64,000 nucleotides of DNA, taken from positions 1,302,001 through 1,366,000 of the forward strand of contig NZ_CP047984.1 of NCBI RefSeq assembly GCF_009931655.1. The letters are read 5' to 3'. Positions 1 through 64,000 of this stretch are shown here, in pieces. The first letter of the stretch is position 1; each line of letters starts with the position of its first letter. This DNA is from Pontibacter russatus. GTDB lineage: Bacteria; Bacteroidota; Bacteroidia; Cytophagales; Hymenobacteraceae. The translations under genes and the position numbers were made by a program. Below the pieces are notes generated by a model, which worked only from the letters and a program-made list of their open reading frames with translations, made no database searches and was not told the origin of the DNA.

Positions 1-1
1 A

Positions 2-76
2 GCAGCAAAACATCAGCTTCCCTACATCCTTTTTCTGTGCATCGGCCTGCTGGCGCTGCTGCCCTTCTTTCTTTAA
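2..76 (+). CDS. C-terminal end of a membrane protein (partial)
   Basis: An open frame enters from the left edge and stops at TAA 74-76. It gives 24 residues: a short polar stretch (AAKHQLPY), a hydrophobic run rich in Leu, Ile and Phe, then the stop. This looks like the last transmembrane helix of an integral membrane protein. Nothing more can be said about function because the body of the gene lies outside the window. It converges on recQ. Confidence 0.45.
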   Translation, partial: AAKHQLPYILFLCIGLLALLPFFL

Positions 77-165
77 CCAATCCGGGAATAAGATCCAGCG
101 CTCTAGAAAGCAGGCAAGGCATTACTGGCAGAGCAGCGCCTTTTTCTGTAAAGTGAGAACTAAAC

Positions 166-2127
166 TTATCTCACTGCCTCCAGTTTCCCGCTCTCCCTGT
201 ACTGCAGCCTGCCCACGTCCACCAGTTCCCGGAGGAGTGCGGTTACCGCCTCAGCGTGCTTTGGCTCAAACTGCTGCACCAGTTCTTTGGGGAGCCGGGG
301 CTGCGCTTTCGCCAACGCCAACACCTTCTCGCGCAGCGTTTCCAGTTCCTGCCCTTCCCGCTCCTTTTTGCGCTCGGCCAGGCAGTAGTCACAGATGCGG
401 CAGCGGGTGTCGGTTATCTCGCCGAAGTATTCCAGGAGCAACTGTGTGCGGCAGCGGTTGGCGGTGTTCGCATAGCGCCCCATCTCGCGGGCCTGCAGCA
501 ACGCCCGCTCCCGCAGGGTAACCAACCGTCTGGTGTCTAAACAAAGCGTGGCGGCGTCTTCGCGGGGTTTGGTGAACACCAGTTGGGGTGAGTCGTGCTG
601 CGGCTCGTAGGCAATGACCGAAAGCTTTTGCAGGTATTCCAGCTTTCGGCGCACCTCCTGCTCCGCCTCATGCAGTTGCAGCGCCAGTTTGCGCTCCGAC
701 AGTTTCACGAAGTTGGTGAAGGCCTCCCCACCATATAGCCGCAGCACCATCCGGATGAGCCGGTCGTGGTCGGGGTTGGCCACCTGATACTCGTAAAGCG
801 CTTCGCTGTGGAGCAGCAGCATGAGCCGCGAAGGCATATAGTACCCTTCATTCAGCTGCACATACCCCTCTGTCTCCAAACGCTTAATGGCGTGGTGTGC
901 CTCCAGCGGCTGTAGCTTGTAGTTTTTGGCGAAGGTGGCCAGGTCAAAGTCGAAGCTGCTCAGGAGGCCGCTGCCCACGGCCAGCTGGTAGTAATTGGCC
1001 AGGCACTGGTATACCCTCCTGATATAATCAACCGACGGGTGCGCCTCCTCTACCTTGCGCTGCAGTTCCGCCACGTCGTTCGGCCCGTTCAGGATAACGG
1101 CATAGGCATACAGTTCATCCCGCCCGGCGCGGCCTGCCTCCTGGTAATACGCCTCCAGGCTTTCCGGCAAATCCAGGTGTACGACCAGCCGCACATCCGG
1201 CTTGTCGATGCCCATCCCGAAGGCGTTCGTAGCCACCATCACCCGCACCTTGTTTTCAATCCAGCTTTGCTGCGCCGCATTGCGTTCCTCAAACTTCAGG
1301 CCCGCGTGGTAAGCAGCCGCCGGTATATGGCGGCTTCGTAGGAGCTTTGCTATTTCCACGGTTTGGCGGCGGCTGCGGACGTATACAATGGCCTGGCCCG
1401 GTAGGCGCTGCAAAATCTCCAGCAGGCGGCCTGTCTTGTTTTCGGTATCGAGGACAGAATAGGATAGGTTGGCGCGGGCAAAGCTCTTCAGGAAAACGTT
1501 CGGCTTCGGAAAGGCGAGTTTCTCCTGTATGTCCTGCCTCACCTGTTCGGTGGCCGTGGCGGTGAGCGCAATCACCGGCACCTTGGGCAAAGCTTCCCGT
1601 AACTCCGCCAGTTGCAGGTAGGGCGGCCTGAAATCGTAGCCCCAAGCTGAGATACAGTGCGCCTCGTCCACGGCGATCAGACTTACCTTCATCCGCTTCA
1701 CGCGCTCCTGAAACAACTCGGTTAGCAGGCGCTCCGGCGAGAGGTACAGAAATTTGATGTTGCCATATACACAGTTGTCCAGGGCAACGTCGATCTCCCG
1801 GCGGTTCATCCCCGAGTAAACGGCCACGGCCGCTATACCCCGCTTATTCAGTTGCGCCACCTGGTCCTTCATCAGGGCGATCAGCGGCGTGATAACGAGG
1901 CACAGGCCTTCCATAGCGAGGGCGGGCACCTGGAAGCAGATGGACTTGCCGCCGCCCGTTGGCAGCAGCGCCAGCGTGTCCTGCCCCGCCAGCACCGACC
2001 GGATGATATCCTCCTGCAGCGGCCGGAACTGCGCATAGCCCCAGTGGGATTTCAGTATATGGTGGATGTCTTGCAAAGGCCCGGGTTGTTTCCACAGCGA
2101 AGATAGGGCATAGGAAATGAGAGACAA
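166..2127 (-). CDS. recQ: ATP-dependent DNA helicase, RecQ family
   Basis: Superfamily 2 3'-5' DNA helicase of recombination and repair, acting on DNA in the cytoplasm. The 653-residue product has the RecQ entry motif FRPLQ (34-38), Walker A TGGGKS (57-62), the DEAH box (154-157), a WGYDFRP segment close to the family's WGHDFRP, motif III TATAT, and the GMGIDKPDVR and QEAGRAGRD motifs of the second helicase domain. Near the C-terminus four cysteines (C-x16-C-x2-C-x2-C) form the RecQ zinc site. No HRDC domain is evident; the protein ends in a short winged-helix-like tail. The start at 2127 is the first Met, a short distance before the conserved N-terminal helices. It is transcribed alone, converging on the partial gene at the left edge. 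Confidence 0.93.
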   Translation of the reverse strand: MSLISYALSSLWKQPGPLQDIHHILKSHWGYAQFRPLQEDIIRSVLAGQDTLALLPTGGGKSICFQVPALAMEGLCLVITPLIALMKDQVAQLNKRGIAAVAVYSGMNRREIDVALDNCVYGNIKFLYLSPERLLTELFQERVKRMKVSLIAVDEAHCISAWGYDFRPPYLQLAELREALPKVPVIALTATATEQVRQDIQEKLAFPKPNVFLKSFARANLSYSVLDTENKTGRLLEILQRLPGQAIVYVRSRRQTVEIAKLLRSRHIPAAAYHAGLKFEERNAAQQSWIENKVRVMVATNAFGMGIDKPDVRLVVHLDLPESLEAYYQEAGRAGRDELYAYAVILNGPNDVAELQRKVEEAHPSVDYIRRVYQCLANYYQLAVGSGLLSSFDFDLATFAKNYKLQPLEAHHAIKRLETEGYVQLNEGYYMPSRLMLLLHSEALYEYQVANPDHDRLIRMVLRLYGGEAFTNFVKLSERKLALQLHEAEQEVRRKLEYLQKLSVIAYEPQHDSPQLVFTKPREDAATLCLDTRRLVTLRERALLQAREMGRYANTANRCRTQLLLEYFGEITDTRCRICDYCLAERKKEREGQELETLREKVLALAKAQPRLPKELVQQFEPKHAEAVTALLRELVDVGRLQYRESGKLEAVR

Positions 2128-2534
2128 GCATCAACGCGCAGGAGAAAGGCTCTTTTACAGCAGTAAGCTGATTTTTACTCCCTTAGAAAACACCGGCCAT
2201 ATAGGGCTGTGTTGTTTTGAAGCTATATAGATGAGCGTGTAATATCCTCCGCATATGAGTCAGGTTTATATGGCGTCTGAAGCCAGCGAGTTTGAATCCT
2301 GCTCTTTTGTGCTGGCGCGAGTTTGCAACCCGCGCCGCCACATAGCATATATTAGGTTTTCAGAGTCAAGCCATATATAGCTCTGAGGTTTTGGCCGGAG
2401 ACCCTTCCATAACACAAACGAGCCAGAAGGCTCGCGCTATATATAGCCTATATAAACCTGCCGCCCGGTCGCCTGAAAATGAAAAAGCCCGCCCCAAACA
2501 GGGGCAGGCTTCCGTGACGTAAAATTCTGATAAT
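2128..2534. other. Intergenic region with TATATA-rich sequence
   Basis: This 407-bp stretch separates recQ from the next minus-strand gene. It holds several ATATAT/TATATA words (for example around 2387 and 2441) and the terminator of the 2535-3323 gene. No credible coding sequence is seen; the short minus-strand frame over 2366-2557 is built from repeats and terminator sequence. The recQ promoter must lie in its left part. Confidence 0.5.
2481..2510 (-). terminator. Rho-independent terminator of the 2535-3323 gene
   Basis: Read on the minus strand, a 10-bp stem (2501-2510 pairing with 2486-2495, one mismatch) with a 5-nt loop is followed by five U residues (2486-2482). It sits 25 bp past the stop codon of the upstream minus-strand gene. 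Confidence 0.75.
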
Positions 2535-3323
2535 TTATGCCGCAGCCGACTGGCCATCTTCGCGGTCCTCGATTACTTTCTTCAGTTTCTCGATGGCCTG
2601 CGCAGCGCGCTCCTCGTCGAAGCGGTTGATGTTCAGCAGCATTTTCGTCTTCTCCTGGCGCGTAATCGTCGGGTTGTTCAGCAGGCTGATGATCTCCTCC
2701 TTCTGCTTGGCCGACGCATAGCGCACGCTGGCAACCGGTTCCTGCTGCTGTTCCGCAGCCACGGCCGGCTCGTTAGTCGACGACTTCATGGTAGCCTTCT
2801 TCTCGGTCGGCACCGCTGGCTTGGCAGCCTGGTCGTTTCCGCTGTAGTCCATTTCCTCGGCTGGGGTTGGCTCGTAACCGGCCGCCCTGATGATCCAGGC
2901 CAGGATGTTCCGGTACGCCTTACCAATCGCGCGCGTCTGCGCCATAGAGGCAATCGCGAACTCCTGGTAATACTTTTTGCCCTGCTCCCGGTTAGAACAT
3001 ATAGCGAACCCGGCCCCCACTACCTGCTGGCTGCGCAGATCAAGCAGGTTCACCTTCGCCTGATATTTAATCTCCTCGTCGGTGCTGATGTTGACCACGT
3101 GCTCTACCACCGGCAGAATACCCAACCGCGAACCGGCATATTGCCAGCCTTCCACGTTCACATATTCTTTGCCTTGTATGTTCTGGTAGAGACGGTTCTC
3201 CTTGATGAACTTGGCCAGGTCTACAGCCAAGTGCAGCGTCTCGTCAGATTTGGCAATATCGTAGCTTTCGATCTTTGGTTTCTTCTGCACCTTTATCTCT
3301 TTAGTGTCTTGATTCATACTCAT
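2535..3323 (-). CDS. Conserved protein resembling Rad52/ERF-type single-strand annealing proteins; function unknown
   Basis: The 262-residue protein has a Lys-rich N-terminus, a central conserved core and a low-complexity Ala/Glu/Gln-rich linker (about 165-205) leading to a short helical tail. The core contains GKEYVNVEGWQYAG, a segment around SMAQTRAIGKAYRN and the ending GYEPTPAEEMD. Similar MAxTRAI-x-RN segments occur in phage ERF and related annealing proteins, and the linker followed by a small C-terminal domain is also typical of SSAPs. The assignment is by motif resemblance only. The gene stands alone with its own terminator in GC-rich backbone DNA, not in an obvious prophage. Alternative: another phage-like conserved protein with no annealing role. 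Confidence 0.6.
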   Translation of the reverse strand: MSMNQDTKEIKVQKKPKIESYDIAKSDETLHLAVDLAKFIKENRLYQNIQGKEYVNVEGWQYAGSRLGILPVVEHVVNISTDEEIKYQAKVNLLDLRSQQVVGAGFAICSNREQGKKYYQEFAIASMAQTRAIGKAYRNILAWIIRAAGYEPTPAEEMDYSGNDQAAKPAVPTEKKATMKSSTNEPAVAAEQQQEPVASVRYASAKQKEEIISLLNNPTITRQEKTKMLLNINRFDEERAAQAIEKLKKVIEDREDGQSAAA

Positions 3324-3574
3324 TTAGCTCTCATAGTGATGGTACATATAGCTAACAGCACAGGGTGGCAAATGGTGCAAAAAACAGTTAAAAATACCCA
3401 TTTAATCTATCTGATTATCAGTTAGTTACAAGTAATTTTAAAATATTTTCCGTCATTTGCACTGCCTGCTCAAAAAAGCTAAAAGTTGAGCAAAGGGCTG
3501 AGGTGTATATACGTGATTATGAGCCGGAAGTATACACCACGGCTGCCTGAAAGAAGAAAAAGAAGGGACTATGG

Positions 3575-4243
3575 CTAACTCACCGGCAGTTCCTGCACAA
3601 TCATGCCGTCCTTCATCACCAGCGTGCGGTCGGCCATGCCGGCCAGTTGCTCGTTGTGCGTCACGATCACGAAGGTCTGGTTGAACTCGGCGCGCAGCCG
3701 GAAGAAGATTTCATGCAGTTCCTGGGCGTTCTGCGAGTCGAGATTGCCGCTGGGCTCGTCGGCGAAAATGATGCGGGGCGAGTTGATCAGGGCGCGGGCC
3801 ACGGCCGTGCGCTGTTGCTCCCCTCCCGACATTTCGGAGGGCTTGTGGTGCAGGCGGTGCGACAGCCCCAGCATCTGTAGCAGTTCGGCGGCGCGCTCGC
3901 GCACTTCTTTCTCGGCGCGGCCCGCCAGGAAGCCGGGCAGGCAGGCGTTCTCCAGGGCCGTGAACTCCGGCAGCAGGTTGTGGAACTGGAAGATGAAGCC
4001 GATGTGCCGGTTGCGGAAACGGGCCATCTCCGAGGCGTTCATCCTGGCGATGTTCTTGTCGTCGAAGCGCACCTCGCCGGAGTCTGCCGTGTCGAGGGTG
4101 CCGAGTATATGCAGCAGCGTACTTTTGCCCGCCCCGGACGCGCCAACGATAGACACCACCTCCCCAGCGTAAATAATCAGGTCGATGCCCTTGAGCACCT
4201 CCAGCGAACCGTACTTCTTATGGATGTTTGATACCTGCAGCAC
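3575..4243 (-). CDS. lolD: ABC transporter ATP-binding protein, LolD/MacB type
   Basis: ATPase subunit of an inner-membrane ABC complex of the LolCDE/MacB/FtsE class, which in LolCDE releases lipoproteins to the periplasmic carrier. The 222-residue length is typical. Visible motifs are Walker A GASGAGKS (about 34-41), the Q-loop segment [17 protein letters not shown] characteristic of this class, signature MSGGEQQR (about 138-145), Walker [14 protein letters not shown] and the H-loop VTHN. No permease gene is adjacent, which is common for Bacteroidota LolD genes. The specific LolD assignment rests on class similarity; FtsE or MacB-like roles are possible. Confidence 0.85.
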
Positions 4244-4399
4244 TTTTCAAAATAGATATAATGGCAACTCGTGGCGGCAATTACACAGCCAGTTTACAAA
4301 TATAAGTATAGTTCACGGTTGTTCGTTATCCGGCTCCTAAGAAAGCCCCTGCCCCGGCATATATGGCTTAAAGCTGGCGCGTTATATATAAACTGGCGG

Positions 4400-5461
4400 C
4401 TACACCTGCTTTCCTTCCGCAGCAGGCGCAGCTTCAGCCTCCAGCACGTCCTTTATATACAGCTCATTCACCAGCACCATCAGCACGGCCAGGATGGGCG
4501 CCGCCAGCAGCAGCCCCAGCGCGCCCTGCAGAATGCCCAGCAACACCTGGAAGAACAGCAGCAAGGCAGGCGGCAGATCCACCGTTTTCTGGAAGATGAT
4601 GGGGGTAATGACATAACTCTCCACCAGTTGGACGCCCCCGTAAACCAGCAGCACATACAGGGCCATCTGCGGCCCGACGGTGAGGCCCACCAGCACCGCG
4701 GGCACTCCGGCGATCCAGGGGCCAACGTTCGGGATGAAGGCCAGGAAAAAAGCGATCAGCGCCAGCGCAAACGCCAGGGGCAGGCCGATCAGGCTGTACC
4801 CGATGGCCGTGCTCACCCCGATGATGGCCATGGCGGAGAGCATGCCCACCAGCCACGATTTCAGGGTGCTGTAGCACTGACCGAGCACCTCCATGATGCG
4901 TGAGCGGCTTCGCACCGGAAAAAGTTTTGTGAGCCCCACCGTGTAAAGTTTCGGGCTGGATGCCAGGAACAAGGCGGTAATGATGACGATGGCGAAATCA
5001 GCCAGGAAACTTAGCGTGGTGGAGAAAGCCCCGGACAGGTTAGACAGCAGCGCGTCCTGCTTCGGCATCACCTTGCTGATATCGTCGGGTACTTTGTTTA
5101 TCAGTTTCTGACCCCAGCCGTACTGGCTCAGCCAGTTCTCCACCTGGCTCAAAGCCTGCGGAATCGTCTGCTTCATTTCCTGTATCTGCCTGCTAACCGT
5201 GGGCGCGATAAGCCAGAACGCCGCCACGATCACCCCGAAGAAAAAGAGCACGGCCAGCAGCAGGGCCAGCCCGCGCTTCAGGTGCAGCTTGTCTGTAAGC
5301 CAGTCGGTCATGCCGCAGAACAGCACCGCCAGCAGGATGGCCGCAAACACCAGCAGGAAAAAGTAAGCGTGCCGCCCCAGCAGGTAAAAGCCCGCCAGCA
5401 TCAACAGGACGATAAGAGCCGCCGTGGCAACGCGCCTGGAGTAAGTATATATATCTGCCAT
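4400..5461 (-). CDS. AI-2E family (PF01594) membrane transporter
   Basis: Multi-pass membrane protein of 353 residues from the family named after the AI-2 exporter TqsA, though substrates vary and some members are ion antiporters. The sequence has paired N-terminal helices, an amphipathic middle region with QIQEMKQTIPQ, and the family's conserved C-terminal segment FLAFIPNVGPWIAGVPAVLVG followed by the LVESYVITPIIF motif. About eight hydrophobic segments are visible. It is a single gene; substrate cannot be inferred here. Confidence 0.85.
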   Translation of the reverse strand: MADIYTYSRRVATAALIVLLMLAGFYLLGRHAYFFLLVFAAILLAVLFCGMTDWLTDKLHLKRGLALLLAVLFFFGVIVAAFWLIAPTVSRQIQEMKQTIPQALSQVENWLSQYGWGQKLINKVPDDISKVMPKQDALLSNLSGAFSTTLSFLADFAIVIITALFLASSPKLYTVGLTKLFPVRSRSRIMEVLGQCYSTLKSWLVGMLSAMAIIGVSTAIGYSLIGLPLAFALALIAFFLAFIPNVGPWIAGVPAVLVGLTVGPQMALYVLLVYGGVQLVESYVITPIIFQKTVDLPPALLLFFQVLLGILQGALGLLLAAPILAVLMVLVNELYIKDVLEAEAAPAAEGKQV

Positions 5462-5605
5462 AGTCAGGTTTTATGTGCATGTACATAAATTTGCACTTCT
5501 TCCATTTACTCGTATCCACCCGCATGCGTTACAAATGCACCCATTCCACGGCCTGTGGCCAGTAGCGCAGGGGCAGGCGGGGCATATATTTTAGAAAAGC
5601 TTTGC

Positions 5606-5636
5606 TTGAATCTAAGGGAATAAAGGCTTAATTTCG
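5606..5636 (+). promoter_or_regulatory. Candidate Bacteroidota -33/-7 promoter for sucC
   Basis: A TTG at 5606-5608 is separated by 20 bp from TAATTTCG (5629-5636), close to the Bacteroidota consensus TTTG-N19-21-TAnnTTTG. Transcription would then begin a few bases after 5640, which supports the ATG at 5660 over the upstream GTG at 5636 as the sucC start. Confidence 0.35.
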
Positions 5637-5659
5637 TGGCATCCATTAAAACTGAGAGC

Positions 5660-6856
5660 ATGAACATACACGAATATCAGGCTAAAGAGATTTTAAAAGG
5701 TTACGGCGTGCGCATCCAGGAAGGCATCGTGGCTGAAACGCCAGACCAGGCCGTGAAAGCTGCCATGAAGCTGACCGAGGAAACCGGCACCAGCTGGCAC
5801 GTGATCAAGGCGCAGATACACGCGGGCGGCCGTGGCAAAGGCGGCGGCGTGAAACTGGCCAAAAACCTGGATCAGGTGAAGCAGATTGCGGACCAGATAC
5901 TGGGCATGACGCTGGTAACGCACCAGACGGGGCCTGAGGGAAAGCTAGTGCAGAAAGTGCTGGTGGCGCAGGATGTGTACTACCCCGGCGAGTCGGAGCC
6001 GAAGGAATTTTACCTGAGCATTCTGCTGGACCGTGCCAAAGGCCAGAACGTGATCATGGCCTCTACCGAAGGCGGTATGGACATTGAAGAAGTGGCCGAG
6101 AAGACGCCGGAGAAAATCATCAAGGAGTGGATCGACCCTGCCGTGGGCCTTAGGCCGTTTCAGGCCAGCAAAATTGCTTTTGCTTTTGGGCTGCAGGGAC
6201 AGGCGTTTAAGGAGATGGTGAAATTCATCACCAACCTGTACAAGGCCTATGTGGAGACGGACTCCTCTATGTTCGAGATCAACCCTGTGCTGAAGACTTC
6301 GGATAACAAAATACTGGCGGTAGACGCCAAAGTGGACCTGGACGACAATGCCCTGTTCCGCCACAAGGACCTGGCCGCCCTGCGCGACACGTCGGAGGAA
6401 GATCCGTTGGAGGTGGAGGCGAGCGCGTCGAACCTGAACTATGTGAAGCTGGACGGCAACGTGGGCTGCATGGTGAACGGCGCCGGACTGGCCATGGCCA
6501 CGATGGACATCATCAAGCTTTCCGGCGGCGAGCCCGCTAACTTCCTGGACGTAGGGGGCGGGGCCAACGCGCAGACCGTGGAGGCTGGTTTCCGCATCAT
6601 CCTCAAAGACCCGAACGTGAAAGCCATCCTGATCAACATCTTCGGGGGCATCGTGCGTTGCGACCGCGTGGCCAACGGCGTGGTAGAGGCTTACAAAAAC
6701 ATCGGCGACATCCGGGTTCCGATCATCGTGCGCCTGCAGGGCACCAACGCCGAAGAAGGCGCCCGCATCATCGATGAGTCCGGCCTGAAAGTATACTCGG
6801 CCGTCGCGCTGAAAGAGGCCGCTGAGAAAGTAAAGCAGGTGTTGGCGGAGGTTTAA
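5660..6856 (+). CDS. sucC: Succinate-CoA ligase (ADP-forming) subunit beta
   Basis: Beta subunit of succinyl-CoA synthetase in the TCA cycle; it binds nucleotide and, with SucD, converts succinyl-CoA and ADP/Pi to succinate, CoA and ATP. From ATG 5660 the protein starts [10 protein letters not shown], the canonical family start, and is 398 residues long. It shows the ATP-grasp segment [14 protein letters not shown], the acidic metal-binding segments MFEINPV and [12 protein letters not shown], and the C-terminal ligase part with [10 protein letters not shown]. An in-frame GTG at 5636 would add eight residues but lies in the predicted promoter. sucD is not next to it; a strong terminator follows directly. 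Confidence 0.95.
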
Positions 6857-6870
6857 ACTCCCAGCACTTA

Positions 6871-6921
6871 TATATAAACAGCGCGGGCGGCCATATAGGG
6901 GCCGCCCGCGCTGTTTATATA
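6871..6921 (+). terminator. Long perfect hairpin terminator after sucC
   Basis: A 22-bp perfect inverted repeat (6871-6892 and 6900-6921) around a 7-nt loop lies 15 bp after the sucC stop. The inner stem is GC-only and the outer ends are TATATAAA/TTTATATA. It lacks a clean U-tract, so it may act in both directions. Confidence 0.7.
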
Positions 6922-7179
6922 TAGCTATATCCTCAGGCCGTAAAGTCGGGGCATTAGGGAATGGATGGGCAGGTTATTTCTGCTCTGTATAACCTCCTTG
7001 TTTTTCCACTTTTTGAAGCGCATGCTGCGCTGCCATTGCAGCCCCGGTATCACCCGAAAATATAGAAAATGGAGTAAACCACTGTGACTGAACAGCCTGC
7101 ACCAGGAAAGCCGGAAGGGATATAAAATTTACTCCCTAATGTTTTCTTTTATGCGCATACTTCCTATTTTTGCAGCACT

Positions 7180-7253
7180 GCACCCGTAGTTCAACTGGAT
7201 AGAATATCGGATTTCGGCTCCGAGGGTTAGGGGTTCGAATCCTCTCGGGTGCA
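7180..7253 (+). tRNA. tRNA-Arg(TCG)
   Basis: A complete 74-nt cloverleaf can be drawn: acceptor stem GCACCCG/CGGGTGC, a D-arm with GTTC, anticodon stem TCGGA/TCCGA around the loop TTTCGGC (anticodon TCG, reading CGA), T-arm with TTCGAAT, and discriminator A at 7253 (CCA not encoded). Its 3' half is the integration site of the adjoining element, and the gene stays intact because the element supplies the same sequence. The minus-strand frame across it is a known artefact type and not a gene. Confidence 0.95.
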
Positions 7254-7255
7254 CA
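7225..7255 (+). repeat. Left attachment site (attL core), 31-bp direct repeat
   Basis: Bases 7225-7255, spanning the variable loop, T-arm, acceptor 3' strand and two further bases of tRNA-Arg, are repeated exactly at 33404-33434. The direct repeat brackets the integrase and all AT-rich genes, as expected for tRNA-targeted site-specific integration. Confidence 0.93.
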
Positions 7256-7263
7256 ATTGATTG

Positions 7264-7301
7264 AAAACGCCTTGTAAATCGATTTTGCAAGGCGTTTTTT
7301 A
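7264..7301 (+). terminator. Rho-independent terminator just inside the left end
   Basis: An 11-bp stem (7264-7274 with 7288-7298) and a run of Ts follow the tRNA. It lies inside the element and so now serves as terminator for tRNA-Arg, replacing the original hairpin that sits beyond the right attachment site. Confidence 0.8.
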
Positions 7302-7341
7302 TTGTTTTAGGCGGGATTCTTAACAACGTCGGAGCAAAAAC

Positions 7342-7361
7342 TTGTGAACTGTCCGTGACCT
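7342..7361 (+). repeat. Left arm-type motif
   Basis: TTGTGAACT-N4-GTGACCT lies between attL and the integrase. The same two half-motifs, with a 5-nt spacer, occur at 33340-33360 just inside the right end and in the same orientation. Such conserved subterminal motifs are typical of integrase arm-binding or excisionase sites; the role is inferred. Confidence 0.55.
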
Positions 7362-7388
7362 ATTTTCAATTCTAAATATTAGGTCACG
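7354..7388. promoter_or_regulatory. 9-bp inverted repeat upstream of the integrase
   Basis: CGTGACCTA (7354-7362) is repeated in inverted form as TAGGTCACG (7380-7388) with a 17-bp AT-rich spacer. It overlaps the left arm motif and ends 84 bp before the integrase start, so it could be an operator or an integrase/excisionase site. Confidence 0.45.
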
Positions 7389-7472
7389 AATAGCTAGATA
7401 AACAACTGATCAACATCTTACTGCAAGCAAGATTCTTTAAGTAAAAGTGGTCTTCATTTAACAGGAAGAACC

Positions 7473-8741
7473 ATGAAAAACACACAATCATTTTCGGTAC
7501 TAGCCATCCTAAGGAAAGCCAAACTCAACAAATCAGGCGAAGCCCCTATTTACATCAGAGTCACGGTCAATGGGGAAATTGTTGAGCTCTCTTTAAAGCA
7601 TAACCTAGCCCCTTCTCTATGGGATAGTGCCAAAGGTAGAGCAAAAGGCAGAACAGAAGTTGCCAAAAGTATCAATTCTGACATTGAGGCTTACTCTGTC
7701 AAAGCAAGAACAGTTTACAACAACCTTGTACTAGAAAGCAAAACAGTCACTTCCAACATAGTAAAAAGACACGTGTTAGGTGACAAGACTAACTCGCCTA
7801 CCCTACTTTCTGTCTTTGATAAAATGGTATCGGACATTCGTGCGTTGATTGGCAAGGACTACACGGAGAGCACATACAAGAATTATTTGGCCTCACAACG
7901 CCAGCTCCACAAGTATGTTTCAACTCAATACAAGGTAAAAGATATTAGCTTAAACGATCTTGACTACAGGTTCATAGCGGATTATGAAATGTATCTCAAA
8001 ACCTTGGGAGGTTGCACGCAGAACGGCTGTATCAAGCACATGCAGAAGCTACGAAAGGCCGTCACTATTGCCCTCCAGCATGACTATTTCAGCAAAGACC
8101 CGTTCCTGCGCTACTCCATCAAAAAGAAGAAAACAGAGGTGCAGCCTTTAACTAAACATGAACTTCAGGCACTAGAAGCTCGTAATTTTGAAGTTCAAAG
8201 GCTGAATATCATCAAAGATTTATTTCTTTTCTCTTGCTACACTGGCTTGGCCTTTGCGGATGTTTCCTCTCTCCGTAGTGAGAACATTGGCTTGGGCATT
8301 GACGGGAGCGAGTGGATATTCATCAACCGCAAGAAGACAGGGAATGTATGTAGAATCCCGTTACTTGCCCCAGCTAAGGCTATTTTGATAAAGTATCAGC
8401 ATCACCCAAAAGTAGTGGAATCGGGCAACTTGCTTCCGCTCCCCTCAAACCAGAAATATAATGCCTACCTTAAAGAGGTGGCTGACCTTTGCAGTATCTC
8501 TAAAAACCTCACGACACACATCGGCAGGCACACGTTCGCCACAACCGTGGCACTTCAAAACGGCGTGTCTATGGAGGTTGTAAAAGAAATCTTAGGGCAT
8601 AACAATATTACTACCACCCAAATTTATGCAAAGGTAAATGATGACTTAATTGCAACAGCGGTACAGCCACTGAAGGAAAAGCTCTTTAGTGCGGAAAGCT
8701 ACAGGTTTACTAGAAATATAAACCTCACAACAACCCGTTAA
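7473..8741 (+). CDS. Tyrosine site-specific integrase, Bacteroidota type
   Basis: Integrase of 422 residues expected to catalyse insertion into and excision from tRNA-Arg. It has an N-terminal arm-binding domain (about 1-110), a SAM-like core-binding domain (about 110-215) and a C-terminal catalytic domain. Catalytic residues visible are Lys287/288, His349 and Arg352 (HIGRH), His376 (LGH) and Tyr385 (QIYAKV). The first catalytic Arg is Ala260 (TGLAFADV), a replacement at the same position as in the CTnDOT integrase IntDOT and common in Bacteroidota integrases. The gene is adjacent to attL, and the ATG at 7473 begins the usual MKNTQSFSVLAILRK start. Confidence 0.95.
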   Translation: MKNTQSFSVLAILRKAKLNKSGEAPIYIRVTVNGEIVELSLKHNLAPSLWDSAKGRAKGRTEVAKSINSDIEAYSVKARTVYNNLVLESKTVTSNIVKRHVLGDKTNSPTLLSVFDKMVSDIRALIGKDYTESTYKNYLASQRQLHKYVSTQYKVKDISLNDLDYRFIADYEMYLKTLGGCTQNGCIKHMQKLRKAVTIALQHDYFSKDPFLRYSIKKKKTEVQPLTKHELQALEARNFEVQRLNIIKDLFLFSCYTGLAFADVSSLRSENIGLGIDGSEWIFINRKKTGNVCRIPLLAPAKAILIKYQHHPKVVESGNLLPLPSNQKYNAYLKEVADLCSISKNLTTHIGRHTFATTVALQNGVSMEVVKEILGHNNITTTQIYAKVNDDLIATAVQPLKEKLFSAESYRFTRNINLTTTR

Positions 8742-8761
8742 CCAACTTTAAATTTAAAATC

Positions 8762-9097
8762 ATGGCACAAATTGACCCTTGGAGTATCGAGTACAGCACA
8801 GAGTGCTATGCCGCAGTAGAAGCGGAGATAGGCTTTCATTGTGGCCGCATAAAAGGCTGGAAGCTGTACAGCTTGGAAAACCCCGACCTGTACCGCACCC
8901 TTAACCAAAGCCCAAGCGAAATACTGGCAGCGTTTGAAACGCAAGAGGAGCTGGAGCAGTGGCGGGAAGACCTGTACAAAGAGCCAGAGCCTGAAAAGAA
9001 GCAGGATTACAACTTATTTAATCAGCCGCAAGACGATATTCAACTTAAAACCATTGGAAGCGGCCCAAACAAACTGGTTATTTCGCAAGTCCTGTAA
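8762..9097 (+). CDS. Hypothetical protein, 111 aa
   Basis: Acidic, soluble-looking protein of 111 residues (starting MAQIDPWSIEY) with a Glu-rich middle (EELEQWREDLYKEPEPEK) and no recognised domain. It follows the integrase by 20 bp, and its ATG is preceded by the AT palindrome TTTAAATTTAAA seen elsewhere in the element. Position after the integrase would suit an accessory or excision factor, but there is no motif to support this. Confidence 0.6.
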   Translation: MAQIDPWSIEYSTECYAAVEAEIGFHCGRIKGWKLYSLENPDLYRTLNQSPSEILAAFETQEELEQWREDLYKEPEPEKKQDYNLFNQPQDDIQLKTIGSGPNKLVISQVL

Positions 9098-9193
9098 ACC
9101 AGCCGCCAATTTTAAATTTACAAGTCATTTACAGAAACGGCTTTACAAGGCTGTACAGGCATTTAAAAATTCGTAAATAGCATATTTTTTAGT

Positions 9194-9238
9194 TTATTTC
9201 CGTTTATCCAACTACTGTTGGGCGGCTAAACGGAATAA
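9194..9238. repeat. Imperfect hairpin containing GGCTAAACG
   Basis: TTATTTCCGTTTATCC (9194-9209) pairs imperfectly with GGCTAAACGGAATAA (9224-9238). It may act as a terminator after the 8762 gene. The word GGCTAAACG also forms a dyad at 38062-38111 in the backbone. Confidence 0.45.
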
Positions 9239-9304
9239 CACCGTCTATGCATAGTTGCTTGCAAGCATAATTCAAATCAACTTAATCAAACTCGATTTAA
9301 TAAA

Positions 9305-10003
9305 ATGGATAATACTGTTTTAGTTGGTATAGTAACTGCTTCATGTACATTAATAGGTGTTGCTTTTACTGCTCTTGCAACAAGATATTCAGCAATTCAA
9401 AAGATAAAAGAGATTGAAATTACATACAGACAAAAATTGCAGGAGGGTTATCTATCAAATGCTCGTCAACAGATTGGAAATGTTTATGCTCCTTTAAATA
9501 TAATATTGTCAAAGTTAATAGAAAATTATGTTGATTTTAGTAATAATATTGAGTTTGAAAACGCTATGATGGACAAGAGTTCTGAAGATAAATTTCGGCA
9601 ATCATGTAATGAATATCTAACAAATATCAAAGGCCTTATCGATAGAGGTGCAGATGCATACCTCACTAACCAACTTGAAATTTACCTTAGAGCCTTTACT
9701 TCATTTATAAGGGAGTCATTACGAGCAGAAACACCTAAACTTAAAGTTGTTCCAAACTATATTTCCTTTTCACCATTTTTTTTACCCTTACCGAAAAACC
9801 AAGAAATGTTTTTTGAGGGCAAATGGGCTAAATTTTTCAATGAGTACGGGTTATCCTTTCTTGGCTACGGAATTTCTTTCGAAAAAGAATTGGTTGGCGC
9901 TCCCGTCAATTCACCTGAGTTCCAAAAGAAAATTACAAACGATGTATATAACTTAAAGTCCCTCATTAAAGAGGTAACTCTTGGAGCACGGGATATGCTA
10001 TGA
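9305..10003 (+). CDS. Membrane-anchored hypothetical protein, 232 aa
   Basis: A single N-terminal transmembrane helix (about residues 4-26, LVGIVTASCTLIGVAFTALA) is followed by a charged helical stretch and a cytoplasmic or periplasmic region of about 200 residues. No known domain is recognised. The DNA is very AT-rich compared with the chromosome, which suggests recent acquisition. This anchor plus helical body is frequent in phage-defence island genes, but no function can be assigned. Confidence 0.65.
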   Translation: MDNTVLVGIVTASCTLIGVAFTALATRYSAIQKIKEIEITYRQKLQEGYLSNARQQIGNVYAPLNIILSKLIENYVDFSNNIEFENAMMDKSSEDKFRQSCNEYLTNIKGLIDRGADAYLTNQLEIYLRAFTSFIRESLRAETPKLKVVPNYISFSPFFLPLPKNQEMFFEGKWAKFFNEYGLSFLGYGISFEKELVGAPVNSPEFQKKITNDVYNLKSLIKEVTLGARDML

Positions 10004-10481
10004 AAATGCCAGCAGGCAACGTGCGGTTTGTAAAAGTGTGGCTGAAGAGTTAATTTTAAACAGTAAAATAAGTAGCGACTAACGTGCTAAAGTGAGACGG
10101 CTGGAACTTGAATACCCCACCTTCACAAAGCGGCTCAACGTTATAAGCTTTATACTGCGCAATAACGCCATCGCTAAGTGTGCATCAACTGCTCTCACAA
10201 AGTGTCTGTAAAGCGCCTAAAGCCGTTCCAAAACAAGTCCTGTCAATGCCGCTTTGACCTACCCTTAGAACACTTGGCAAGCGGATTTAAAACGGCGCAT
10301 TTTAAGCCCCTACAGCGAACACAGACACTTTAAGAAATTGTTGCGCTACCTGCCTCTGAACTTGTCGGTAAAGGACTGGAAACACTTCAAACAAGGCTAA
10401 TTTCAACTGCAGATGAATCAAAGCTGAATACAGTTGAAAGCAAAATTTTAGGTAGCAAAACAACCAGCAAATCCTATTCTC
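10004..10481. other. Gene-free stretch
   Basis: This 478-bp region has stops in all frames and no RNA gene that can be recognised. Words such as AACGTGC recur, but no clear repeat structure can be drawn. Confidence 0.4.
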
Positions 10482-10937
10482 ATGCAATCAAAAGTAACAA
10501 CACCAGAAGAATACATTAGCGAATTATCAGACGATAGGAAGCAAGTCATAATCCAGTTGCGGGACGCAATTCTTAACAACCTACCAGAGGGCTTTGAGGA
10601 AGTAATGAGCTATGGCATGATAAGCTATGTAGTGCCCCATTCCCTCTATCCTACTGGCTACCACTGTGAGCCCAAGAAGCCATTGCCTTTTTTGAGCATT
10701 GCTTCCCAGAAGAACTATGTTGCGGTGTATCACATTGCCCTTTATTCTGACCAGCAAGTGCTGAACTGGTTCAAAGAGGAGTACGGAAAGAAACAGAAGG
10801 GAAAGCTGGATATGGGCAAGAGCTGTATTCGTTTTAAGAAACTGGAGCAAATACCCTATAGTCTGTTAGGAGAGTTGGCCGCTAAAATCACCCCTCAAGA
10901 GTGGATAGCAACCTATGAAAAGCAAATAAAGCGTTAA
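10482..10937 (+). CDS. DUF1801 domain protein
   Basis: The 151-residue protein matches the YdhG/DUF1801 pattern: TPEEYISELSDDRKQVIIQLRDAI at the start, a glycine-rich YGMISYVV segment, LPFLSIASQKNYVAVYH, and MGKSCIRFKKLEQIP near the C-terminus. The family is a small alpha/beta fold; B. subtilis members are proposed iron chaperones, others are uncharacterised. It is a single gene within the element with no obvious functional partner. Confidence 0.8.
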   Translation: MQSKVTTPEEYISELSDDRKQVIIQLRDAILNNLPEGFEEVMSYGMISYVVPHSLYPTGYHCEPKKPLPFLSIASQKNYVAVYHIALYSDQQVLNWFKEEYGKKQKGKLDMGKSCIRFKKLEQIPYSLLGELAAKITPQEWIATYEKQIKR

Positions 10938-10982
10938 TCCCTTTGCGTCAATTAGTATCCATGCTAACTACAACCTCTCCAG

Positions 10983-11159
10983 TTGAAAAAGTTTGACCAA
11001 CTCACACCCCGCCAACAGTTCCTGCGCCAGAACATCTTGCGCGGTGTCATTTACGGCGGCTTCGTGCTGGTGCTTTACTGGAGCGTTACCAGAATCATAG
11101 AAATTCAGCGGGAAAAGGACGCAGAGATGCAGCCAAAGATTGAAACCATAGACTTTTAG
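10983..11159 (+). CDS. Small membrane protein, 58 aa (TTG start)
   Basis: A short frame opening with TTG at 10983 encodes a charged N-terminus (KKFDQLTPRQQF), one hydrophobic helix (VIYGGFVLVLYWSV) and an acidic tail. No ATG is available in frame because a stop lies at 10965-10967. Codon use resembles its neighbours and it looks like a real single-span protein, but there is no homology evidence. It follows the DUF1801 gene by 45 bp. Confidence 0.45.
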   Translation: MKKFDQLTPRQQFLRQNILRGVIYGGFVLVLYWSVTRIIEIQREKDAEMQPKIETIDF

Positions 11160-11441
11160 ACAGTCTTTACAAACGCTGCCATTATAGGGTCTACTATTAA
11201 CCGTTCTTAAAAGCTTCTGTCAATGGCTATAAATACCTCAAAACTAAAACATTACTAACGCCTTGACCTACCATCTGCTATGATGCCTATATAGACTGGG
11301 TGAAATTTGCTATATATATCCATCTAAATATAATATATTCGCTTGTACTGTAATGCCAATACAAACACCAGCTGGTCGTTGCACGGCATTACACTCTCAT
11401 AAAATTGTTACAAACACTTTAATTAGTATAGTTAAGTTACG

Positions 11442-12179
11442 ATGGCGAAATATTTAAGAACATCAAGCATTTCTGCAGAATTAGAAAACCTGATAAGAGA
11501 TGCTAAAAAAAAGCTTTACATAATTAGCCCTTACTTAAAGCTTTCAGACCACATCAAGGAGTTGTTAAATGATAAGGAGAGGGAGAAAGTAGAAGTAAGA
11601 ATTATTTTTGGGAAACAAGAGCTTGCTCCTGCTGAAATGAGTTATCTGGAAGAATTAAAATACGTTCGTTTATATTTCTCGAAAAACCTTCATGCGAAAT
11701 GCTATTTAAATGAAAGCAAAATGATTATTGCCTCCATGAACTTGTATGAGTTTTCTCAACAAAATAACAGGGAAATGGGAATTTTAATAGATACTGCAAT
11801 AGAGGAAGACAAATCGGTTTATGAAGATGCTGAAAAGGATATAGATTCGATAATTCACAACAGTGAAGATTTCTCATATGTGAAGGCACCTCAGAAAGGA
11901 ACGCAAAAGGAAATTGCAAAGACCGAGGTTCCTTTGATTGATAGAAAGCAAGACTATTCTAAATCAAAGTACTGTACTACTAAGGAATTATCTCAAATAA
12001 CAGGGATAAGCAGTCAAAAGATAAATAAGTGGTTAGTAGATAATAAATTAATGTACAAAAAAGAAGAAGATTGGTTTACTACTAAAAGAGGTGCAGAGAT
12101 AGGTGGAATTTCAAAAGATGGTCAGTATGGAAAGTTTATCATTTGGCCTGATACTATTGCTGTTGAAATAAAAGTTTGA
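11442..12179 (+). CDS. Phospholipase D-like (HKD) domain protein
   Basis: The 245-residue protein has the PLD-like nuclease/phospholipase fold: KKLYIISPYLKL at the first strand, then HAKCYLNE (H84, K86), the ASMN segment (S98, N100) and E111, the usual catalytic pattern HxK...S-x-N...E. One HKD copy means it probably acts as a dimer, as the Nuc/BfiI class does. The C-terminal part (about 165-235) contains a likely helix-turn-helix (CTTKELSQITGISSQKINKW). It abuts a restriction-enzyme remnant, so a nuclease role in defence is plausible but inferred. Confidence 0.75.
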   Translation: MAKYLRTSSISAELENLIRDAKKKLYIISPYLKLSDHIKELLNDKEREKVEVRIIFGKQELAPAEMSYLEELKYVRLYFSKNLHAKCYLNESKMIIASMNLYEFSQQNNREMGILIDTAIEEDKSVYEDAEKDIDSIIHNSEDFSYVKAPQKGTQKEIAKTEVPLIDRKQDYSKSKYCTTKELSQITGISSQKINKWLVDNKLMYKKEEDWFTTKRGAEIGGISKDGQYGKFIIWPDTIAVEIKV

Positions 12180-12469
12180 AAATACTGATTCGACTAGCAC
12201 TCTTGGCTTTAGTTGAACAAGTGTCAATTCCGACAGAGCATTTGTATGAACACGGCAACGTCTACATCAACGACACTCAGTATTTCGCTAACGTACCACA
12301 AACAGCTTGGGAGTTCTACATAGGGGGCTACCAACCAGCTCAAAAATGGCTCAAAGACCGCAAAGGCCGCGAGTTAAGCTTTGATGACATACTGCACTAC
12401 CAGAAAATTATTGTGGCCTTGGCGGAGACGGATAGACTGATGAATGAGATAGACAAGGTGGAGATTTGA
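12176..12469 (+). pseudogene. C-terminal remnant of a type ISP-like restriction-modification enzyme
   Basis: The 97-residue frame contains QTAWEFYIGGYQPAQKWLKD, then RKGRELSFDDILHYQKI and ALAETDRLMNEID. This is the conserved C-terminus of type ISP-like and related large N6-adenine methylase/helicase restriction enzymes. The normal proteins exceed 900 residues; no methylase or helicase part exists here. It opens with a TTG overlapping the stop of the PLD-like gene (12176-12179). The first 20 residues do not look like the family, so a rearrangement probably joined the fragment to this position. Confidence 0.7.
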
Positions 12470-12544
12470 AAAAGTATTGAAACTGACGCATCTAATTAAA
12501 AAGGCAACTTTAAATTTAAAATTTAGTCTCCATAGCTTAATTTA

Positions 12545-13141
12545 ATGCCAACACAACTGAAGTTAAGTAACTTGAAAGCTTACATGCTTTTAGTGCCTGG
12601 GATTCTGGGTTTCCTAATCACAGAATTTTCACTGCTTGGAACAGGCAACTACAGACAGGGCTTTTCCGCCGCAAATATGCTTTGGGTTTTAAATTTGCTT
12701 GTGCTCCTAAGCACCCAAGCTTATTTTACCGCAGCCTTTGACAAAGCAACCGCAAGAAAAGATACGTTTACTACCCTAAACGCAATGGTGCCAGTTGCCT
12801 TCTTTGCGTTTTACTTTCTGTTTGTGATATATAGTGCGCTACAAGCGCCTGAAACCCCTGCTGGTAGTTCAGAGGCAATCGGGCCATTGAGGGAGGTGAA
12901 ATTCAGCATGGCAGGCACCTTCATTATGGTGATGCTTGTCTATTCGGGCGTAAGTTTTCTGTTTGTGAACAATTATCTTGTGAAAAGACGCATCCAAAAA
13001 TTTGAAGACCTGACCCGACGCAAGGAGCTATATATAGCTTTCCTGCTTCCGATGAAGAGGCTCGTGAGGGCTGCCGTAGTAGTAGTGGGAGGTGTTACCC
13101 TTTTTGCCATTATTTACGACATATTAAAGCTAACCCTTTAA
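12545..13141 (+). CDS. Four-helix integral membrane protein, 198 aa
   Basis: Four hydrophobic segments are visible (about 12-32, 43-62, 80-100, 120-142) with a further one at the C-terminus (about 170-192), and a basic cytoplasmic loop KRRIQKFEDLTRRK. No family is recognised. The ATG follows an AT-palindromic TTTAAATTTAAAATTTA region. The gene is followed at once by the antisense SRAP remnant. Confidence 0.65.
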   Translation: MPTQLKLSNLKAYMLLVPGILGFLITEFSLLGTGNYRQGFSAANMLWVLNLLVLLSTQAYFTAAFDKATARKDTFTTLNAMVPVAFFAFYFLFVIYSALQAPETPAGSSEAIGPLREVKFSMAGTFIMVMLVYSGVSFLFVNNYLVKRRIQKFEDLTRRKELYIAFLLPMKRLVRAAVVVVGGVTLFAIIYDILKLTL

Positions 13142-13145
13142 ATTC

Positions 13146-13281
13146 TCACAGCGAGTTCAGTACTTCAGGCACATTGTTCAGCGGAGAGTTTACCAGCGGA
13201 GAGACAGCATAGGCTTTCATCTTGTCTGCCGCAAAAGGCTGCAGGAGCGAAAGCAGCCCGTCCTATGGCTCGTTCTCGTCC
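13146..13281 (-). pseudogene. Decayed 3' copy of the SRAP gene
   Basis: This 136-bp segment is a diverged duplicate of the 3' end of the SRAP gene at 14479-15141. Read on the minus strand it encodes DENEP, a stop, then residues ending AVSPLVNSPLNNVPEVLNSL, the same C-terminus as the intact gene. The in-frame stop and the missing upstream part show it is non-functional. It marks an earlier homologous insertion or duplication. Confidence 0.85.
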
Positions 13282-13378
13282 TTTCATAGTTTTTCTGCTC
13301 TTGGCGATAAAATAACGAGCACGGTCATATAGTAGCTGTAGACATACGAAATAATGTATATTTGCTATTTACATGTAA

Positions 13379-14389
13379 ATGGGTTATAAAATCAGACCTA
13401 CAATAGGTTTGTTTAAACAAATGGAGATACTAGGATTAGTTTTAGGTGCAATTGGTTTAATACTTACAATAGGTTTTGGTATTTATTCCATTTGGACATA
13501 CGAAAAGTCTAAAAGAACCGTAAGCTTAGAGTTTCAAAACAAAGAGTGTTATAGCCTCTTTAGAGATGACGTAAACCGCTTAAATATTGAAATGAGCTAT
13601 AACAAGCAGCCCATTTCGAGCACATTAATTCTGCTAAAGGCACGAATCATAAACAATGGAAAAATTGATATTGATAAAAATAGGGTTTATAACCCGTTGA
13701 GAATAATCTCCACAAATGATTTCAAGTGGTTGGAGTTCTCAATCACCTCTCATCCTGATGGAGCCTCAACAAAAGCTCTCTTAAACAATGCTCAAGAAGT
13801 TCAGGTGGAGTGGGATTTATTAAAAAAAGAAGAATTTATTGAGGTTGAGGCTCTTGTAGAAATTTTAAATGGAGTAAACTTAGGTAGTGAAGAAGCTATT
13901 GAGTTCTTTAATGGAATCACTTTTGACTTTAGGATTACAGACCTTAGTTCTGTGCAAAAGGAGAATCAGCTACCAGAAAGCGATAAACGTAGGAATAACA
14001 AAAGACAACTTTTTAAAACCGTTGGAGTCATGTCAACCATCCTTGGTGTTATATTCCTGACTACTCATTTTGTCCCAGCATTAAACTTCTTGCCTAATGA
14101 GCGCGATGTAAACTTTGTGTTAACTGATGGTTCAAAGAGTGAAATTGGTTCTATTGCTTCATTTTACCCTTCAAAAGTAGCTTTAACACTTGAGGGAACA
14201 GATGACGAAATAAAATTATCAGTAGCGGAGTTCAACAAAAAATATAAGGTTCAGCGAATAGATAATACTATAGAACCTTCCATATATAAAACATTTAATC
14301 TTTTAATTGGAGGTGTGTATACTTTTGTAGGTTTGCTATTATTTTCAATGAATACATCAGCAATAAGAAAAAGATTTTTTGGATTATAA
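13379..14389 (+). CDS. Membrane protein of unknown function, 336 aa
   Basis: One transmembrane helix near the N-terminus (MEILGLVLGAIGLILTIGF, about 15-35), a soluble middle of about 170 residues rich in beta-type sequence, and two further hydrophobic segments (about 218-238 and 305-325). No domain is recognised. An alternative start at the Met of MEILGLV (13421) is equally good. AT-rich coding DNA is unlike the backbone. Confidence 0.65.
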   Translation: MGYKIRPTIGLFKQMEILGLVLGAIGLILTIGFGIYSIWTYEKSKRTVSLEFQNKECYSLFRDDVNRLNIEMSYNKQPISSTLILLKARIINNGKIDIDKNRVYNPLRIISTNDFKWLEFSITSHPDGASTKALLNNAQEVQVEWDLLKKEEFIEVEALVEILNGVNLGSEEAIEFFNGITFDFRITDLSSVQKENQLPESDKRRNNKRQLFKTVGVMSTILGVIFLTTHFVPALNFLPNERDVNFVLTDGSKSEIGSIASFYPSKVALTLEGTDDEIKLSVAEFNKKYKVQRIDNTIEPSIYKTFNLLIGGVYTFVGLLLFSMNTSAIRKRFFGL

Positions 14390-14478
14390 GGTGTGTTTTA
14401 GTTCCTAAAAAACGGCTCAAGTAGCTTTAAATCAAGCAGCTTTTGCTCCTACTGTAAATGTTAAGAAATTAGTTGTTT

Positions 14479-15141
14479 TTACAGCGAGTTTAGTACTTCA
14501 GGCACATTGTTCAGCGGAGAGTTTACCAGCGGAGAGACAGGAAAAGCTTTCATGTCTTCAGCTTTGTATGGCACCAGCAAGGAGAGCAGGTCATCCTGTG
14601 GCTCGTTCTCGTCCAGCCACAGCTCTTCCGCCTCTGGAGAAAGAATGACAGGCATACGGTCATGTATGGGCTTTACAACGTCGTTAGCTTCTGTAGTAAT
14701 GATGCTAAAGGTATGCAGCACTTCCCCTGTTTCCTTGTCAGCCCATTCATCCCAAAGCCCTGCGAAAGTAAACAGGTCTTCATTTTTTAGCATGATGCGG
14801 TAAGGCACCTTTCCATGCTCCGTCCTCTGCCATTCAAAGAACCCGTCTGCAGGTACGAGGCAACGTTTAGACTTCAATAGGCTGCGAAACATGGGCTTAT
14901 CTGTCAATGTCTCCGCCCGTGCGTTAATAGAACGCTTAACCGCCTTGGCATCCTTAGCCCAAAAAGGCTGTAAGCCCCAAGAGAAGAACTGGAGCGCGTT
15001 AGGCTGCTGGTTTGTCACGACAGGAAGCGCTTGGCTTGGTGCAGCGTTGTAATGCGCTTCCTGCAAGTGCTTCTCTATAAGCTTCGCTGCTTTAGAGTGG
15101 CCTTTGCTAACTTTGGGCTGTACTGTGTAGCGTCCGCACAT
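14479..15141 (-). CDS. yedK: SOS response-associated peptidase / abasic-site DNA-protein crosslinker (SRAP, YedK/HMCES)
   Basis: SRAP proteins bind abasic sites in single-stranded DNA and form a thiazolidine crosslink through Cys2. The start is placed at 15141 so that the mature protein begins (M)CGRYT, with Cys2 exposed after Met removal; the ATG six bases upstream would bury it. Other family residues seen are the NARAET segment, FFEW, and PIHDRMPVIL with the active-site His. The 220-residue length is normal. The gene sits in an island that also carries umuDC, fitting the known co-occurrence of SRAP genes with SOS polymerases. Confidence 0.93.
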   Translation of the reverse strand: MCGRYTVQPKVSKGHSKAAKLIEKHLQEAHYNAAPSQALPVVTNQQPNALQFFSWGLQPFWAKDAKAVKRSINARAETLTDKPMFRSLLKSKRCLVPADGFFEWQRTEHGKVPYRIMLKNEDLFTFAGLWDEWADKETGEVLHTFSIITTEANDVVKPIHDRMPVILSPEAEELWLDENEPQDDLLSLLVPYKAEDMKAFPVSPLVNSPLNNVPEVLNSL

Positions 15142-15821
15142 AGGCATTTATTAGAAATAGGAGACTAAGATTCAAAGCTAATCACTCTAATATATTCAGA
15201 ATTATATTTATAATTTTCGTATAAAAGCTCACCCGGTCAACGATTTTTTAAATGTTTTTCCAATTCATCAAAGTTTGCAAATAGCGAATAGAAGCGCGCT
15301 ACGACAAAAAAGAACATTTGTTTCAAAAAAGTGCAAGAATATTTTACCTTCTCAAATCCTCAACTTGCTTCTGATAACACCCCCTAATTTATTAAATTAT
15401 TTAATAAATCCCCGACGCACGCTAAGCACACAACTACCTTATATTATGACACTTATAAATTGCGCAAGGTTGTTTCTTCTCCAATTGCACAGGTACTAAC
15501 CCATGCTCGAATTATATTATTTAGATTAATTCCAGCAACACCTGTCTATTTTTCAATCCAATTTTAAATTATTTAAAGACATCTTAAATTATTTTATTTA
15601 TAAATGTCGTTAAATAAATTTTACAAGAATATAACAATACTAATATATGGTAAATTAAAGAAAACCTAAATTGGGTTATTACCTGTATAATTCACCATAC
15701 AGCAACATTTTAAAACTTACCCAAAGCTTATCGGCCGCTACAAAGACGTGTAAAATAATATAACAAAACAAATAATAATTAAATGTAAAAAAGTTTTTAA
15801 ACGAACTTTAATGGAATTATC
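15142..15821. other. AT-rich gene-free region
   Basis: About 680 bp of strongly AT-rich DNA with long A and T runs. The frame at 15275-15499 has atypical composition (Asn, Leu, Ile and Arg-rich) and no start signal, so it is not called. It probably holds the promoters of the divergent SRAP and 15822 genes. Confidence 0.5.
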
Positions 15822-17468
15822 ATGACTAAAAAAAACGAAATTATCAATGCAATCCGAGAGTTCCTAATCAAGGAAGGTTTATACATGTACCTAACACAGA
15901 GAGCAGACACGGTTATCTATCCAGCTCATGCCGATATTGACTTAGCCATATACGAAGAGCCTGATGCATACAACAGAGACGCACTTAAGCTCCTGTTAGA
16001 CTCGCTTCTAAAAGCAATGGCTAACTATCCTGAGCATTTCACTAAGGATGGTTACGCCCCTTTACACGTCATAGCTGCGACCGCCTTTATCCCAAACCAC
16101 AGGCAACTCCTTGACTATTTGGTCATGCGGGGAGTACTCGAGAGAGTAGAAGTGGCTGTTGGAGAAGGCGGATTAGAATATGCTTACAGGTTCTCCCCTG
16201 CTTATGAAACTTCAAGGCTAAAGGAAGAACGACTGGAATCCGCTGCCGTGATTGAGGCAGCCGTTAGTGTTTGCCTCGGCAACTTATCAGGGCTGCTTCA
16301 TCGTCCCGAACTTTCCAAGTTTTATTTAGACGGGGGACTGGAAATAGATGAATCCAAGGCAATCCAAGCATTTCAGGACTATTATGTATCTCCTATATAT
16401 CCAGACGACCCTACACCATACAGGCTCAATGTAAGCAATAACGTAGGCCAGCTCCTCATCTATGAACTCAAAAGCAAGCAATGGCGCTTTGAGTTTAACC
16501 GTGAAACGGGGTTCCTGCGCACGACCCTAAGCCACCTATCACAGTTCCCGATGCTCAAACCCTCTATCACCTATGGGGGGCACAGACTTGTTGAGATAGA
16601 AGTGTTGGACAGCAAAATCATCATGCTCATAGCCTTGTTAGACTACAGCTTCTGGGGGTTTGAGTCTGGATTCGCTCAGTTTCTACACTTCGTCTCTGGT
16701 TCAACCACTAAGACCCTCGCACAGGCAACTGAACACCTTTCTCCAGAAGATGAGTTAACAATGTCATACAACGAATACATTGAACGCGGAGGCATAGCGG
16801 AAGACCCTGTACACGCCAAGCCAACCAAGAGCCAGAATCTGTTCTTAGGAGAAATGGAAGGAGGCGACATTTACCTGAACACTCTCTACGCCACCTCTAT
16901 TACACCTTTACAGGCTGAGACTCTAATTTCTTTGTTCAGGCTGGGGAGAAGCAGGGTGCAGAACAAAGACTTCTACAGATTAAGGAAACTTGTATCAGCC
17001 CCAGACACGGTAAATGATATATTGAAGTTGCTTCCATTAGAGGATGCGGAAGCATTGCTTGATACAGATGAATTTCACTTTTTTTTCGACAAAGTCCTTT
17101 TTGACAAAAACTATGCCCATGGAGACAGATTCATGAAGCTGCGCGCTGCCTTCAAAAACAGGTTCCCTGCAATATTTGTATTCACTGAGTGGCTAAACAA
17201 AAAAGATACGAACTTGCTTTCGAATCTTTTAAACAGAATGGAAGCTCATTTCTTGGTGGAGAGGGTTTGCAAGGTGTTAATGGTGAAAGATGAAACCGTA
17301 CCATTTTTCCCGATTATGAGCAGGACTGGTAAGTACTCACTTTTAACTGTAAAAGGAGCCGAAGACATAGTAATGGAATTGGTTCGTAAAGAGATACGGA
17401 AAATTTCTACTGTTGATGATTTTCTTCGATGCGCAGAACCTTGGGAAGAAGGTCATCAGTTGACTTAG
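15822..17468 (+). CDS. Paralogue of the element's polymerase-like protein with altered catalytic motifs
   Basis: The 548-residue protein is not a known named family, but it aligns along its length with the 27651-29243 product. Matching blocks are LLDYLVMRGVLE (96-107) with YLNYLIDAGVL; SITYGGHRLVEIEV (248-261) with FVTYGGAPLACIDI; FKNRFPAIFVFTEWL (444-458) with FAKQYPTVMKFYNLL; NRMEAHFLVERVCKVL (471-486) with QRIEAHVMLNVICKTI; and VPFFPIM (493-499) with VPIYTIH. The putative catalytic positions differ: Asp253 is Glu260 here, the R-x3-K-x7-YG motif is not recognisable, and His-Asp-Ser is Met-Ser-Arg (499-501). It is therefore probably a non-catalytic relative. Base composition is closer to the backbone than its AT-rich surroundings. 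Confidence 0.75.
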   Translation: MTKKNEIINAIREFLIKEGLYMYLTQRADTVIYPAHADIDLAIYEEPDAYNRDALKLLLDSLLKAMANYPEHFTKDGYAPLHVIAATAFIPNHRQLLDYLVMRGVLERVEVAVGEGGLEYAYRFSPAYETSRLKEERLESAAVIEAAVSVCLGNLSGLLHRPELSKFYLDGGLEIDESKAIQAFQDYYVSPIYPDDPTPYRLNVSNNVGQLLIYELKSKQWRFEFNRETGFLRTTLSHLSQFPMLKPSITYGGHRLVEIEVLDSKIIMLIALLDYSFWGFESGFAQFLHFVSGSTTKTLAQATEHLSPEDELTMSYNEYIERGGIAEDPVHAKPTKSQNLFLGEMEGGDIYLNTLYATSITPLQAETLISLFRLGRSRVQNKDFYRLRKLVSAPDTVNDILKLLPLEDAEALLDTDEFHFFFDKVLFDKNYAHGDRFMKLRAAFKNRFPAIFVFTEWLNKKDTNLLSNLLNRMEAHFLVERVCKVLMVKDETVPFFPIMSRTGKYSLLTVKGAEDIVMELVRKEIRKISTVDDFLRCAEPWEEGHQLT

Positions 17469-18208
17469 GCGACATCTTACCGCAGCATCAACCCGCATTT
17501 ACAGCTAAGCAATGCCTGATGGACACAATGTTTAAACGGGCATTGCTTTAGTTTGCCAATGGGTAAAGCCATTTTCACAAATGCCTATTGACTTCTCTTC
17601 AGCTTAGCACTCATAGCAAAAGCAGCAAAGCGCCTTCAGACGGGCAAGATATCGGTGAACACAGGTGATATGAAAGGCTGCAGAGCAAACAACGCCAAAT
17701 AAGCCGTTTTAAGACACTTTCATGCCAAACCCTCACAATCACCTTGCCGCAAATAGATAATGCGCCACAAGGTCTAAGAATAGCCTTAAACGGGATTTCA
17801 TCCAAAAGGTTGCACCTCAACTGGCGGCACAGGGGCTTCGCGGCTATTAATTCTTAAATGTAAGACATTTTCATTAGCGGGTAAAGGCAGAGAGAGGAAG
17901 TTTAAACGCCATTTTCCTTTATAGCGAAAGAGAGAGTTATAAGGTAAATTTAAAATTTAAATTCTAAGTGAGCCTGAGCGATAGTGAAGGCTGGCAAATG
18001 AGCTTCAGCGAATTTGCCCCTATTTACAATAGACATTTTACTTTAAGATATTTTAATAAACGTTTTAAAAGGACATTTACCTAATGCCCTTTTAAATATC
18101 TTCTAATGCCCTTTAAAACGTCATTTTAAAGAACCGCATATACCATCATATAAGCGAACGCCGCGCGCGGGCACGCGTAAATGCTTTCTCTCCGCTAAAG
18201 GTTCAAAC
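17469..18208. other. Non-coding region with repeats and hairpins
   Basis: No credible gene is seen across 740 bp. It contains an AAATTTAAAATTTAAATT block near 17945, a hairpin GGCAAAT/ATTTGCC (17993-17999 and 18012-18018), and a cluster of TTTAAAA-type repeats. The minus-strand frame at 17611-17820 has a Cys- and Leu-rich composition unlike real proteins. Confidence 0.45.
18060..18130. repeat. Iteron-like repeat cluster
   Basis: TAATGCCCTTTTAAA (18082-18096) and TAATGCCCTTTAAAA (18104-18118) are near-identical direct repeats. They lie between ACGTTTTAAAAGG (18060-18072) and its inverted relative CCTTTAAAACGT (18110-18121). Such a direct-plus-inverted, AT-rich arrangement could be a replication or regulatory site of the element; this is inference only. 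Confidence 0.4.
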
Positions 18209-18343
18209 ATGGAAGAGAAAATTTTCCTCAGCAGCCAAAAAGCTGCCGAGACTACTGGCATTAAACAAAACCATACTCCTCAAGTGAGCCCTTACTCTCC
18301 CGCCTCTACTAAAATGCCTCGTCAACAAATGCCGTCAGTGTAA
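18209..18343 (+). CDS. Short protein, possibly a truncated excisionase-like DNA-binding protein
   Basis: The 44-residue frame begins MEEKIFLSSQKAAETTGI, which resembles the first helix-turn-helix segment of small excisionase/MerR-type proteins. After that the sequence becomes Pro, Ser and Gln-rich and stops. The last bases overlap the 3' end of the convergent gene. It may be the 5' stub of a disrupted regulator. Confidence 0.3.
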   Translation: MEEKIFLSSQKAAETTGIKQNHTPQVSPYSPASTKMPRQQMPSV

Positions 18344-18852
18344 AAGTGATAGGCATTTATTGCCTCATGGTACAGCATTTGGAAGTTTTCATCATCAATA
18401 TAAGGGGCAGGAATCCCTTTCTTCTTCATCCTCGTTTCCAACTCAAAGGCACCGTACGCCTGCGCAAATCGCTCTTTGAAGTCAGGTTCGCCCAAGTGCG
18501 CATAAGCCAGATAAGGCCACTTGTTGTAAATGAAGTAATCAGCGTGCTGGCGCAACTCCTCAAGGATGGCAAAGTACAGCGCCTGTCCAAAAGCGCGCTT
18601 CCCTTCCCTCCGCAAATTCATAATGCCACCCGCCACAGATACGTCGTCAAACTTAAGCCCCTCCAGTTTCAGTTCTTTCTCCTGCTCAAAGTACAGGCAG
18701 GCAACCCTATAGTCCCTTTTGAAATCGAGCACATTCTCCCTGCACAGAAAAGCGGAGTAGATGTGGTCAAGGTGGTTCTCCTTGCCTATCAGCCTGAATA
18801 ATTGCAGGTTATGCTCCTGCATTACCTTTATGTGAATCTGCTCCATTACCAT
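18322..18852 (-). CDS. Hypothetical protein, 176 aa
   Basis: Soluble-looking, mixed alpha/beta protein with many aromatic residues (starting MVMEQIHIKVM). No domain is recognised. Its start codon overlaps the stop of the upstream gene as TAATG (18850-18854), so the two are translationally coupled and probably work together. Base composition is near that of the neighbouring umuDC region. Confidence 0.65.
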   Translation of the reverse strand: MVMEQIHIKVMQEHNLQLFRLIGKENHLDHIYSAFLCRENVLDFKRDYRVACLYFEQEKELKLEGLKFDDVSVAGGIMNLRREGKRAFGQALYFAILEELRQHADYFIYNKWPYLAYAHLGEPDFKERFAQAYGAFELETRMKKKGIPAPYIDDENFQMLYHEAINAYHFYTDGIC

Positions 18853-19454
18853 TACAGGTTAAAGTGCTTTTTAAGGTTGGCATCTACCTCGTCGGATATA
18901 TAAACTTTGCCCATGACACCGATGCCGATTATGTTTGTTTCTTTGTCAAAGGTTACTCTGGTGAGGGAAAAAAGCACGTAGTCATCCACGTTTAGCATAG
19001 TGTATGCCGCAGCGTCAGCGAGTTGCATCACTATTGAGCGACCCGCAAATGCAATCATTCCTTCAAGACCAGAGCCTTCCGTTGCTTCACTGGCTTTTTC
19101 CTCCACGCCCACCGCGTTCACTATGGCCTGTTTGAAGGCTTCCTTGTGCTTTGCTTCATCAGGGTTGGTGAAAACCAAAACCCCCGCAAGTGCAGCAAGA
19201 CCCAACAGGCAGTTTTGGACGCTTACACGCGCCTTTCTAACAACAGGCTTAATTACAGCATCATCAACAGCATCATCATAAGCCACAGGAGCTGCTGTAG
19301 GTGCACTTGTAGCTGTATTAATGGTAGGCATAGCTTGTGCTCCAAACTCGCTGTAATAGGCGTTAATGGAAGCATTGGGGTTCTCCTTCAGCCACTGCTG
19401 GAGGGTTAGGTGGCGAGCATGGTTTTGTATTGCTTGCGCTGTAAGCGTTTCCAT
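18852..19454 (-). CDS. Membrane protein with DUF4359-like C-terminal part
   Basis: From the Met at 19454 (METLTAQAIQNH) the protein has an amphipathic N-terminal helix, a Thr/Ala/Pro-rich linker, one transmembrane helix (NCLLGLAALAGVLVFT) followed by NPDEAKHKEAFKQAI, and a C-terminal segment NVDDYVLFSLTRV...IGIGVMGKVYI. The last part resembles DUF4359-type small membrane proteins. An upstream Met at 19532 would overlap the divergent regulator and is less likely. It is coupled to the 18322 gene. Function unknown. Confidence 0.6.
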   Translation of the reverse strand: METLTAQAIQNHARHLTLQQWLKENPNASINAYYSEFGAQAMPTINTATSAPTAAPVAYDDAVDDAVIKPVVRKARVSVQNCLLGLAALAGVLVFTNPDEAKHKEAFKQAIVNAVGVEEKASEATEGSGLEGMIAFAGRSIVMQLADAAAYTMLNVDDYVLFSLTRVTFDKETNIIGIGVMGKVYISDEVDANLKKHFNL

Positions 19455-19560
19455 AAGTAGGTGTAATTCTGCTTGAGTGAAGTGGTAAGCAAATCTAAAA
19501 ACAATATTTGGATACACATATGTACCCAGCATGTTTTCTTTAGTGTGTCACCTTTGGCGG

Positions 19561-19797
19561 GTGAAGAATCCAGCAGGCATCAAGGCGTTCGGCGTGCACC
19601 TAAGAAAGATTAGGGAGCAAAGAGGCATAAGCCAACAGGAGCTTGCCGACATAGCCAACGTCTCCAAGCTAACTGTGCAGCGGACAGAGAACGCAAAGTA
19701 TTCAGTGACTCTGGACGTGCTCTTGTCTTTTGCCCATGGCCTGCAAATACCCCTGAAGGAGTTGCTGGACTTGGATGTGCCAGATGAGCTTTCTTAA
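19561..19797 (+). CDS. XRE-family transcriptional regulator
   Basis: A 78-residue Cro/C1-type helix-turn-helix protein. The body reads HLRKIREQRGISQQELADIA...SKLTVQRTENAKYSVTLDVLLSFAHGLQ, a complete five-helix HTH fold. The GTG at 19561 gives VKNPAGIKAFG, matching the usual MKNPEGIKAFG start of this Bacteroidota group, so the upstream ATG (19531) is rejected. It lies divergent to the 18852-19454 gene and 200 bp before umuD, with a dyad in between, so it may control either. Confidence 0.88.
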   Translation: MKNPAGIKAFGVHLRKIREQRGISQQELADIANVSKLTVQRTENAKYSVTLDVLLSFAHGLQIPLKELLDLDVPDELS

Positions 19798-19925
19798 CCA
19801 CTCCTGTTTCCCATAGAGAACATCCGTATTCTGGCTGCCAGCTTAGATGCTGCGTCTGCTACTCCGCCTTTCGCCTATACCATAATTTTGCCTGTACCCA
19901 ACCTCTTTACAGCTATCTCCGTTAG

Positions 19926-19948
19926 TAATGCTAATTAATTTAGTATTA
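19926..19948. promoter_or_regulatory. Candidate operator in front of umuDC
   Basis: TAATGCTAA (19926-19934) and TTAGTATTA (19940-19948) form an inverted repeat with one mismatch and a 5-bp spacer, 50 bp upstream of umuD. Size and spacing suit an XRE or LexA-like dimer. Which protein binds is unknown. Confidence 0.45.
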
Positions 19949-19997
19949 TGTAAAAGCTATATCATATATTGCGGCAGGATAACCTGAAAATAAAGCT

Positions 19998-20474
19998 ATG
20001 TTGAAAGAAACGGTACTACAGAACAGGGACAGGAGCGTGTTCGGCAAGGCCTTCTTTGTGGACGGTCACGAAGATTTGGAGCTGCCGCTGTTCGGCAGCA
20101 AGATAGCGGCGGGCTTCCCCTCCCCTGCGACGGACTACATCGAGGAAACCATCAACCTGAACAGGCACCTGATAAAGAACCCCGCCTCCACTTTCTTTAT
20201 CAGGGTAATGGGCGAGTCCATGCAGGACGCTTACATTCGCAACACAGACCTGCTGGTGATTGACAAGTCCCTGAAGGCAAGGGACGGTTCGGCGGTGGTG
20301 TGCTGGCTGGAGGGCGAGTTCACGGTGAAGACTTACAAGCCAGCGGGCAACAAGCTTTACCTGTTGCCTGCTAACCCAAAGTACAAGGCTATAGAGTTGA
20401 CTGAAGGGATGGACTTCGTGTTCATGGGGGTGGTGACCTACTCCATCCACGACTGCCTGAAGAACCAGCTATGA
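19998..20474 (+). CDS. umuD: UmuD-like S24 peptidase, subunit of an error-prone polymerase
   Basis: LexA/UmuD-type autoprotease that, once cleaved with RecA filament help, joins UmuC to form a translesion polymerase. The predicted cleavage site is Ala38-Gly39 (IAAGFPSP). The catalytic dyad is Ser74 (MGESM) and Lys111 (FTVKTY). The 158-residue length is slightly longer than E. coli UmuD. Its stop overlaps the umuC start by 4 bp. Confidence 0.93.
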   Translation: MLKETVLQNRDRSVFGKAFFVDGHEDLELPLFGSKIAAGFPSPATDYIEETINLNRHLIKNPASTFFIRVMGESMQDAYIRNTDLLVIDKSLKARDGSAVVCWLEGEFTVKTYKPAGNKLYLLPANPKYKAIELTEGMDFVFMGVVTYSIHDCLKNQL

Positions 20475-21730
20475 TAGCGCTTGTGGATTGCAACTCCTTC
20501 TATGCTTCCTGTGAGTGCGTTTTTAATCCTGCCATAAGGGATAAACCAGTTATTGTTTTGAGCAACAACGACGGGTGCACGATAGCCCGTTCACAGCAGG
20601 CCAAAGATGTAGGGGTGAAAATGGGAGACCCTGCCTTTATGCTGAAGGACTTGATTAAGAAGCACAGCATAAAGGTTTTCAGCTCCAACTATACCCTCTA
20701 CGGTGACATGAGCCGCCGTGTGATGCAGACGCTGGCGGGCTTCACACCTAACCTTGAAGTGTACAGCATAGACGAATCCTTTCTGGATTTGGGGCACTTC
20801 TACAAGAAAGACCTGCACCAATACGCGTGGCAGATAAAGAACACGGTGCAGGAATGGACAGGTATACCCGTAGGCATCGGTGTGGCGAAGACAAAGACGC
20901 TGGCAAAGATTGCCAACCGCATTGCAAAGAAAAGCCCCAAGGCAAAGGGCGTTCTGGTGCTTCAGGAACAGCGGCACATAGAGGCGGCGCTTAAACGGAC
21001 AGAGGTAGGTGACGTTTGGGGCATCGGCAGGCAGCACAGCAAGCTCCTGCAAAAGCATGGCATCACAACCGCCTACGAACTGGCGCAGCAACATGATGCG
21101 TGGGTGAAGAAACACCTGACAATTGTTGGCCTGCGGATGGTAAAGGAGCTGCGCGGGGAGCCGTGCCTGGAACTGGAGGAAGTAGCTCCAAAGAAGCAGA
21201 ACATATGCACTTCCCGCTCCTTTGGAAGCCCTGTAACGAAGCTTCAGGAGCTGGAGGAGGCAACGGCCACCTACGCCTCCAAGTGCGCCTATAAGCTGCG
21301 TAAACAAGGCTCCTGCGCCTCTGCCGTGACCGTATTTGTGATGACGAACAGGTTTGCCAATACCCCGCAGTACTACAACTCCAAAACCATTCACGTGCCC
21401 AACCCCGTCAACAGTGACCTGCACCTTATCCAGTACGCGAACATGGCGCTAAGGAGCATTTACGAGGAAGGGTACAGCTACAAGAAGTGCGGCGTGATTG
21501 TCTCCGACTTCATGCCTGAAGACAACCTGCAACTTGGCTTGTTTGATGTTGCCGATACAGGCAAGCACAAAGACCTCATGAAGGCGTTGGACAACCTAAA
21601 TAGCCGCTACGGGATGGCAACTGTTAAAGCGGCGGCACAGGGCATCAAGAATAACTGGACGCTGAAGCGGGAAAGGCTTTCGCCTTGCTATACGACGAGG
21701 TTAAGTGACGTGCTGGTGGCGAGACTATAA
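20471..21730 (+). CDS. umuC: UmuC-like Y-family DNA polymerase
   Basis: Catalytic subunit of a DNA polymerase V-type translesion enzyme. Motifs are MIALVDCNSFYASCE with the first metal-binding Asp, LSNNDGCTIARS, the catalytic YSIDESFLDL segment, the GIGVAKTKTLAKIANR thumb region, a helix-hairpin-helix (GDVWGIGRQ) and the C-terminal little-finger domain. The 419-residue length is normal. It forms an operon with umuD (ATGA overlap). On a mobile island it could raise mutation rate of the host under DNA damage. Confidence 0.95.
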   Translation: MIALVDCNSFYASCECVFNPAIRDKPVIVLSNNDGCTIARSQQAKDVGVKMGDPAFMLKDLIKKHSIKVFSSNYTLYGDMSRRVMQTLAGFTPNLEVYSIDESFLDLGHFYKKDLHQYAWQIKNTVQEWTGIPVGIGVAKTKTLAKIANRIAKKSPKAKGVLVLQEQRHIEAALKRTEVGDVWGIGRQHSKLLQKHGITTAYELAQQHDAWVKKHLTIVGLRMVKELRGEPCLELEEVAPKKQNICTSRSFGSPVTKLQELEEATATYASKCAYKLRKQGSCASAVTVFVMTNRFANTPQYYNSKTIHVPNPVNSDLHLIQYANMALRSIYEEGYSYKKCGVIVSDFMPEDNLQLGLFDVADTGKHKDLMKALDNLNSRYGMATVKAAAQGIKNNWTLKRERLSPCYTTRLSDVLVARL

Positions 21731-21845
21731 AACTGTCTTACAGCACCAAACAACTATTTATTAATAAAAATATACTATATTAAATTTTCTTCAGATGTCA
21801 CAACTTTAAGAACCTGCAATAAATCAGAAAGCACTTAATAATAAG

Positions 21846-23612
21846 ATGGATACAATAAGGCACGATATCAAGATTTACCAAATCGACATAGACTTCCATG
21901 AAATTAGAGAAATAGATTCTCTTATGGAGAAAATCTATTTTATAGTCGATAAACATAAAAACTCAATCCTTGATGTAAATAAAAAGGCATCTGAACTTCC
22001 TACGACAACTATTGATAGTATTCAATATTTGTTATATACCTATAATCAAAGGGAGAAAGAGTCTTCTTGGAGGTCCTTTCTTCCTTCAGCCATAGTTACA
22101 GATGAAGATTTTAATGTGCAGACTACCTCATTTGTTCTGTTTGCTATACTTAATCGAAGAATATTTGCTACAATTGGAGGCAACGGAATAACTGTTATAA
22201 AGCGATACTTAAACCAGACATTTGGTCTTGACCTATATGAGAAAATTTCCGAGCCAGAAAATGATATTGTTAACTCTATTGAGTCACGAGGAGTAGCAGG
22301 CAATATGACTTCTCAAATTGTTACCTATAGGAGTGAACAAAAACTTATAGATTCTCTTTCCTTCGGCCGTATACCGCATCGGCTCAATTTTCAACTACGA
22401 GACACTTTATTGGCAGATGTTTTTGACTTTATCAAATTTGATGGTGCCGAAAAGGTCTGTGTCCAAGTTGGCACTTCCTTTCATATCAAATGGAAGCTTT
22501 CCTTCAAGGAAATGCATCAACTAATCCAGCAAATCGATAAAATTTTAGATACAACAGCCCATACACCTATAAGCAGCTTTGTCAGGATTGGAGACAGAAA
22601 TTTAACTGAAAATAATTTAAGGTTTGCTTTATACAACAGGGTAAGGGATGATATGGTTAGGGCATTTGAACCTCAAAACAACAGGTATGGTGCAAGACTA
22701 GACTATGATTTTGTTCACCCTTCCAAGTTACAAGCCTTTTATGAGTGCGATAAATATGCTCTTTATGAGAGAGGTGCTCAGCAGCCATTCTTTGAAACTT
22801 TCGATAGACACGCACTTTATCATGCAGGGCTAACCTTTTTATATAATAATACAGACCGCACAAATCCTATTGATTTCAATAGCAAAATATCAGGAATAAG
22901 AGTGTGCGGGTATGTTAACCGTCTAAAGAAAACAAATGCAATGTTTGCCCACCATGTCACATGTGAGATTGAGTTCAACAAAAAACCTACTTTTCACATC
23001 GACTCGCACTGGTATACAATTAAAGGGAATTTTATAGAAGACATCAACACCCTTTGCAGTAAGTCAATAAAAAATAACTATCTAAATTCTAGTGTTAACC
23101 TGCAAGTATGGGGTGATAGCATCAAGGACGAAGGGCAATATAACATGCTATACCATGGTCTCCCAAACTATTTGGTACTAGATAAGATGTTGGGCCAAAA
23201 TATTGAGCTATGCGACATCCTCTACGAAGATGACTCTAGTGTTTATCTTATTCATGTAAAACAAGGCTTTGATGCAAAAATTCGAGATTTAACAAATCAA
23301 GTTATAATCTCCGCTAATAGGCTATGGAATGACCTGAAGTCAGGAGCATTTACTTTTATTGACGAAGTTTGTGAAAGATATAACAACTCAATAGCTGCCG
23401 ACCAAAAAATTGATTTACACAAATTTAGGATGGTATTTAAAAAGGACATAATTTATGTTATGGCATTTAATTCTCACTTAAGAGGGAAAAGAATAAGAGA
23501 CGACATTAGCATTGCACGCTCGAACATAGCAAAATTTTCCCTTATCCACAGTTTTCGCGACATGCCATCAAATCTATATCCTTTAAAGGTCGTTGAGATA
23601 GATAATGAATAA
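21846..23612 (+). CDS. TIGR04141/DUF6119-like sporadic protein, possible nuclease
   Basis: The 588-residue protein resembles the sporadically distributed TIGR04141 (DUF6119) family. In its C-terminal third ELCDILYEDDSSVYLIHVK (about 473-491) has the D...E-D-x(n)-I-H-V-K layout typical of that family and reminiscent of PD-(D/E)xK nucleases; the downstream part ANRLWNDLKSG also fits. The N-terminal two thirds have no recognised domain. The family is often found in defence islands, with function not established. It is followed 124 bp later by an abortive-infection-type gene, and both are AT-rich. Confidence 0.55.
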   Translation: MDTIRHDIKIYQIDIDFHEIREIDSLMEKIYFIVDKHKNSILDVNKKASELPTTTIDSIQYLLYTYNQREKESSWRSFLPSAIVTDEDFNVQTTSFVLFAILNRRIFATIGGNGITVIKRYLNQTFGLDLYEKISEPENDIVNSIESRGVAGNMTSQIVTYRSEQKLIDSLSFGRIPHRLNFQLRDTLLADVFDFIKFDGAEKVCVQVGTSFHIKWKLSFKEMHQLIQQIDKILDTTAHTPISSFVRIGDRNLTENNLRFALYNRVRDDMVRAFEPQNNRYGARLDYDFVHPSKLQAFYECDKYALYERGAQQPFFETFDRHALYHAGLTFLYNNTDRTNPIDFNSKISGIRVCGYVNRLKKTNAMFAHHVTCEIEFNKKPTFHIDSHWYTIKGNFIEDINTLCSKSIKNNYLNSSVNLQVWGDSIKDEGQYNMLYHGLPNYLVLDKMLGQNIELCDILYEDDSSVYLIHVKQGFDAKIRDLTNQVIISANRLWNDLKSGAFTFIDEVCERYNNSIAADQKIDLHKFRMVFKKDIIYVMAFNSHLRGKRIRDDISIARSNIAKFSLIHSFRDMPSNLYPLKVVEIDNE

Positions 23613-23736
23613 ATCTAAAGAACAATTCAATCAGATAAGTCCAGACTTCATAAAAGAGGCGTCAAATAAATAGCTAACAATTTAACTTCATCTAAGGTAA
23701 CAATAACTTGAATTTTATCCGTCAAAGAAATAATTA

Positions 23737-24429
23737 ATGAGCTCAGAGAAGAACATAAGCGAGTTAGCTAGTGGAATTAGTGGCATAGCAGATAGGGCCT
23801 TTGATTTTGTAGAAAAAATAATAGCTGGTCCAATCATTGAAGGAACAGGTGCAATTACAGATAAAATCAAGTTTTGGAGGTTCAAAAATCAGGTTAATAC
23901 AATACTTAAAGCTCAAGAGTTTCTAAAAGAGAAAGGTATCAAAACCCCTAAAAAATTACCCGTGAAAGATGTAACCACTCTGTTGGAATATGCATCGTTT
24001 GAAGAAGATGAAAACATGCAAAATAAATGGGCCTGTCTGCTAGCAAATGCTGCTGACCCAAATAACCCCTTCGATATATGTTATATATTTAGCCAAGTTT
24101 TAAATCAGCTTTCACCTCATGAGGCTAAACTTCTTGACTATATGTTTTCACGTTCCTTCTTGATGACAGACAGAGACAGGCCTTATTTTGAAAAAGATGA
24201 TATAATAAGAAGAAACTTTGCTTCCTATGAAGTGACCTTGCTGATTTTTGATAATTTACTTAGACTAAGACTAATTGAGGAGAAGCCTCCAAAACTCCAA
24301 GATAATAGTAGATACCATTATAGATATGATGAAGACGAAGCTATACCTGAACATGAAATTGTACCAAGTAATAGCGTTCGTTTGTCAGAATTTGGCGCAG
24401 AATTTACAAGAAAAACCCATTTATTATAG
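23737..24429 (+). CDS. Abi-alpha (DUF4393) family protein
   Basis: The 230-residue protein carries the family pattern FWRFKNQVNTILKAQEFL, followed by LLEYASFEEDENMQNKWA, CLLANAAD and later LSPHEAKLLDYMF. The N-terminus (IADRAFDFVEKIIAGPIIEGTGAITDKI) is a long amphipathic or membrane-associated helix, as usual in Abi_alpha proteins, named for a role in phage abortive infection. It probably forms a unit with the TIGR04141-like gene just upstream. Mechanism is unknown. Confidence 0.78.
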   Translation: MSSEKNISELASGISGIADRAFDFVEKIIAGPIIEGTGAITDKIKFWRFKNQVNTILKAQEFLKEKGIKTPKKLPVKDVTTLLEYASFEEDENMQNKWACLLANAADPNNPFDICYIFSQVLNQLSPHEAKLLDYMFSRSFLMTDRDRPYFEKDDIIRRNFASYEVTLLIFDNLLRLRLIEEKPPKLQDNSRYHYRYDEDEAIPEHEIVPSNSVRLSEFGAEFTRKTHLL

Positions 24430-25073
24430 AAAACAAGAAGAATTATAATAAGCAAAAGAGATATTCATATACGCATCAACCAAAAGCCTGTACATCGGGT
24501 TACAGATGTAATTTAAAGCAAATATAAGGCTACTTTAGAAGCACTAATGTTTTACCCGAGTAACCCACCTGAAACAAACAGGACGTTTTAAAATGGCTTA
24601 TTTAGGCTCTAATGAACATGTGCCTAAAAGGTAGACAACACAGCTTCTGGAGCCCAAAATTTTACATCTTAGGAGTGGTATACCTACCTTCATTAACAAC
24701 TCCTACTCCATTACTTCCCTAATGAAATTTATGTTGTGGACATTCGTCACCTATATTAAAATGCTTAGTGAAAATCATGTGCGGTATCACATAGATGTTT
24801 ATTATCTTGAACAAGCCTCTTGAGCAGGTATAATAACCTTAAAAATATATAATCTCCGCGTCTAATCTTTTAGTTTGATATAGGTATGGCATTAATATTT
24901 GTTTGCTATATCAAATAGAATATTTTTATTATAATAATTAATTATTATTATAATAAAAATATGTAATATACACAATATAAAGTACATTGCATTAGCAAGA
25001 AGATTTATATTATCCTAAAATAAGCATCCTGCTAATACTTGACTTCAAATCACAAGTAGTTCAATTTAATAAG
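24430..25073. other. AT-rich region holding a polymerase-like gene remnant
   Basis: The 644-bp gap carries no intact gene. Its middle contains the decayed polymerase-like fragment listed separately. The right half has a nearly pure A/T palindromic tract near 24925-24965 (AATAATTAATTATTATTATA) and probably the promoter for the NERD gene. Confidence 0.5.
24624..24751 (-). pseudogene. 3' remnant of a polymerase-like gene (related to 27651-29243)
   Basis: Read on the minus strand, one frame gives NINFIREVME, a stop, ELLMKVGI, matching NVDFVKEVMEQELYRMVGV of the intact protein. A second frame then gives DVKFWAPEAVLSTF and a stop, matching DVEFWIPEAVLTTL and stop. One stop and one frameshift inside about 125 bp show decay. 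The downstream DNA also matches that after the intact gene. Confidence 0.85.
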
Positions 25074-25760
25074 ATGGGAAATAGACTTTATCCTAGTTGG
25101 GAGCAGTTAGATAGTTTAAATAATCCATTAACTGAAGGTGAACGACATTTACTTTTGTTTCTCGATACAAATTTACCTAAAGATAAATTTTGGACAAAAG
25201 AAAAGAAACTGACAGACTACAATGGGTGGTTAATCTTTGCACAACCTTTTCTAAATGGGAGCAGACCAGATATTCTCATATTCAACCCGTTTGTTGGTGT
25301 AGTCATATATGAAGTGAAAGATTGGAATCTTGAAAATTATAAATGGGATAAGGACCATTATGGCAGTACCAGTCTCTTTGTTCATGATAAGAGAAGCAGA
25401 TATGCAGTTAAAAGCCCTATCAGGCAAGTTGAGCATTATAAAGAGAAAATAATAAGCCAGTTAGTCCCTATTATTGGAGAGCTAATTGATAAAGACAAAA
25501 GGAGTTATGGATTGATAAAAACCGCATTATACTTCCATAAAGTAAACACAAATGATGCTCAAGATTTTTTTGGTGCGAGAATTAAAGATTTTAAACATTT
25601 TCCTGTTTTCGGGTATGATAGTCTTCACTATTCAAAATTAAATGAAATTGTTCCTGATATTCATATAAGTAGAAGTAACTATTGGGATAGAAAATGGAAT
25701 GAAGAACTCATATTTTGGTTTAACCCCCCTACCACAGCATCGAACAGGGCATACTTTTAA
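25074..25760 (+). CDS. NERD-domain nuclease (N-terminal part of a split NERD-helicase)
   Basis: The 228-residue product has the NERD nuclease pattern: EGERHLLLFL (E22/E23), SRPDILIF with Asp66, and VVIYEVKDW with Glu80 and Lys82, the restriction-like D...E-x-K core. Its last in-frame codons (FNPPTT) are followed by TASNRAYF and a stop. Re-reading with a -1 shift at the six-C run 25724-25729 continues as PPYHSIEQG into the helicase frame without a stop. The usual family member is one NERD-UvrD polypeptide, so this is most likely its N-terminal part, either a frameshift mutant or a programmed-shift gene. Confidence 0.8.
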   Translation: MGNRLYPSWEQLDSLNNPLTEGERHLLLFLDTNLPKDKFWTKEKKLTDYNGWLIFAQPFLNGSRPDILIFNPFVGVVIYEVKDWNLENYKWDKDHYGSTSLFVHDKRSRYAVKSPIRQVEHYKEKIISQLVPIIGELIDKDKRSYGLIKTALYFHKVNTNDAQDFFGARIKDFKHFPVFGYDSLHYSKLNEIVPDIHISRSNYWDRKWNEELIFWFNPPTTASNRAYF

Positions 25761-25762
25761 CT

Positions 25763-26962
25763 TTGAAGGGCAACCAGTTGAAAGTAGCGGAACCTAAATC
25801 AGGACACCAAAGGGTTAGGGGAGTAGCAGGCAGTGGTAAAACTCAGGCCTTGGCATTTAGAGCAGGAAAGTTAGCTTCCAATAATCTAAATGTTTTAATC
25901 ATTTCTTTCAATATAACACTTTGGCATTATATAAAAGACATGATAGCGCGTTCTCCCTTTAGTTTCAAATGGGATAGAATTACGTTTGCCCATTTTCACG
26001 GCTTTTGTAAAGATAAGTTGAATGAGTTCGGGAGAAAATGGCCCGTTTCACCGAGACGCAATCAATTTACATCTCAAGAAGAATATGAAGATGCCTTGGA
26101 GCTCTTTTTCAAGGTAACTGTTCCAGAGGCAGTTGTGGATGCAATTGGTGCTAACAGCTATGCAAAGTATGATGCGATTTTAGTTGACGAAGGGCAAGAC
26201 TATCATTATGAATGGTATAAGCTATTGAATGAGAAGTTTTTAACTTCTCGAGATGAATTTCTTGTAGTTTGTGACAAGAAGCAAAATATTTATGACAGAG
26301 AACTTGATTGGGTTGATAAGCGGGTTAATAGGATTGGGCTTGAAAAGTTCAAAGACCCTTATGTTGATTTAACTTCATCTTACCGTATGCCGCAGAGAGT
26401 AGCTGAAATGTCTAACGAGTTCAGCGAAATTTTCGAATTAAACCAAGAATTAAAAGTTTCTAAAATTGAAGGTGGTGCCGTGCTATTTCATTCGCAGCAT
26501 ATAATTTGGCTTAACATAGATGAAACTCAATGGTTAGAATTTATTTATAATTCATTTTTAAGGCTTAAAAGAGAATCATACAATCCTTCAGACATGGTAA
26601 TTCTTCTACCTAATCATAAATATGGAATGGAGTGTGTCAAATTCTTTATGGGAAAGAATATAGAAGTAAACCATGTATTTGAAGATGACTCGGAGGCAAC
26701 TTATCATCCACACAAGAAAGCCTTTTGGATGGGAGACAGCCGCTTAAAAATGTCTACAATACACAGCTTCAAAGGTTGGGAGTTATTAAATATAGTGTTA
26801 TATATACCAGAAAATTCACCAGATAGTAACAAGAAACTTGACGCTATTGTCTATACAGCTATCACCAGAACAAGAGAAAACCTAATAGTTTTCAATGCCA
26901 ACAAAAGATATGCAAAGTTTGGAACAAAATTTCCCAAAAAGTGGCATGAACAAATTGTTTAA
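25763..26962 (+). CDS. UvrD/Rep-like superfamily 1 helicase (C-terminal part of a split NERD-helicase)
   Basis: The 399-residue frame has Walker A GVAGSGKT (about 20-27), SFN motif Ia, the DEGQD Walker B (VDEGQDYHYEW), a motif III-like VCDKKQNIYD, SSYRMP (motif IV), STIHSFKGWE (motif V) and YTAITRTRENL (motif VI), so all helicase motifs are intact. It is shorter than UvrD, as expected for NERD-linked helicases. The only starts are a TTG at 25763 or the shifted continuation of the NERD frame. Likely role: phage or plasmid DNA processing by a nuclease-helicase pair (inference). Confidence 0.82.
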   Translation: MKGNQLKVAEPKSGHQRVRGVAGSGKTQALAFRAGKLASNNLNVLIISFNITLWHYIKDMIARSPFSFKWDRITFAHFHGFCKDKLNEFGRKWPVSPRRNQFTSQEEYEDALELFFKVTVPEAVVDAIGANSYAKYDAILVDEGQDYHYEWYKLLNEKFLTSRDEFLVVCDKKQNIYDRELDWVDKRVNRIGLEKFKDPYVDLTSSYRMPQRVAEMSNEFSEIFELNQELKVSKIEGGAVLFHSQHIIWLNIDETQWLEFIYNSFLRLKRESYNPSDMVILLPNHKYGMECVKFFMGKNIEVNHVFEDDSEATYHPHKKAFWMGDSRLKMSTIHSFKGWELLNIVLYIPENSPDSNKKLDAIVYTAITRTRENLIVFNANKRYAKFGTKFPKKWHEQIV

Positions 26963-27269
26963 ATATTGATTCTAATCTTTAAATCAAAATCAAATCCTAA
27001 AGGAAACCGTATAACTCTGGCTCAAATAACATTTTCTCATATACAATGAATAAGGCATATAAATCCCTATTAAGCGCCTCTTGCCACAGCTAAAGCTCAA
27101 GTTCATGTGCGGCATTAGAGGGGCTTAATAGGGGTGTTACAGCTCTTAAACAGGCTTAATTAATTCTGTGTGAAAGCGATGGCGAAAAGCCATCAGAGCA
27201 GCCCTTGCTCTGTCAATTTTAAATTTAAAACTACTTACGCCAATTTCACCATTTTGGCTTTAGATTCTA
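26963..27269. other. Non-coding region between convergent genes
   Basis: About 300 bp without a gene. It includes the AT palindrome ATTTTAAATTTAAAA near 27217 that recurs in the element. The right border runs into the polymerase-like remnant. Confidence 0.4.
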
Positions 27270-27539
27270 TGGGCACAGCAGCTTAACCGTCAGATTGTGT
27301 ACAGCTCCAACATACTACACAAACTCCTGCCCCATTACCTGCTTTTAGCACAGTTGACTTTCTTCTATTATTAAGAGACTATCATGAATGGTGAATAGCG
27401 GCAAGCCTAGCAGTTCGTTCTTCAATCGTTCACATAACTTATACAGAAGGAAGTCATATTTTATAGACTGCAAATGGCAGGACAAGGGCACATAAACCTC
27501 CTGTAGCTGAAACCCTATATAGTGACTTTTAAATCTCAT
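27270..27539 (-). pseudogene. Second C-terminal remnant of the polymerase-like family
   Basis: The minus frame encodes LGLPLFTIHDSLLIIEE, clearly related to GVPIYTIHDSIVTT of the intact protein and retaining the His-Asp-Ser motif. After a stop, a continuing stretch gives GQEFV, a stop, then YVGAVHNLTVKL, matching EQELYRMVGVQPCLDVEF. No start or N-terminal domains remain. It lies immediately downstream of the intact gene in the same orientation. Confidence 0.8.
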
Positions 27540-27650
27540 TACAAGCCATTTAAATTCCCTTTAAGAGCATTTATACCTTTACCTTGAGCCTCGCCTTCTG
27601 AAGCACTTATATGCTTTATAACGGCTTATTTTGGCTCAAATCATACTCGC

Positions 27651-29243
27651 CTAAAGTGTAGTTAACACAGCCTCAGGAATCCAAAATTCTACATCCAAGC
27701 AGGGTTGTACACCTACCATTCTGTACAGTTCCTGCTCCATCACTTCCTTAACGAAATCTACATTTGCCACGGTTGTAACAATCGAATCATGAATAGTGTA
27801 AATGGGCACACCAGGCTTTTTGCCCGCAATGGTCTTGCAAATAACATTAAGCATCACATGCGCCTCTATCCGCTGAAGCAGGTAAACCATGTTCTTGTAG
27901 TCTTCCGCCTTCAGGAGGTTATAGAATTTCATCACAGTAGGGTACTGCTTAGCAAAGAACCTATAGAACGGATGCGTGGCAGGGTGGTTAATGCCATAAA
28001 CTTCACCATATGCCACCATGCAGTAAAGTTTTTTTATATCTCCCCTTGTGTGGTTACCACCTATTTCCCTGTTGTAATTGTCACGTAAATTGTCATAGAA
28101 AGTACCCCCTGATATATCCCTAAAATATTGCTCTACGTCACTGTAAAGCCCCTTTTCACCCTCTCTTACAATGTCTTTTACTAGCATTATGAGAGAAGAC
28201 ATTGAAGAGAGACATTGAAAGAAAGACATGTAACCAGAACTATAGAAAGAGATATTGTTAAGAGAGAGTACATTTACATTAGAACATATAGAAGAGACAT
28301 TAAAACGTCCTTCTACAATGTCCTTTACCCCAATATCATTTACATCAATACCATTAACACCTATATCATTAACAAGGCTATTAATAAATTTTTTGTCCGC
28401 CGCCGATACGCCCTTTTTGAGGTTGAACTTGTAAAAGTTCGGGTTAAAAAACAGCAAACTCAAATACGGCTGGCAGTTCTTTATGTCAATGCACGCCAAA
28501 GGTGCCCCGCCGTAGGTGACAAAGTTCCTAAGCTCCTTTTTCAGGTTCGTAAGCGGCGTGTGCAGCCTTCCCGCCACATCATCCAGCTTAAAGAAAAGCT
28601 CCCTTTCCTTGTCGTAAAGGTGCTCAACGGTGAGTGAGTGCGCATTATACTTCACCATGTTCTCTGTCCGCCTGTCCATTAAGTCAAACTCGTCTTCAGG
28701 GGGCGGGGGATTCTCAGGGTACATGTTTGACAGCCACTCCAGCGCGCCCTCCCTGTCAATGTTTAGCTTTCCCCGCTTCCACCAGTTCCACAGGTTTTTG
28801 TGCTTGTCTTTTGCAGTGTCGTTTTCAGGAGGCGTTTTTGAGAGCTTCTTTATAAGCTTTTCATCTGTTAGCAATACCTCTTTAGTGCGGCACATGTACC
28901 TGTGGCTGAACCAGTATGCTTTAGAGGCATACTTAGGGGTGTAGTACGGCTCGCACTGCAGCACTCCCGCATCTATTAAATAATTTAAGTACTTGTCGTA
29001 GTGCCTTACCTTGCGCTGGATGGTTTGAGCGTGGATGGGCACCTTGCCATCCACACTTACCTTGTCTCCGCCATACGCTTGAATATGCGTTACCTGTCCG
29101 AGAATGTATAGCAGTTCATCTTTTTTGAAGTCTGGTACACTATCAGGTGGCCGCTTTTCAATCAGCCTCTCCACGTCCAGCTTCTCAGGAATATAAACTT
29201 TCACTGCCATTATGTAATTTATCATTCGTTGTTGCTGCACCAT
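27651..29243 (-). CDS. Polymerase-like protein with family A DNA polymerase / T7-type RNA polymerase motifs (novel family)
   Basis: The 530-residue protein has no name that I recognise. Three blocks match the single-subunit polymerase core: ACIDIKNCQPYLSLL with Asp253 (motif A); R400-x3-K404-x7-Y412-G413 (RGDIKKLYCMVAYG, motif B, with the exact residue spacing of Pol I and T7 RNA polymerase); and YTIHDSIVTT with His485-Asp486-Ser487 (motif C; DNA polymerases have HDE, T7-type RNA polymerases HDS). Residues 1-115 look like winged-helix DNA binding (LNYLIDAGVL). A 49-residue low-complexity block (307-355) lies between motifs A and B. ATG 29210 (MAVKVYIPE) is an alternative start. It could be the element's replication or transcription enzyme; activity is inferred. 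Confidence 0.7.
   Translation of the reverse strand: MVQQQRMINYIMAVKVYIPEKLDVERLIEKRPPDSVPDFKKDELLYILGQVTHIQAYGGDKVSVDGKVPIHAQTIQRKVRHYDKYLNYLIDAGVLQCEPYYTPKYASKAYWFSHRYMCRTKEVLLTDEKLIKKLSKTPPENDTAKDKHKNLWNWWKRGKLNIDREGALEWLSNMYPENPPPPEDEFDLMDRRTENMVKYNAHSLTVEHLYDKERELFFKLDDVAGRLHTPLTNLKKELRNFVTYGGAPLACIDIKNCQPYLSLLFFNPNFYKFNLKKGVSAADKKFINSLVNDIGVNGIDVNDIGVKDIVEGRFNVSSICSNVNVLSLNNISFYSSGYMSFFQCLSSMSSLIMLVKDIVREGEKGLYSDVEQYFRDISGGTFYDNLRDNYNREIGGNHTRGDIKKLYCMVAYGEVYGINHPATHPFYRFFAKQYPTVMKFYNLLKAEDYKNMVYLLQRIEAHVMLNVICKTIAGKKPGVPIYTIHDSIVTTVANVDFVKEVMEQELYRMVGVQPCLDVEFWIPEAVLTTL
28167..28328 (-). repeat. In-frame insertion flanked by a 15-bp direct repeat, with microrepeats
   Basis: TACAATGTCTTTTAC (28167-28181) and TACAATGTCCTTTAC (28314-28328) are direct repeats 147 bp apart, exactly 49 codons. 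Both encode VKDIV in the polymerase-like protein. The enclosed DNA is full of AGAGACATT-type microrepeats, and just outside it VNDIGV is encoded twice. This points to expansion by slippage or duplication. Confidence 0.7.
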
Positions 29244-29337
29244 TCTTCAGAATAGGCAGTATCCACCCACCCAACATGAGAACCATGTTTGAAAAACTAA
29301 ACTCTAACCATGGAAAATTTAATTATAAAATGAAGTG

Positions 29338-29700
29338 CTAATTATCTCCGCTAATTTGTCCCACTACAGTTCTAATCTCTGAACGTAGGTATACATATCC
29401 ATTACAGCTATGCAGTCTGTTTGGTGTTAATATGCGTTTCCTAAAAAGCCCGTTGATGGTTGCTTTTTTCAGGTCAGGATTCAAATGCTGTATATAAGCA
29501 ATGGCTTCTGGCCTTGATAACGGGCGTTCTGTTATGTCATCAGGTTCTATGACTCTTGTGGGAACCCAGAATAGCATCCCTTTGGGGATTCCATAGCCGC
29601 TAACATAGTCTCTTCTATAGACAATGTATGTCGGGTTATCAGCAAAATACTGTAAGATTTCATCATAACTCCTACCTGTAAATATGTTATCCATCTTCAT
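29338..29700 (-). CDS. Hypothetical protein, 120 aa
   Basis: Small basic protein starting MKMDNIFTGRSYDEIL. Segments PLSRPEAIAYIQHLNPDLKK, TINGLFRKRILTP and the ending NGYVYLRSEIRTVV look like a winged-helix or excisionase-type DNA-binding fold, but no family is recognised. It lies 94 bp upstream of the polymerase-like gene on the same strand, together with the 29801 regulator, so the three may be one replication/control unit. Confidence 0.55.
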   Translation of the reverse strand: MKMDNIFTGRSYDEILQYFADNPTYIVYRRDYVSGYGIPKGMLFWVPTRVIEPDDITERPLSRPEAIAYIQHLNPDLKKATINGLFRKRILTPNRLHSCNGYVYLRSEIRTVVGQISGDN

Positions 29701-29800
29701 CTGTAAAAAGTCAAATTATACATCTATATACACTGACAAACAGGTAGTTTATTCAATATTTTCTCCTTTTTAAAAAGTTCGTATTTCTCCTTAGCCGCAT

Positions 29801-30058
29801 CTAATTGCTCCGTCCAGTAATAATGACGCCCCATACTCTCCTACTGGTTGGTTTTATCAAGCGCAAGTCAACCATTCTCCTTAACACCGCTCTTGAATAG
29901 CCAATGTAAATGCAGGCTTCATCAGCAGTATAAATTCTTTTAGGTTCTAACTGCTTGGCTTTCTCAGCTTTGGTTAATTTTTTAGCCAATGCGGCTTTAC
30001 TGGCTACAGGATAAGGAAAAGGCGTTTGTGCGGTTGTATTAAAGCTGATATTGTTCAT
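29801..30058 (-). CDS. Excisionase-like helix-turn-helix protein, 85 aa
   Basis: From ATG 30058 (MNNISFNTTAQ) the protein is 85 residues with a Lys-rich middle and a C-terminal helix-turn-helix: IYTADEACIYIGYSRAVLRR then MVDLRLIKPTSRRVWG. This is the layout of MerR/Xis-type proteins (helix, turn, helix, beta hairpin wing). The upstream frame continues to 30196, but that part is AT-derived and lacks a plausible start. It may direct element excision or regulate the adjacent polymerase-like gene. Confidence 0.6.
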   Translation of the reverse strand: MNNISFNTTAQTPFPYPVASKAALAKKLTKAEKAKQLEPKRIYTADEACIYIGYSRAVLRRMVDLRLIKPTSRRVWGVIITGRSN

Positions 30059-30710
30059 TGTTCTTAGATGAATTAGAATATTTTGTAAATACTTATTTAG
30101 AATTGAAAGACTTGGAAGATGCCTTTTGACGTAACAAAGTGTAGTTAATTTAATTAGGTTGGATAAGTACAATCTCGCGCTAAATTGATACTGCAAATGT
30201 ATACGCTTTGAAACATAATATGCAAGACTTAATCAAAATTATTTTTAGATATCAAATAAATTTAATACAATATCAAACCTGCATTAATTGCTTGTTTGCT
30301 ATTTGCAAACATTAATAATTACATTCACCGACCAAAAAAACTACAAGTTACATCAAGCTAAGTACGGTACAATTCTAACCCTACTTACTTGATTCGAAAC
30401 GAACTACATGTGAATAGGCAATATTAAAGCACTAATAAAGATATAGCTACATTAAGAGAGGGGTGAATACCCCACATTTATACAGCATTATAAAGCGCAA
30501 TTACAAGAAAGGGTATTAGATTTATATGAAGGGAGTAATATATAATAGAAACAGCAAAAAGGCATTTTGTAAGTGTTATTAAGTACTTTTGAAGGCATGA
30601 GGAAGTCATTGGAATTATTATATAATTTATTCTTTCGGGCAAAACGTGTCTCCCCCCACCGCTCATAAAAGAAACACCTTAACGCGTCCTGCCTTACATT
30701 TATACCATTT
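30059..30710. other. AT-rich gene-free region
   Basis: About 650 bp, mostly AT-rich, with frames that are short and of unlikely composition (for example 30478-30666 on the minus strand). No repeat or RNA can be recognised; the promoter of the excisionase-like gene should lie at its left side. Confidence 0.4.
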
Positions 30711-30848
30711 TTACCAGCGTTTCCTGCGCCTTTTACTGCCATATCTCATCTTCACTTGCTGAATCATGCCAGCTACCAGCGCTACAAACAGGGGAATGGT
30801 AATGATGGCAAGCAGCAGGTACTCCCACCATGTCTTAGTTTCTTCCAT
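30711..30848 (-). CDS. Small membrane protein, 45 aa
   Basis: The frame starts METK-like (MEETKTWWEY), has one hydrophobic helix (LLLAIITIPLFVALVAGMI) and ends in a strongly basic tail (SKRRRKRW). Charge distribution predicts the tail inside the cell. It is divergent from the serine recombinase gene. Size and charge resemble small toxin or phage-type membrane peptides, but no family is recognised. Confidence 0.5.
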   Translation of the reverse strand: MEETKTWWEYLLLAIITIPLFVALVAGMIQQVKMRYGSKRRRKRW

Positions 30849-30989
30849 GGCAGCAGTATATGTGGGTTAGACTTGCCTTACCGCTCCAAACAGGGCTAAT
30901 CAATTTCATATCTATTCAGGAAGGAACGTTGCAGGAGTGTTAAATACATCGTATATTTGTAATATAAGATATTAAACACTGTCTGGAGC

Positions 30990-32078
30990 ATGAAAAAGTA
31001 CATAGCCTACTACCGCGTATCAACACAGAAGCAGGGCACTTCAGGACTTGGGCTGGAGGCACAGAAAGCAGCCGTAGCTGGCTTTGTGGCTGGTGCTCCA
31101 GTGCTGGCAGAGTACGTGGAAGTGGAAAGCGGCAAGAAAGACAACAGGCCAGAGCTGGAGAAAGCCATAGCGCACGCAAAGCAGGCAGGAGCCACGCTTA
31201 TCATTGCAATGCTTGACCGCCTTAGCCGCAACGCTGGTTTCATCTTTGCCTTGCGGGATTCAAAAGTAGACTTCATTTGCGCCGATATGCCAGACGCAAA
31301 CACCCTGACAATAGGCATATTTGCGGTTATGGCACAGCACGAACGGGAGCTGATAAGCAAGCGCACAAAGGACGCATTGGCCGCTAAGAAGGCACGCGGC
31401 GAGGAAGTAGGCAACAGGGCTAACCTGACACAAAAAGGCCGTCAGAAGGGCGCAAAAGCCCGTCAAACGGCGGCTATGCAGGACAAGGCGAATAAGAACG
31501 CCCTGAATTGGGCGCTGGAGTGCAAGGCGAAGAAAGGCGAAGAAAAAATGACACTACAACAGATAGCCGATAAGCTGAACAGCATGGATTTAACCACCAG
31601 CACAGGGGCACAGTTCAGGGCAATGAGCGTGAAGCGCCTGCTTGACCGCCACGACAAGCTACAAAAGGAGCAGGAAGACTTTAAATTTAAAATTAAGCAA
31701 GCGGAAAAATTTGCCCTGCACCTGAAAGCGGTAAACCTGAAGGTCAGGATTGACGAAGGTTTGGTGTACTTTGAACCTGACACCAAGCACACGGAACCTT
31801 GGCCGTTTACATCTTTGCTTTTCCAGCAAGTGATTGACAAAGGCGCAGTGCTGGAGTACATAGACGGATACTATGCCCTGTATGCAGACCGCAGCAAAAG
31901 GGAAAAACTTTCGGGCGGGAGCAGCTTCATTTCCTTGCTTGGTATACTGGCAGATTATATATTTCGCATAAACATGCAAAAGGAGCATGAGGCAAGCCTG
32001 CATCCTGACTTAATCTACATCAGCAAAGGCAATCCAGAAAAGAAGCAGCCGCCTTTTGTTTTAAGCACAGTCCTTTAG
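30990..32078 (+). CDS. Serine recombinase (resolvase/invertase family)
   Basis: The 362-residue protein starts MKKYIAYYRVSTQKQ with the nucleophile Ser11 and the nearby Arg9. It continues with GLEAQ, MLDRLSRN (catalytic Arg) and the E-helix region MAQHERELISKRTKDAL, all of the resolvase N-terminal domain (1-145). A short recombinase-type region (LTQKGRQKGAKARQT, MTLQQIADKLN) and a coiled, charged C-terminal extension follow. A zinc ribbon is not present, so it is smaller than large phage integrases. It provides a second recombination function in the element besides the tyrosine integrase. Confidence 0.9.
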   Translation: MKKYIAYYRVSTQKQGTSGLGLEAQKAAVAGFVAGAPVLAEYVEVESGKKDNRPELEKAIAHAKQAGATLIIAMLDRLSRNAGFIFALRDSKVDFICADMPDANTLTIGIFAVMAQHERELISKRTKDALAAKKARGEEVGNRANLTQKGRQKGAKARQTAAMQDKANKNALNWALECKAKKGEEKMTLQQIADKLNSMDLTTSTGAQFRAMSVKRLLDRHDKLQKEQEDFKFKIKQAEKFALHLKAVNLKVRIDEGLVYFEPDTKHTEPWPFTSLLFQQVIDKGAVLEYIDGYYALYADRSKREKLSGGSSFISLLGILADYIFRINMQKEHEASLHPDLIYISKGNPEKKQPPFVLSTVL

Positions 32079-32227
32079 TCTATCAATATCTTCTCAATAT
32101 AAGAGGAAAGAGTGCAGCAGCTTTAACCTAAATCTTTAGTGTGCAACCAAGATTAGAAGACTATATTCGTAAGTCCTGATAAGGTCAAAGCCTTTAGACG
32201 GTCATTTGTAAATTTTCAGCTATATAC

Positions 32228-33079
32228 ATGCAAGAGCATAGAATAAATCCAGAAAGAATCACCAAGCCGATTCAATTGCTTGCAGCATGGCTTATTGGGC
32301 TTATTTTGGTAGTTGGCTCTCTCTTAACTGCTGCTGGTACAATAGATAGACCTTCTTGGTTACCCGCTTTCTTTGCAATTTCTGCAGTCTGTACAATTCC
32401 TGTGTTTTTGGCATTAATATTCCTTTTACAGACAAAGTTTAGACCTGAAATGCAAGAAGATTCTTTCTATTCCAAATATTTAGAAAAAGATTCTTTAACC
32501 TTTCAGTATTTCAAAGAGGAAGATGAAAAGCAAGTGGAAATAAAAATACTAAAAGAAGAGATTCTGCTTTTATCACAAGCAACTAAAAAGGAAATAGAGG
32601 CAATAAGGCAAATAATTAATGTAGATTCTATTAAGTCTGAACAGGAAGAGAAAATTGAAGCAATCATAGTTAATTCCGATAATAGGTTAGATGAAATTAA
32701 AAGAATTGCAAATATTGCCACAATCTCATTAAACATTAATAGGAATTTACCCTCCTATCAAAACATAGTACCCATTGTTACCCAAATTGGATTTACAAAT
32801 TTTAAAGAGTTTGGTACAGATAAAGTCCCTGAAGTACACGCAATATCATTTGGCAAAAATGTAACTATCGATATTGTTAAAGCATTAGCTTTCAAGCTTG
32901 TAACCTTGGGTATCACACACATGAAGCTTACAGGAGATAACGCAGAAAATAAAATATTTATTGGTACCTATTCCACCAGAGGAGGTTTGAAACCTATTAA
33001 TAGTGAAATGATAAATAAACTTGAAAAAGCAAGTCCAGACTGGAGGTTCTCTACTTTTTTAAGTATGGATTCTTTTTGA
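32228..33079 (+). CDS. Membrane protein with coiled coil, unknown function
   Basis: Two N-terminal transmembrane helices (about 16-37 and 46-67) are followed by a coiled-coil stretch (about 95-165; DEKQVEIKILKEEILLLSQ) and a compact C-terminal domain of about 115 residues with GITHMKLTGDNAENKIFIGT. No family is recognised. It is the last gene before attR and very AT-rich; the layout of two helices plus a sensor-like domain is seen in some defence effectors, which is only suggestive. Confidence 0.65.
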   Translation: MQEHRINPERITKPIQLLAAWLIGLILVVGSLLTAAGTIDRPSWLPAFFAISAVCTIPVFLALIFLLQTKFRPEMQEDSFYSKYLEKDSLTFQYFKEEDEKQVEIKILKEEILLLSQATKKEIEAIRQIINVDSIKSEQEEKIEAIIVNSDNRLDEIKRIANIATISLNINRNLPSYQNIVPIVTQIGFTNFKEFGTDKVPEVHAISFGKNVTIDIVKALAFKLVTLGITHMKLTGDNAENKIFIGTYSTRGGLKPINSEMINKLEKASPDWRFSTFLSMDSF

Positions 33080-33403
33080 ATCTACATATTATTGTTATCA
33101 ATGAATCACAAATGAAGGTAATCAATAAACTTAGTACATATATTGTGAAATGATATGTAACTGAAATGTTACTCACAATAGGTAAATAGCTCATTCACAG
33201 TATCATCTTAACCTCAGGGGCAGAGGTTAATATATACCGTTGCCTTAGGGCATCAACTTGCTATTTATTTTTCAATCCGCTATCTTAGTGACGCAATACA
33301 TCATTCACTAGACCACAATACTTTTAGACTGTTGTTTGTTTGTGAACTAATCAGTGACCTTGTTACAAGACATTTTCATAAGACGTTGATAATGGCTCCG
33401 TTT
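33080..33403. other. Right-end non-coding region of the island
   Basis: The 324 bp between the last element gene and attR carry no gene. They include a short hairpin AACCTC/GAGGTT near 33213 and the right arm-type motif at 33340-33360. Just before the core, GGCTCCG at 33395 echoes the tRNA anticodon-arm sequence. Confidence 0.5.
33340..33360 (+). repeat. Right arm-type motif
   Basis: TTGTGAACT-N5-GTGACCT, the same two half-motifs and orientation as at 7342-7361 by the left end, lies 43 bp from the attR core. This symmetry of sequence near both ends supports integrase or excisionase binding. Confidence 0.55.
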
Positions 33404-33434
33404 GGTTAGGGGTTCGAATCCTCTCGGGTGCACA
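33404..33434 (+). repeat. Right attachment site (attR core), 31-bp direct repeat
   Basis: Exact copy of 7225-7255, i.e. the 3' end of tRNA-Arg from the variable loop to two bases after the discriminator. It is followed by the hairpin that must have terminated the tRNA before integration. A minus-strand frame over it is an artefact of tRNA sequence. Confidence 0.93.
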
Positions 33435-33437
33435 CAT

Positions 33438-33473
33438 CACAAAGCGCTGGCTATATATGGCCAGCGCTTTGTG
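33438..33473 (+). terminator. Hairpin terminator, original downstream terminator of tRNA-Arg
   Basis: A 14-bp perfect stem (33438-33451 with 33460-33473) around the loop TATATATG follows attR by three bases. The TATATA loop is typical of backbone terminators here, such as that of sucC. Excision of the island would restore it to the tRNA gene. Confidence 0.75.
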
Positions 33474-33735
33474 TTTAGCCTTCCTCTGAATTATACACCC
33501 CTTATCCCCATATGACAGGTCCACTCCTATATAAGTCGGACTGATTTTTACCGGCGATGCGTCCGCATTCGTATATTTTTGCCTACCTTTTTCACCCGGA
33601 TAGCTTGATAACAGGGTGCTGCGTGAGGGAACCGACTTTGCAGCCAAAGCACCCATTCCTATATAATCAATCGTAAATTACAGCTTGCAAAAGCGAATCT
33701 TCTTTTGAAAACGCCTGATGTGCAGCCAAACTAAA

Positions 33736-34866
33736 ATGAATGGTGGAAAAGATTTAGCGGAGGTGGCCAAGCTGTTCCTGAAACTTGGCTTCATATCGTT
33801 TGGAGGCCCTGCCGCTCACATCGCCATGATGGAGGATGAAGTCGTGCGAAAGCGAAAGTGGATAACGCCTGAGCATTTTCTGGACCTGATTGGGGCCACC
33901 AACCTCATACCCGGACCGAACAGCACGGAAATGACCATGCACTGCGGACATGAGCGGGCAGGTGTGAAAGGGCTCTTCGTCGCGGGCTTCTGCTTTATAC
34001 TGCCTGCCGTCGTTATCACGGCTGTTTTTGCCTGGCTGTACCAACTATATGGCCAGCTCCCGGAGGTGGAGCCCTATATATACGGCATCAAGCCTGCTGT
34101 GATTGCCATTATTGTAGGGGCCATATATGCTTTAGGCAAAAAAGCCCTGAAGTCTGTACAGCTCGGTATGGTCGGGGCTGTTGTATTAATCGTCACGCTG
34201 CTGGGCATCAGCGAAATTGCCGCACTGCTGGGGGCTGGCGTGGCAGGCATCCTCCTTTACCTGATAAGGAACAGCGGGCAGCAAACAGCCAGGGGCCTGT
34301 TGCCATATACCCTGCTGCATGTGGCCGGGTCCTCGCTGGCTGATATCTCCCAACTGAAACTGTTCTGGATTTTCCTGAAAGTAGGCGCAGTGCTGTATCG
34401 GAGTGGCTACGTGCTGTTCGCACTCCTTGACGGAGAGTTGGTGGCAACAGGCATACTCACGAGGCAACAGCTGATAGATGCCGTTGCGGTTGGGCAATTC
34501 ACGCCCGGGCCCGTGCTTTCCACCGCCACTTTCATCGGCTGGCAAATAGGCGGCTTGCCCGGTGCGCTGCTTGCAACCCTCGGCATCTTTCTTCCCTCCT
34601 TTTTCTTCGTCCTGCTCCTGAACCCGCTCATCCCCAGAATGCGCAACTCGGGCCTTATGGCTGCCTTTCTCAATCATGTGAACGTGGCATCCGTTGCCGT
34701 CATTGTTGCCGTGGCTGTAACCATGAGCAGGGACACGCTGACAGACTGGAGAACCATCGTTATCGCCGTAGTGAGCCTTGCCGTGACGTTCGGATACAAG
34801 AAGCTGAACAGTGCCTTTATTGTTGGCGGCGGCGCACTCCTGGGTTATATCCTGACCCTGCTTTAG
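33736..34866 (+). CDS. chrA: Chromate transporter ChrA
   Basis: Membrane exporter of the CHR family (chromate efflux). The protein holds two homologous halves, each starting with the family signature: LFLKLGFISFGGPAAHIAMM in the first half with NLIPGPNSTEM, and FLKVGAVLYRSGYVLFALL with GQFTPGPVLSTATFIG in the second. About ten hydrophobic segments are seen. The ATG at 33736 (MNGGKDLAEV) is preferred over that at 33718. Length (376 aa) fits the long two-domain group. It is the first chromosomal gene right of the island. Confidence 0.92.
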   Translation: MNGGKDLAEVAKLFLKLGFISFGGPAAHIAMMEDEVVRKRKWITPEHFLDLIGATNLIPGPNSTEMTMHCGHERAGVKGLFVAGFCFILPAVVITAVFAWLYQLYGQLPEVEPYIYGIKPAVIAIIVGAIYALGKKALKSVQLGMVGAVVLIVTLLGISEIAALLGAGVAGILLYLIRNSGQQTARGLLPYTLLHVAGSSLADISQLKLFWIFLKVGAVLYRSGYVLFALLDGELVATGILTRQQLIDAVAVGQFTPGPVLSTATFIGWQIGGLPGALLATLGIFLPSFFFVLLLNPLIPRMRNSGLMAAFLNHVNVASVAVIVAVAVTMSRDTLTDWRTIVIAVVSLAVTFGYKKLNSAFIVGGGALLGYILTLL

Positions 34867-35005
34867 GTACTACACAGTAAACGTAAATTCCCGATTTTAT
34901 ATGGTGCCGCTGCGGGTTTTGATTCTTTTAGGAATACGCAAAGTCGCCCTTGCTGCCTTGCCATCACCAGCCTTTTTACTTCTTCTTATAAAGCAAGCGT
35001 CTAAG

Positions 35006-36742
35006 TTAAAACGCGTTCAGGGCCTGCTGGGCTTTGTGGAGCATATCTGCCGCCGGGGTGGTTTTCAGGGCCTCCAACTTAAACGCGCCCACAACTGCCT
35101 CCAGTTTCCGCAGCTTGTCCTGCTGGTTGTTCTTTTTGAATTCTTCCCGCAGTATCCTTATTTTTTCAAAATCCTCGATGCCTTCTATCAGGCGCTCGAA
35201 CCGGATGGAGGATCGGTAGCCGGGGTAGACAAAGTAGGTGTCGCCGGATGACCAGCTCCTGAAGCGGCTGTCCTGCAGCGGGTTGGGCGGCCAGCTGTTA
35301 TATGCCCACCGCAGGTACCCGTCGTAGTTTTTGTTGGCCGCGTGCCACCCCATCCACGCAGCCTCAGCTGGCGGTGAGAAGGTAAACGTGTTCGGGTAGG
35401 CCTCCGGGCAAGCCGTGTAGAAGCTGGTGACATAGCCCGCCTTTTCCCTTTCCTGCATGGTTGCAGCCTCCACTGCCTGGTTCGAGGCGACGGTGTAATA
35501 GTATAAATCCTTTTGAATCTCCGGGTGGTAATTCCCCGCCAGCGATATTTTAAAGTCTTTATCCGCATCCTTAATCACCGCAATGGCCTTCTGCATGGCC
35601 TCCATCGGCCTTTCGTCCATCGCGATTAGAGTTTTATCGAACCATCCCTTTTGCTTGAGGTGCTTTGCAAAATCATTAAGCATCGGCTGCCAGTGCGCCC
35701 TGTAGGCCGGTGTGCCCGGCTCCGCCACCAGCACGGTGTCTTTCCCCAGCGCCTCGTCGTAGTAGTAAAACTTGAGGTTCCAGGGGATCATGCTGTAACA
35801 CTCAATCATATTGTCGATGCCGAGCGCCATCATAGCAGACACCCATTTGTCGAACGCCGTGTAATCATAGCTCCAGGTGCCGTCTTTTTTCTTTGTCCAC
35901 TTAATCATGGAGCTGTATATATCGTGGGTCTGGCTGTTCCAGGGGTCGTAAATGAGGGTCGTGGTGATGACCTTCTGCCCTGCGTCGGCCAGCATCTCCA
36001 TATAGGGTTTCATCACCTCCAGGTGCTCATCCGACCATTTCTCCACACCATGCACCCGGGCAATGGCATCCGGGCTCTGCCAGAGGTTGAGATGAAATGC
36101 CCAGTCTTTCGGTGCCGGCAAGGTGCGGTTCACCACCTCTACAGAGTAATTCAGGGTGCCCAGGTTGCGCCTGCTCCCCTCCTTCACGTTGATTTTCCCC
36201 TTGTAAGTGCCTGCGGGTACATCCTCCGGAACGTTGATGCTCAGCCACACAGGCTGGGTGGTGTTGGCGGCCACAGGCAAATCATCCGCCACATCAATCA
36301 CGTCTGCCACCAACGTGGAATCCAGGTTATCCGGGATGCCGCAGCCGCTGCCCTTGTCGTTCAGCCCATCGGCCATCACGTAGCGGACAAAGTCAGCCTG
36401 TATCTGTTCGGCCGGTATGCGGTTGCCTTTTCCGTCAGTCAGCGCCCCCACTTCAAGGCTCACCTTTTCCAGCGGGCGGGTGGTCCAGATAACAAGCTGG
36501 GTATGCACCTTCTCTCCTTTCCATGCCTTGCCCTGCCAGCCGGACGGGCTCAGCGATTCTGTCGGAACCTCGTTCTTCCCATACCGGATATCGGGTGAGG
36601 CAAAGCGTATATAGGTGCCGTCTTTCAGGTTTTTCCACGGGGCCTGGTCCGCCGGGTGCGGGTCCGGCAACTCCCGGTAGTTGCTTTGGGCAAGTGAGAA
36701 GGTACTGCATAGAATCCCTAGTAAGCATAGTATTAATCTCAT
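35006..36742 (-). CDS. Secreted glycoside-hydrolase-like protein (DUF4091/DUF6067)
   Basis: A signal peptide (MRLILCLLGILCSTFSLAQ) precedes a beta-sandwich domain (about 30-220) and a TIM-barrel-like domain with the FHLNLWQSP, ALGIDNMIECYSMIPW and MDERP segments. The C-terminal WAYNSWPPNPLQDSRF and TYFVYPG segments are typical of DUF4091 glycosidase-like proteins in Bacteroidota. The carbohydrate substrate is unknown; the protein should act in the periplasm or outside. It is a single gene. Confidence 0.85.
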   Translation of the reverse strand: MRLILCLLGILCSTFSLAQSNYRELPDPHPADQAPWKNLKDGTYIRFASPDIRYGKNEVPTESLSPSGWQGKAWKGEKVHTQLVIWTTRPLEKVSLEVGALTDGKGNRIPAEQIQADFVRYVMADGLNDKGSGCGIPDNLDSTLVADVIDVADDLPVAANTTQPVWLSINVPEDVPAGTYKGKINVKEGSRRNLGTLNYSVEVVNRTLPAPKDWAFHLNLWQSPDAIARVHGVEKWSDEHLEVMKPYMEMLADAGQKVITTTLIYDPWNSQTHDIYSSMIKWTKKKDGTWSYDYTAFDKWVSAMMALGIDNMIECYSMIPWNLKFYYYDEALGKDTVLVAEPGTPAYRAHWQPMLNDFAKHLKQKGWFDKTLIAMDERPMEAMQKAIAVIKDADKDFKISLAGNYHPEIQKDLYYYTVASNQAVEAATMQEREKAGYVTSFYTACPEAYPNTFTFSPPAEAAWMGWHAANKNYDGYLRWAYNSWPPNPLQDSRFRSWSSGDTYFVYPGYRSSIRFERLIEGIEDFEKIRILREEFKKNNQQDKLRKLEAVVGAFKLEALKTTPAADMLHKAQQALNAF

Positions 36743-36930
36743 AGTGGAAAGGTTAGCGTTTATATATAGGCTGATTTATTGATAGGTTATATCGGCCCGA
36801 AAACGGAGTGTCGGACATATAAATACTATGTGTTTTAGGCTGCTGTTGAGTTTATAGATAGCTGTAAAGTCTGAACTTGCCAGTAAAAGTCTATACAACA
36901 ACCCCTTTGTGTTGTTGACGCCTGTACTTC

Positions 36931-37302
36931 CTATATTTCGTATATTATTAGTTCCAGCTCTTCAACGACCCGAAATTGCTTATCAGCTGTCAGCAAGGGT
37001 AGTTTTAAGCTAAATGCAGTCGCAGCTACAATAGAATCGGGCAGCTTCAGTTTTGATTTCCGACGAAATTCTATAGTTACATCCTTGATTTCAGGGGCTA
37101 TATCTACTATCTGGCAATTCTCTAAAAGGCCTTTGATCGTTTCTTCTGAATCCGACAAAATTTTAGGGAAGGAAAGAAGTTCAAGTTCAGTAATAAAAGA
37201 AATAACCAGATCCTTGTCAGCAATCATTTCTATTACCTCCTGATCTCCCTTTAAGAAATAGAGCAGGATGTTAGTGTCTACACAAAGCCTATTCCCATTC
37301 AT
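36931..37302 (-). CDS. PIN-domain ribonuclease toxin
   Basis: VapC-like toxin of 123 residues. The PIN acidic residues are visible: Asp in LCVDTNILLYFLKG, Glu in SFITELELLSF, and a later acidic pair at KLPDSIVAATAF; the last segment is the classic PIN motif III. The start overlaps the end of the antitoxin gene by 14 bp, so they form one transcription unit. Such toxins cleave RNA and are held inactive by the antitoxin. Confidence 0.88.
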   Translation of the reverse strand: MNGNRLCVDTNILLYFLKGDQEVIEMIADKDLVISFITELELLSFPKILSDSEETIKGLLENCQIVDIAPEIKDVTIEFRRKSKLKLPDSIVAATAFSLKLPLLTADKQFRVVEELELIIYEI

Positions 37303-37456
37303 CTCTCATCTGCTTTTGATATTCTAAAGGATCAATAGCCGTCTTAAGTTTTCCAGCATATTTCAGGATGCCCTTTTTAGGCGCTTTTGAAATCGCCTCG
37401 TTAATCCGTTTTCTAATTTCCTCTTTAGGAGTCCCTTTTTTTATTACTGTTATCAT
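37289..37456 (-). CDS. Antitoxin of the PIN module, 55 aa
   Basis: The frame from ATG 37456 encodes MITVIKKGTPKEEIRKRINE, a helical middle AISKAPKKGILKYAGKL and the toxin-binding tail DPLEYQKQMRDEWE. Size, charge and the overlap with the PIN gene are typical of small antitoxins of type II modules in Bacteroidota. Confidence 0.8.
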   Translation of the reverse strand: MITVIKKGTPKEEIRKRINEAISKAPKKGILKYAGKLKTAIDPLEYQKQMRDEWE

Positions 37457-37575
37457 ATGTAAAGTTCTTTAGTCAAGATAACAATTCTACCTTAGTTTCG
37501 GTCTTTAAAGGGTAAGGTTTTTCTGTATTGGCACCAAGGGCTCTGCTATGGTGCGTTCATGCAATATAGGTTTGG

Positions 37576-38037
37576 TTAGCTACCACTCTTTTTTTGAGCC
37601 TTTAAGAGTTCTTCTTCTGCCAATTCCATAAGCTCCTTATTATCAACAGTCGGATTCAGTTTATATCCCTTTTTGAGGTAGAAGTGAGCTTTTTCATGGT
37701 TTTGAAATGCAATCATGTAAATAAGTCCCAAGTTATGATAGCAGTCGGCAAGTCTAAAACCAAGCTCTGCTGCCCTATGGTAATCTTTTGCTGCACTTTC
37801 AAAATCATCCAACTTTACTTTTGAAAATGCTCTTCTGTAGAATGCTTCAGCATTGAGTGAGTCAATTTCTAAAACCGCATTATATTTTTCAGCCGCAAGC
37901 TTGAAGTTGTCTCTCTCATACGCTTCGTTTGCCTGAGAAAGAACAGTTTCGTATGTTTCAGTGGTTTTTGAACCTGATAGATTTTGCTTGTTACAACTTA
38001 GCAGCAAGAATACTACTGCCGGTAAAATATATTTCAT
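37576..38037 (-). CDS. TPR-repeat lipoprotein
   Basis: A lipoprotein signal (MKYILPAVVFLLLSC) gives a lipidated Cys15. Two to three tetratricopeptide repeats follow (ANEAYERDNFKLAAEKYNAV, AFYRRAFSKVKLDDFESAA, CYHNLGLIYMIAFQNHEKA), the usual helix-pair scaffold for protein binding. It would be anchored in the outer or inner membrane facing the periplasm. No partner gene is evident. Its upstream DNA holds GGCTAAACG dyads. Confidence 0.8.
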   Translation of the reverse strand: MKYILPAVVFLLLSCNKQNLSGSKTTETYETVLSQANEAYERDNFKLAAEKYNAVLEIDSLNAEAFYRRAFSKVKLDDFESAAKDYHRAAELGFRLADCYHNLGLIYMIAFQNHEKAHFYLKKGYKLNPTVDNKELMELAEEELLKAQKKSGS

Positions 38038-38059
38038 TTTTTTGAGTGTTTGCCAACGT

Positions 38060-38111
38060 GCGGCTAAACGCAGAGTATTTCGTTTAGCCTCCTAATATAG
38101 GCGGCTAAACG
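38060..38111. repeat. GGCTAAACG direct and inverted repeats
   Basis: GGCTAAACG occurs at 38062-38070 and 38103-38111, with its inverted copy CGTTTAGCC at 38081-38089, so a 9-bp perfect hairpin and a direct repeat overlap. They lie just upstream of the TPR lipoprotein gene. The same word forms the hairpin at 9194-9238 in the island. Confidence 0.6.
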
Positions 38112-38231
38112 CAACTGCACAAGCAAATGTCCTATATAGATTCAATATTATATAATTGCCCGCCTATCAGGGTTGTCCCACCGCAGCTATCCCAAAACTA
38201 AAGCGCCACGGAACAAGCCAATCCCGTATAT

Positions 38232-39527
38232 TTGCAGCAGGGTGTGCAGGCAGGAGGCACCCTACCTAAAGCGCCTATATATAATTTGAAGCTACTCTAC
38301 GACATCGGCCTGAAGGCATATAGGGCAGCCATTGCCCTGGCGGCTCCTTTCAACGGGAAGGCAAGTCTGATGCTGGAGGGGCGCGAACGGCAGTTTGAAC
38401 GGCTGCAGCGGGCCATGCAGGGCAACCAGTCGCCGGTGGCGTGGTTCCATTGCGCCTCTTTGGGCGAGTTTGAGCAGGGGCGGCCGGTGATGGAGGCGTT
38501 TCGGGAAGCGTTCCCGCTATATAAAATTCTGCTCACCTTCTTCTCCCCCTCCGGCTATGAGGTGCGCAAAAACTACAGCGGAGCAGATGATATATACTAC
38601 CTGCCCCTCGATAGCAAGGAGAACGCCGCCCGGTTTGTGCAGCTTGTGCAGCCAAGGCTGGCGGTGTTTGTGAAGTATGAGTTCTGGCACTACTACCTGC
38701 AGGAACTGCAGCGGCGGCAGATTCCGGTGCTCTCCGTTTCCGCCATCTTCCGCAAAGAGCAGCTTTACTTCAAACCGTATGGCCGGTTTTACCGCGACAT
38801 TCTGCGCCGCTTCACTCATATATATACCCAGAACCAGGCCTCGCTGGAGCTTCTGAGAAGTATAGATGTGCAACAGGCAAGCGTTGCCGGCGACACGCGA
38901 TTCGACAGGGTGCTGCAGACGGCGGCTTCCGTTAAAATTCTGCCGCTGGTGGAGGCCTTTGTGCAGCAGCAACAGGTGTTTGTGGTGGGCAGCAGTTGGC
39001 CCCCCGATATAGACGTGCTGCTGCCGCTTATCCGGAAGTACCGCGCCAGCGTCAAATTTATCATCGCGCCGCACGAGGTGAACGAAGGCAGCATCAGCGC
39101 TGTGCTGCAGGCCGTGGGCGACGGCGCTATCCGCTTTTCGGAGGCAAACCAGGCGAATGTGCCACAATATGACGTGCTCGTGATCGACAACATCGGCATG
39201 CTGTCGTCTTTATATAGCTATGGTACCTACGCCTATATCGGCGGCGCGTTCGGCAAGGGCCTGCACAACACGCTGGAGGCCGCCGTGTTCGGACTGCCGC
39301 TTTTCTTCGGGCCGCGCTACGACAAATTTCAGGAGGCAAAGGATTTGGTGGAGTTGGAATGCGCTTTCCCGGTAAAGAATGCCTCTGGACTGCTGCAGGC
39401 CTTCGGGAAAGTTCACACCACGCCCGGCCTCCGGCAACGCATTACCGAGAACGAGAAACAATACGTAAAACAGCAGGCAGGCGCCACCGCCAAGATAATG
39501 GCGGATATAAAGCGCCTGCTTCATTAA
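38232..39527 (+). CDS. waaA: 3-deoxy-D-manno-octulosonic acid (Kdo) transferase
   Basis: Inner-membrane glycosyltransferase that adds Kdo to the lipid A precursor in LPS core synthesis. The body contains WFHCASLGEFEQGRPV, LLTFFSPSGYEVRKNY, VFVKYEFWHYYL, GDTRFDRV, VVGSSWPPD, FIAPHEV, DNIGMLSSLYSYGTYAYIGG and GKGLHNTLEAA, all hallmarks of KdtA/WaaA. The true start is uncertain: homologues begin near MxLLYDIGLKAY, so TTG 38286 is a good candidate and the extra N-terminal residues may be untranslated. rsgA follows by 5 bp. Confidence 0.93.
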   Translation: MQQGVQAGGTLPKAPIYNLKLLYDIGLKAYRAAIALAAPFNGKASLMLEGRERQFERLQRAMQGNQSPVAWFHCASLGEFEQGRPVMEAFREAFPLYKILLTFFSPSGYEVRKNYSGADDIYYLPLDSKENAARFVQLVQPRLAVFVKYEFWHYYLQELQRRQIPVLSVSAIFRKEQLYFKPYGRFYRDILRRFTHIYTQNQASLELLRSIDVQQASVAGDTRFDRVLQTAASVKILPLVEAFVQQQQVFVVGSSWPPDIDVLLPLIRKYRASVKFIIAPHEVNEGSISAVLQAVGDGAIRFSEANQANVPQYDVLVIDNIGMLSSLYSYGTYAYIGGAFGKGLHNTLEAAVFGLPLFFGPRYDKFQEAKDLVELECAFPVKNASGLLQAFGKVHTTPGLRQRITENEKQYVKQQAGATAKIMADIKRLLH

Positions 39528-39532
39528 GGGGC

Positions 39533-40456
39533 ATGAAAGGAGTAGTAGTAAAATCGACGGGTTCGTGGTACCTGGTGCGCGACGCGGAAGGCAATCTGCA
39601 CCGCTCGCGCCTGCGCGGCAAGTTCAAGCTGAAGGAGATGAAGGTGAGCAACCCGCTGGCCGTGGGCGACCGCGTGGAGTTTGACGTGGAGGACACCGGC
39701 GAGGAAACGGCCGTTATATATAAAATCGAGGAACGCGACAATTACATCATCCGGCAGTCCACCCACAAGTCGGCCCATGCCCATATCCTCGCCGCCAACC
39801 TGGACCAGGCGCTGCTGATCGTGACGCTGGTGTCGCCCCGTACCTCGTTCGGCTTCATCGACCGCTTCCTGGTGACGGCCGAGGCCTATGAGATTCCGAC
39901 GGTTCTTATTTTTAACAAAACCGATTTGTACGACGAGGACGTGCGCGATTACCAGCGCCAGATCAGCCATATGTATAAGCAGGTCGGGTATGACAGCCTC
40001 TCCGTTTCCGCCTCAGAAAACCAGGGGATGGACGAGCTGCAGGCGCTGCTGCAGGGTAAAACGTCGCTCCTTGCCGGCCACTCCGGCGTGGGCAAGTCTA
40101 CGCTCATCAACCTGCTGGTGCCGGACCTGGAACTGAAAACCTCCGGCATCTCCGACTTCTCCGACAAGGGCGTACACACCACCACCTTCGCCGAGATGTT
40201 CGAGGTAAGCAAAGACACCTATATCATCGACACGCCCGGCATCAAGGAACTCGGCATCGTGGATATACCTGCGGCAGAGTTGGGCCACTTCTTCCCGGAG
40301 ATGCGGGAGCGCCTGAACCAGTGCCGCTTCCACAACTGCACCCACTTCAACGAGCCCGGCTGCGCCGTGATAGAGGCCGTGCGCCGCAACGAAATCTCCC
40401 TCACCCGCTACGAGAGCTACCTGAGCATGCTGCACGGCGGCGACAACAGGAAGTAA
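39533..40456 (+). CDS. rsgA: Ribosome small-subunit-dependent GTPase A
   Basis: Circularly permuted GTPase aiding 30S subunit maturation. From ATG 39533 (MKGVVVKSTGSWYLV) it has an N-terminal OB fold, then the permuted G motifs: G4 NKTD, G1 GHSGVGKSTLIN, G3 DTPG and the zinc-binding C-terminal part with C-x-FHNCTHFNEPGC. The 307-residue length is normal. It probably shares the waaA transcript. Confidence 0.95.
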   Translation: MKGVVVKSTGSWYLVRDAEGNLHRSRLRGKFKLKEMKVSNPLAVGDRVEFDVEDTGEETAVIYKIEERDNYIIRQSTHKSAHAHILAANLDQALLIVTLVSPRTSFGFIDRFLVTAEAYEIPTVLIFNKTDLYDEDVRDYQRQISHMYKQVGYDSLSVSASENQGMDELQALLQGKTSLLAGHSGVGKSTLINLLVPDLELKTSGISDFSDKGVHTTTFAEMFEVSKDTYIIDTPGIKELGIVDIPAAELGHFFPEMRERLNQCRFHNCTHFNEPGCAVIEAVRRNEISLTRYESYLSMLHGGDNRK

Positions 40457-40670
40457 AAAAGCACTCGCTCGGCAAAAGCTATATATAAGCCGCTGCACAT
40501 AATCCGCCTGCCCGAAGGCCGCTTTATCCGCAGGAATACGTACCTTTGTGAGATTTTGCGGGGCTGTGGCATTTTCAGCGAGACTTTAATGTTGCACCAC
40601 AATACCGTTGTCGCGACCCGGGCTTTGGCTGCAGACTGTCGCATTTTATATATAAAGCAGAGTATCATCC

Positions 40671-42488
40671 ATGGCAAAACGCGGATTCGGGCCGAGTGCA
40701 GCGCAGGAAAACGAAGGCAGGAAAAAAATCAGTAAGGAAAGCTTTCGCCGGGGGCTGCAGATTTTCAGCTACGTGCTGCCTTACAGATTCAAGTTCATCA
40801 CGGGCCTCGTCTTCCTGCTGTTTTCGAGCCTGACGTTCATGGCCTTCCCCTACCTGGTTGGCAAACTCGTGGACGCAGCTGTCGGCAACACCGAGGGGCT
40901 GCTGCAGGACATCAACCTGATTGCCATGGGCCTGTTTGGCGTCATCGTGCTGCAGGGCATCTTTTCCTTTTTCAGGGTGTACTTCTTTGCGCAGGTAAGC
41001 GAAAACGCCGTGGCCGACATCCGCCGCGATTTATATAGCAAATTCGTGCTGCTGCCCATCCCGTTCTTCGAGAAACGGCGCGTGGGAGAAATCACCAGCC
41101 GCATCACCACCGACGTGGCGCAGGTGCAGGATGCCATGTCCATCACGCTGGCGGAGCTTTTCCGGCAAACCACCACTTTGCTCGTCGGCACTGTCATCAT
41201 CATGCTGGTGTCAGTCAAGTTGTCGCTGTTCATGCTGGCCACCTTTCCGGTGCTGGTGGCGCTGGCGCTGGTGTTTGGCCGCAAGATCAAAAGCCTCTCC
41301 AAAAAGACGCAGGACGAGCTGGCCAACACCAATGTGATTGTGGAGGAAACGCTGCAGGCCATCAACACGGTGAAGGCCTTCACGAACGAGATGTTTGAGA
41401 TTGCCCGCTACAAAGCCACCCTGGGCAGGGCCGTGACCACAGCCCTGTCGGCCGCCTACTACCGCGGTGCATTCATTACGTTCATCATCGTCGGGCTGTT
41501 CGGCGGCATTATCCTCGTTATCTGGTATGGTGCCACGCTGGTGGCCAACGGCGAGATTGCGCTCGGCGACCTGATGTCGTTTGTGCTCTACACCGTGTTC
41601 ATTGGCGCCTCCGTGGGCGGCCTCGGCGAGATATATGGCAAGGTGCAGGCCGCGCTTGGCTCCACAGAGCGCATCCTGGAGATACTGCAGGAGCAGGAAG
41701 AGCCGACCGATAAAGGCGCGAGAACCCTGAGCGAAGTCCTGAAACTGCATGGGGATATAGCCTACCGTAATGTGGCTTTCTCCTACCCTACCCGCACCGA
41801 TGTGCAGGTGCTCAACGACATCAGCTTTACCGTGCGCGCCGGCGAGAAAGTGGCCCTGGTTGGCCCGAGCGGCGCCGGAAAGTCTACGATCGTGCAGCTG
41901 CTGATGCGCTACTACGATGTTTCTGGCGGCAGCATCACAGTGGACGGCAGGGACATCCGCGATATAAATCTGACCACGCTGCGCAGCAACATCGGCATCG
42001 TGCCGCAGGAAGTGCTGCTTTTTGGCGGCACCATCCGGGAGAACATTGCCTACGGCCGGCCCGAGGCCACCGAGGCGGAGATTGTGGAGGCGGCCCGCAA
42101 AGCCAATGCCTATGATTTCATCAGGTCCTTCCCCGAAGGGTTTGACACCCTGGTGGGCGAGCGCGGCATCAAGCTGTCGGGAGGGCAGCGCCAGCGCGTG
42201 GCCATTGCCCGCGCCATCCTCAAAAACCCGGTCATCCTCATCCTCGACGAAGCCACCAGCGCCCTCGACTCCGAGTCGGAGCAACTGGTGCAGCAGGCCA
42301 TGCACGAGCTGATGCAAAACCGTACTACCATCGTTATCGCCCACCGCCTGGCCACCATCCGCAAGGTAGACAAGATACTGGTGATAGACGGCGGCGCGAT
42401 TGTGGAGGAAGGTTCGCACGACATGCTTTCCATGAACCCCGAGGGCATATATGCCAACCTGCTGAAGCTGCAGTTTGAGCTAAGCTAA
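40671..42488 (+). CDS. ABC exporter, fused permease and ATPase (MsbA-like)
   Basis: Half-size ABC exporter of 605 residues: a type I exporter membrane domain with six helices (about 30-320) and the nucleotide-binding domain with Walker A GPSGAGKS, Q-loop PQEVLLFGGT, signature LSGGQRQR, Walker B LILDEATSALDSES and H-loop IAHRL. Such proteins export lipids or drugs as dimers; the position after LPS core genes would suit MsbA, but members of several subfamilies look alike. A terminator follows directly. Confidence 0.9.
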   Translation: MAKRGFGPSAAQENEGRKKISKESFRRGLQIFSYVLPYRFKFITGLVFLLFSSLTFMAFPYLVGKLVDAAVGNTEGLLQDINLIAMGLFGVIVLQGIFSFFRVYFFAQVSENAVADIRRDLYSKFVLLPIPFFEKRRVGEITSRITTDVAQVQDAMSITLAELFRQTTTLLVGTVIIMLVSVKLSLFMLATFPVLVALALVFGRKIKSLSKKTQDELANTNVIVEETLQAINTVKAFTNEMFEIARYKATLGRAVTTALSAAYYRGAFITFIIVGLFGGIILVIWYGATLVANGEIALGDLMSFVLYTVFIGASVGGLGEIYGKVQAALGSTERILEILQEQEEPTDKGARTLSEVLKLHGDIAYRNVAFSYPTRTDVQVLNDISFTVRAGEKVALVGPSGAGKSTIVQLLMRYYDVSGGSITVDGRDIRDINLTTLRSNIGIVPQEVLLFGGTIRENIAYGRPEATEAEIVEAARKANAYDFIRSFPEGFDTLVGERGIKLSGGQRQRVAIARAILKNPVILILDEATSALDSESEQLVQQAMHELMQNRTTIVIAHRLATIRKVDKILVIDGGAIVEEGSHDMLSMNPEGIYANLLKLQFELS

Positions 42489-42509
42489 ACAGATTTATAT
42501 ATGATTTTT

Positions 42510-42546
42510 AAAAAATCCTGCCCGTGCTGAACCGGCAGGATTTTTT
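42510..42546 (+). terminator. Rho-independent terminator of the ABC exporter
   Basis: A 13-bp perfect stem (42510-42522 with 42534-42546) ends in six Ts and encloses an 11-nt loop, 22 bp after the stop codon. Confidence 0.9.
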
Positions 42547-42634
42547 ATTTTATACATTTACTACGCCTACACGGCGCGACACCGAAGAATCTGACCCCAA
42601 ACCTGCAGCGGCGTTCTGTTGCCGTTGCGTATGC

Positions 42635-43162
42635 ATGATGCTGAAACACCACTCAAAGGCGCTTTACACCCTCTGCCTCTTCCTGCTCCTGCTTCCGGGC
42701 CGGGTGCTGGCGCAGGAATTCACCCAAAATTTCCGGGCACTGAACGCATTCTATATAGAAGCTGGCGGCAACAGCGACACCTACTCCGTGAACTACGACC
42801 GTGTGGTGTACCAGCAGCGGGTGTTTAAAGCGGCTGTCCGCATCGGCGTGGGCACCAACCTGTTTTTTATGGAAGGCGAAGAAACGGTTTACCCCATCGT
42901 GCCGGTGGAGGCGCTGGCGCTGGTGGGGCGCAGAAAGAAACATTTTGAGGGAGGCCTGGGCTACACGCACCGCTTCACCGACAACCCCGAGCTGCTGCAA
43001 CAGATGTACTTCGCCCGGCTGGGCTTCCGCTACCAGGCACCGCGCGGCGGGCTGCTGGTGCGGGTGGCCGTCACCCCTTTCATTTCGCCGGATAAAGACT
43101 CCCGCACGCCCGGCGTCGGGGTGGTTCCCCGGCTTGGGGTCAGCGTAGGCAAGAGTTTCTGA
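42635..43162 (+). CDS. Secreted hypothetical protein, probable outer-membrane beta barrel
   Basis: From ATG 42635 a signal peptide (LCLFLLLLPGRVLAQ) leads a mature protein of about 148 residues of alternating polar/apolar beta-strand pattern (EAGGNSDTYSVNYDRVVY, FEGGLGYTHRFTD, ARLGFRYQAP) ending in the aromatic VSVGKSF. A terminal Phe with preceding amphipathic strands is typical of outer-membrane barrels. The longer frame from 42524 overlaps the terminator and is not used. Confidence 0.7.
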   Translation: MMLKHHSKALYTLCLFLLLLPGRVLAQEFTQNFRALNAFYIEAGGNSDTYSVNYDRVVYQQRVFKAAVRIGVGTNLFFMEGEETVYPIVPVEALALVGRRKKHFEGGLGYTHRFTDNPELLQQMYFARLGFRYQAPRGGLLVRVAVTPFISPDKDSRTPGVGVVPRLGVSVGKSF

Positions 43163-43451
43163 GTCAATTCTTCGGGCATCCGGGCCGGGAATTATGTGTT
43201 CTAAAATGCTGATGTTAAGTGCCTGTACCTATATATACTGCCACAGTAGCTGGGCCAAGGATAGTAGATACGAACATGGTCTGCTAGTATAGTCTGGAAG
43301 CGAATTCCCTGTTTCATTTTTCAGCCAATCCTGTTCATCCTCCAATCCTGTAAATCCTGATTCAGACAGATTGCATCGGAAACGATGGGAAAGATATAGC
43401 TACAACTCCGCGCCACGAGTAGGGCCAGGTTATGTATAGACTCCCCTGACG

Positions 43452-43718
43452 CTACGCTTTCAGCAGAAAACTACCGGCCCCGGATTCCGTCAAGGCCAAA
43501 CCCCACTTTTTCAGGATCGGCTCCTCCAGCGCCTTTTCCCGGTATTCGTCAGGTGTCAGGATAGGGATACCATATATGATCGGGTAGTACCTCCTGCAGG
43601 CAGGGCAGGTAAGCAGTCCTTCGATAATATCCCCGTTTTCGTGCTGTACAAACACTTTGGATTCGAGTTCTTGCTTGTCGAGGGGGCAGCACAGTTTATT
43701 CAGGAGCGATGGGTTCAT
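43452..43718 (-). CDS. Trm112/YcaR-like zinc-binding protein
   Basis: 88-residue protein with the Trm112-like fold: LLNKLCCPLDKQEL at the start and LLTCPACRRYYPIIYGIPIL in the middle, giving Cys11 (with Cys10 adjacent) and the CPAC pair as likely zinc ligands; the CP-x-D pattern is common in the family. In eukaryotes and archaea Trm112 activates several SAM methyltransferases by holding their fold. It is the last gene of the TPP-riboswitch operon, overlapping the ThiE-like gene by 4 bp, and the first gene of that operon encodes a methyltransferase, so activation of it is an attractive inference. Confidence 0.8.
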   Translation of the reverse strand: MNPSLLNKLCCPLDKQELESKVFVQHENGDIIEGLLTCPACRRYYPIIYGIPILTPDEYREKALEEPILKKWGLALTESGAGSFLLKA

Positions 43719-44371
43719 GTCTTCAATTTGTGTAAGGTTTGTATATATGCCGCCGCAGACATTTGCGGAGAGGCATCGTTCAGAATGCCTGAGATAACAG
43801 CCACTCCGGCAAAGTCCAGGTCCTGCAGCGTTTTCATATTTTCTGTTGTTATCCCGCCTGAGAGGAAGAAGGGGATGTGCGTCAATTCCCGCGCTTGCTT
43901 CACCGTCTCCGGAGTCACGATTTCACAGCTGCCCGCAGAGGTGGAGGGAAACATGGCACAGAAGGAGATATAATCCAGTTGGTTCTGCTCTGCCCACCGG
44001 ACTACCTGCAGATCGTTGCCACAGGTTATGCCGCAGATAAAGTCCCGGTTGATTTCCGCTTTGATGGTCTCATAATCTGTAGGGATGTTGTCGAAATGGA
44101 CACCAGCCAGCCCCGTGGTTTTCAGCAACTCCCATTCCTCATTTATCAGCAAAGGCACTTTATATGCCGAAGCGACAGCAAGCACGGCCCGGATGAGATA
44201 TGCTTTATCGGCCAAGTCAAAAGAAGCGGGCCAGTTGTTCCAGATCTGCAACACCCGGACGCCTCCTTTCAGCGCCTCCTTCAGCTTGTGCAGCAGCGTG
44301 GGGGTATCCATACCAGGGTCCAGCACCAGGTAAACGCCGCCGGTTATCATATCCTGCTTCTTCATCTCCAA
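43715..44371 (-). CDS. Divergent thiamine-phosphate-synthase (ThiE)-like protein
   Basis: TIM-barrel protein of 218 residues with the ThiE/TenI pattern: VRVLQIWNNW, PLLINEEWELLKTTGLAGVHFD, GITCGND, LDYISFCAMFPSTSAG, IPFFLSGGITTENM and AGVAVISGI. The usual LINDR motif is LINEE here, and the QLREK segment is changed, so substrates may differ from ordinary ThiE. It lies in a tightly overlapping operon behind a TPP riboswitch, which ties it to thiamine metabolism. Another full ThiE elsewhere in the genome is likely. Confidence 0.8.
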   Translation of the reverse strand: MEMKKQDMITGGVYLVLDPGMDTPTLLHKLKEALKGGVRVLQIWNNWPASFDLADKAYLIRAVLAVASAYKVPLLINEEWELLKTTGLAGVHFDNIPTDYETIKAEINRDFICGITCGNDLQVVRWAEQNQLDYISFCAMFPSTSAGSCEIVTPETVKQARELTHIPFFLSGGITTENMKTLQDLDFAGVAVISGILNDASPQMSAAAYIQTLHKLKT

Positions 44372-45426
44372 CCTGCTTTCAGGGCCTTAAAGAACGCTTC
44401 CCAATAAGGGTCCTTTCCATCACATGAAAGTGCTTTCTCCTCACCCTCATCCACGATTTTGAATCCCTCCTCCTCCGGGATCATCTCCCCTACCACGGTG
44501 GCTTTGATGGATTTGGATTGCAAATGGCTGATGAGCTTTTCTTCCCGGCCTCTGCGCACTGCCATGATCATGGAGCCTGCCCCGACGCAATAACGGTGGT
44601 CAATCTCAAACAGCCGTGTTATCAGGCGCTGTGCTTCCCCCACCGGAAGCGCTTCGTTATATAGCCGGAAACCGCAGCCGGAGGCTTGCGCCATCTCGCA
44701 GATAGCCCCCACCACGCCGCCCTCCGTTACATCGTGCATGGCTTTCAGTTCCACATTGTTTTGTAGTATTTCCGTGGCAGCAAGGGCATCTTTCAGGGAA
44801 GAGGTCTGGTAGAAGTTTTCACACCCTCGTTCATATACCTCTTTGCCCAGCCTGTTCTTCACCGTCTCCGGGAAACTCATCGCCAGGATAGAAGATGCCA
44901 CCAGCGCAGTCTCCTTCGTTACCACGAGCACATCCCCGGGCTCGGCGCAGTTACTTGTCAGAATCTCGTTCAGCGGGGCCGTCAGGAACATCGTGCCCCC
45001 GCCCGAGATGGTGGAATTCAGCCCTTCAGTCTGGCCGGTGTGCCCTCCGGTGATGGAAACGCCAAGGTCCTCGCAGAACTGGTGTATATAGGCCCAGTAT
45101 TCTTTGAAGGCATCCAAAGAAAGAGTAGATGGCAGGTTGAGCACAAACTGCGCATACATGGGCGCAAAGCCGGTGGAGGCCATGTCGTTGGCCAGCAAAT
45201 GCACCGACAGCCAGGCAGACGCTTTCATACCGATGGAAGGGATGAGCGAGAGCGGGTCGCTGGAGACAGCCATCCCCAGGTTATTGCCCAGGTCAATGAC
45301 GGCGGTATCCACACCGAACTTCGGCCCTACCAGCACTTCCTCCCGGTGGTAGCCGCGTTGCGGGAGCAGCACATCCTTGAACGTATTGGCGGCTATTTTT
45401 CCGGAGTTGTCTTCGAAAGCGCTCAT
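44362..45426 (-). CDS. AIR synthase-related ATP-binding protein (PurM/HypE/ThiL superfamily)
   Basis: 354-residue member of the PurM-like superfamily. The N-terminal half has the ATP-binding layout FGVDTAVIDLG, AVSSDPLSLIP, VHLLANDMASTGFAP and the GGHT loop; the C-terminal half has EPGDVLVVTKE, MHDVTEGGVVGAICEM and a Gly-Ala-Gly-Ser segment. It resembles HypE-like and ThiL-like proteins in general layout, but ordinary ThiL and HypE signatures are absent. Overlaps on both sides (4 bp with the methyltransferase, 10 bp with the ThiE-like gene) and TPP riboswitch control suggest an ATP-dependent step in thiamine-related metabolism. Confidence 0.82.
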   Translation of the reverse strand: MSAFEDNSGKIAANTFKDVLLPQRGYHREEVLVGPKFGVDTAVIDLGNNLGMAVSSDPLSLIPSIGMKASAWLSVHLLANDMASTGFAPMYAQFVLNLPSTLSLDAFKEYWAYIHQFCEDLGVSITGGHTGQTEGLNSTISGGGTMFLTAPLNEILTSNCAEPGDVLVVTKETALVASSILAMSFPETVKNRLGKEVYERGCENFYQTSSLKDALAATEILQNNVELKAMHDVTEGGVVGAICEMAQASGCGFRLYNEALPVGEAQRLITRLFEIDHRYCVGAGSMIMAVRRGREEKLISHLQSKSIKATVVGEMIPEEEGFKIVDEGEEKALSCDGKDPYWEAFFKALKAGWR

Positions 45427-46148
45427 TTCGCATCATTTAGCCGTACATGCAAACCGAAGAAATCGCCGTAGGGCTGGCTCCACTGCTGCACCGGAAACCA
45501 CGCAGGGAGGCCGGTTGCCGTCCATGTTATCGTATAGTCCCGCCCCTGCAGTGCTTCCGCTATTACTGCTTTCAATTTATCGGGCGTGTAGAAGGTGGCG
45601 GTGACGTAAAAAGGGTTTTTGCCGAACAGCTCCTGGATTCTCCTTCTGGCCACCTTCGGGGAGTTCCGGTTCATCATCCCGAACACGATGCCGTACTTCC
45701 CGACGCGCACCGCTTCCCGGATCACCTGCACCGGGTTTTTGTAGTACTCAAACGTGGTGATGAAGGCGAGCGCATCAAAGGTGTGGTCCTTGAACGGCAT
45801 GTGGTGTGAGTCGGCCAGCACAAGGTCGCCGTCGAACAGATGGGCGCCCTGCCCCAGCATGAAGGGAGAGAGGTCACCCCCGCTGGCCTCGATGCCGATC
45901 TCTTTCCACCAGCGTGTGAAGCGGGTGGTGCCACAGCCGAACTCCAGCAGGGTTTTCACCCGCCCGTCTTTTTTGATAAGATCGCCGATGACTTTCTTTT
46001 GCCAGACTTCCGCCCGTTTGTACCGCCCCTCGTACCAGAGTTCGTAGGTGTCGGTGTGGTCGCGGTTGAAGAACCACTCCTCGCGGCCCTGCCACTTGCG
46101 CAGGTCCTGTGTCACGAGGTCGAATTTTTGTTGTTGAAGGTTGCTCAT
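45423..46148 (-). CDS. SAM-dependent methyltransferase of the TPP operon
   Basis: Class I methyltransferase of 241 residues from ATG 46148 (MSNLQQQKFDLV). Motif I is LLEFGCGTTRFTRWW, an acidic residue follows in ASGGDLSPFM, and DGDLVLADSHHMPFKDHTFD/ALAFITTFEYY form motifs III-IV. It is the first gene behind the TPP riboswitch and overlaps the AIR-synthase-like gene by 4 bp. Its substrate is unknown. An upstream Met at 46214 lies inside the riboswitch leader and is unlikely. Confidence 0.85.
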   Translation of the reverse strand: MSNLQQQKFDLVTQDLRKWQGREEWFFNRDHTDTYELWYEGRYKRAEVWQKKVIGDLIKKDGRVKTLLEFGCGTTRFTRWWKEIGIEASGGDLSPFMLGQGAHLFDGDLVLADSHHMPFKDHTFDALAFITTFEYYKNPVQVIREAVRVGKYGIVFGMMNRNSPKVARRRIQELFGKNPFYVTATFYTPDKLKAVIAEALQGRDYTITWTATGLPAWFPVQQWSQPYGDFFGLHVRLNDAK

Positions 46149-46208
46149 GGCAGGTATTTTTAAGGTTAAAAATAGCCTGACGAGAAAAGCAGATAGGGAA
46201 TGGCGGGA

Positions 46209-46228
46209 GAGCACCGCAAGAGGTGCTC
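46209..46228 (-). promoter_or_regulatory. Hairpin between riboswitch and start codon
   Basis: GAGCACC (46209-46215) and GGTGCTC (46222-46228) form a perfect 7-bp stem with a 6-nt loop on the leader RNA, directly after the riboswitch. It lacks a U-run, so it may be part of the expression platform acting on translation or through Rho. Confidence 0.45.
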
Positions 46229-46233
46229 AGATG

Positions 46234-46314
46234 ACTTACATTCCTACGCTGGCATTATCCAGATCAGGTGCAGGGTATGATCTCAGCCTGATGTAATATC
46301 AAGCACCCCTTGTA
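46234..46314 (-). promoter_or_regulatory. TPP riboswitch (THI element)
   Basis: On the minus strand the conserved blocks appear in order: GGGGTGCTTG, then CTGAGATCATACCCTG, ACCTGATCTGGATAATGCCA and GCGTAGGAATGTA. These are the signature helices of the TPP-binding riboswitch. It ends about 85 nt before the methyltransferase start, so the whole four-gene operon should be repressed by TPP. Confidence 0.95.
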
Positions 46315-46550
46315 TGATGGGCCAAGGTATGAAATTTTTATAAAAAGGCGAATTAAATATAATGCCCGCACCTGCCTGCCGCGCCTGCCTCCTATATGGA
46401 AAAGCCTGCGGACACAGTGGAAGCCCAGGTTTGAAAAGATACTTGATAGGTGACATTTCAAGCGGTGCTGCCGGCAAATTACGCTGGCTAAATCCTGATT
46501 TAATGCGTAATATTGCAGCAGCAAAACACTCTTAATTTAGACGCACACCC

Positions 46551-47417
46551 ATGAAGAAAACATTTATCGGCTTTGTACTTTCCGCTGCCCTTTTATTCGG
46601 TGCCGGAGCAACGCAGGCACAGGGCATCCAAATGCCGGCAGCAAGCCCCTCCCAGAAAGTGGAGCAGGCAGTAGGCCTTTCCACGGTATCCCTTGACTAT
46701 TCCCGCCCTTCTGCCAAAGGCCGCACTATTTTCGGCGACCTGGTGCCTTACGGAAAAGTGTGGCGCACCGGCGCGAACAACTCCACGGTTATCAAGTTTT
46801 CGGACGAGGTGACCATCGAAGGGAAGAAAATCCCTGCCGGGGAGTACGCCATCCTCACCATCCCGAACCAGAACGAGTGGACGGTTATCCTGTCTAAAAA
46901 CACCAAGCTGGGAGGCAACGTGGCCGATTACAAGCAGGAGGAAGACCAGGCGCGCTTCACGGTGAAGCCGCAGCAGAACCCGCGCAAGGTAGAGTCCTTC
47001 ACCATCAACTTCGCCAACCTGAAGGCGGATGCCGCGGATGTGGAGATCCTGTGGGACAACACCATCGTGCCTTTCACCATCAAAACGGACGTAGACAACA
47101 AAGTGATGGCCCAGATACAGAAGGAGGCAATCGACAACGCGAACGCCGACCCAAACGTGTACGCCGCCGCCGCCAACTACTACCTCGAAACCAACCGCGA
47201 CCTGAAGCAGGCCCTGGCCTGGATGAAGAAGGCCAACGCCAAAGACCCCAAGTTCTGGAACATGCACGCGCAGGCCAAGATCGAGGCAAAGATGAAGGAC
47301 TACAAGAGCGCCATCAAGACAGCAGAGAAATCTATCGAGCTGGCGCAGCAGGCCAAGAACCAGGACTACGTGGCCCTGAACCAGAAAGCGATCGCCGACT
47401 GGAAGAAGATGAAATAA
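46551..47417 (+). CDS. DUF2911 domain protein with TPR-like C-terminus
   Basis: 288 residues with a signal peptide (MKKTFIGFVLSAALLFGAG...QA). The DUF2911 domain includes SLDYSRPSAKGRTIFG, LVPYGKVWRTGANNST, EGKKIPAGEYAI, WTVILSKNTKLGG and VEILWDN. A helical C-terminal part (AAANYYLETNRDLKQALAWM, AEKSIELAQQ) resembles TPR repeats. These are abundant periplasmic proteins of Bacteroidota with unknown role. It is divergent from the TPP operon and ends in its own terminator. Confidence 0.9.
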   Translation: MKKTFIGFVLSAALLFGAGATQAQGIQMPAASPSQKVEQAVGLSTVSLDYSRPSAKGRTIFGDLVPYGKVWRTGANNSTVIKFSDEVTIEGKKIPAGEYAILTIPNQNEWTVILSKNTKLGGNVADYKQEEDQARFTVKPQQNPRKVESFTINFANLKADAADVEILWDNTIVPFTIKTDVDNKVMAQIQKEAIDNANADPNVYAAAANYYLETNRDLKQALAWMKKANAKDPKFWNMHAQAKIEAKMKDYKSAIKTAEKSIELAQQAKNQDYVALNQKAIADWKKMK

Positions 47418-47442
47418 AGCCTAAGCCGCTTTTAACGTATAG

Positions 47443-47478
47443 AAAGCCTCCGGGGAAGTGTTTCCCGGGGGCTTTTTT
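47443..47478 (+). terminator. Rho-independent terminator of the DUF2911 gene
   Basis: AAAGCCTCCGGGGAA pairs with TTTCCCGGGGGCTTT (one mismatch and G-U pairs) with a 3-nt loop, and runs into TTTTTT. It lies 26 bp after the stop. Confidence 0.75.
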
Positions 47479-47507
47479 ATCCCTTTATATTTAAGACCAC
47501 AGCTACC

Positions 47508-48425
47508 GTGCAAGAGGAAAAACAACATTCGGAGGAGCACCTGGGCCCGGCCCGGGAGTATTGGTGGAACGAGGATTACCTGGAGCTGCTGGCAAAGCGT
47601 TTATATATAGAATACTGCCAGACGCTGGTGGACATCGGCTGCGGCAAAGGCATGATGGGCTTCAAGTTCTCGAAGTATATGCCCCTCGGCGCCAAGGTAT
47701 ATGGCGTGGATTACGAGCCGGGCTATATAGAGGAGGCCCGGCAGCGGGCGCAAAGCCAGTTCGGCGGCAACAGCATCGACTATGAGTTCAGGGTCGGCAA
47801 CGCCACCGATATTCCGCTGCCCGACAACACCGCCGACGTGACGCTGTGCCAGACGCTGCTGATCCACGTGAAAAACCCGCAGCGCGTGATACAGGAGATG
47901 ATCCGGGTGACGAAGCCGGGCGGCTGGGTGCTGGCGCTGGAGCCCAACAACCTGGTGCCCAACCTCATGTTCGACCGCTACGGCGAGACAGACTATAACG
48001 TGGAGAGCATGCTGGACGTGCTGGAGGTGAAGCTCCGCATCGAGAAGGGCAAAAAGCAGCTCGGCGAGGGCTTCAACTCACTGGGTGACGTAATCCCCGA
48101 CCTCTTCCTGAAAGCGGGCCTGCGGGATATAAAAGTCTGGATCTCGGACAAGGCCCTTTCCATCATCCCGCCCTACGACACGCAGGAAAAGATGCTGCGC
48201 GTGGAACAGATGCTGCAGTGGGTGGAGTCGGAGGCGATGGGCTACGACTACCAGGACAACCTGAACTACTATATGGCGGGCGGCGGCCAGAAAGAAAAGT
48301 TCGATGCCTACTGGCAGACGCTGCTCTACAACAAGATCATGCTGAAGGAGAAGCTGCAGAACGAGGAGTACGTCTCGGCGGGCGGAAGCCTGGTCTATAT
48401 CGTGGCAGCCCAGAAGCCAAGATAG
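47508..48425 (+). CDS. SAM-dependent methyltransferase
   Basis: Class I methyltransferase of 305 residues starting at GTG 47508. Motif I is LVDIGCGKGMMGFKF, followed by YGVDYEPGYIE (acidic ribose contact), VGNATDIPLPDNTADVTLCQ and MIRVTKPGGWVLALEPNN. The C-terminal third forms a helical cap. The substrate is unknown. It is transcribed alone between a terminator and the convergent symporter gene. Confidence 0.85.
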   Translation: MQEEKQHSEEHLGPAREYWWNEDYLELLAKRLYIEYCQTLVDIGCGKGMMGFKFSKYMPLGAKVYGVDYEPGYIEEARQRAQSQFGGNSIDYEFRVGNATDIPLPDNTADVTLCQTLLIHVKNPQRVIQEMIRVTKPGGWVLALEPNNLVPNLMFDRYGETDYNVESMLDVLEVKLRIEKGKKQLGEGFNSLGDVIPDLFLKAGLRDIKVWISDKALSIIPPYDTQEKMLRVEQMLQWVESEAMGYDYQDNLNYYMAGGGQKEKFDAYWQTLLYNKIMLKEKLQNEEYVSAGGSLVYIVAAQKPR

Positions 48426-48548
48426 GCGGAGTATATATAGGGTGCCGCGCTCAACCACCCCTGCCCCTCCTGGGGGCGTAGGGCTGGTTGGAAATCGGGC
48501 TGAGCGCTCAGAACTAAAGACCTCGCAGCGGAGTGTCTTGCCAGCACT

Positions 48549-50246
48549 TTAAACTTTCACCCCTTTCTTCCCTACAAACGGCTGCAGGATAAAGCCGAAT
48601 ATAATCACGCAGACACAGCCGATGACGTTGAACCACAGGAAGGCGATGTCGGTGAAGTAGAAGCAGTAGAGCACCACCAGCTCGGCCAGCACGGCGGCGA
48701 CAAACACGGCGTTGCCCCGGACATAGCGGAAGTAAAAGCCAACTAGGAAGATGCCCAGGATAGTGCCGTAGAAGATGGAGCCGACAATGTTCACCGCCTC
48801 GATGAGGTTATCGAGCAACGAGGCGAACATGGCGAAAAGAATCGCTATGGCCCCCCAGAGGATGGTGAACATCTTGGAGGCCGTGACGTAATGCTGCGCA
48901 CTGCCCCGCCGCCGCATGGAGCGCTTGTATATATCCACCACGGTGGTAGAGGCCAGCGCGTTCAGTTCTGAGGCAGAAGAAGACATGGCCGCCGAAAAGA
49001 TGACGGCCAGCAACAGGCCCACCATACCCGCCGGCAGGTACTTTATCACGAAAGAGATGAAGACGTAGTCGGTGTCCTTTACCTCGGCCTCCGGCGTAGC
49101 CTGCTTAATCACTTCCTTCGCCTCGTCCCGCACGCCCTTTGCGGCGGTGGCCAGGCTTGCCACCTGGTCTTGGGCAGCTTCGATGGCGGCCTCATCCTCT
49201 GTGCGGATGGCTTTTACCAGCCCATGCACCGCCTGCTGCTTCTGATCAAAAACAGCAGTGTACTCTTCCTCCAGCTCACGCAGATCGTTGGCATATGGAG
49301 TGGCATATACCTTGGCTTTCGCTGCGCCATTAAAAAAGACCGGCGGCTGGTTGAACTGGTAAAACACGAACACCATCACCCCGATAAACAGGATCAGGAA
49401 CTGCATCGGTATTTTCAGCAGGCCGTTGAACAGGAGCCCCAGCCGGCTCTCCCCCACTGATTTTCCGCCCAGGTAGCGCGCCACCTGGCTTTGGTCGGTG
49501 CCGAAGTAGGAAAGCGCCAGGAACAAGCCCCCCGTGATACCCGACCAGAAATTGTAGCGGTCGTCCCAGTTAAAGGAGAAATCCACTACGTTCATCTTTC
49601 CCATTTTACCGGCCACGGCCACGGCTTCCCCGAAACTCACGCTCTCGGGCAGGTAGTACACCACCATATAGCCGGCAAGCAGCATACCGCCCATCATCAC
49701 GGCCATCTGCTGTTTCTGCGTCACGCTCACGGCCTTGGTGCCACCCGATACGGTATATATCACCACCAGCACCCCGATGATCAGGATCGTCACGTTCAGG
49801 CTCCACCCCAGCATGGTGGACAGGATGATGGCGGGCGCGTAGATGGTGATGCCGGCGGCCAGCCCGCGCTGCACCAAAAACAGCAGCGCCGCCAGGGAGC
49901 GGGTTTTCAGGTCGAAGCGGTTCTCCAGAAACTCGTAGGCCGTAAACACATTCAGCCTGTAGAAAATAGGGATGATGGTGATGGAGATGATGACCATGGC
50001 GATGGGCAGGCCGAAGTAAAACTGCACGAAGCGCATGCCGTCTTCGTACGCCTGCCCCGGCGTGGAGAGAAACGTGATGGCGCTGGCCTGCGTGGCCATC
50101 ACCGACAGCCCGATGGTCCACCACTTCATGCTGTTGTCGCCCTTCAGGTAGCCCTCAATGTCTTTGCTGCCGCGTGTCCGCCAGACGCCATATATCACGA
50201 TGAAGCCCAGGGTGCCCAGCAGCACAATCCAGTCCAGCGGCCTCAT
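48549..50246 (-). CDS. Sodium:solute symporter (SSS family)
   Basis: 565-residue inner-membrane symporter with about 13 helices. Family signatures include GWSLNVTILIIGVLVVIYTVSGG, the ALSYFGTDQSQVARYLGGKS segment and MSSSASELNALASTTVVDIYKR. A hydrophilic, Glu/Ala-rich stretch of about 75 residues (near 315-390) is inserted between two helices, longer than in SglT-type members. Substrate is unknown. Its ATG overlaps the stop of the 48-residue membrane protein gene by ATGA, so both are made together. Confidence 0.9.
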   Translation of the reverse strand: MRPLDWIVLLGTLGFIVIYGVWRTRGSKDIEGYLKGDNSMKWWTIGLSVMATQASAITFLSTPGQAYEDGMRFVQFYFGLPIAMVIISITIIPIFYRLNVFTAYEFLENRFDLKTRSLAALLFLVQRGLAAGITIYAPAIILSTMLGWSLNVTILIIGVLVVIYTVSGGTKAVSVTQKQQMAVMMGGMLLAGYMVVYYLPESVSFGEAVAVAGKMGKMNVVDFSFNWDDRYNFWSGITGGLFLALSYFGTDQSQVARYLGGKSVGESRLGLLFNGLLKIPMQFLILFIGVMVFVFYQFNQPPVFFNGAAKAKVYATPYANDLRELEEEYTAVFDQKQQAVHGLVKAIRTEDEAAIEAAQDQVASLATAAKGVRDEAKEVIKQATPEAEVKDTDYVFISFVIKYLPAGMVGLLLAVIFSAAMSSSASELNALASTTVVDIYKRSMRRRGSAQHYVTASKMFTILWGAIAILFAMFASLLDNLIEAVNIVGSIFYGTILGIFLVGFYFRYVRGNAVFVAAVLAELVVLYCFYFTDIAFLWFNVIGCVCVIIFGFILQPFVGKKGVKV

Positions 50247-50389
50247 TCGTAGATTTTGGTGAGTATATAAAACAGGAGAATCAGGAATGCCAGGTTGCCC
50301 AGCACCAGCCAGTACATGCCCGCCCAGCTGTTAAAAAGCGGCGGCTTTGTGAGTGGCTTTTCTTCGTCCACAGGGTTTGTGTCTTCCAT
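50243..50389 (-). CDS. Small membrane partner of the symporter, 48 aa
   Basis: The frame encodes MEDTNPVDEEKPLTKPPLFN, a Trp-bearing hydrophobic helix (MYWLVLGNLAFLILLFYIL) and a short tail TKIYE. Its stop overlaps the symporter start (ATGA), a sign of co-translation. Such single-span companions are known for some SSS members; the role here is inferred. Confidence 0.75.
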   Translation of the reverse strand: MEDTNPVDEEKPLTKPPLFNSWAGMYWLVLGNLAFLILLFYILTKIYE

Positions 50390-50470
50390 CGGGTAAGGGG
50401 TTGAGCGAGCGGCAGGTTGCCGCTGCCATATATGATGATGCTGTATAAATTCGCGTGAGCTATATATAAG

Positions 50471-53017
50471 CTACTTTAACCCGGAGGCCTTAGATGAGGT
50501 GCCGCCGGATGTGGTGTTCTGCCCCAGCGAGATCAGGTTGGCGAACAGCCGATAAGCCCCCGGCACCCCCGCCGGCAACTCCCTGAACCAGGAATACCCG
50601 GTGTATATATAATTCCCCTTGCCATAAGGCGCAATCAGCAGGCCGCCGTCGCGGGCAGGCTCGCCGGGATCGTTAGAGGATAAGATGGCCGCATACTCTT
50701 TGCTCCACTCGGTCGGGAAGTACAGGCCGCGCTCCTGCACCCAGCCCTCAAAGTCTTTCTGCGTGATTTTGTTCGGCGTGTTCAGCACCGGGTGGTTTGG
50801 CTGCAGCAGGCGCACCTGGGCATCCTCCACCGCCACCCGCTCCCGCGAAAGCTGTAGCGGGTAAGGGGCTATTTCCGGGAGCACAAGGTTGTGGCTGGTG
50901 TTGTACTGCACAATCAGGTTGCCGCCGTTCTTCACATACTCCAGCAGCGTGGGCTGGTAAAAACGGAGCCGGTCCACGGTGTTGTAGGCGCGCACCCCCA
51001 CGATAATGGCATCGAACTGCTGCAAACGGGGCAGGCGCATGTCGCCCTCCTGCAGCAGCGTCACGTTGTAGCCAATCTGCCGGAGGCTGGCCGGTATCTC
51101 GTCTCCGGCGCCCATGATATAGCCGATGTGCTGCCCTTTCGTCTTCAGGTCCAGCTTCACGATTTTGGCCGCGGCCTCCGGCAGCGTCACCTGTGCCGGT
51201 ATATGGCTGTAGTCAATCACGTTGAGGCCCTTCGAGTAGCTTTCGCCGTCGATGGTGGCCACGGCCTGGAGCGCCGCCTCCTGCTCCTCCTGCGGCGGAT
51301 ACACCGTGAAAGCCACCCGCTGCTCGGCCCCTTTGTTTTTCAGGTCAAACGGCACGGAGACGGGTTCTGCGCGCCAGCCCTTCGGCAACTGCAACTGCAC
51401 CTTTCCGGCTATATCATCCTTCCCTGACTTCACCAGCACCTGCACCTGCTTCGGCTCCTGGCTAGCAAACACATACACGTTCTCCTGCAGATTCACGAAC
51501 ACCGGCGGCGTCACCACGAACGGCCTGTACACCTCGCCCTCCACCGGGTCGGTGCGCTTGTACACCACCGGCACCGTTACCTCCAGCGGCTGCCCGCTCA
51601 CCTGCAGCGAGAAAGTAGCCTGCGCAGCAGGGGCGTTCTCCGGCATGCCCACCTCCTGCTGGCTCTCCACAGCGTACATGCCCACTGTGCCCTCCTTGCG
51701 CAGCCAGTAGGGCTGGGAGTAAGCCATATCCTTAGGCAGTTTCGCTGTGGCGGTATAGGTGAGCGGCTCGTTGTTTTTAAGTGGTTGGTTGAGGGTGGTG
51801 TCTTTTGCAGCGAAGCTATACATGACACTTTGCAGCGTAACGGGCACCTCAGACCGGTTGATGGCCTCTACCCGCAGCGCCACCGGCTGGCCGGGTGTGG
51901 CTGCGTAATCGCTTGCCGTGACTTCTATATATAGGCCCATGGCATGCTGCAGCACGTCCTGCAGTTCCTCCAGTTTCACGCGCTTCCAGTAGCCGTCCGG
52001 CAGTTTTTCCAGTTCCTTTTTAGCGGCAAGCAGCGTGGGCACCACCGTTGCGGGCTCCGCCGGGTTGTAGGAGTCAATGGCCTTCTGAATCAGTTTCGCT
52101 ACTTTCTCACCGCCCTTTACCCGACCCCAGCTGGTGTCGATACCCCCGAACAGGTTTTTTTCTGCCCGCCCGCCTTTGGTGTGCTTCAGGTACTCCAGGG
52201 AGGTGCCGCGTGAGCCCGAGGAGCCGAAGCCCTGGCTCTTGTGCATGCTGCGGCTCTCGGCGGCAATCTCCCCGTACGACTTGCCCAGCAGCGGATTATA
52301 TCCCCCCACATCTATCTTGAGCAGCTCATCCACATATTTGTCGAACTCGGCCTGGCTGCCAAACGACCAGACGCCCGTGTTCCAAAGCAGGCGCTTCGGC
52401 TGCCAAACGGCCACATATTTCAGCTGCTCCGGGAAGCGCTTCGGGTCTGCGGCGGCATCAAAGGCCTCTTCCGCCAGGATGGCGGAGGCGCTGTGGTGCC
52501 CATGCCCGGCGCGGCTATCCGGCGGAAACCGCGTCACCATCACATCGGGTCTGAACTTGCGGATAACATAGACCATATCCGCCAGCACCTGCTCTTTGTC
52601 CCAGATGTTGAAGGTCTCCTCCGGATTTTTGGAGTAGCCGAAGTCGTTGGCGCGGGTAAAGAATTGTTTGCCCCCGTCGGTGCGGCGGGCCTGCAGCAGT
52701 TCCTGCGTCCGGATGAGGCCCAGCCCCTCCCGTATCTCCGGCCCTATCAGGTTCTGGCCCCCGTCGCCGCGCGTCACGGCCAGGTAGCCGGTATTGTACA
52801 GCTTTTCGTTTGCGAAATAAGCAATCAGGCGGGTGTTTTCATCGTCGGGGTGCGCCGCCACGTATAAGACCGACCCGAGCACATTCAGCTTTTTAAGGTC
52901 TTGCAGCACCTTGGCAGCCGAGGGCTTGGCCGGTGCCTGTGCCCAGGCGGCAGGCAGGGTGATGCACAGTGCCAGCCACAGAAGCAGGCTGCTTCGGAAG
53001 ATGAGGGTTTTATGCAT
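50471..53017 (-). CDS. PIG-L (LmbE) family deacetylase-like protein, secreted
   Basis: 848 residues with a signal peptide (MHKTLIFRSSLLLWLALC...AWAQ). The PIG-L zinc motif AAHPDDE (54-60) and the third ligand in GHGHHSAS show the N-terminal deacetylase domain (about 45-300). The rest has beta-sandwich parts and a C-terminal region with VGVRAYNTVDRLRFY and LLIAPYGKGNYIYTG, glutamine-amidotransferase-like in layout. Such long Bacteroidota proteins probably remove acetyl groups from periplasmic sugars. Substrate is unknown. It lies downstream of the symporter operon on the same strand but ends before it, with its own promoter. Confidence 0.87.
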   Translation of the reverse strand: MHKTLIFRSSLLLWLALCITLPAAWAQAPAKPSAAKVLQDLKKLNVLGSVLYVAAHPDDENTRLIAYFANEKLYNTGYLAVTRGDGGQNLIGPEIREGLGLIRTQELLQARRTDGGKQFFTRANDFGYSKNPEETFNIWDKEQVLADMVYVIRKFRPDVMVTRFPPDSRAGHGHHSASAILAEEAFDAAADPKRFPEQLKYVAVWQPKRLLWNTGVWSFGSQAEFDKYVDELLKIDVGGYNPLLGKSYGEIAAESRSMHKSQGFGSSGSRGTSLEYLKHTKGGRAEKNLFGGIDTSWGRVKGGEKVAKLIQKAIDSYNPAEPATVVPTLLAAKKELEKLPDGYWKRVKLEELQDVLQHAMGLYIEVTASDYAATPGQPVALRVEAINRSEVPVTLQSVMYSFAAKDTTLNQPLKNNEPLTYTATAKLPKDMAYSQPYWLRKEGTVGMYAVESQQEVGMPENAPAAQATFSLQVSGQPLEVTVPVVYKRTDPVEGEVYRPFVVTPPVFVNLQENVYVFASQEPKQVQVLVKSGKDDIAGKVQLQLPKGWRAEPVSVPFDLKNKGAEQRVAFTVYPPQEEQEAALQAVATIDGESYSKGLNVIDYSHIPAQVTLPEAAAKIVKLDLKTKGQHIGYIMGAGDEIPASLRQIGYNVTLLQEGDMRLPRLQQFDAIIVGVRAYNTVDRLRFYQPTLLEYVKNGGNLIVQYNTSHNLVLPEIAPYPLQLSRERVAVEDAQVRLLQPNHPVLNTPNKITQKDFEGWVQERGLYFPTEWSKEYAAILSSNDPGEPARDGGLLIAPYGKGNYIYTGYSWFRELPAGVPGAYRLFANLISLGQNTTSGGTSSKASGLK

Positions 53018-53442
53018 GGAGCGTTAGTATGGTCAATGTTTTCCGGGAGCCGCCGTTTCACAACAACTCATTCTGTAAAGCTATAAAATTTACCTGTTCC
53101 ATACCACAGCCGTTTTGCCGTGCCTACAGAAAGTCAGTGTACCCGGACAAACGGCCGTCTGCCCTCTATGTGCGCCCGAAAGAAAATTTTTTTCATAAAA
53201 AGAGCGTTATAAGAACTACAATGCCGGGTGTAGCATTTTAGTATAATTTATTCTATTTTTAATTTCATATATATTTGTATCTATATAAAAAATCATATAT
53301 GTTTGTCGGGTGCCTGGCGCACGGTGTCGTTTCCCTTTTTGATGTTCGTACTCAGACCTAACGGCGGATATGGCGTGTCAGCAGCAAGCTTTATCCTGTA
53401 ACTCAAGCTTTCTGCTACACAACCTTCAGCTATTTAAAGACA
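53018..53442. other. Intergenic region
   Basis: This 425-bp region lies between divergent genes and must hold both promoters. It carries TATATA and ATATAT words near 53265-53300 and no credible gene. Confidence 0.45.
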
Positions 53443-53451
53443 GTGAGCCCT

Positions 53452-54153
53452 ATGCCGAACCAAAAAGAGAGTCTGATTGAGGACTTCGCCTTCGACTACC
53501 TGCAATCCTATTATGCCACCCGCACCGGATCGAACAGAATTTTAGCAGACAAAGCCGAGCGCACGAAGCAGGGGCAACTGGCGGACGGCCTCTTCTCTCT
53601 GTTGAACCCTGACAAAAGTATTTTTATTGCCTCCCTCCACACCGGCAACTCGCTGAAGATATCCAGCCTCCTGACTACTTACAAAAGCAAAGGCCTTGGC
53701 AAAACGCGCTATATTACAGCGGGCCTGCTGCTGCTTGCCTCTCTCTATATAGGTGTCATACTCGCCCAGTTGCCTTACCTGTATGCACTGCCTGCGGCGG
53801 CTGCCGTTGCGGCGGCCGGTTATATGCTGCACAGCGCCCTGGCAATCAGGAATCTGAAGCGCAAACTGACGGCGCTGCTCAACGACCTGAAGAAGGCTCC
53901 CGCTGACGAGCAATGGCTGGGTTTGTCCATCAGCAGCCTTGCCTTTCGCCATAATCCCCTGGCAAAGCATCTGCTGGCCGTTTGCCAGCGCCGTGGCATC
54001 GGGGTGATCACGGTAGGCAAGCGTGCCAAGGTGGTGCAGTTGCTCGAGCCCAAAACCCAGACCTGCCGCCGCGGCGATTTCCTGTCGCAGTACGAGGCGG
54101 AGGCGCGCATCCGGAAGAACCTGCTCGGAGACTCCTTCCTGCGTGTAGCCTAA
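53452..54153 (+). CDS. Membrane protein of unknown function, 233 aa
   Basis: From ATG 53452 (MPNQKESLIEDFAFDYLQ) the protein has a soluble N-terminal part of about 85 residues, two transmembrane helices (near 90-112 and 115-135) and a soluble C-terminal part with GLSISSLAFRHNPLAKHL. A GTG nine bases upstream is possible. No domain is recognised; the ending QYEAEARIRKNLLG is helical. It is a single gene with a strong terminator. Confidence 0.7.
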   Translation: MPNQKESLIEDFAFDYLQSYYATRTGSNRILADKAERTKQGQLADGLFSLLNPDKSIFIASLHTGNSLKISSLLTTYKSKGLGKTRYITAGLLLLASLYIGVILAQLPYLYALPAAAAVAAAGYMLHSALAIRNLKRKLTALLNDLKKAPADEQWLGLSISSLAFRHNPLAKHLLAVCQRRGIGVITVGKRAKVVQLLEPKTQTCRRGDFLSQYEAEARIRKNLLGDSFLRVA

Positions 54154-54174
54154 GTTGCACCACCCCTGACAGGC

Positions 54175-54224
54175 AGACACAGCCCTTCGGTTGCAAATCG
54201 GCCTGCAACCGAAGGGCTGTGTCT
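54175..54224 (+). terminator. Long hairpin terminator
   Basis: A 21-bp stem (54175-54195 with 54204-54224) with an 8-nt loop lies 21 bp after the 53452 gene. It has only a short T-run but is highly stable. Confidence 0.75.
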
Positions 54225-54267
54225 TTAGTAAAAGACCGAAGTACCCGTGCTATCTCATCAAATAGCC

Positions 54268-54351
54268 ATGACATTCTTCCTGTTAATCATACTTGCCCTC
54301 ATCATCCTTATCGGCGTGATCTGGTTTAAGTCGAAGACCCCGAACCACTAA
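54268..54351 (+). CDS. Tiny membrane protein, 27 aa
   Basis: ATG 54268 to TAA 54351 encodes one hydrophobic helix (MTFFLLIILALIILIGVIWF) and a short basic tail KSKTPNH. It lies 9 bp before the DUF2461 gene, so it could be a leader-type or regulatory micropeptide of that operon. There is no homology evidence. Confidence 0.4.
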   Translation: MTFFLLIILALIILIGVIWFKSKTPNH

Positions 54352-54360
54352 GCCGCCACT

Positions 54361-55029
54361 ATGAATAATTTTGCCATACTTGGCTTTCTGCGCGCGCTGC
54401 AGCAGCACAACAGCAAACCGTGGATGGACCAGCACCGGGAGGAGTACCTGGAGGCGAAAGCCGGGTTCGCAAACCTTATCTCACAACTGCTGGCCGGCCT
54501 TCAGCAGTCCGACCCCGGCCTGCATGGCGTAACGGCTGCCGAGTGCCTGTTCAGAATAAACAAGAATGATTTCTCTAAAAAAGGAGAGCCGCCGTATAAA
54601 GGACATTTTGGGGCGGGCATGTCGCCGGGAGGCCGCCATTCGCCGTATGCCAACTATGTCCTGGTGCTGGAGCCAGGCGGAAAATCGAGGGCGGGCGGCG
54701 GCATACGGAAGCCCGGGGCCAAGCAACTGGATCTGATACGGGAGGAAATTGACTACAGCCCCGGCGAACTGCAGGGCATTTTGCAGGAACCGGCTTTTTA
54801 TGCCACCTTTGGAGACTTGCGGGGCGTGCAGCGCAAATCAGCGCCCAAGGGCTACGGCAAGGCGCACCCGGAGATAGCCCTGCTCCGGCACACAGGCTTC
54901 CAGGTGTTGCGCTATTTCTCCGACGAGGAGGTCTGTTCGCCGGACTTTATCAATAAACTGACGCTGCTTTACAGGCAAGTGAAGCCCCTGCACGACTTTT
55001 TGAACCGATCTGTAACTGAAGAAACATAA
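54361..55029 (+). CDS. DUF2461 domain protein
   Basis: 222 residues with the DUF2461 pattern: FLRALQQHNSKPWMDQHREEYLEAK at the start, the FRINKNDFSKKGEPPYKGHFGAGMSPGG core and the PGGKSRAGGG segment. The family is conserved but uncharacterised. Its TAA is directly followed by the GTG of the lipoprotein gene, so the run to the Rieske gene looks like one operon. Confidence 0.9.
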   Translation: MNNFAILGFLRALQQHNSKPWMDQHREEYLEAKAGFANLISQLLAGLQQSDPGLHGVTAAECLFRINKNDFSKKGEPPYKGHFGAGMSPGGRHSPYANYVLVLEPGGKSRAGGGIRKPGAKQLDLIREEIDYSPGELQGILQEPAFYATFGDLRGVQRKSAPKGYGKAHPEIALLRHTGFQVLRYFSDEEVCSPDFINKLTLLYRQVKPLHDFLNRSVTEET

Positions 55030-55404
55030 GTGAAGAATCCCCTACTGATTTTTGCGTGCCTCACGCTGCTGCTCCTGAGCGGCTGCAGCGACGAGCCCAA
55101 GCGCATCCCCGACACGCTGCCCGATGTGCATGGCTATATCGGCAGCATCAAGCGCACCGCCAGCAACGACGAAGCCGTAAAAGCCATCGTGATGGTGAAA
55201 GCGATAGAGGGCCTGGAAGCAGACTACCCCGACGCCAGCATCAGGATAGACGAAGACACCAAGATAGAGGACGCAGCCGGCAAACCCCTGAAACTGGAAC
55301 AGCTGCGCGAGGGGCACGAGATACAGGCCTGGTTCGAGGAGGGGGGCGTACTGGAGTCGATGCCGGTGCAGGGATATGCCAAGGCCATCCGGGTAATGGA
55401 CTAG
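55030..55404 (+). CDS. DUF3221-like lipoprotein
   Basis: 124 residues starting at GTG 55030. A lipobox LLLLSGC gives lipidated Cys19. The mature part (PDVHGYIGSIKRT, ASIRIDEDTKIEDAAGKPLK, REGHEIQAWFEEGGV) is a small OB-like fold as in DUF3221 proteins. Located between the DUF2461 and Rieske genes with 0-bp and 5-bp spacing. Function unknown. Confidence 0.8.
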   Translation: MKNPLLIFACLTLLLLSGCSDEPKRIPDTLPDVHGYIGSIKRTASNDEAVKAIVMVKAIEGLEADYPDASIRIDEDTKIEDAAGKPLKLEQLREGHEIQAWFEEGGVLESMPVQGYAKAIRVMD

Positions 55405-55409
55405 CGCCT

Positions 55410-55778
55410 ATGCCACAGCCCGATGTTATATATGCCTGGCACCGGGTGTTCTCCTCGGAGGGGGAGGCCAAGGCACGGGTGGGGCTGCGGAAGCTGCACC
55501 AGTTGCAGCTGGATGGCCGGGACATTTGTTTTGCCCACACCGCCGCCGGCTTCTTTGCGGTGGCTGATGCCTGCCCGCACATGGGCCGCTCGCTGAGCCA
55601 CGGCACCACCAATTGCCTGAACGAGGTTATCTGCCCCTGGCACAGCTACGCCTACAGCCTGGGGAGCGGCCGCGAGCGCGATTACCGCACCCGGGATGCC
55701 CCTATATATCCTGTTGAGGTGCGCAGCGACGGGGTCTATATAGGCATCCGCCAGCGACCCGCCGGGCAGCAAAAATAA
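55410..55778 (+). CDS. Rieske [2Fe-2S] ferredoxin-like protein
   Basis: 122 residues from ATG 55410. The Rieske motif is ACPHMGRSL ... VICPWHSYAY, giving Cys-x-His and Cys-x2-His ligands of the [2Fe-2S] cluster. A start MPQPDVIYAWHRVF and an ending with YPVEVRSDGVYIG fit the small soluble Rieske ferredoxins that pass electrons to oxygenases, or nitrite-reductase small-subunit-like proteins. No oxygenase is adjacent. It continues the operon of the lipoprotein gene. Confidence 0.87.
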   Translation: MPQPDVIYAWHRVFSSEGEAKARVGLRKLHQLQLDGRDICFAHTAAGFFAVADACPHMGRSLSHGTTNCLNEVICPWHSYAYSLGSGRERDYRTRDAPIYPVEVRSDGVYIGIRQRPAGQQK

Positions 55779-55893
55779 GTCCGCGCCCTTCCGCTTGATA
55801 TTTCCCGCTTTGCCTCACCTCCAGCCGTCGTTTTTCCGTATTACCTCTGCCAGCACCGCATTTCCCGGGCACGGCGGCAAGGCGGTATCCTAT

Positions 55894-56415
55894 ATGCACC
55901 AGTCCACATCTACAAGCCAGCGCGTATTTATGGCACCAGTTCTAACTGATTTCGATGATTTGGTGGCGGCATGGCCTGCGCCGGTGCGGCTCACGCACCT
56001 GGAGGGCGACCTGTTTGTGACGCTGAGCCTGCACGCGGACTACATCGAGGCGAAATGGGCGGGGCACATCACGGCCGACGATGTGATTACGGCGGCACAG
56101 GTTTTCCTCCTGCTGCTGCAGAAAACGGCTGTGCCGAAGCTGTTGAACAACAAGACGGACGCCTCCGGAGACTGGTCTGAGGCGAACGACTGGCTGGAGT
56201 TTGAGTGGCTGCCGAAAGCCCTGGAGGCAGGGTTCCATCGCCTGGCTCATGTTTACTCCAACAACATGTTCAGCAGGCTCTCGGCCCGCGACCTGTACCT
56301 GCGCCTCGGCCCGCGCATCAGCATGCGCACCTTCAGCGACCGCGAGGCCGCCGAGGCCTGGCTGCTTTCCGCCCCTACCGCTCAAGATGCCCAGGAACCT
56401 GTTGCCGATCAATAA
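55894..56415 (+). CDS. Hypothetical protein, STAS/SpoIIAA-like layout
   Basis: The start is uncertain: ATG 55894 (MHQSTSTSQRVFMAP) or ATG 55930 (MAPVLTDFDD). The body has YIEAKWAGHITADDVITAAQVFLLLL, then LLNNKTDASGDWSEANDWLE and LGPRISMRTFSDREAAEAWLLS, an alternating beta-alpha order that recalls SpoIIAA-like (STAS) single-domain proteins common in Bacteroidota. Function unknown. Confidence 0.7.
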   Translation: MHQSTSTSQRVFMAPVLTDFDDLVAAWPAPVRLTHLEGDLFVTLSLHADYIEAKWAGHITADDVITAAQVFLLLLQKTAVPKLLNNKTDASGDWSEANDWLEFEWLPKALEAGFHRLAHVYSNNMFSRLSARDLYLRLGPRISMRTFSDREAAEAWLLSAPTAQDAQEPVADQ

Positions 56416-56430
56416 AGCCTAAGCCTGCCG

Positions 56431-56634
56431 CTAGCGGAGCGCCACTGCCACAGGCGCCGCCGCAGTTACCTCCACCGTATCCAGCATCACATCCATTACA
56501 GGCTGCTCCATTACCGGGTAAGATATGGCTTCGTGGGCAGCCACTGCACGCTGCGGCTCCGGAACCTGCACTGTATTGTGCACGGCAAGGCCAAAACCGA
56601 AAAAAGAGGCGAAAAGAAGAACGACGATTTTCAT
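56431..56634 (-). CDS. Small secreted protein, 67 aa
   Basis: From ATG 56634 a signal peptide (MKIVVLLFASFFGFGLAVHN) is followed by a Pro/Val/Ala-rich mature tail with VMEQPVMDVMLDTVEV. No family is recognised. It is convergent with the 55894 gene. The longer frame to 56706 reads through AT-rich leader sequence. Confidence 0.55.
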   Translation of the reverse strand: MKIVVLLFASFFGFGLAVHNTVQVPEPQRAVAAHEAISYPVMEQPVMDVMLDTVEVTAAAPVAVALR

Positions 56635-57127
56635 AGTAGTAAAATTTAAAGTGTTTTGAGTGTCTTTCACTGCATCAAATATAGTATATAGTACTATGTA
56701 TTGCAAAGTACTGTTGCGTACATCACCGCCTCTTATACCAACCTCCTCCTTCTGTCTCCCAACTTCCTGATAAATCAGACTAAACCCACATCAGTTTTTA
56801 CTGTAACTCTGCTCGAAAACTCCGGTTCCTTTTGTGGCAGACTGGCGTTGGCTATTTCGGCAGAAAAAGAGCTAAGAACTCCAGCAAGACAGCCAGGATG
56901 TAGTTTACACTGTCAGAGTTCCTATATGTTCGTGTCTGGCCAAAGCTGCTGCTGCAAGGTTTTGTTTATATCGGACTCTATATATGGGTGTTTCCGAAGC
57001 CATCACCAGGCCCGTCCTGCTGTTCCTTTGCCGGAGGGGCTGCGCGGCCCTAAATAACGCTATGCGTTCAGCCACGTAGTAAAGTCCTGAACTATATATA
57101 ACAGGCATATATCATAACGAGACTGCT
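56635..57127. other. Intergenic region
   Basis: 493 bp without a convincing gene; the plus frame at 56701-57057 has atypical, Ser/Cys-rich composition. It holds the promoters of the small secreted protein and the VKOR-like gene, with TATATA words near 56981 and 57094. Confidence 0.4.
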
Positions 57128-57688
57128 ATGAGCAAAAACGAAGGTATCCCACCGGGATGGAGTTATAACCCGGCTGCGTGGGGGCAGCGCCTGCCCATTG
57201 TGGGACTGGCCATGATTGGCTTCAGCATTGCCACTTACATGGCACTCTTCCAACTGAAGATACTGGACACTGTCTGGGAGCCGTTTTTTGGCAACGACAG
57301 CCGCAAGATTCTTACCTCCAGCGTCTCGAAAATACTGCCTATCCCGGACGCCGCGCTGGGGGCCATCGGCTACTTGGCCGACGCCGTGACGGGCGCGGTC
57401 GGGGGCACCCGCCGCTGGCGCACCATGCCCTGGATAGTGATCATGTTCGGTCTGGCGGTGGGCCCGCTCGGGTTTATCAGCATCCTGCTCGTGATTCTGC
57501 AGCCGGTGCTGTTCGATGCCTGGTGTACCCTCTGCCTTTGCTCGGCTGCCATATCCGTGATTATGATTGGCCCGGCCATGGATGAGTTTATGGCCAGCAT
57601 GCAGTACATGAAGCGCGTAAAGGACGCCAACGTATCGCTCTGGAAAGCCTTCTGGGGATATAAGGAAGTACAGGGAAAAGTTATCTGA
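57128..57688 (+). CDS. Vitamin K epoxide reductase (VKOR)-like membrane protein
   Basis: 186 residues with four to five helices. It has the layout of the VKOR-like group found beside SPW proteins: WGQRLPIVGLAMIGFSIATY, DTVWEPFFGNDSRKIL, PDAALGAIGYLADAVTG, PWIVIMFGLAVGPLG and DAWCTLCLCSAAISV. The active-site pair Cys-x2-Cys (WCTLC) is present, but the loop cysteines of true VKORs, normally before the GxxGY segment, are missing. This suggests it does not shuttle disulfides in the usual way, or relies on a partner. The SPW gene starts 3 bp later. Confidence 0.8.
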   Translation: MSKNEGIPPGWSYNPAAWGQRLPIVGLAMIGFSIATYMALFQLKILDTVWEPFFGNDSRKILTSSVSKILPIPDAALGAIGYLADAVTGAVGGTRRWRTMPWIVIMFGLAVGPLGFISILLVILQPVLFDAWCTLCLCSAAISVIMIGPAMDEFMASMQYMKRVKDANVSLWKAFWGYKEVQGKVI

Positions 57689-57690
57689 CT

Positions 57691-58083
57691 ATGTGGGCAC
57701 AAATTATAAACGCACTGCTGGGCATCTGGCTCATGGCCTCGCCCGCCCTTCTTCGGTTTGAAGGCATCGCCGCCGACAACAGCCACATCGTGGGGCCTAT
57801 TATCGCTTCGTTTGCGGTCATCTCGTGGTGGGAGGCTACCCGGGTGGTCCGGCTGTACAATATCCCCCCCGCCGCCTGGCTGCTGCTGGCCCCGTGGGTG
57901 CTGGGCTACGAGAGCACGAGCGCCCTCGTAAACGACATGCTGGTTGGGGCAGTAGTGCTGGGTCTCAGCTTTGTGAAGGGCAGGATAACAGAAAAGTTCG
58001 GCGGTGGCTGGTCCGCCATCTGGCAATCGGACTCGCCGCACGCGCAGGAGGCCCGGAGGCAGCCGCGGACGGAGATGGAGTAG
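57691..58083 (+). CDS. SPW repeat membrane protein
   Basis: 130 residues with four hydrophobic helices. Two SPW-type units are visible: NALLGIWLMASPALLRF and LLLAPWVLGY, the second with a canonical PW, matching the PF03779 family. The C-terminal tail is charged. It follows the VKOR-like gene by 3 bp, and the two are commonly neighbours. Function unknown. Confidence 0.85.
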   Translation: MWAQIINALLGIWLMASPALLRFEGIAADNSHIVGPIIASFAVISWWEATRVVRLYNIPPAAWLLLAPWVLGYESTSALVNDMLVGAVVLGLSFVKGRITEKFGGGWSAIWQSDSPHAQEARRQPRTEME

Positions 58084-58671
58084 CATTGCCAGCGCCCGTA
58101 GCGCCTCTCATCGCACAATTAGTACCCGGAGCGATAACTGGGGGCTTCACCATATGTGAATTTGAACGGCCCTTGCACCAGGCTCGGTACTCTCATCCCC
58201 GAAAATAGACTTTCAATGCTTCGGTCTCCTCAGATGCTGTTCCTGGGGCGGCTCACTATATATAAATCAAAACATCTCCCCCCTCATCTAAGAGCGCAGC
58301 ACCGCAGGTAACAGAACAGACGGAGCAGTGTAACATCCCTACATGCGTAAAATCAAACCCGCAGCTTTTTAGCCCCACCCCCTTGATTTGGGCAGCCTTG
58401 CTGGTTGTAGTGTACCAGAGATCAATTATCAAGGTGAGCTATAACTGGTAAATAAGAGAAGCCCCTGAATCTCTTAGGAAAAGGCTTTTGCCTGAAAACA
58501 TTGCAAACCCTCCCCACCTGATGCCATCACACATAGTGTCGACAGTCCTACCTGTTTTTGTATATAACCAGTTATTAAAATAATAATTTTTGCAGTAAGA
58601 TATAATAGTTCAATTTTTAATTGCTATGTTTACATTGTTTAAAAGCTATAATTCCTCTCTTCAAACTTTCT
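58084..58671. other. Intergenic region
   Basis: About 590 bp without a credible gene. It includes TATATATAA near 58258 and AT-rich DNA from 58560 to 58670 which probably holds the promoter of the 58672 gene. Confidence 0.4.
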
Positions 58672-58872
58672 ATGATAGAAATATCTACCGCGAATAGGCT
58701 TATGGCCAAACGCGGGCAAAGCATTGACTACAACAGCATACCCTATACCATCGAAGAGTTGATGGAAATGACAGGCGCCATCCTATTCATGCACGCTTTG
58801 CTGCGATACCTGGCCAGGCATAATGCCCAGGTGTCCATTGTGAACAAGGAGGGCGGCGAATCCGAGCTTTAA
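58672..58872 (+). CDS. Hypothetical protein, 66 aa
   Basis: From ATG 58672 the protein reads MIEISTANRLMAKRGQSIDY, IPYTIEELMEMTGAILFMHA and LLRYLARHNAQVSIVNKEGG. It is helical, without a leader or a core-like Cys/Ser cluster. It lies 92 bp before an asparagine-synthetase-like gene and may belong to it. No family is recognised. Confidence 0.5.
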   Translation: MIEISTANRLMAKRGQSIDYNSIPYTIEELMEMTGAILFMHALLRYLARHNAQVSIVNKEGGESEL

Positions 58873-58964
58873 AAGTGCTTCACCCCGTCAGCTCCCTTAA
58901 AACTGGATACTGGCTGGGGAGAACATGCCTGTAAAAGGCAGAAATTGTAAAATAGAAAACTCAT

Positions 58965-60512
58965 ATGATAAGCTTTGACTACTGCCTGCTTGCCGAATGG
59001 CCGCCGCTTGCTTGGGCGGCTGAGTGTGTCCCTTCTTCACCCGTTATTACCGTTTATCACGGCTCCAAGGTAGAAACTAGGGAGGCTTGGTTCTGCGAGG
59101 CCGTGTGGGACGGCGACTACGAATCGGGCGGCTTTGACCAGACAGACCTTGTTTTCGGTTCAGGAGCCCGCATTCGGGACGAACAGGCGACTTTCGTTTC
59201 ATCGGGCACCACGCTGGATCGGCTGCAGGCGGTGCACTATGAGGGAGGGGTTTGGGTATCTAACTCGCTGGCCTGCCTTCTGGCAATCACAGATGCGAAA
59301 CTGGACCCCAGCAGCACCGAGTATTTGCCCCATATAGGCACCATCGCAAAGGGCTTTAGAAGGTACGAGCGCGAACTGGCCGTATCAACGGGCACCGTGC
59401 GCTTCATGTACTTCAACAACCTGAGGTGGGACGGCACTACATTAACTGACCTGGACAAGCCGGACGACAGGCGCGATTTCAGCACCTTCGCCAAATACAA
59501 CGATTTCCTGCTGGGGTCGCTTGGCAGCATTGCCTCCAATATGGCTGCACCCGGCCGGCGGAACCCCTACCAGATGCTCGGCACCCTCTCCTCAGGATAT
59601 GACTCCACCACCACCACCGTGCTGGCACACAAGGTAGGCCTGCGGGAGGTGATCTCGTTTTCGAATGCCCGGGGCGGATTGGCGGATGATGGAAAGGATA
59701 TAGCTGACTTACTGGGCATCAGGCACTCCACGATTTCACGCAGCGGCTGGAAGTCGCTTGATTTGGCAGAAGTGCCCTTCATTGCCTCTGACGCTAAGGG
59801 AGAAGACGTCTATTTCAGCGCTGCGGAAGAATTGTTGCAGGGCCGCGTGCTGCTGACAGGCTTCTATGGAGACAAAGTATGGGCAAGGGGAAACCTCCAG
59901 CCAGACCCGACGGTGGTACGGGGAGACCGCGCAGGATTGTCTCTTACAGAATACCGTCTGTGGGCAGGATTTATACATCTTCCGCTTCCCTTCATGGGCG
60001 TGCGGCAGCTTGGCGATATTAATGCCATCAGTGATTCTCCGGAGATGGCTCCCTGGGATATTCCGGGAGACTACAGCCGCCCCATCTGCCGCCGGATTGT
60101 AGAGGGAGCCGGTGTGTCCAGAGGGATGTTCGGAACGTCAAAAAAGGCGGCCTCGGTGCTGTATGGAAAGCGCAAGGATTCCTTTTCTCCTGCCACGCGC
60201 GATGCCTTGTACCAATGGCTACGCTCCCACTCCTCCCTTTGGGCCTCCAAAGGAAAAACCCCTCCTTATAAGGCGAGTAGGCTGCTGGAGCGCTTTCACT
60301 GGCCTTACAGCATATTGAAAAGGGGCCTGTACGTTTTAGGGCGCATTAGCCCCCTGCCTTTCGGTACTCGGCTACAAGGCCTCTCCCGCCGGTTGGAAAG
60401 CTTTGAACATCGTCTGAATCCACTGCTTTACGCTTTCCCCTGGGCAATAGAGGAAGCCAAAAAGAGTTACCGCGCTTTTGCAAAGCACCGAAAACATTGG
60501 AAGGAGGCATAG
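58965..60512 (+). CDS. Asparagine synthetase-like ATP-pyrophosphatase protein
   Basis: 515 residues. The centre carries the PP-loop MLGTLSSGYDSTTTTVLAHK (about 205-224), a variant of SGGxDS that binds ATP, as in asparagine synthetases. The N-terminus does not start with the Cys needed for glutamine hydrolysis, so it would use ammonia or act in another amide-forming or adenylating reaction, as in some natural-product enzymes. The C-terminal part (LYVLGRISPLPFGTRL) is helical. Partner: the 66-residue protein upstream. Substrate unknown. Confidence 0.75.
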   Translation: MISFDYCLLAEWPPLAWAAECVPSSPVITVYHGSKVETREAWFCEAVWDGDYESGGFDQTDLVFGSGARIRDEQATFVSSGTTLDRLQAVHYEGGVWVSNSLACLLAITDAKLDPSSTEYLPHIGTIAKGFRRYERELAVSTGTVRFMYFNNLRWDGTTLTDLDKPDDRRDFSTFAKYNDFLLGSLGSIASNMAAPGRRNPYQMLGTLSSGYDSTTTTVLAHKVGLREVISFSNARGGLADDGKDIADLLGIRHSTISRSGWKSLDLAEVPFIASDAKGEDVYFSAAEELLQGRVLLTGFYGDKVWARGNLQPDPTVVRGDRAGLSLTEYRLWAGFIHLPLPFMGVRQLGDINAISDSPEMAPWDIPGDYSRPICRRIVEGAGVSRGMFGTSKKAASVLYGKRKDSFSPATRDALYQWLRSHSSLWASKGKTPPYKASRLLERFHWPYSILKRGLYVLGRISPLPFGTRLQGLSRRLESFEHRLNPLLYAFPWAIEEAKKSYRAFAKHRKHWKEA

Positions 60513-60517
60513 AGGGC

Positions 60518-60559
60518 CTGTCTAAAGATAAGGAGTTGCATCCCCATATCCTTAGACAG
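60518..60559 (+). terminator. Hairpin after the asparagine-synthetase-like gene
   Basis: CTGTCTAA...GATA (60518-60530) pairs with TATC...TTAGACAG (60547-60559), with bulges and a 16-nt loop. It has no T-run but lies 5 bp past the stop codon. Confidence 0.5.
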
Positions 60560-60951
60560 CAGCGTATCTACATTTCCTCCTATATAGCTTGAGCGGTGCT
60601 ATGTCAAACTGATCGATGCGGGGTGGCTGAAAACCCATCCCCATTCAGGCGAAGAGCCGTTTCGTTCAAAAAAGACATGAAGTTCGCCCCGGCTCTCGAC
60701 TTCTCTCACGGCTACAACCCGGACAGCGCATTCGGATAAAGGTTTAAAAACCTGCCCATATATGGATATATAGACGATAAACATACGCCAGCAAAAAGCG
60801 GAATGAAACGCCCCTGCTTTCGAAGCGCTTTGAAGGTGGGATGTGCTGCAGCAGCATAGGCAGGCTTATGTCCCGCATATGGCATCAGGCTTTGCCACAC
60901 GGTTAGAAAGCAGAAGCACAAACAAGCTTTCCTTCCCGCGTATAGCTACCC
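60560..60951. other. Intergenic region
   Basis: About 390 bp without a convincing gene; the minus-strand frames here have no start signal and poor composition. The promoter of the hydrolase gene should lie at its right end. Confidence 0.4.
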
Positions 60952-61605
60952 ATGAGCACTGTTTACCTGATCAGCGGCCTGGGCGCCGACTGGCGCATGT
61001 TCCGGTTTCTGAAGCTGCCGGCGCACCTGCAGCGGCATTACGTGGAATGGCTGCCTCCCCAGCACATCAGCGAGCCCCTGCCTGCTTATGCGCAGCGCCT
61101 GAAGCAGCAGATAACCGATCCGCACCCCATCCTCATCGGGCTGTCGTTCGGCGGACTGGCGGCCATTGAACTGGCCAAAATCCTGCAGCCAGGTAAAACA
61201 ATTATCATCTCGAGCCTCGCCACACGCCATGACCTGCCGTGGTACTACCGCGCATTGGGTAAGCTGAGGCTGCACCAATGGGTACCGCTGCGGGTGCTGC
61301 AGAGTGGCCTGCCTTTCGCGCCCTGGTTCTTTGGGGCACACACCCGACCAGAGAAGACGCTTTTGAAGGAAGTTATACTAGGTGTAGATGCCGCGTACCT
61401 TCGCTGGTCGTTGGGGCAGTTGCTGGACTGGCCGCAACAGGAAGTGTTGCCGGGGCTGGTGCAGATCCACGGCACCGCCGACCGGGTGCTGCCGCTCAAC
61501 GACAGGCCGGGCCTCATCAAGGTAACAGCGGGCGAACACTTGATGGTCATGGACCGGGCCGATGAAATAAGTGCTATCTTGCGCAAAATTTTAGCAAGCG
61601 CATGA
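60952..61605 (+). CDS. Alpha/beta hydrolase
   Basis: 217 residues of the alpha/beta-hydrolase fold: VYLISGLGADWRMF, the nucleophile elbow IGLSFGGLAAIEL with Ser at the centre, the acid in VQIHGTADRVLPL and the His in TAGEHLMVMD. No substrate can be inferred. Its stop overlaps the start of the following 83-residue gene (61602-61605), so they form an operon. Confidence 0.85.
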   Translation: MSTVYLISGLGADWRMFRFLKLPAHLQRHYVEWLPPQHISEPLPAYAQRLKQQITDPHPILIGLSFGGLAAIELAKILQPGKTIIISSLATRHDLPWYYRALGKLRLHQWVPLRVLQSGLPFAPWFFGAHTRPEKTLLKEVILGVDAAYLRWSLGQLLDWPQQEVLPGLVQIHGTADRVLPLNDRPGLIKVTAGEHLMVMDRADEISAILRKILASA

Positions 61606-61853
61606 GCAAGAGCAGATACATCGTCACCACCCCCGGCGGGCAGCAAGTAGACCTTACACACGCCGTCATCCTGAAAAGCAACAACCTGTACCCGTTCGGC
61701 CAGCACAACTTCGCCATCTATGAAACGCCGGAGGGCAACTTTGTGAAAGGCCTTAACAAAGGCGAGCGCGAAGTGATGCTCACGCATTTTGAGCAGCTGG
61801 ACGAAGCCGCCGCCCGCAGTTACAGCCACCCCTATATACGCAAAGACGAGTAA
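61602..61853 (+). CDS. Hypothetical protein, 83 aa
   Basis: Small soluble protein reading MSKSRYIVTTPGGQQVDLTH, then NLYPFGQHNFAIYETPEGNF, VKGLNKGEREVMLTHF. No family is recognised. It overlaps the hydrolase gene by ATGA, so its production is tied to it. Confidence 0.6.
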   Translation: MSKSRYIVTTPGGQQVDLTHAVILKSNNLYPFGQHNFAIYETPEGNFVKGLNKGEREVMLTHFEQLDEAAARSYSHPYIRKDE

Positions 61854-61988
61854 CCTCGGAGACTGGGCCTGATGCGCAAGTTTGCTCCAGCGTGAATTTA
61901 TATACCCTAGGCGCAGGGGCGAGTCTGCACCGGCCGGTATATATAATACCAATATCAAATGAGTTCTGCGCGTTTGAAAAGTTCAATT

Positions 61989-62590
61989 TTAAACTCCCCC
62001 TCCAAGGAGGGAAATTAGCTTTACTGAGCAAGGATGGTTCTTCAAACAGGCATCTTTGAATTGATACCAGCCGTTGTAAATGTTGTTGTGCGCCACCCTG
62101 TTCCCGTAAGTCTGCATCAGCAGCAGCCCCACCGCCGAGGGATATACCTCGCCGAAATGGTGCAGTTCGTTGTCGGAGATGACGTTGTTGCCGTTCCAAA
62201 GCACGGGCGGGACCTCGTCCGTGCCTCCATTTACCCGGGACCCTCCCGCCCCGATGTGGCTGATGGTGTTGTAAGAAAATTCATTATCAGTACTGCCCTT
62301 GCCCACTTCAAAAGCGAAGGTGCCGATGTTCTTCACCGTACGGTTATTCGATGGTGCTAGGCAGACTCGGGTCACGGGAGTTGCATCGCCTGCAGGCAAC
62401 CTGAATGTGTCTCTCCTCGGGCATCTACTTGATGTCCTTGATGTGGATATCCAAGGTGAGCGGCTCCAGGCTACCCGCTCCCGTCTCAGCTTCGAAATCA
62501 GAGGGTGTCTCTCCGTACTGGAACACCTCCCACTCTTGCTGCTATTCTATGGTACCTGCTCAGCCAGTAGTCTCAGTTTATGGGTGTGAT
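61989..62590 (-). pseudogene. Broken right-handed beta-helix protein gene
   Basis: The minus strand encodes repeats typical of parallel beta-helix carbohydrate-active proteins: NEFSYNTISHIGAGGS, NNVISDNELHHFGEVYPS and NRVAHNNIYNGWY. Upstream, in another frame and before a stop, WEVFQYGETPSDFEAETGAG looks like a further piece of such a protein. The gene has no start or end and is interrupted by frameshifts, so it is a remnant next to the GH95 gene. Confidence 0.6.
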
Positions 62591-64000
62591 TTAATATATA
62601 AATGTCAGGATAGCTTTTTGATCTTTTTCCAAGGCTACCTCAACAACACCTCCCTGCATTTTCTTTTTCCTGTTTGACTTGTTTATCTTTACCCTCACCC
62701 CCTTGGCATTCTCTGGAACTTTTACTCTGAATGTATTGGTTATATCGGCCTGCAGGGATGCCTGCTGCAGGACATTGTCCTTCCATTTAGCACCCGTTAC
62801 CCCGCCGCCTCGCACACGTAAACCTTCATAGTTCCCGTCTTTCCATTGCGGAGGCAAAGCAGGTAAAAACTGTATGAACCCGGCGTGGCTTTGCACGAGC
62901 ATTTCAGCTATACCCGCCGTTCCCCCAAAATTACCATCGATCTGAAAAGGCGGATGCGCGCAAAATAAATTCGGATAAGTGCCTCCTCCATCGTTCATAT
63001 TGAATCCTTGATAATTTGTGGGCTTTAATAAATCCCGCAGCAGTTTGAAGGCACGGTCTCCATCACCCAGGCGTGCCCATAAATTGATCTTCCAGGCAAG
63101 AGACCAGCCGGTACTTATGTCGCCCCGCTTCTCGAGGGAAGCCTCGACGGCCTTAGCAAGTTCAGGGGTACCGGATAGGGTAATTTCATTGCCCGGATAT
63201 ACTCCCCACAGATGAGAAACATGGCGGTGGTGCGGGTCGGCTTCTTCATATTCTTTCAGCCACTCCATCAGCCTTCCATCCGCTCCAATCCTACTTGGTG
63301 GCAACTTCGCTCTGGCCTCTTTCAGCTTTGATCGGAAGCCTGCATCTATATCAAGCGTCTGAGAGGCCTCAATTACGTGAGAGAATAGCTGCCGGATGAT
63401 TTGATTATCAACGGTGGGGGCTATGGCCACGTGGGCTGTTTTCCCGTTAGGCAGGCGAAAGGCATTCTCAGGAGAATTAGAAGGTGCAGTTACCAGCCAC
63501 TCATGCTCAGGATGCTTCACCAAAGTGCTCAGGTAAAATTCAGCAGAACCTTTAATGACGGGGTATAGTTTTCGCAAGTAGGCGGTGTCCTGCGTAAAGG
63601 CGTAATGCCGCCACAGCATATGGCATAACCACCCGGAACCGGAGTTTGTGGCTCCCCAGGACGGGTGTTCCCCCGGAGAAGTATACCCCCACACATTCGT
63701 GATGACATGGGCGACCCAGCCTTCCCCCTGGTAGTAGACCTTCGCGGTTTTTTCCCCTGGCTCCACCAGGCTTTCCACCAGGTCAAAAAAGGGCTGGTTC
63801 AACATAGGCAGGTTGGTCACATCCAAAGGCCAGTGGTTCATCTGAATATTGATATCAAGATGATAGTCCCCGTTCCAGGGCGTATCGATAGTGTTTGCCC
63901 ACAAACCCTGTAAATTGGGGGGCAATAACCCCGGCCGGGTACTGCTGATCAAGAGGTAGCGCCCGTACTGGAAATACAAGGCGGCTAAACCAGGGTCATC
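62591..64000 (-). CDS. Glycoside hydrolase family 95 (alpha-L-fucosidase-like), partial
   Basis: The C-terminal part of a GH95 enzyme; the N-terminal domain lies beyond the right edge. Visible family segments are YFQYGRYLLISSTRPG, LPPNLQGLWAN, WNGDYHLDINIQMNHWP, NVWGYTSPGEHPSWG, APSNSPEN with likely catalytic acidic residues, HHRHVSHLWGVYPGN, and FQIDGNFGGTAGIAEMLVQS. GH95 enzymes remove alpha-1,2-fucose (or galactose) from glycans. The frame runs into the edge at 64000 without a start. A secreted protein of about 780 residues would be expected for the whole. Confidence 0.9.
   Translation of the reverse strand, partial: DDPGLAALYFQYGRYLLISSTRPGLLPPNLQGLWANTIDTPWNGDYHLDINIQMNHWPLDVTNLPMLNQPFFDLVESLVEPGEKTAKVYYQGEGWVAHVITNVWGYTSPGEHPSWGATNSGSGWLCHMLWRHYAFTQDTAYLRKLYPVIKGSAEFYLSTLVKHPEHEWLVTAPSNSPENAFRLPNGKTAHVAIAPTVDNQIIRQLFSHVIEASQTLDIDAGFRSKLKEARAKLPPSRIGADGRLMEWLKEYEEADPHHRHVSHLWGVYPGNEITLSGTPELAKAVEASLEKRGDISTGWSLAWKINLWARLGDGDRAFKLLRDLLKPTNYQGFNMNDGGGTYPNLFCAHPPFQIDGNFGGTAGIAEMLVQSHAGFIQFLPALPPQWKDGNYEGLRVRGGGVTGAKWKDNVLQQASLQADITNTFRVKVPENAKGVRVKINKSNRKKKMQGGVVEVALEKDQKAILTFIY

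Follow-up and report, generated by a model that had tools for sequence, protein, structure and literature searches.

A gene in the 64,000-nucleotide stretch of Pontibacter russatus DNA that was analysed (the window) most likely encodes a member of TV-Pol, a polymerase family described in 2008 (Iyer, Abhiman and Aravind; PMC2579912), as judged from sequence comparison. The gene (27651..29243, minus strand, running from the ATG at 29243 down to 27651) specifies a protein of 530 residues, hereafter P0001, with an N-terminal winged helix in the predicted model (residues 13-140) and a match to the family A polymerase domain (about residues 142-526). We consider it probable that P0001, as a TV-Pol-type member of the family A/T7 RNA polymerase superfamily carried in a tRNA-integrated island, copies the excised island and may also prime it.

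The three polymerase motifs that the initial annotation had assigned to the protein were all found at the residues given there in the minus-strand reading frame: motif A has D253 within CIDIKNCQPYL, motif B reads R400-x3-K404-x7-Y412-G413, and motif C is I484-H485-D486-S487, with D253 and D486 as the presumed metal ligands. The strict order and spacing (D...R-x3-K-x7-YG...HDS) occurred in none of 20,000 shuffles of P0001, and a looser pattern (with [YF] and HD[SE]) in 6 of 20,000. A weak match to phrog_4756, an entry without functional annotation, was obtained in the PHROG scan (E 2.4e-4). Pfam RNA_pol and PF00476 did not match P0001 at E 10 (as a control, PF00476 was found in 23 of 25 genomes of the class). 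In a comparison over 495 codons with the nearest relative that was found (43% identity), dN was 0.53 and dS 2.4, the latter being near saturation.

Relatives were searched at several levels. P0001 as query matched 67 of the 200 genomes searched in the family of its host (E 1e-3); with a profile at E 1e-5, 22 of 295 genomes were matched at class level and 15 of 395 at phylum level. The contig scan confirmed 105 relatives, of which 80 were retained, and the titles listed for these were of Bacteroidota (Hymenobacter, Pontibacter, Rufibacter, Flavobacteriaceae, Bacteroidales and others) and two Chlorobiota metagenome-assembled genomes. Polymerase relatives were also present at 19 loci of viral contigs, in six INPHARED records of uncultured phages (595-735 kb) and in one Hymenobacter plasmid of PLSDB; when P0001 by itself or the PolA-like L186 was the query, the viral scans gave no relatives. 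In the rows listed for three of the viral contigs (L150, L159 and L160; 271-348 kb), no member of the integrase cluster appeared.

Conservation was evaluated on 132 full-length relatives selected from 175 ORFs (matches starting at model position 40 or lower and ending at position 480 or higher, identical proteins being counted once). All seven of R226, D253, Q258, K404, E460, H485 and D486 were kept in 127 of the 132, and three of the five relatives without the full set were changed at H485 and/or Q258 only. By site, the counts were R226 130, D253 130, Q258 129, R400 114, K404 130, E460 132, H485 127, D486 130 and S487 116. Position 412 was F or Y in 131 relatives (F in 90, Y in 41), and G413 was poorly kept (G in 12). 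An acidic residue (D or E) stood at position 369 in 107 and at position 384 in 108 relatives; the text of PMC2579912 gives no position for the fingers Asp of TV-Pols.

Structure prediction was performed with AlphaFold2 (30 alignment rows), and the model of P0001 (pLDDT 81.2, pTM 0.81) has the polymerase-domain fold that is canonical for Pol I: with VIA-align it superposed on the apicoplast polymerase apPol (9qu8) over 274 residues, within 143-526 of the model, at Z 15.4 and an rmsd of 3.5 Å, and the best 50 matches listed were all family A DNA polymerases. A family A DNA polymerase was also the best PDB match with Foldseek (E 6.7e-6). In the viral structure library, the best matches were proteins of 409 and 403 residues (TM by target 0.83 and 0.70), the latter named as a putative DNA polymerase I, and a Zamilon virophage protein was also among the matches (E 2.2e-3). 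The model superposes on polymerase palms, the part of the fold on which the initial annotation had made its assignment depend. Neither an intact nor a vestigial 3'-5' exonuclease domain was found in P0001, as examined with Pfam and by modelling of the N-terminal 128 residues. When modelled alone, these residues (13-140) formed a winged helix with beta strands (pLDDT 90.5), of which the best matches were entries titled DNA-binding protein, initiator or Rep (4pql, Z 7.0, 92 residues, 3.2 Å), which we take to be plasmid RepA_N initiators. These matches were generic, the top Z of 7.0 being tied with ORC2 and Fur, and only the fold class is therefore secure.

Profile comparison was performed with HHalign. 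Against 49 polymerase domains of PolA and T7-type DNA polymerases (25 of 79 T7-type DNA polymerases, one phage-like PolA and trimmed PolA polymerase parts), the family gave E 3.6e-5 and Prob 71%; an earlier comparison with full-length Bacteroidota PolA had given Prob 0.5%, and the rise followed the trimming and the additions. An integrase control gave Prob 0.4%. In the alignment, motif B and the Q..E and HD regions were in order and motif A was two residues off, with SQ of DYSQ set opposite CQ of NCQP and not Asp opposite Asp, so that the residue of P0001 in the place of Pol I Glu710 is uncertain; at D+5, P0001 has Gln (Q258), and Glu710 had no match. Together with the fold, this profile match supports the placement in the Pol I/T7 RNA polymerase superfamily that had been made from the motifs.

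The closest likeness in terms of family was to TV-Pols. These were described as minimal polymerases of superfamily A, found in mobile elements and viruses and 400-600 residues long, which have no nucleases and are marked by two Asp, a hairpin Arg, RxxxK and a conserved fingers Asp, and whose genes adjoin those for lambda-type integrases, resolvases or transposases (PMC2579912). The core features were present in P0001 (R226 as the hairpin Arg, D253 and D486, R400 and K404 of RxxxK, and the superfamily A fold), as were the size (530 residues), the lack of any nuclease Pfam match and the mobile-element setting with integrase or recombinase genes nearby. For a direct comparison, 15 TV-Pol-type sequences were used, namely 13 proteins of the MAP_030 type of Microcystis phage Ma-LMM01 and proteins of a Polaromonas and a Calothrix plasmid (the Calothrix ORF being cut at the record end). 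Ma-LMM01 is named as a TV-Pol bearer in PMC2579912, and we infer that MAP_030 is the TV-Pol in question from its place beside two transposase genes and from its motifs (DVVKCH, LLQRIE, IHNS). MAP_030 was chosen by position and motifs; it was the top match, at an insignificant E of 0.12, among the ORFs of the first 50 kb, and a search of the complete Ma-LMM01 record with the family profile (A1) gave no match at E 10. The family matched the TV-Pol-type set at E 2.4e-5 and Prob 75%, the 369 aligned columns extending into the N-terminal region; single sequences of the set gave Prob 0.7-6.9% with the family, and the set gave Prob 2.1% with PolA. A signature of motif A, Q..E and HD, written after the family and the TV-Pols had been inspected, was carried by 121 of the 132 family members and by 12 of the 15 TV-Pol-type sequences, and by none of 23 PolA, 49 PolA/T7 DNA polymerases, 71 T7 RNA polymerases and 1491 other genes. 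On this profile match and shared signature, P0001 was filed as a TV-Pol. The initial annotation had suggested a possible new family; this was rejected, since P0001 fits the TV-Pols of 2008 in both the profile comparison (E 2.4e-5, 369 columns) and the three-motif signature.

The polymerase gene lies in an island of about 26.2 kb integrated at tRNA-Arg(tcg) (7180..7254, plus strand). The island is bounded by a 31-bp exact direct repeat, of which one copy (attL, 7225..7255, plus strand) is at the 3' end of the tRNA gene and the other (attR) is at 33404..33434 (plus strand), and its G+C content is mostly below that of the flanks. A tyrosine integrase gene (7473..8741, plus strand; Arm-DNA-bind_5, Phage_int_SAM_5, Phage_integrase) starts 219 bp from the tRNA gene. 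Near attR are the polymerase gene, two small genes upstream of it on the same strand, and a divergent serine recombinase gene (30990..32078, plus strand; Resolvase, E 5.3e-26); the small genes encode proteins of 120 residues (29338..29700, minus strand; no family match) and 131 residues (29801..30196, minus strand; a weak HTH_17 match at E 0.035, under the Pfam cut-off). Further genes are those for a NERD nuclease followed by a UvrD-like helicase (25074-26962), which resemble PADLOC C3a187 (NERD+UvrD) split over two ORFs, a UmuDC-like pair of S24 peptidase and Y-family (IMS; impB/mucB/samB) polymerase (19998-21730), an Abi_alpha protein (23737-24429) and a DUF6119 protein (21846-23612), the last two possibly being defence cargo, as well as PLDc and SRAP proteins. 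Among 29 loci of the genus, the tRNA-Arg gene was present in 27, 26 of which had an exact att core of 30-31 bp. With regard to an empty site, the right flank of the window was in none of the 29, which reached about 0.4-0.85 kb past the tRNA gene. In the relatives G117, G091 and G073, polymerases were located within about 4 kb of the same tRNA-Arg gene (by reading).

The surroundings of the polymerase were compared over 100 loci (the window and L064-L162) with genes from a simple ORF caller; many of the loci are from related Flavobacteriaceae, and the counts are therefore not independent. A tyrosine integrase cluster member was present at 66 loci, at 51 of them within four genes upstream of the polymerase, and an HTH_17 gene was within four genes upstream at 44; the exact order of integrase, HTH_17 and polymerase was counted by eye in 20 rows. 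A tRNA gene was within 600 bp of the integrase at 38 of the 66 integrase-bearing loci. Second att copies were visible in the window (26.2-kb span), L126 (12.2 kb) and L129 (11.2 kb), and in L114 at a distance of only 244 bp. In an alternative arrangement, AAA_24 and DUF3871 genes adjoined the polymerase. The window itself departs from the module, integrase and polymerase being some 19 kb apart there and the two small upstream genes falling outside the HTH_17 cluster of the relatives. In relatives, the polymerase was accompanied by integrase and HTH genes next to cargo that varied (restriction and methylase genes; metal-resistance genes, by reading of peptides), so that the polymerase looks like a part of the backbone and not of the cargo. 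Neighbour genes were scanned with Pfam for 110 of 256 listed (the list excluded genes of less than 100 residues, members of the polymerase, integrase, HTH_17 and tRNA-antisense clusters, and cluster repeats), and neither a D5 helicase nor an SSB appeared among the Pfam families listed for these 110 (25 out of 92). At L120, a protein of 726 residues is encoded directly upstream of the polymerase (5636-7813) with no Pfam match at E 0.01; a GVGATT sequence around its residue 100 might, by eye, be a P-loop, and the protein could be a helicase partner. The Hymenobacter and Polaromonas plasmids with relatives have Rep and ParA genes of their own, and the polymerase is thus not the sole replicator there. 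No account of a Bacteroidota tRNA-integrase-HTH-TV-Pol module was among the papers listed in the open-access literature search.

Most likely, P0001 is the island's own DNA polymerase and possibly its primase; we infer its priming, origin binding and choice of dNTPs. The island would excise as a circle, to which P0001 would be targeted by its winged helix with or without HTH partners; the polymerase core would copy this circle from dNTPs, with D253 and D486 serving in two-metal catalysis, and might also prime island DNA, and by such copying the island would be kept, amplified or re-inserted. Priming is proposed because a TV-Pol relative primes: CcPol of SCCmec, according to the available text of PMC7581432, is by itself confined to primer extension, whereas in complex with MP it primes, using dNTPs. 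The winged helix of P0001 may stand in for MP or supply DNA targeting. An element-encoded replicative or primer-making enzyme had been predicted in the initial annotation, and the island and module context supports it. Points that speak against a role in island replication are the departure of the window from the module, the lack of a prominent iteron-like origin among the repeats listed near the gene, the separate Rep of the plasmids with relatives, and the absence of D5 helicase and SSB from the neighbour families listed. A stronger form, in which one protein is the replicase, with an origin-reading winged helix and a self-priming polymerase working with integrase and HTH proteins and with dead copies serving as regulators or inhibitors, seems to us doubtful; if it were true, a minimal excise-and-replicate module would have spread through the tRNA genes of Bacteroidota.

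The alternative to be taken most seriously, although we consider it rather unlikely, is that P0001 is a primer-dependent accessory polymerase for gap filling, repair or translesion synthesis in the course of integration or defence, which neither primes nor initiates replication. The behaviour of CcPol without MP is in line with this, as are the Y-family polymerase and S24 peptidase genes of the same island and the repeats near the polymerase gene, where no iteron-like origin was prominent and only two-copy repeats were among those listed; however, DNA transactions specific to the island are suggested by the winged helix, which is fused and conserved, and by the operon-like arrangement of relatives with integrase and HTH genes. 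Transcription of the island by P0001 as a single-subunit RNA polymerase, with the N-terminal domain as promoter reader, is very improbable. Mitochondrial RNA polymerases do match the model in Foldseek (from E 8e-5), and the Ser of motif C (S487) is that of T7 RNA polymerase IHDS, which the initial annotation had read as an RNA-polymerase-type variant; that reading finds no support in the structural neighbours, since the best 50 listed are family A DNA polymerases. Moreover, P0001 has a bulky Gln at D+5, an alignment-uncertain position, where T7 RNA polymerase has Gly, and the characterised TV-Pol, CcPol, prefers dNTPs (PMC7581432, available text). The family gave Prob 1.8% with the T7 RNA polymerase profile, a comparison without power, as PolA itself gave 0.3%.

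The island also contains a full-length polymerase paralogue (15822..17468, plus strand; 548 residues, open frame) in which the catalytic positions are lost, six of the seven conserved residues being changed in the alignment (R226F, D253E, Q258K, K404H, H485M and D486S). At E 1e-10, none of the 49 further genomes of the genus had a match to it. A second such case without the site was found in Rufibacter latericius (L137:3992-5662), near a shortened polymerase copy. The paralogue in the island could be a regulator, an inhibitor or a product of decay. Directly downstream of P0001 is a remnant of the 3' end of a third polymerase gene (27345-27560, minus strand; LFTIHDSLLIIE), which includes a 64-residue ORF (27345..27539), keeps an intact IHDS and is perhaps a recombination scar. 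With one paralogue catalytically dead and with NERD+UvrD, Abi_alpha, PLDc and DUF6119 genes in the island, a polymerase core repurposed for anti-phage defence or another non-replicative role was also considered; relatives occur with integrase and HTH genes beside varied cargo, however, and we consider this role very unlikely. Finally, that the motifs arose by chance in an unrelated protein, as might be thought from the absence of any family match to P0001 in Pfam and NCBIfam scans even at E 10, is contradicted by the fold, the profile comparison and the conservation and is hardly conceivable.

In comparison with known systems, T7-like and mitochondrial RNA polymerases share the superfamily fold with P0001, and T7 RNA polymerase also has R-x3-K-x7-Y-G and IHDS, but their structural match is weaker than that of family A DNA polymerases, and they have no Pfam match to P0001. 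Bacterial Pol I (PolA1, PolA1-like, PolA2 and PolA3; PMC12926913, as far as available) shares the polymerase fold and motif order with P0001, which, unlike Pol I, lacks a PF00476 match and an exonuclease domain; the PolA section of that survey, in its available part, names no group like that of P0001. The CcPol-MP (PMC7581432) and Bacillota PolA-SSB (PMC10061031) primases, as described in the available parts of these papers, resemble P0001 in being family A polymerases of mobile elements with no 5'-3' nuclease and in being linked, as in its family, to a site-specific recombinase. CcPol uses a separate OB-fold partner, encoded adjacently, and a helicase, whereas P0001 has a fused winged helix. 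The genes next to that of P0001 encode proteins of 120 and 131 residues, one with the weak HTH_17 match. CcPol, compared here by description only, is stated to keep Pol I Glu710 in the same available text, whereas P0001 has Gln at D+5.

Thus, P0001 is most likely an enzyme of an already described kind, of the little-studied TV-Pol family. Primase and polymerase activity was predicted for TV-Pols (PMC2579912); in the available text of the 2020 paper (PMC7581432), no characterised member besides SCCmec CcPol was known, and one further SCC pair is cited as unpublished in that of the 2023 paper (PMC10061031). To these the present analysis adds 132 aligned members, mostly of Bacteroidota and many in environmental hosts, a confidently modelled winged-helix N-terminal domain, a recurring module of tRNA gene, integrase, HTH and polymerase, and dead paralogues. 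It makes testable whether a winged-helix-fused family A polymerase is able to prime when DnaG, AEP and a separate SSB partner are all absent, and by what means these tRNA islands are replicated. Bacteroidetes TV-Pols were listed in PMC2579912 from Cytophaga, Polaribacter, Flavobacteriales and Psychroflexus, and subsets of TV-Pols were described there with an extra N-terminal domain or with linkage to a D5-like helicase. That N-terminal domain was predicted to be all-helical, whereas that of P0001 was modelled as a winged helix with beta strands, so that the two could be the same or different domains. Features of the present family that do not occur in the main text of PMC2579912 are its linkage to tRNA genes, the accompanying HTH_17 gene and the catalytically dead paralogues.
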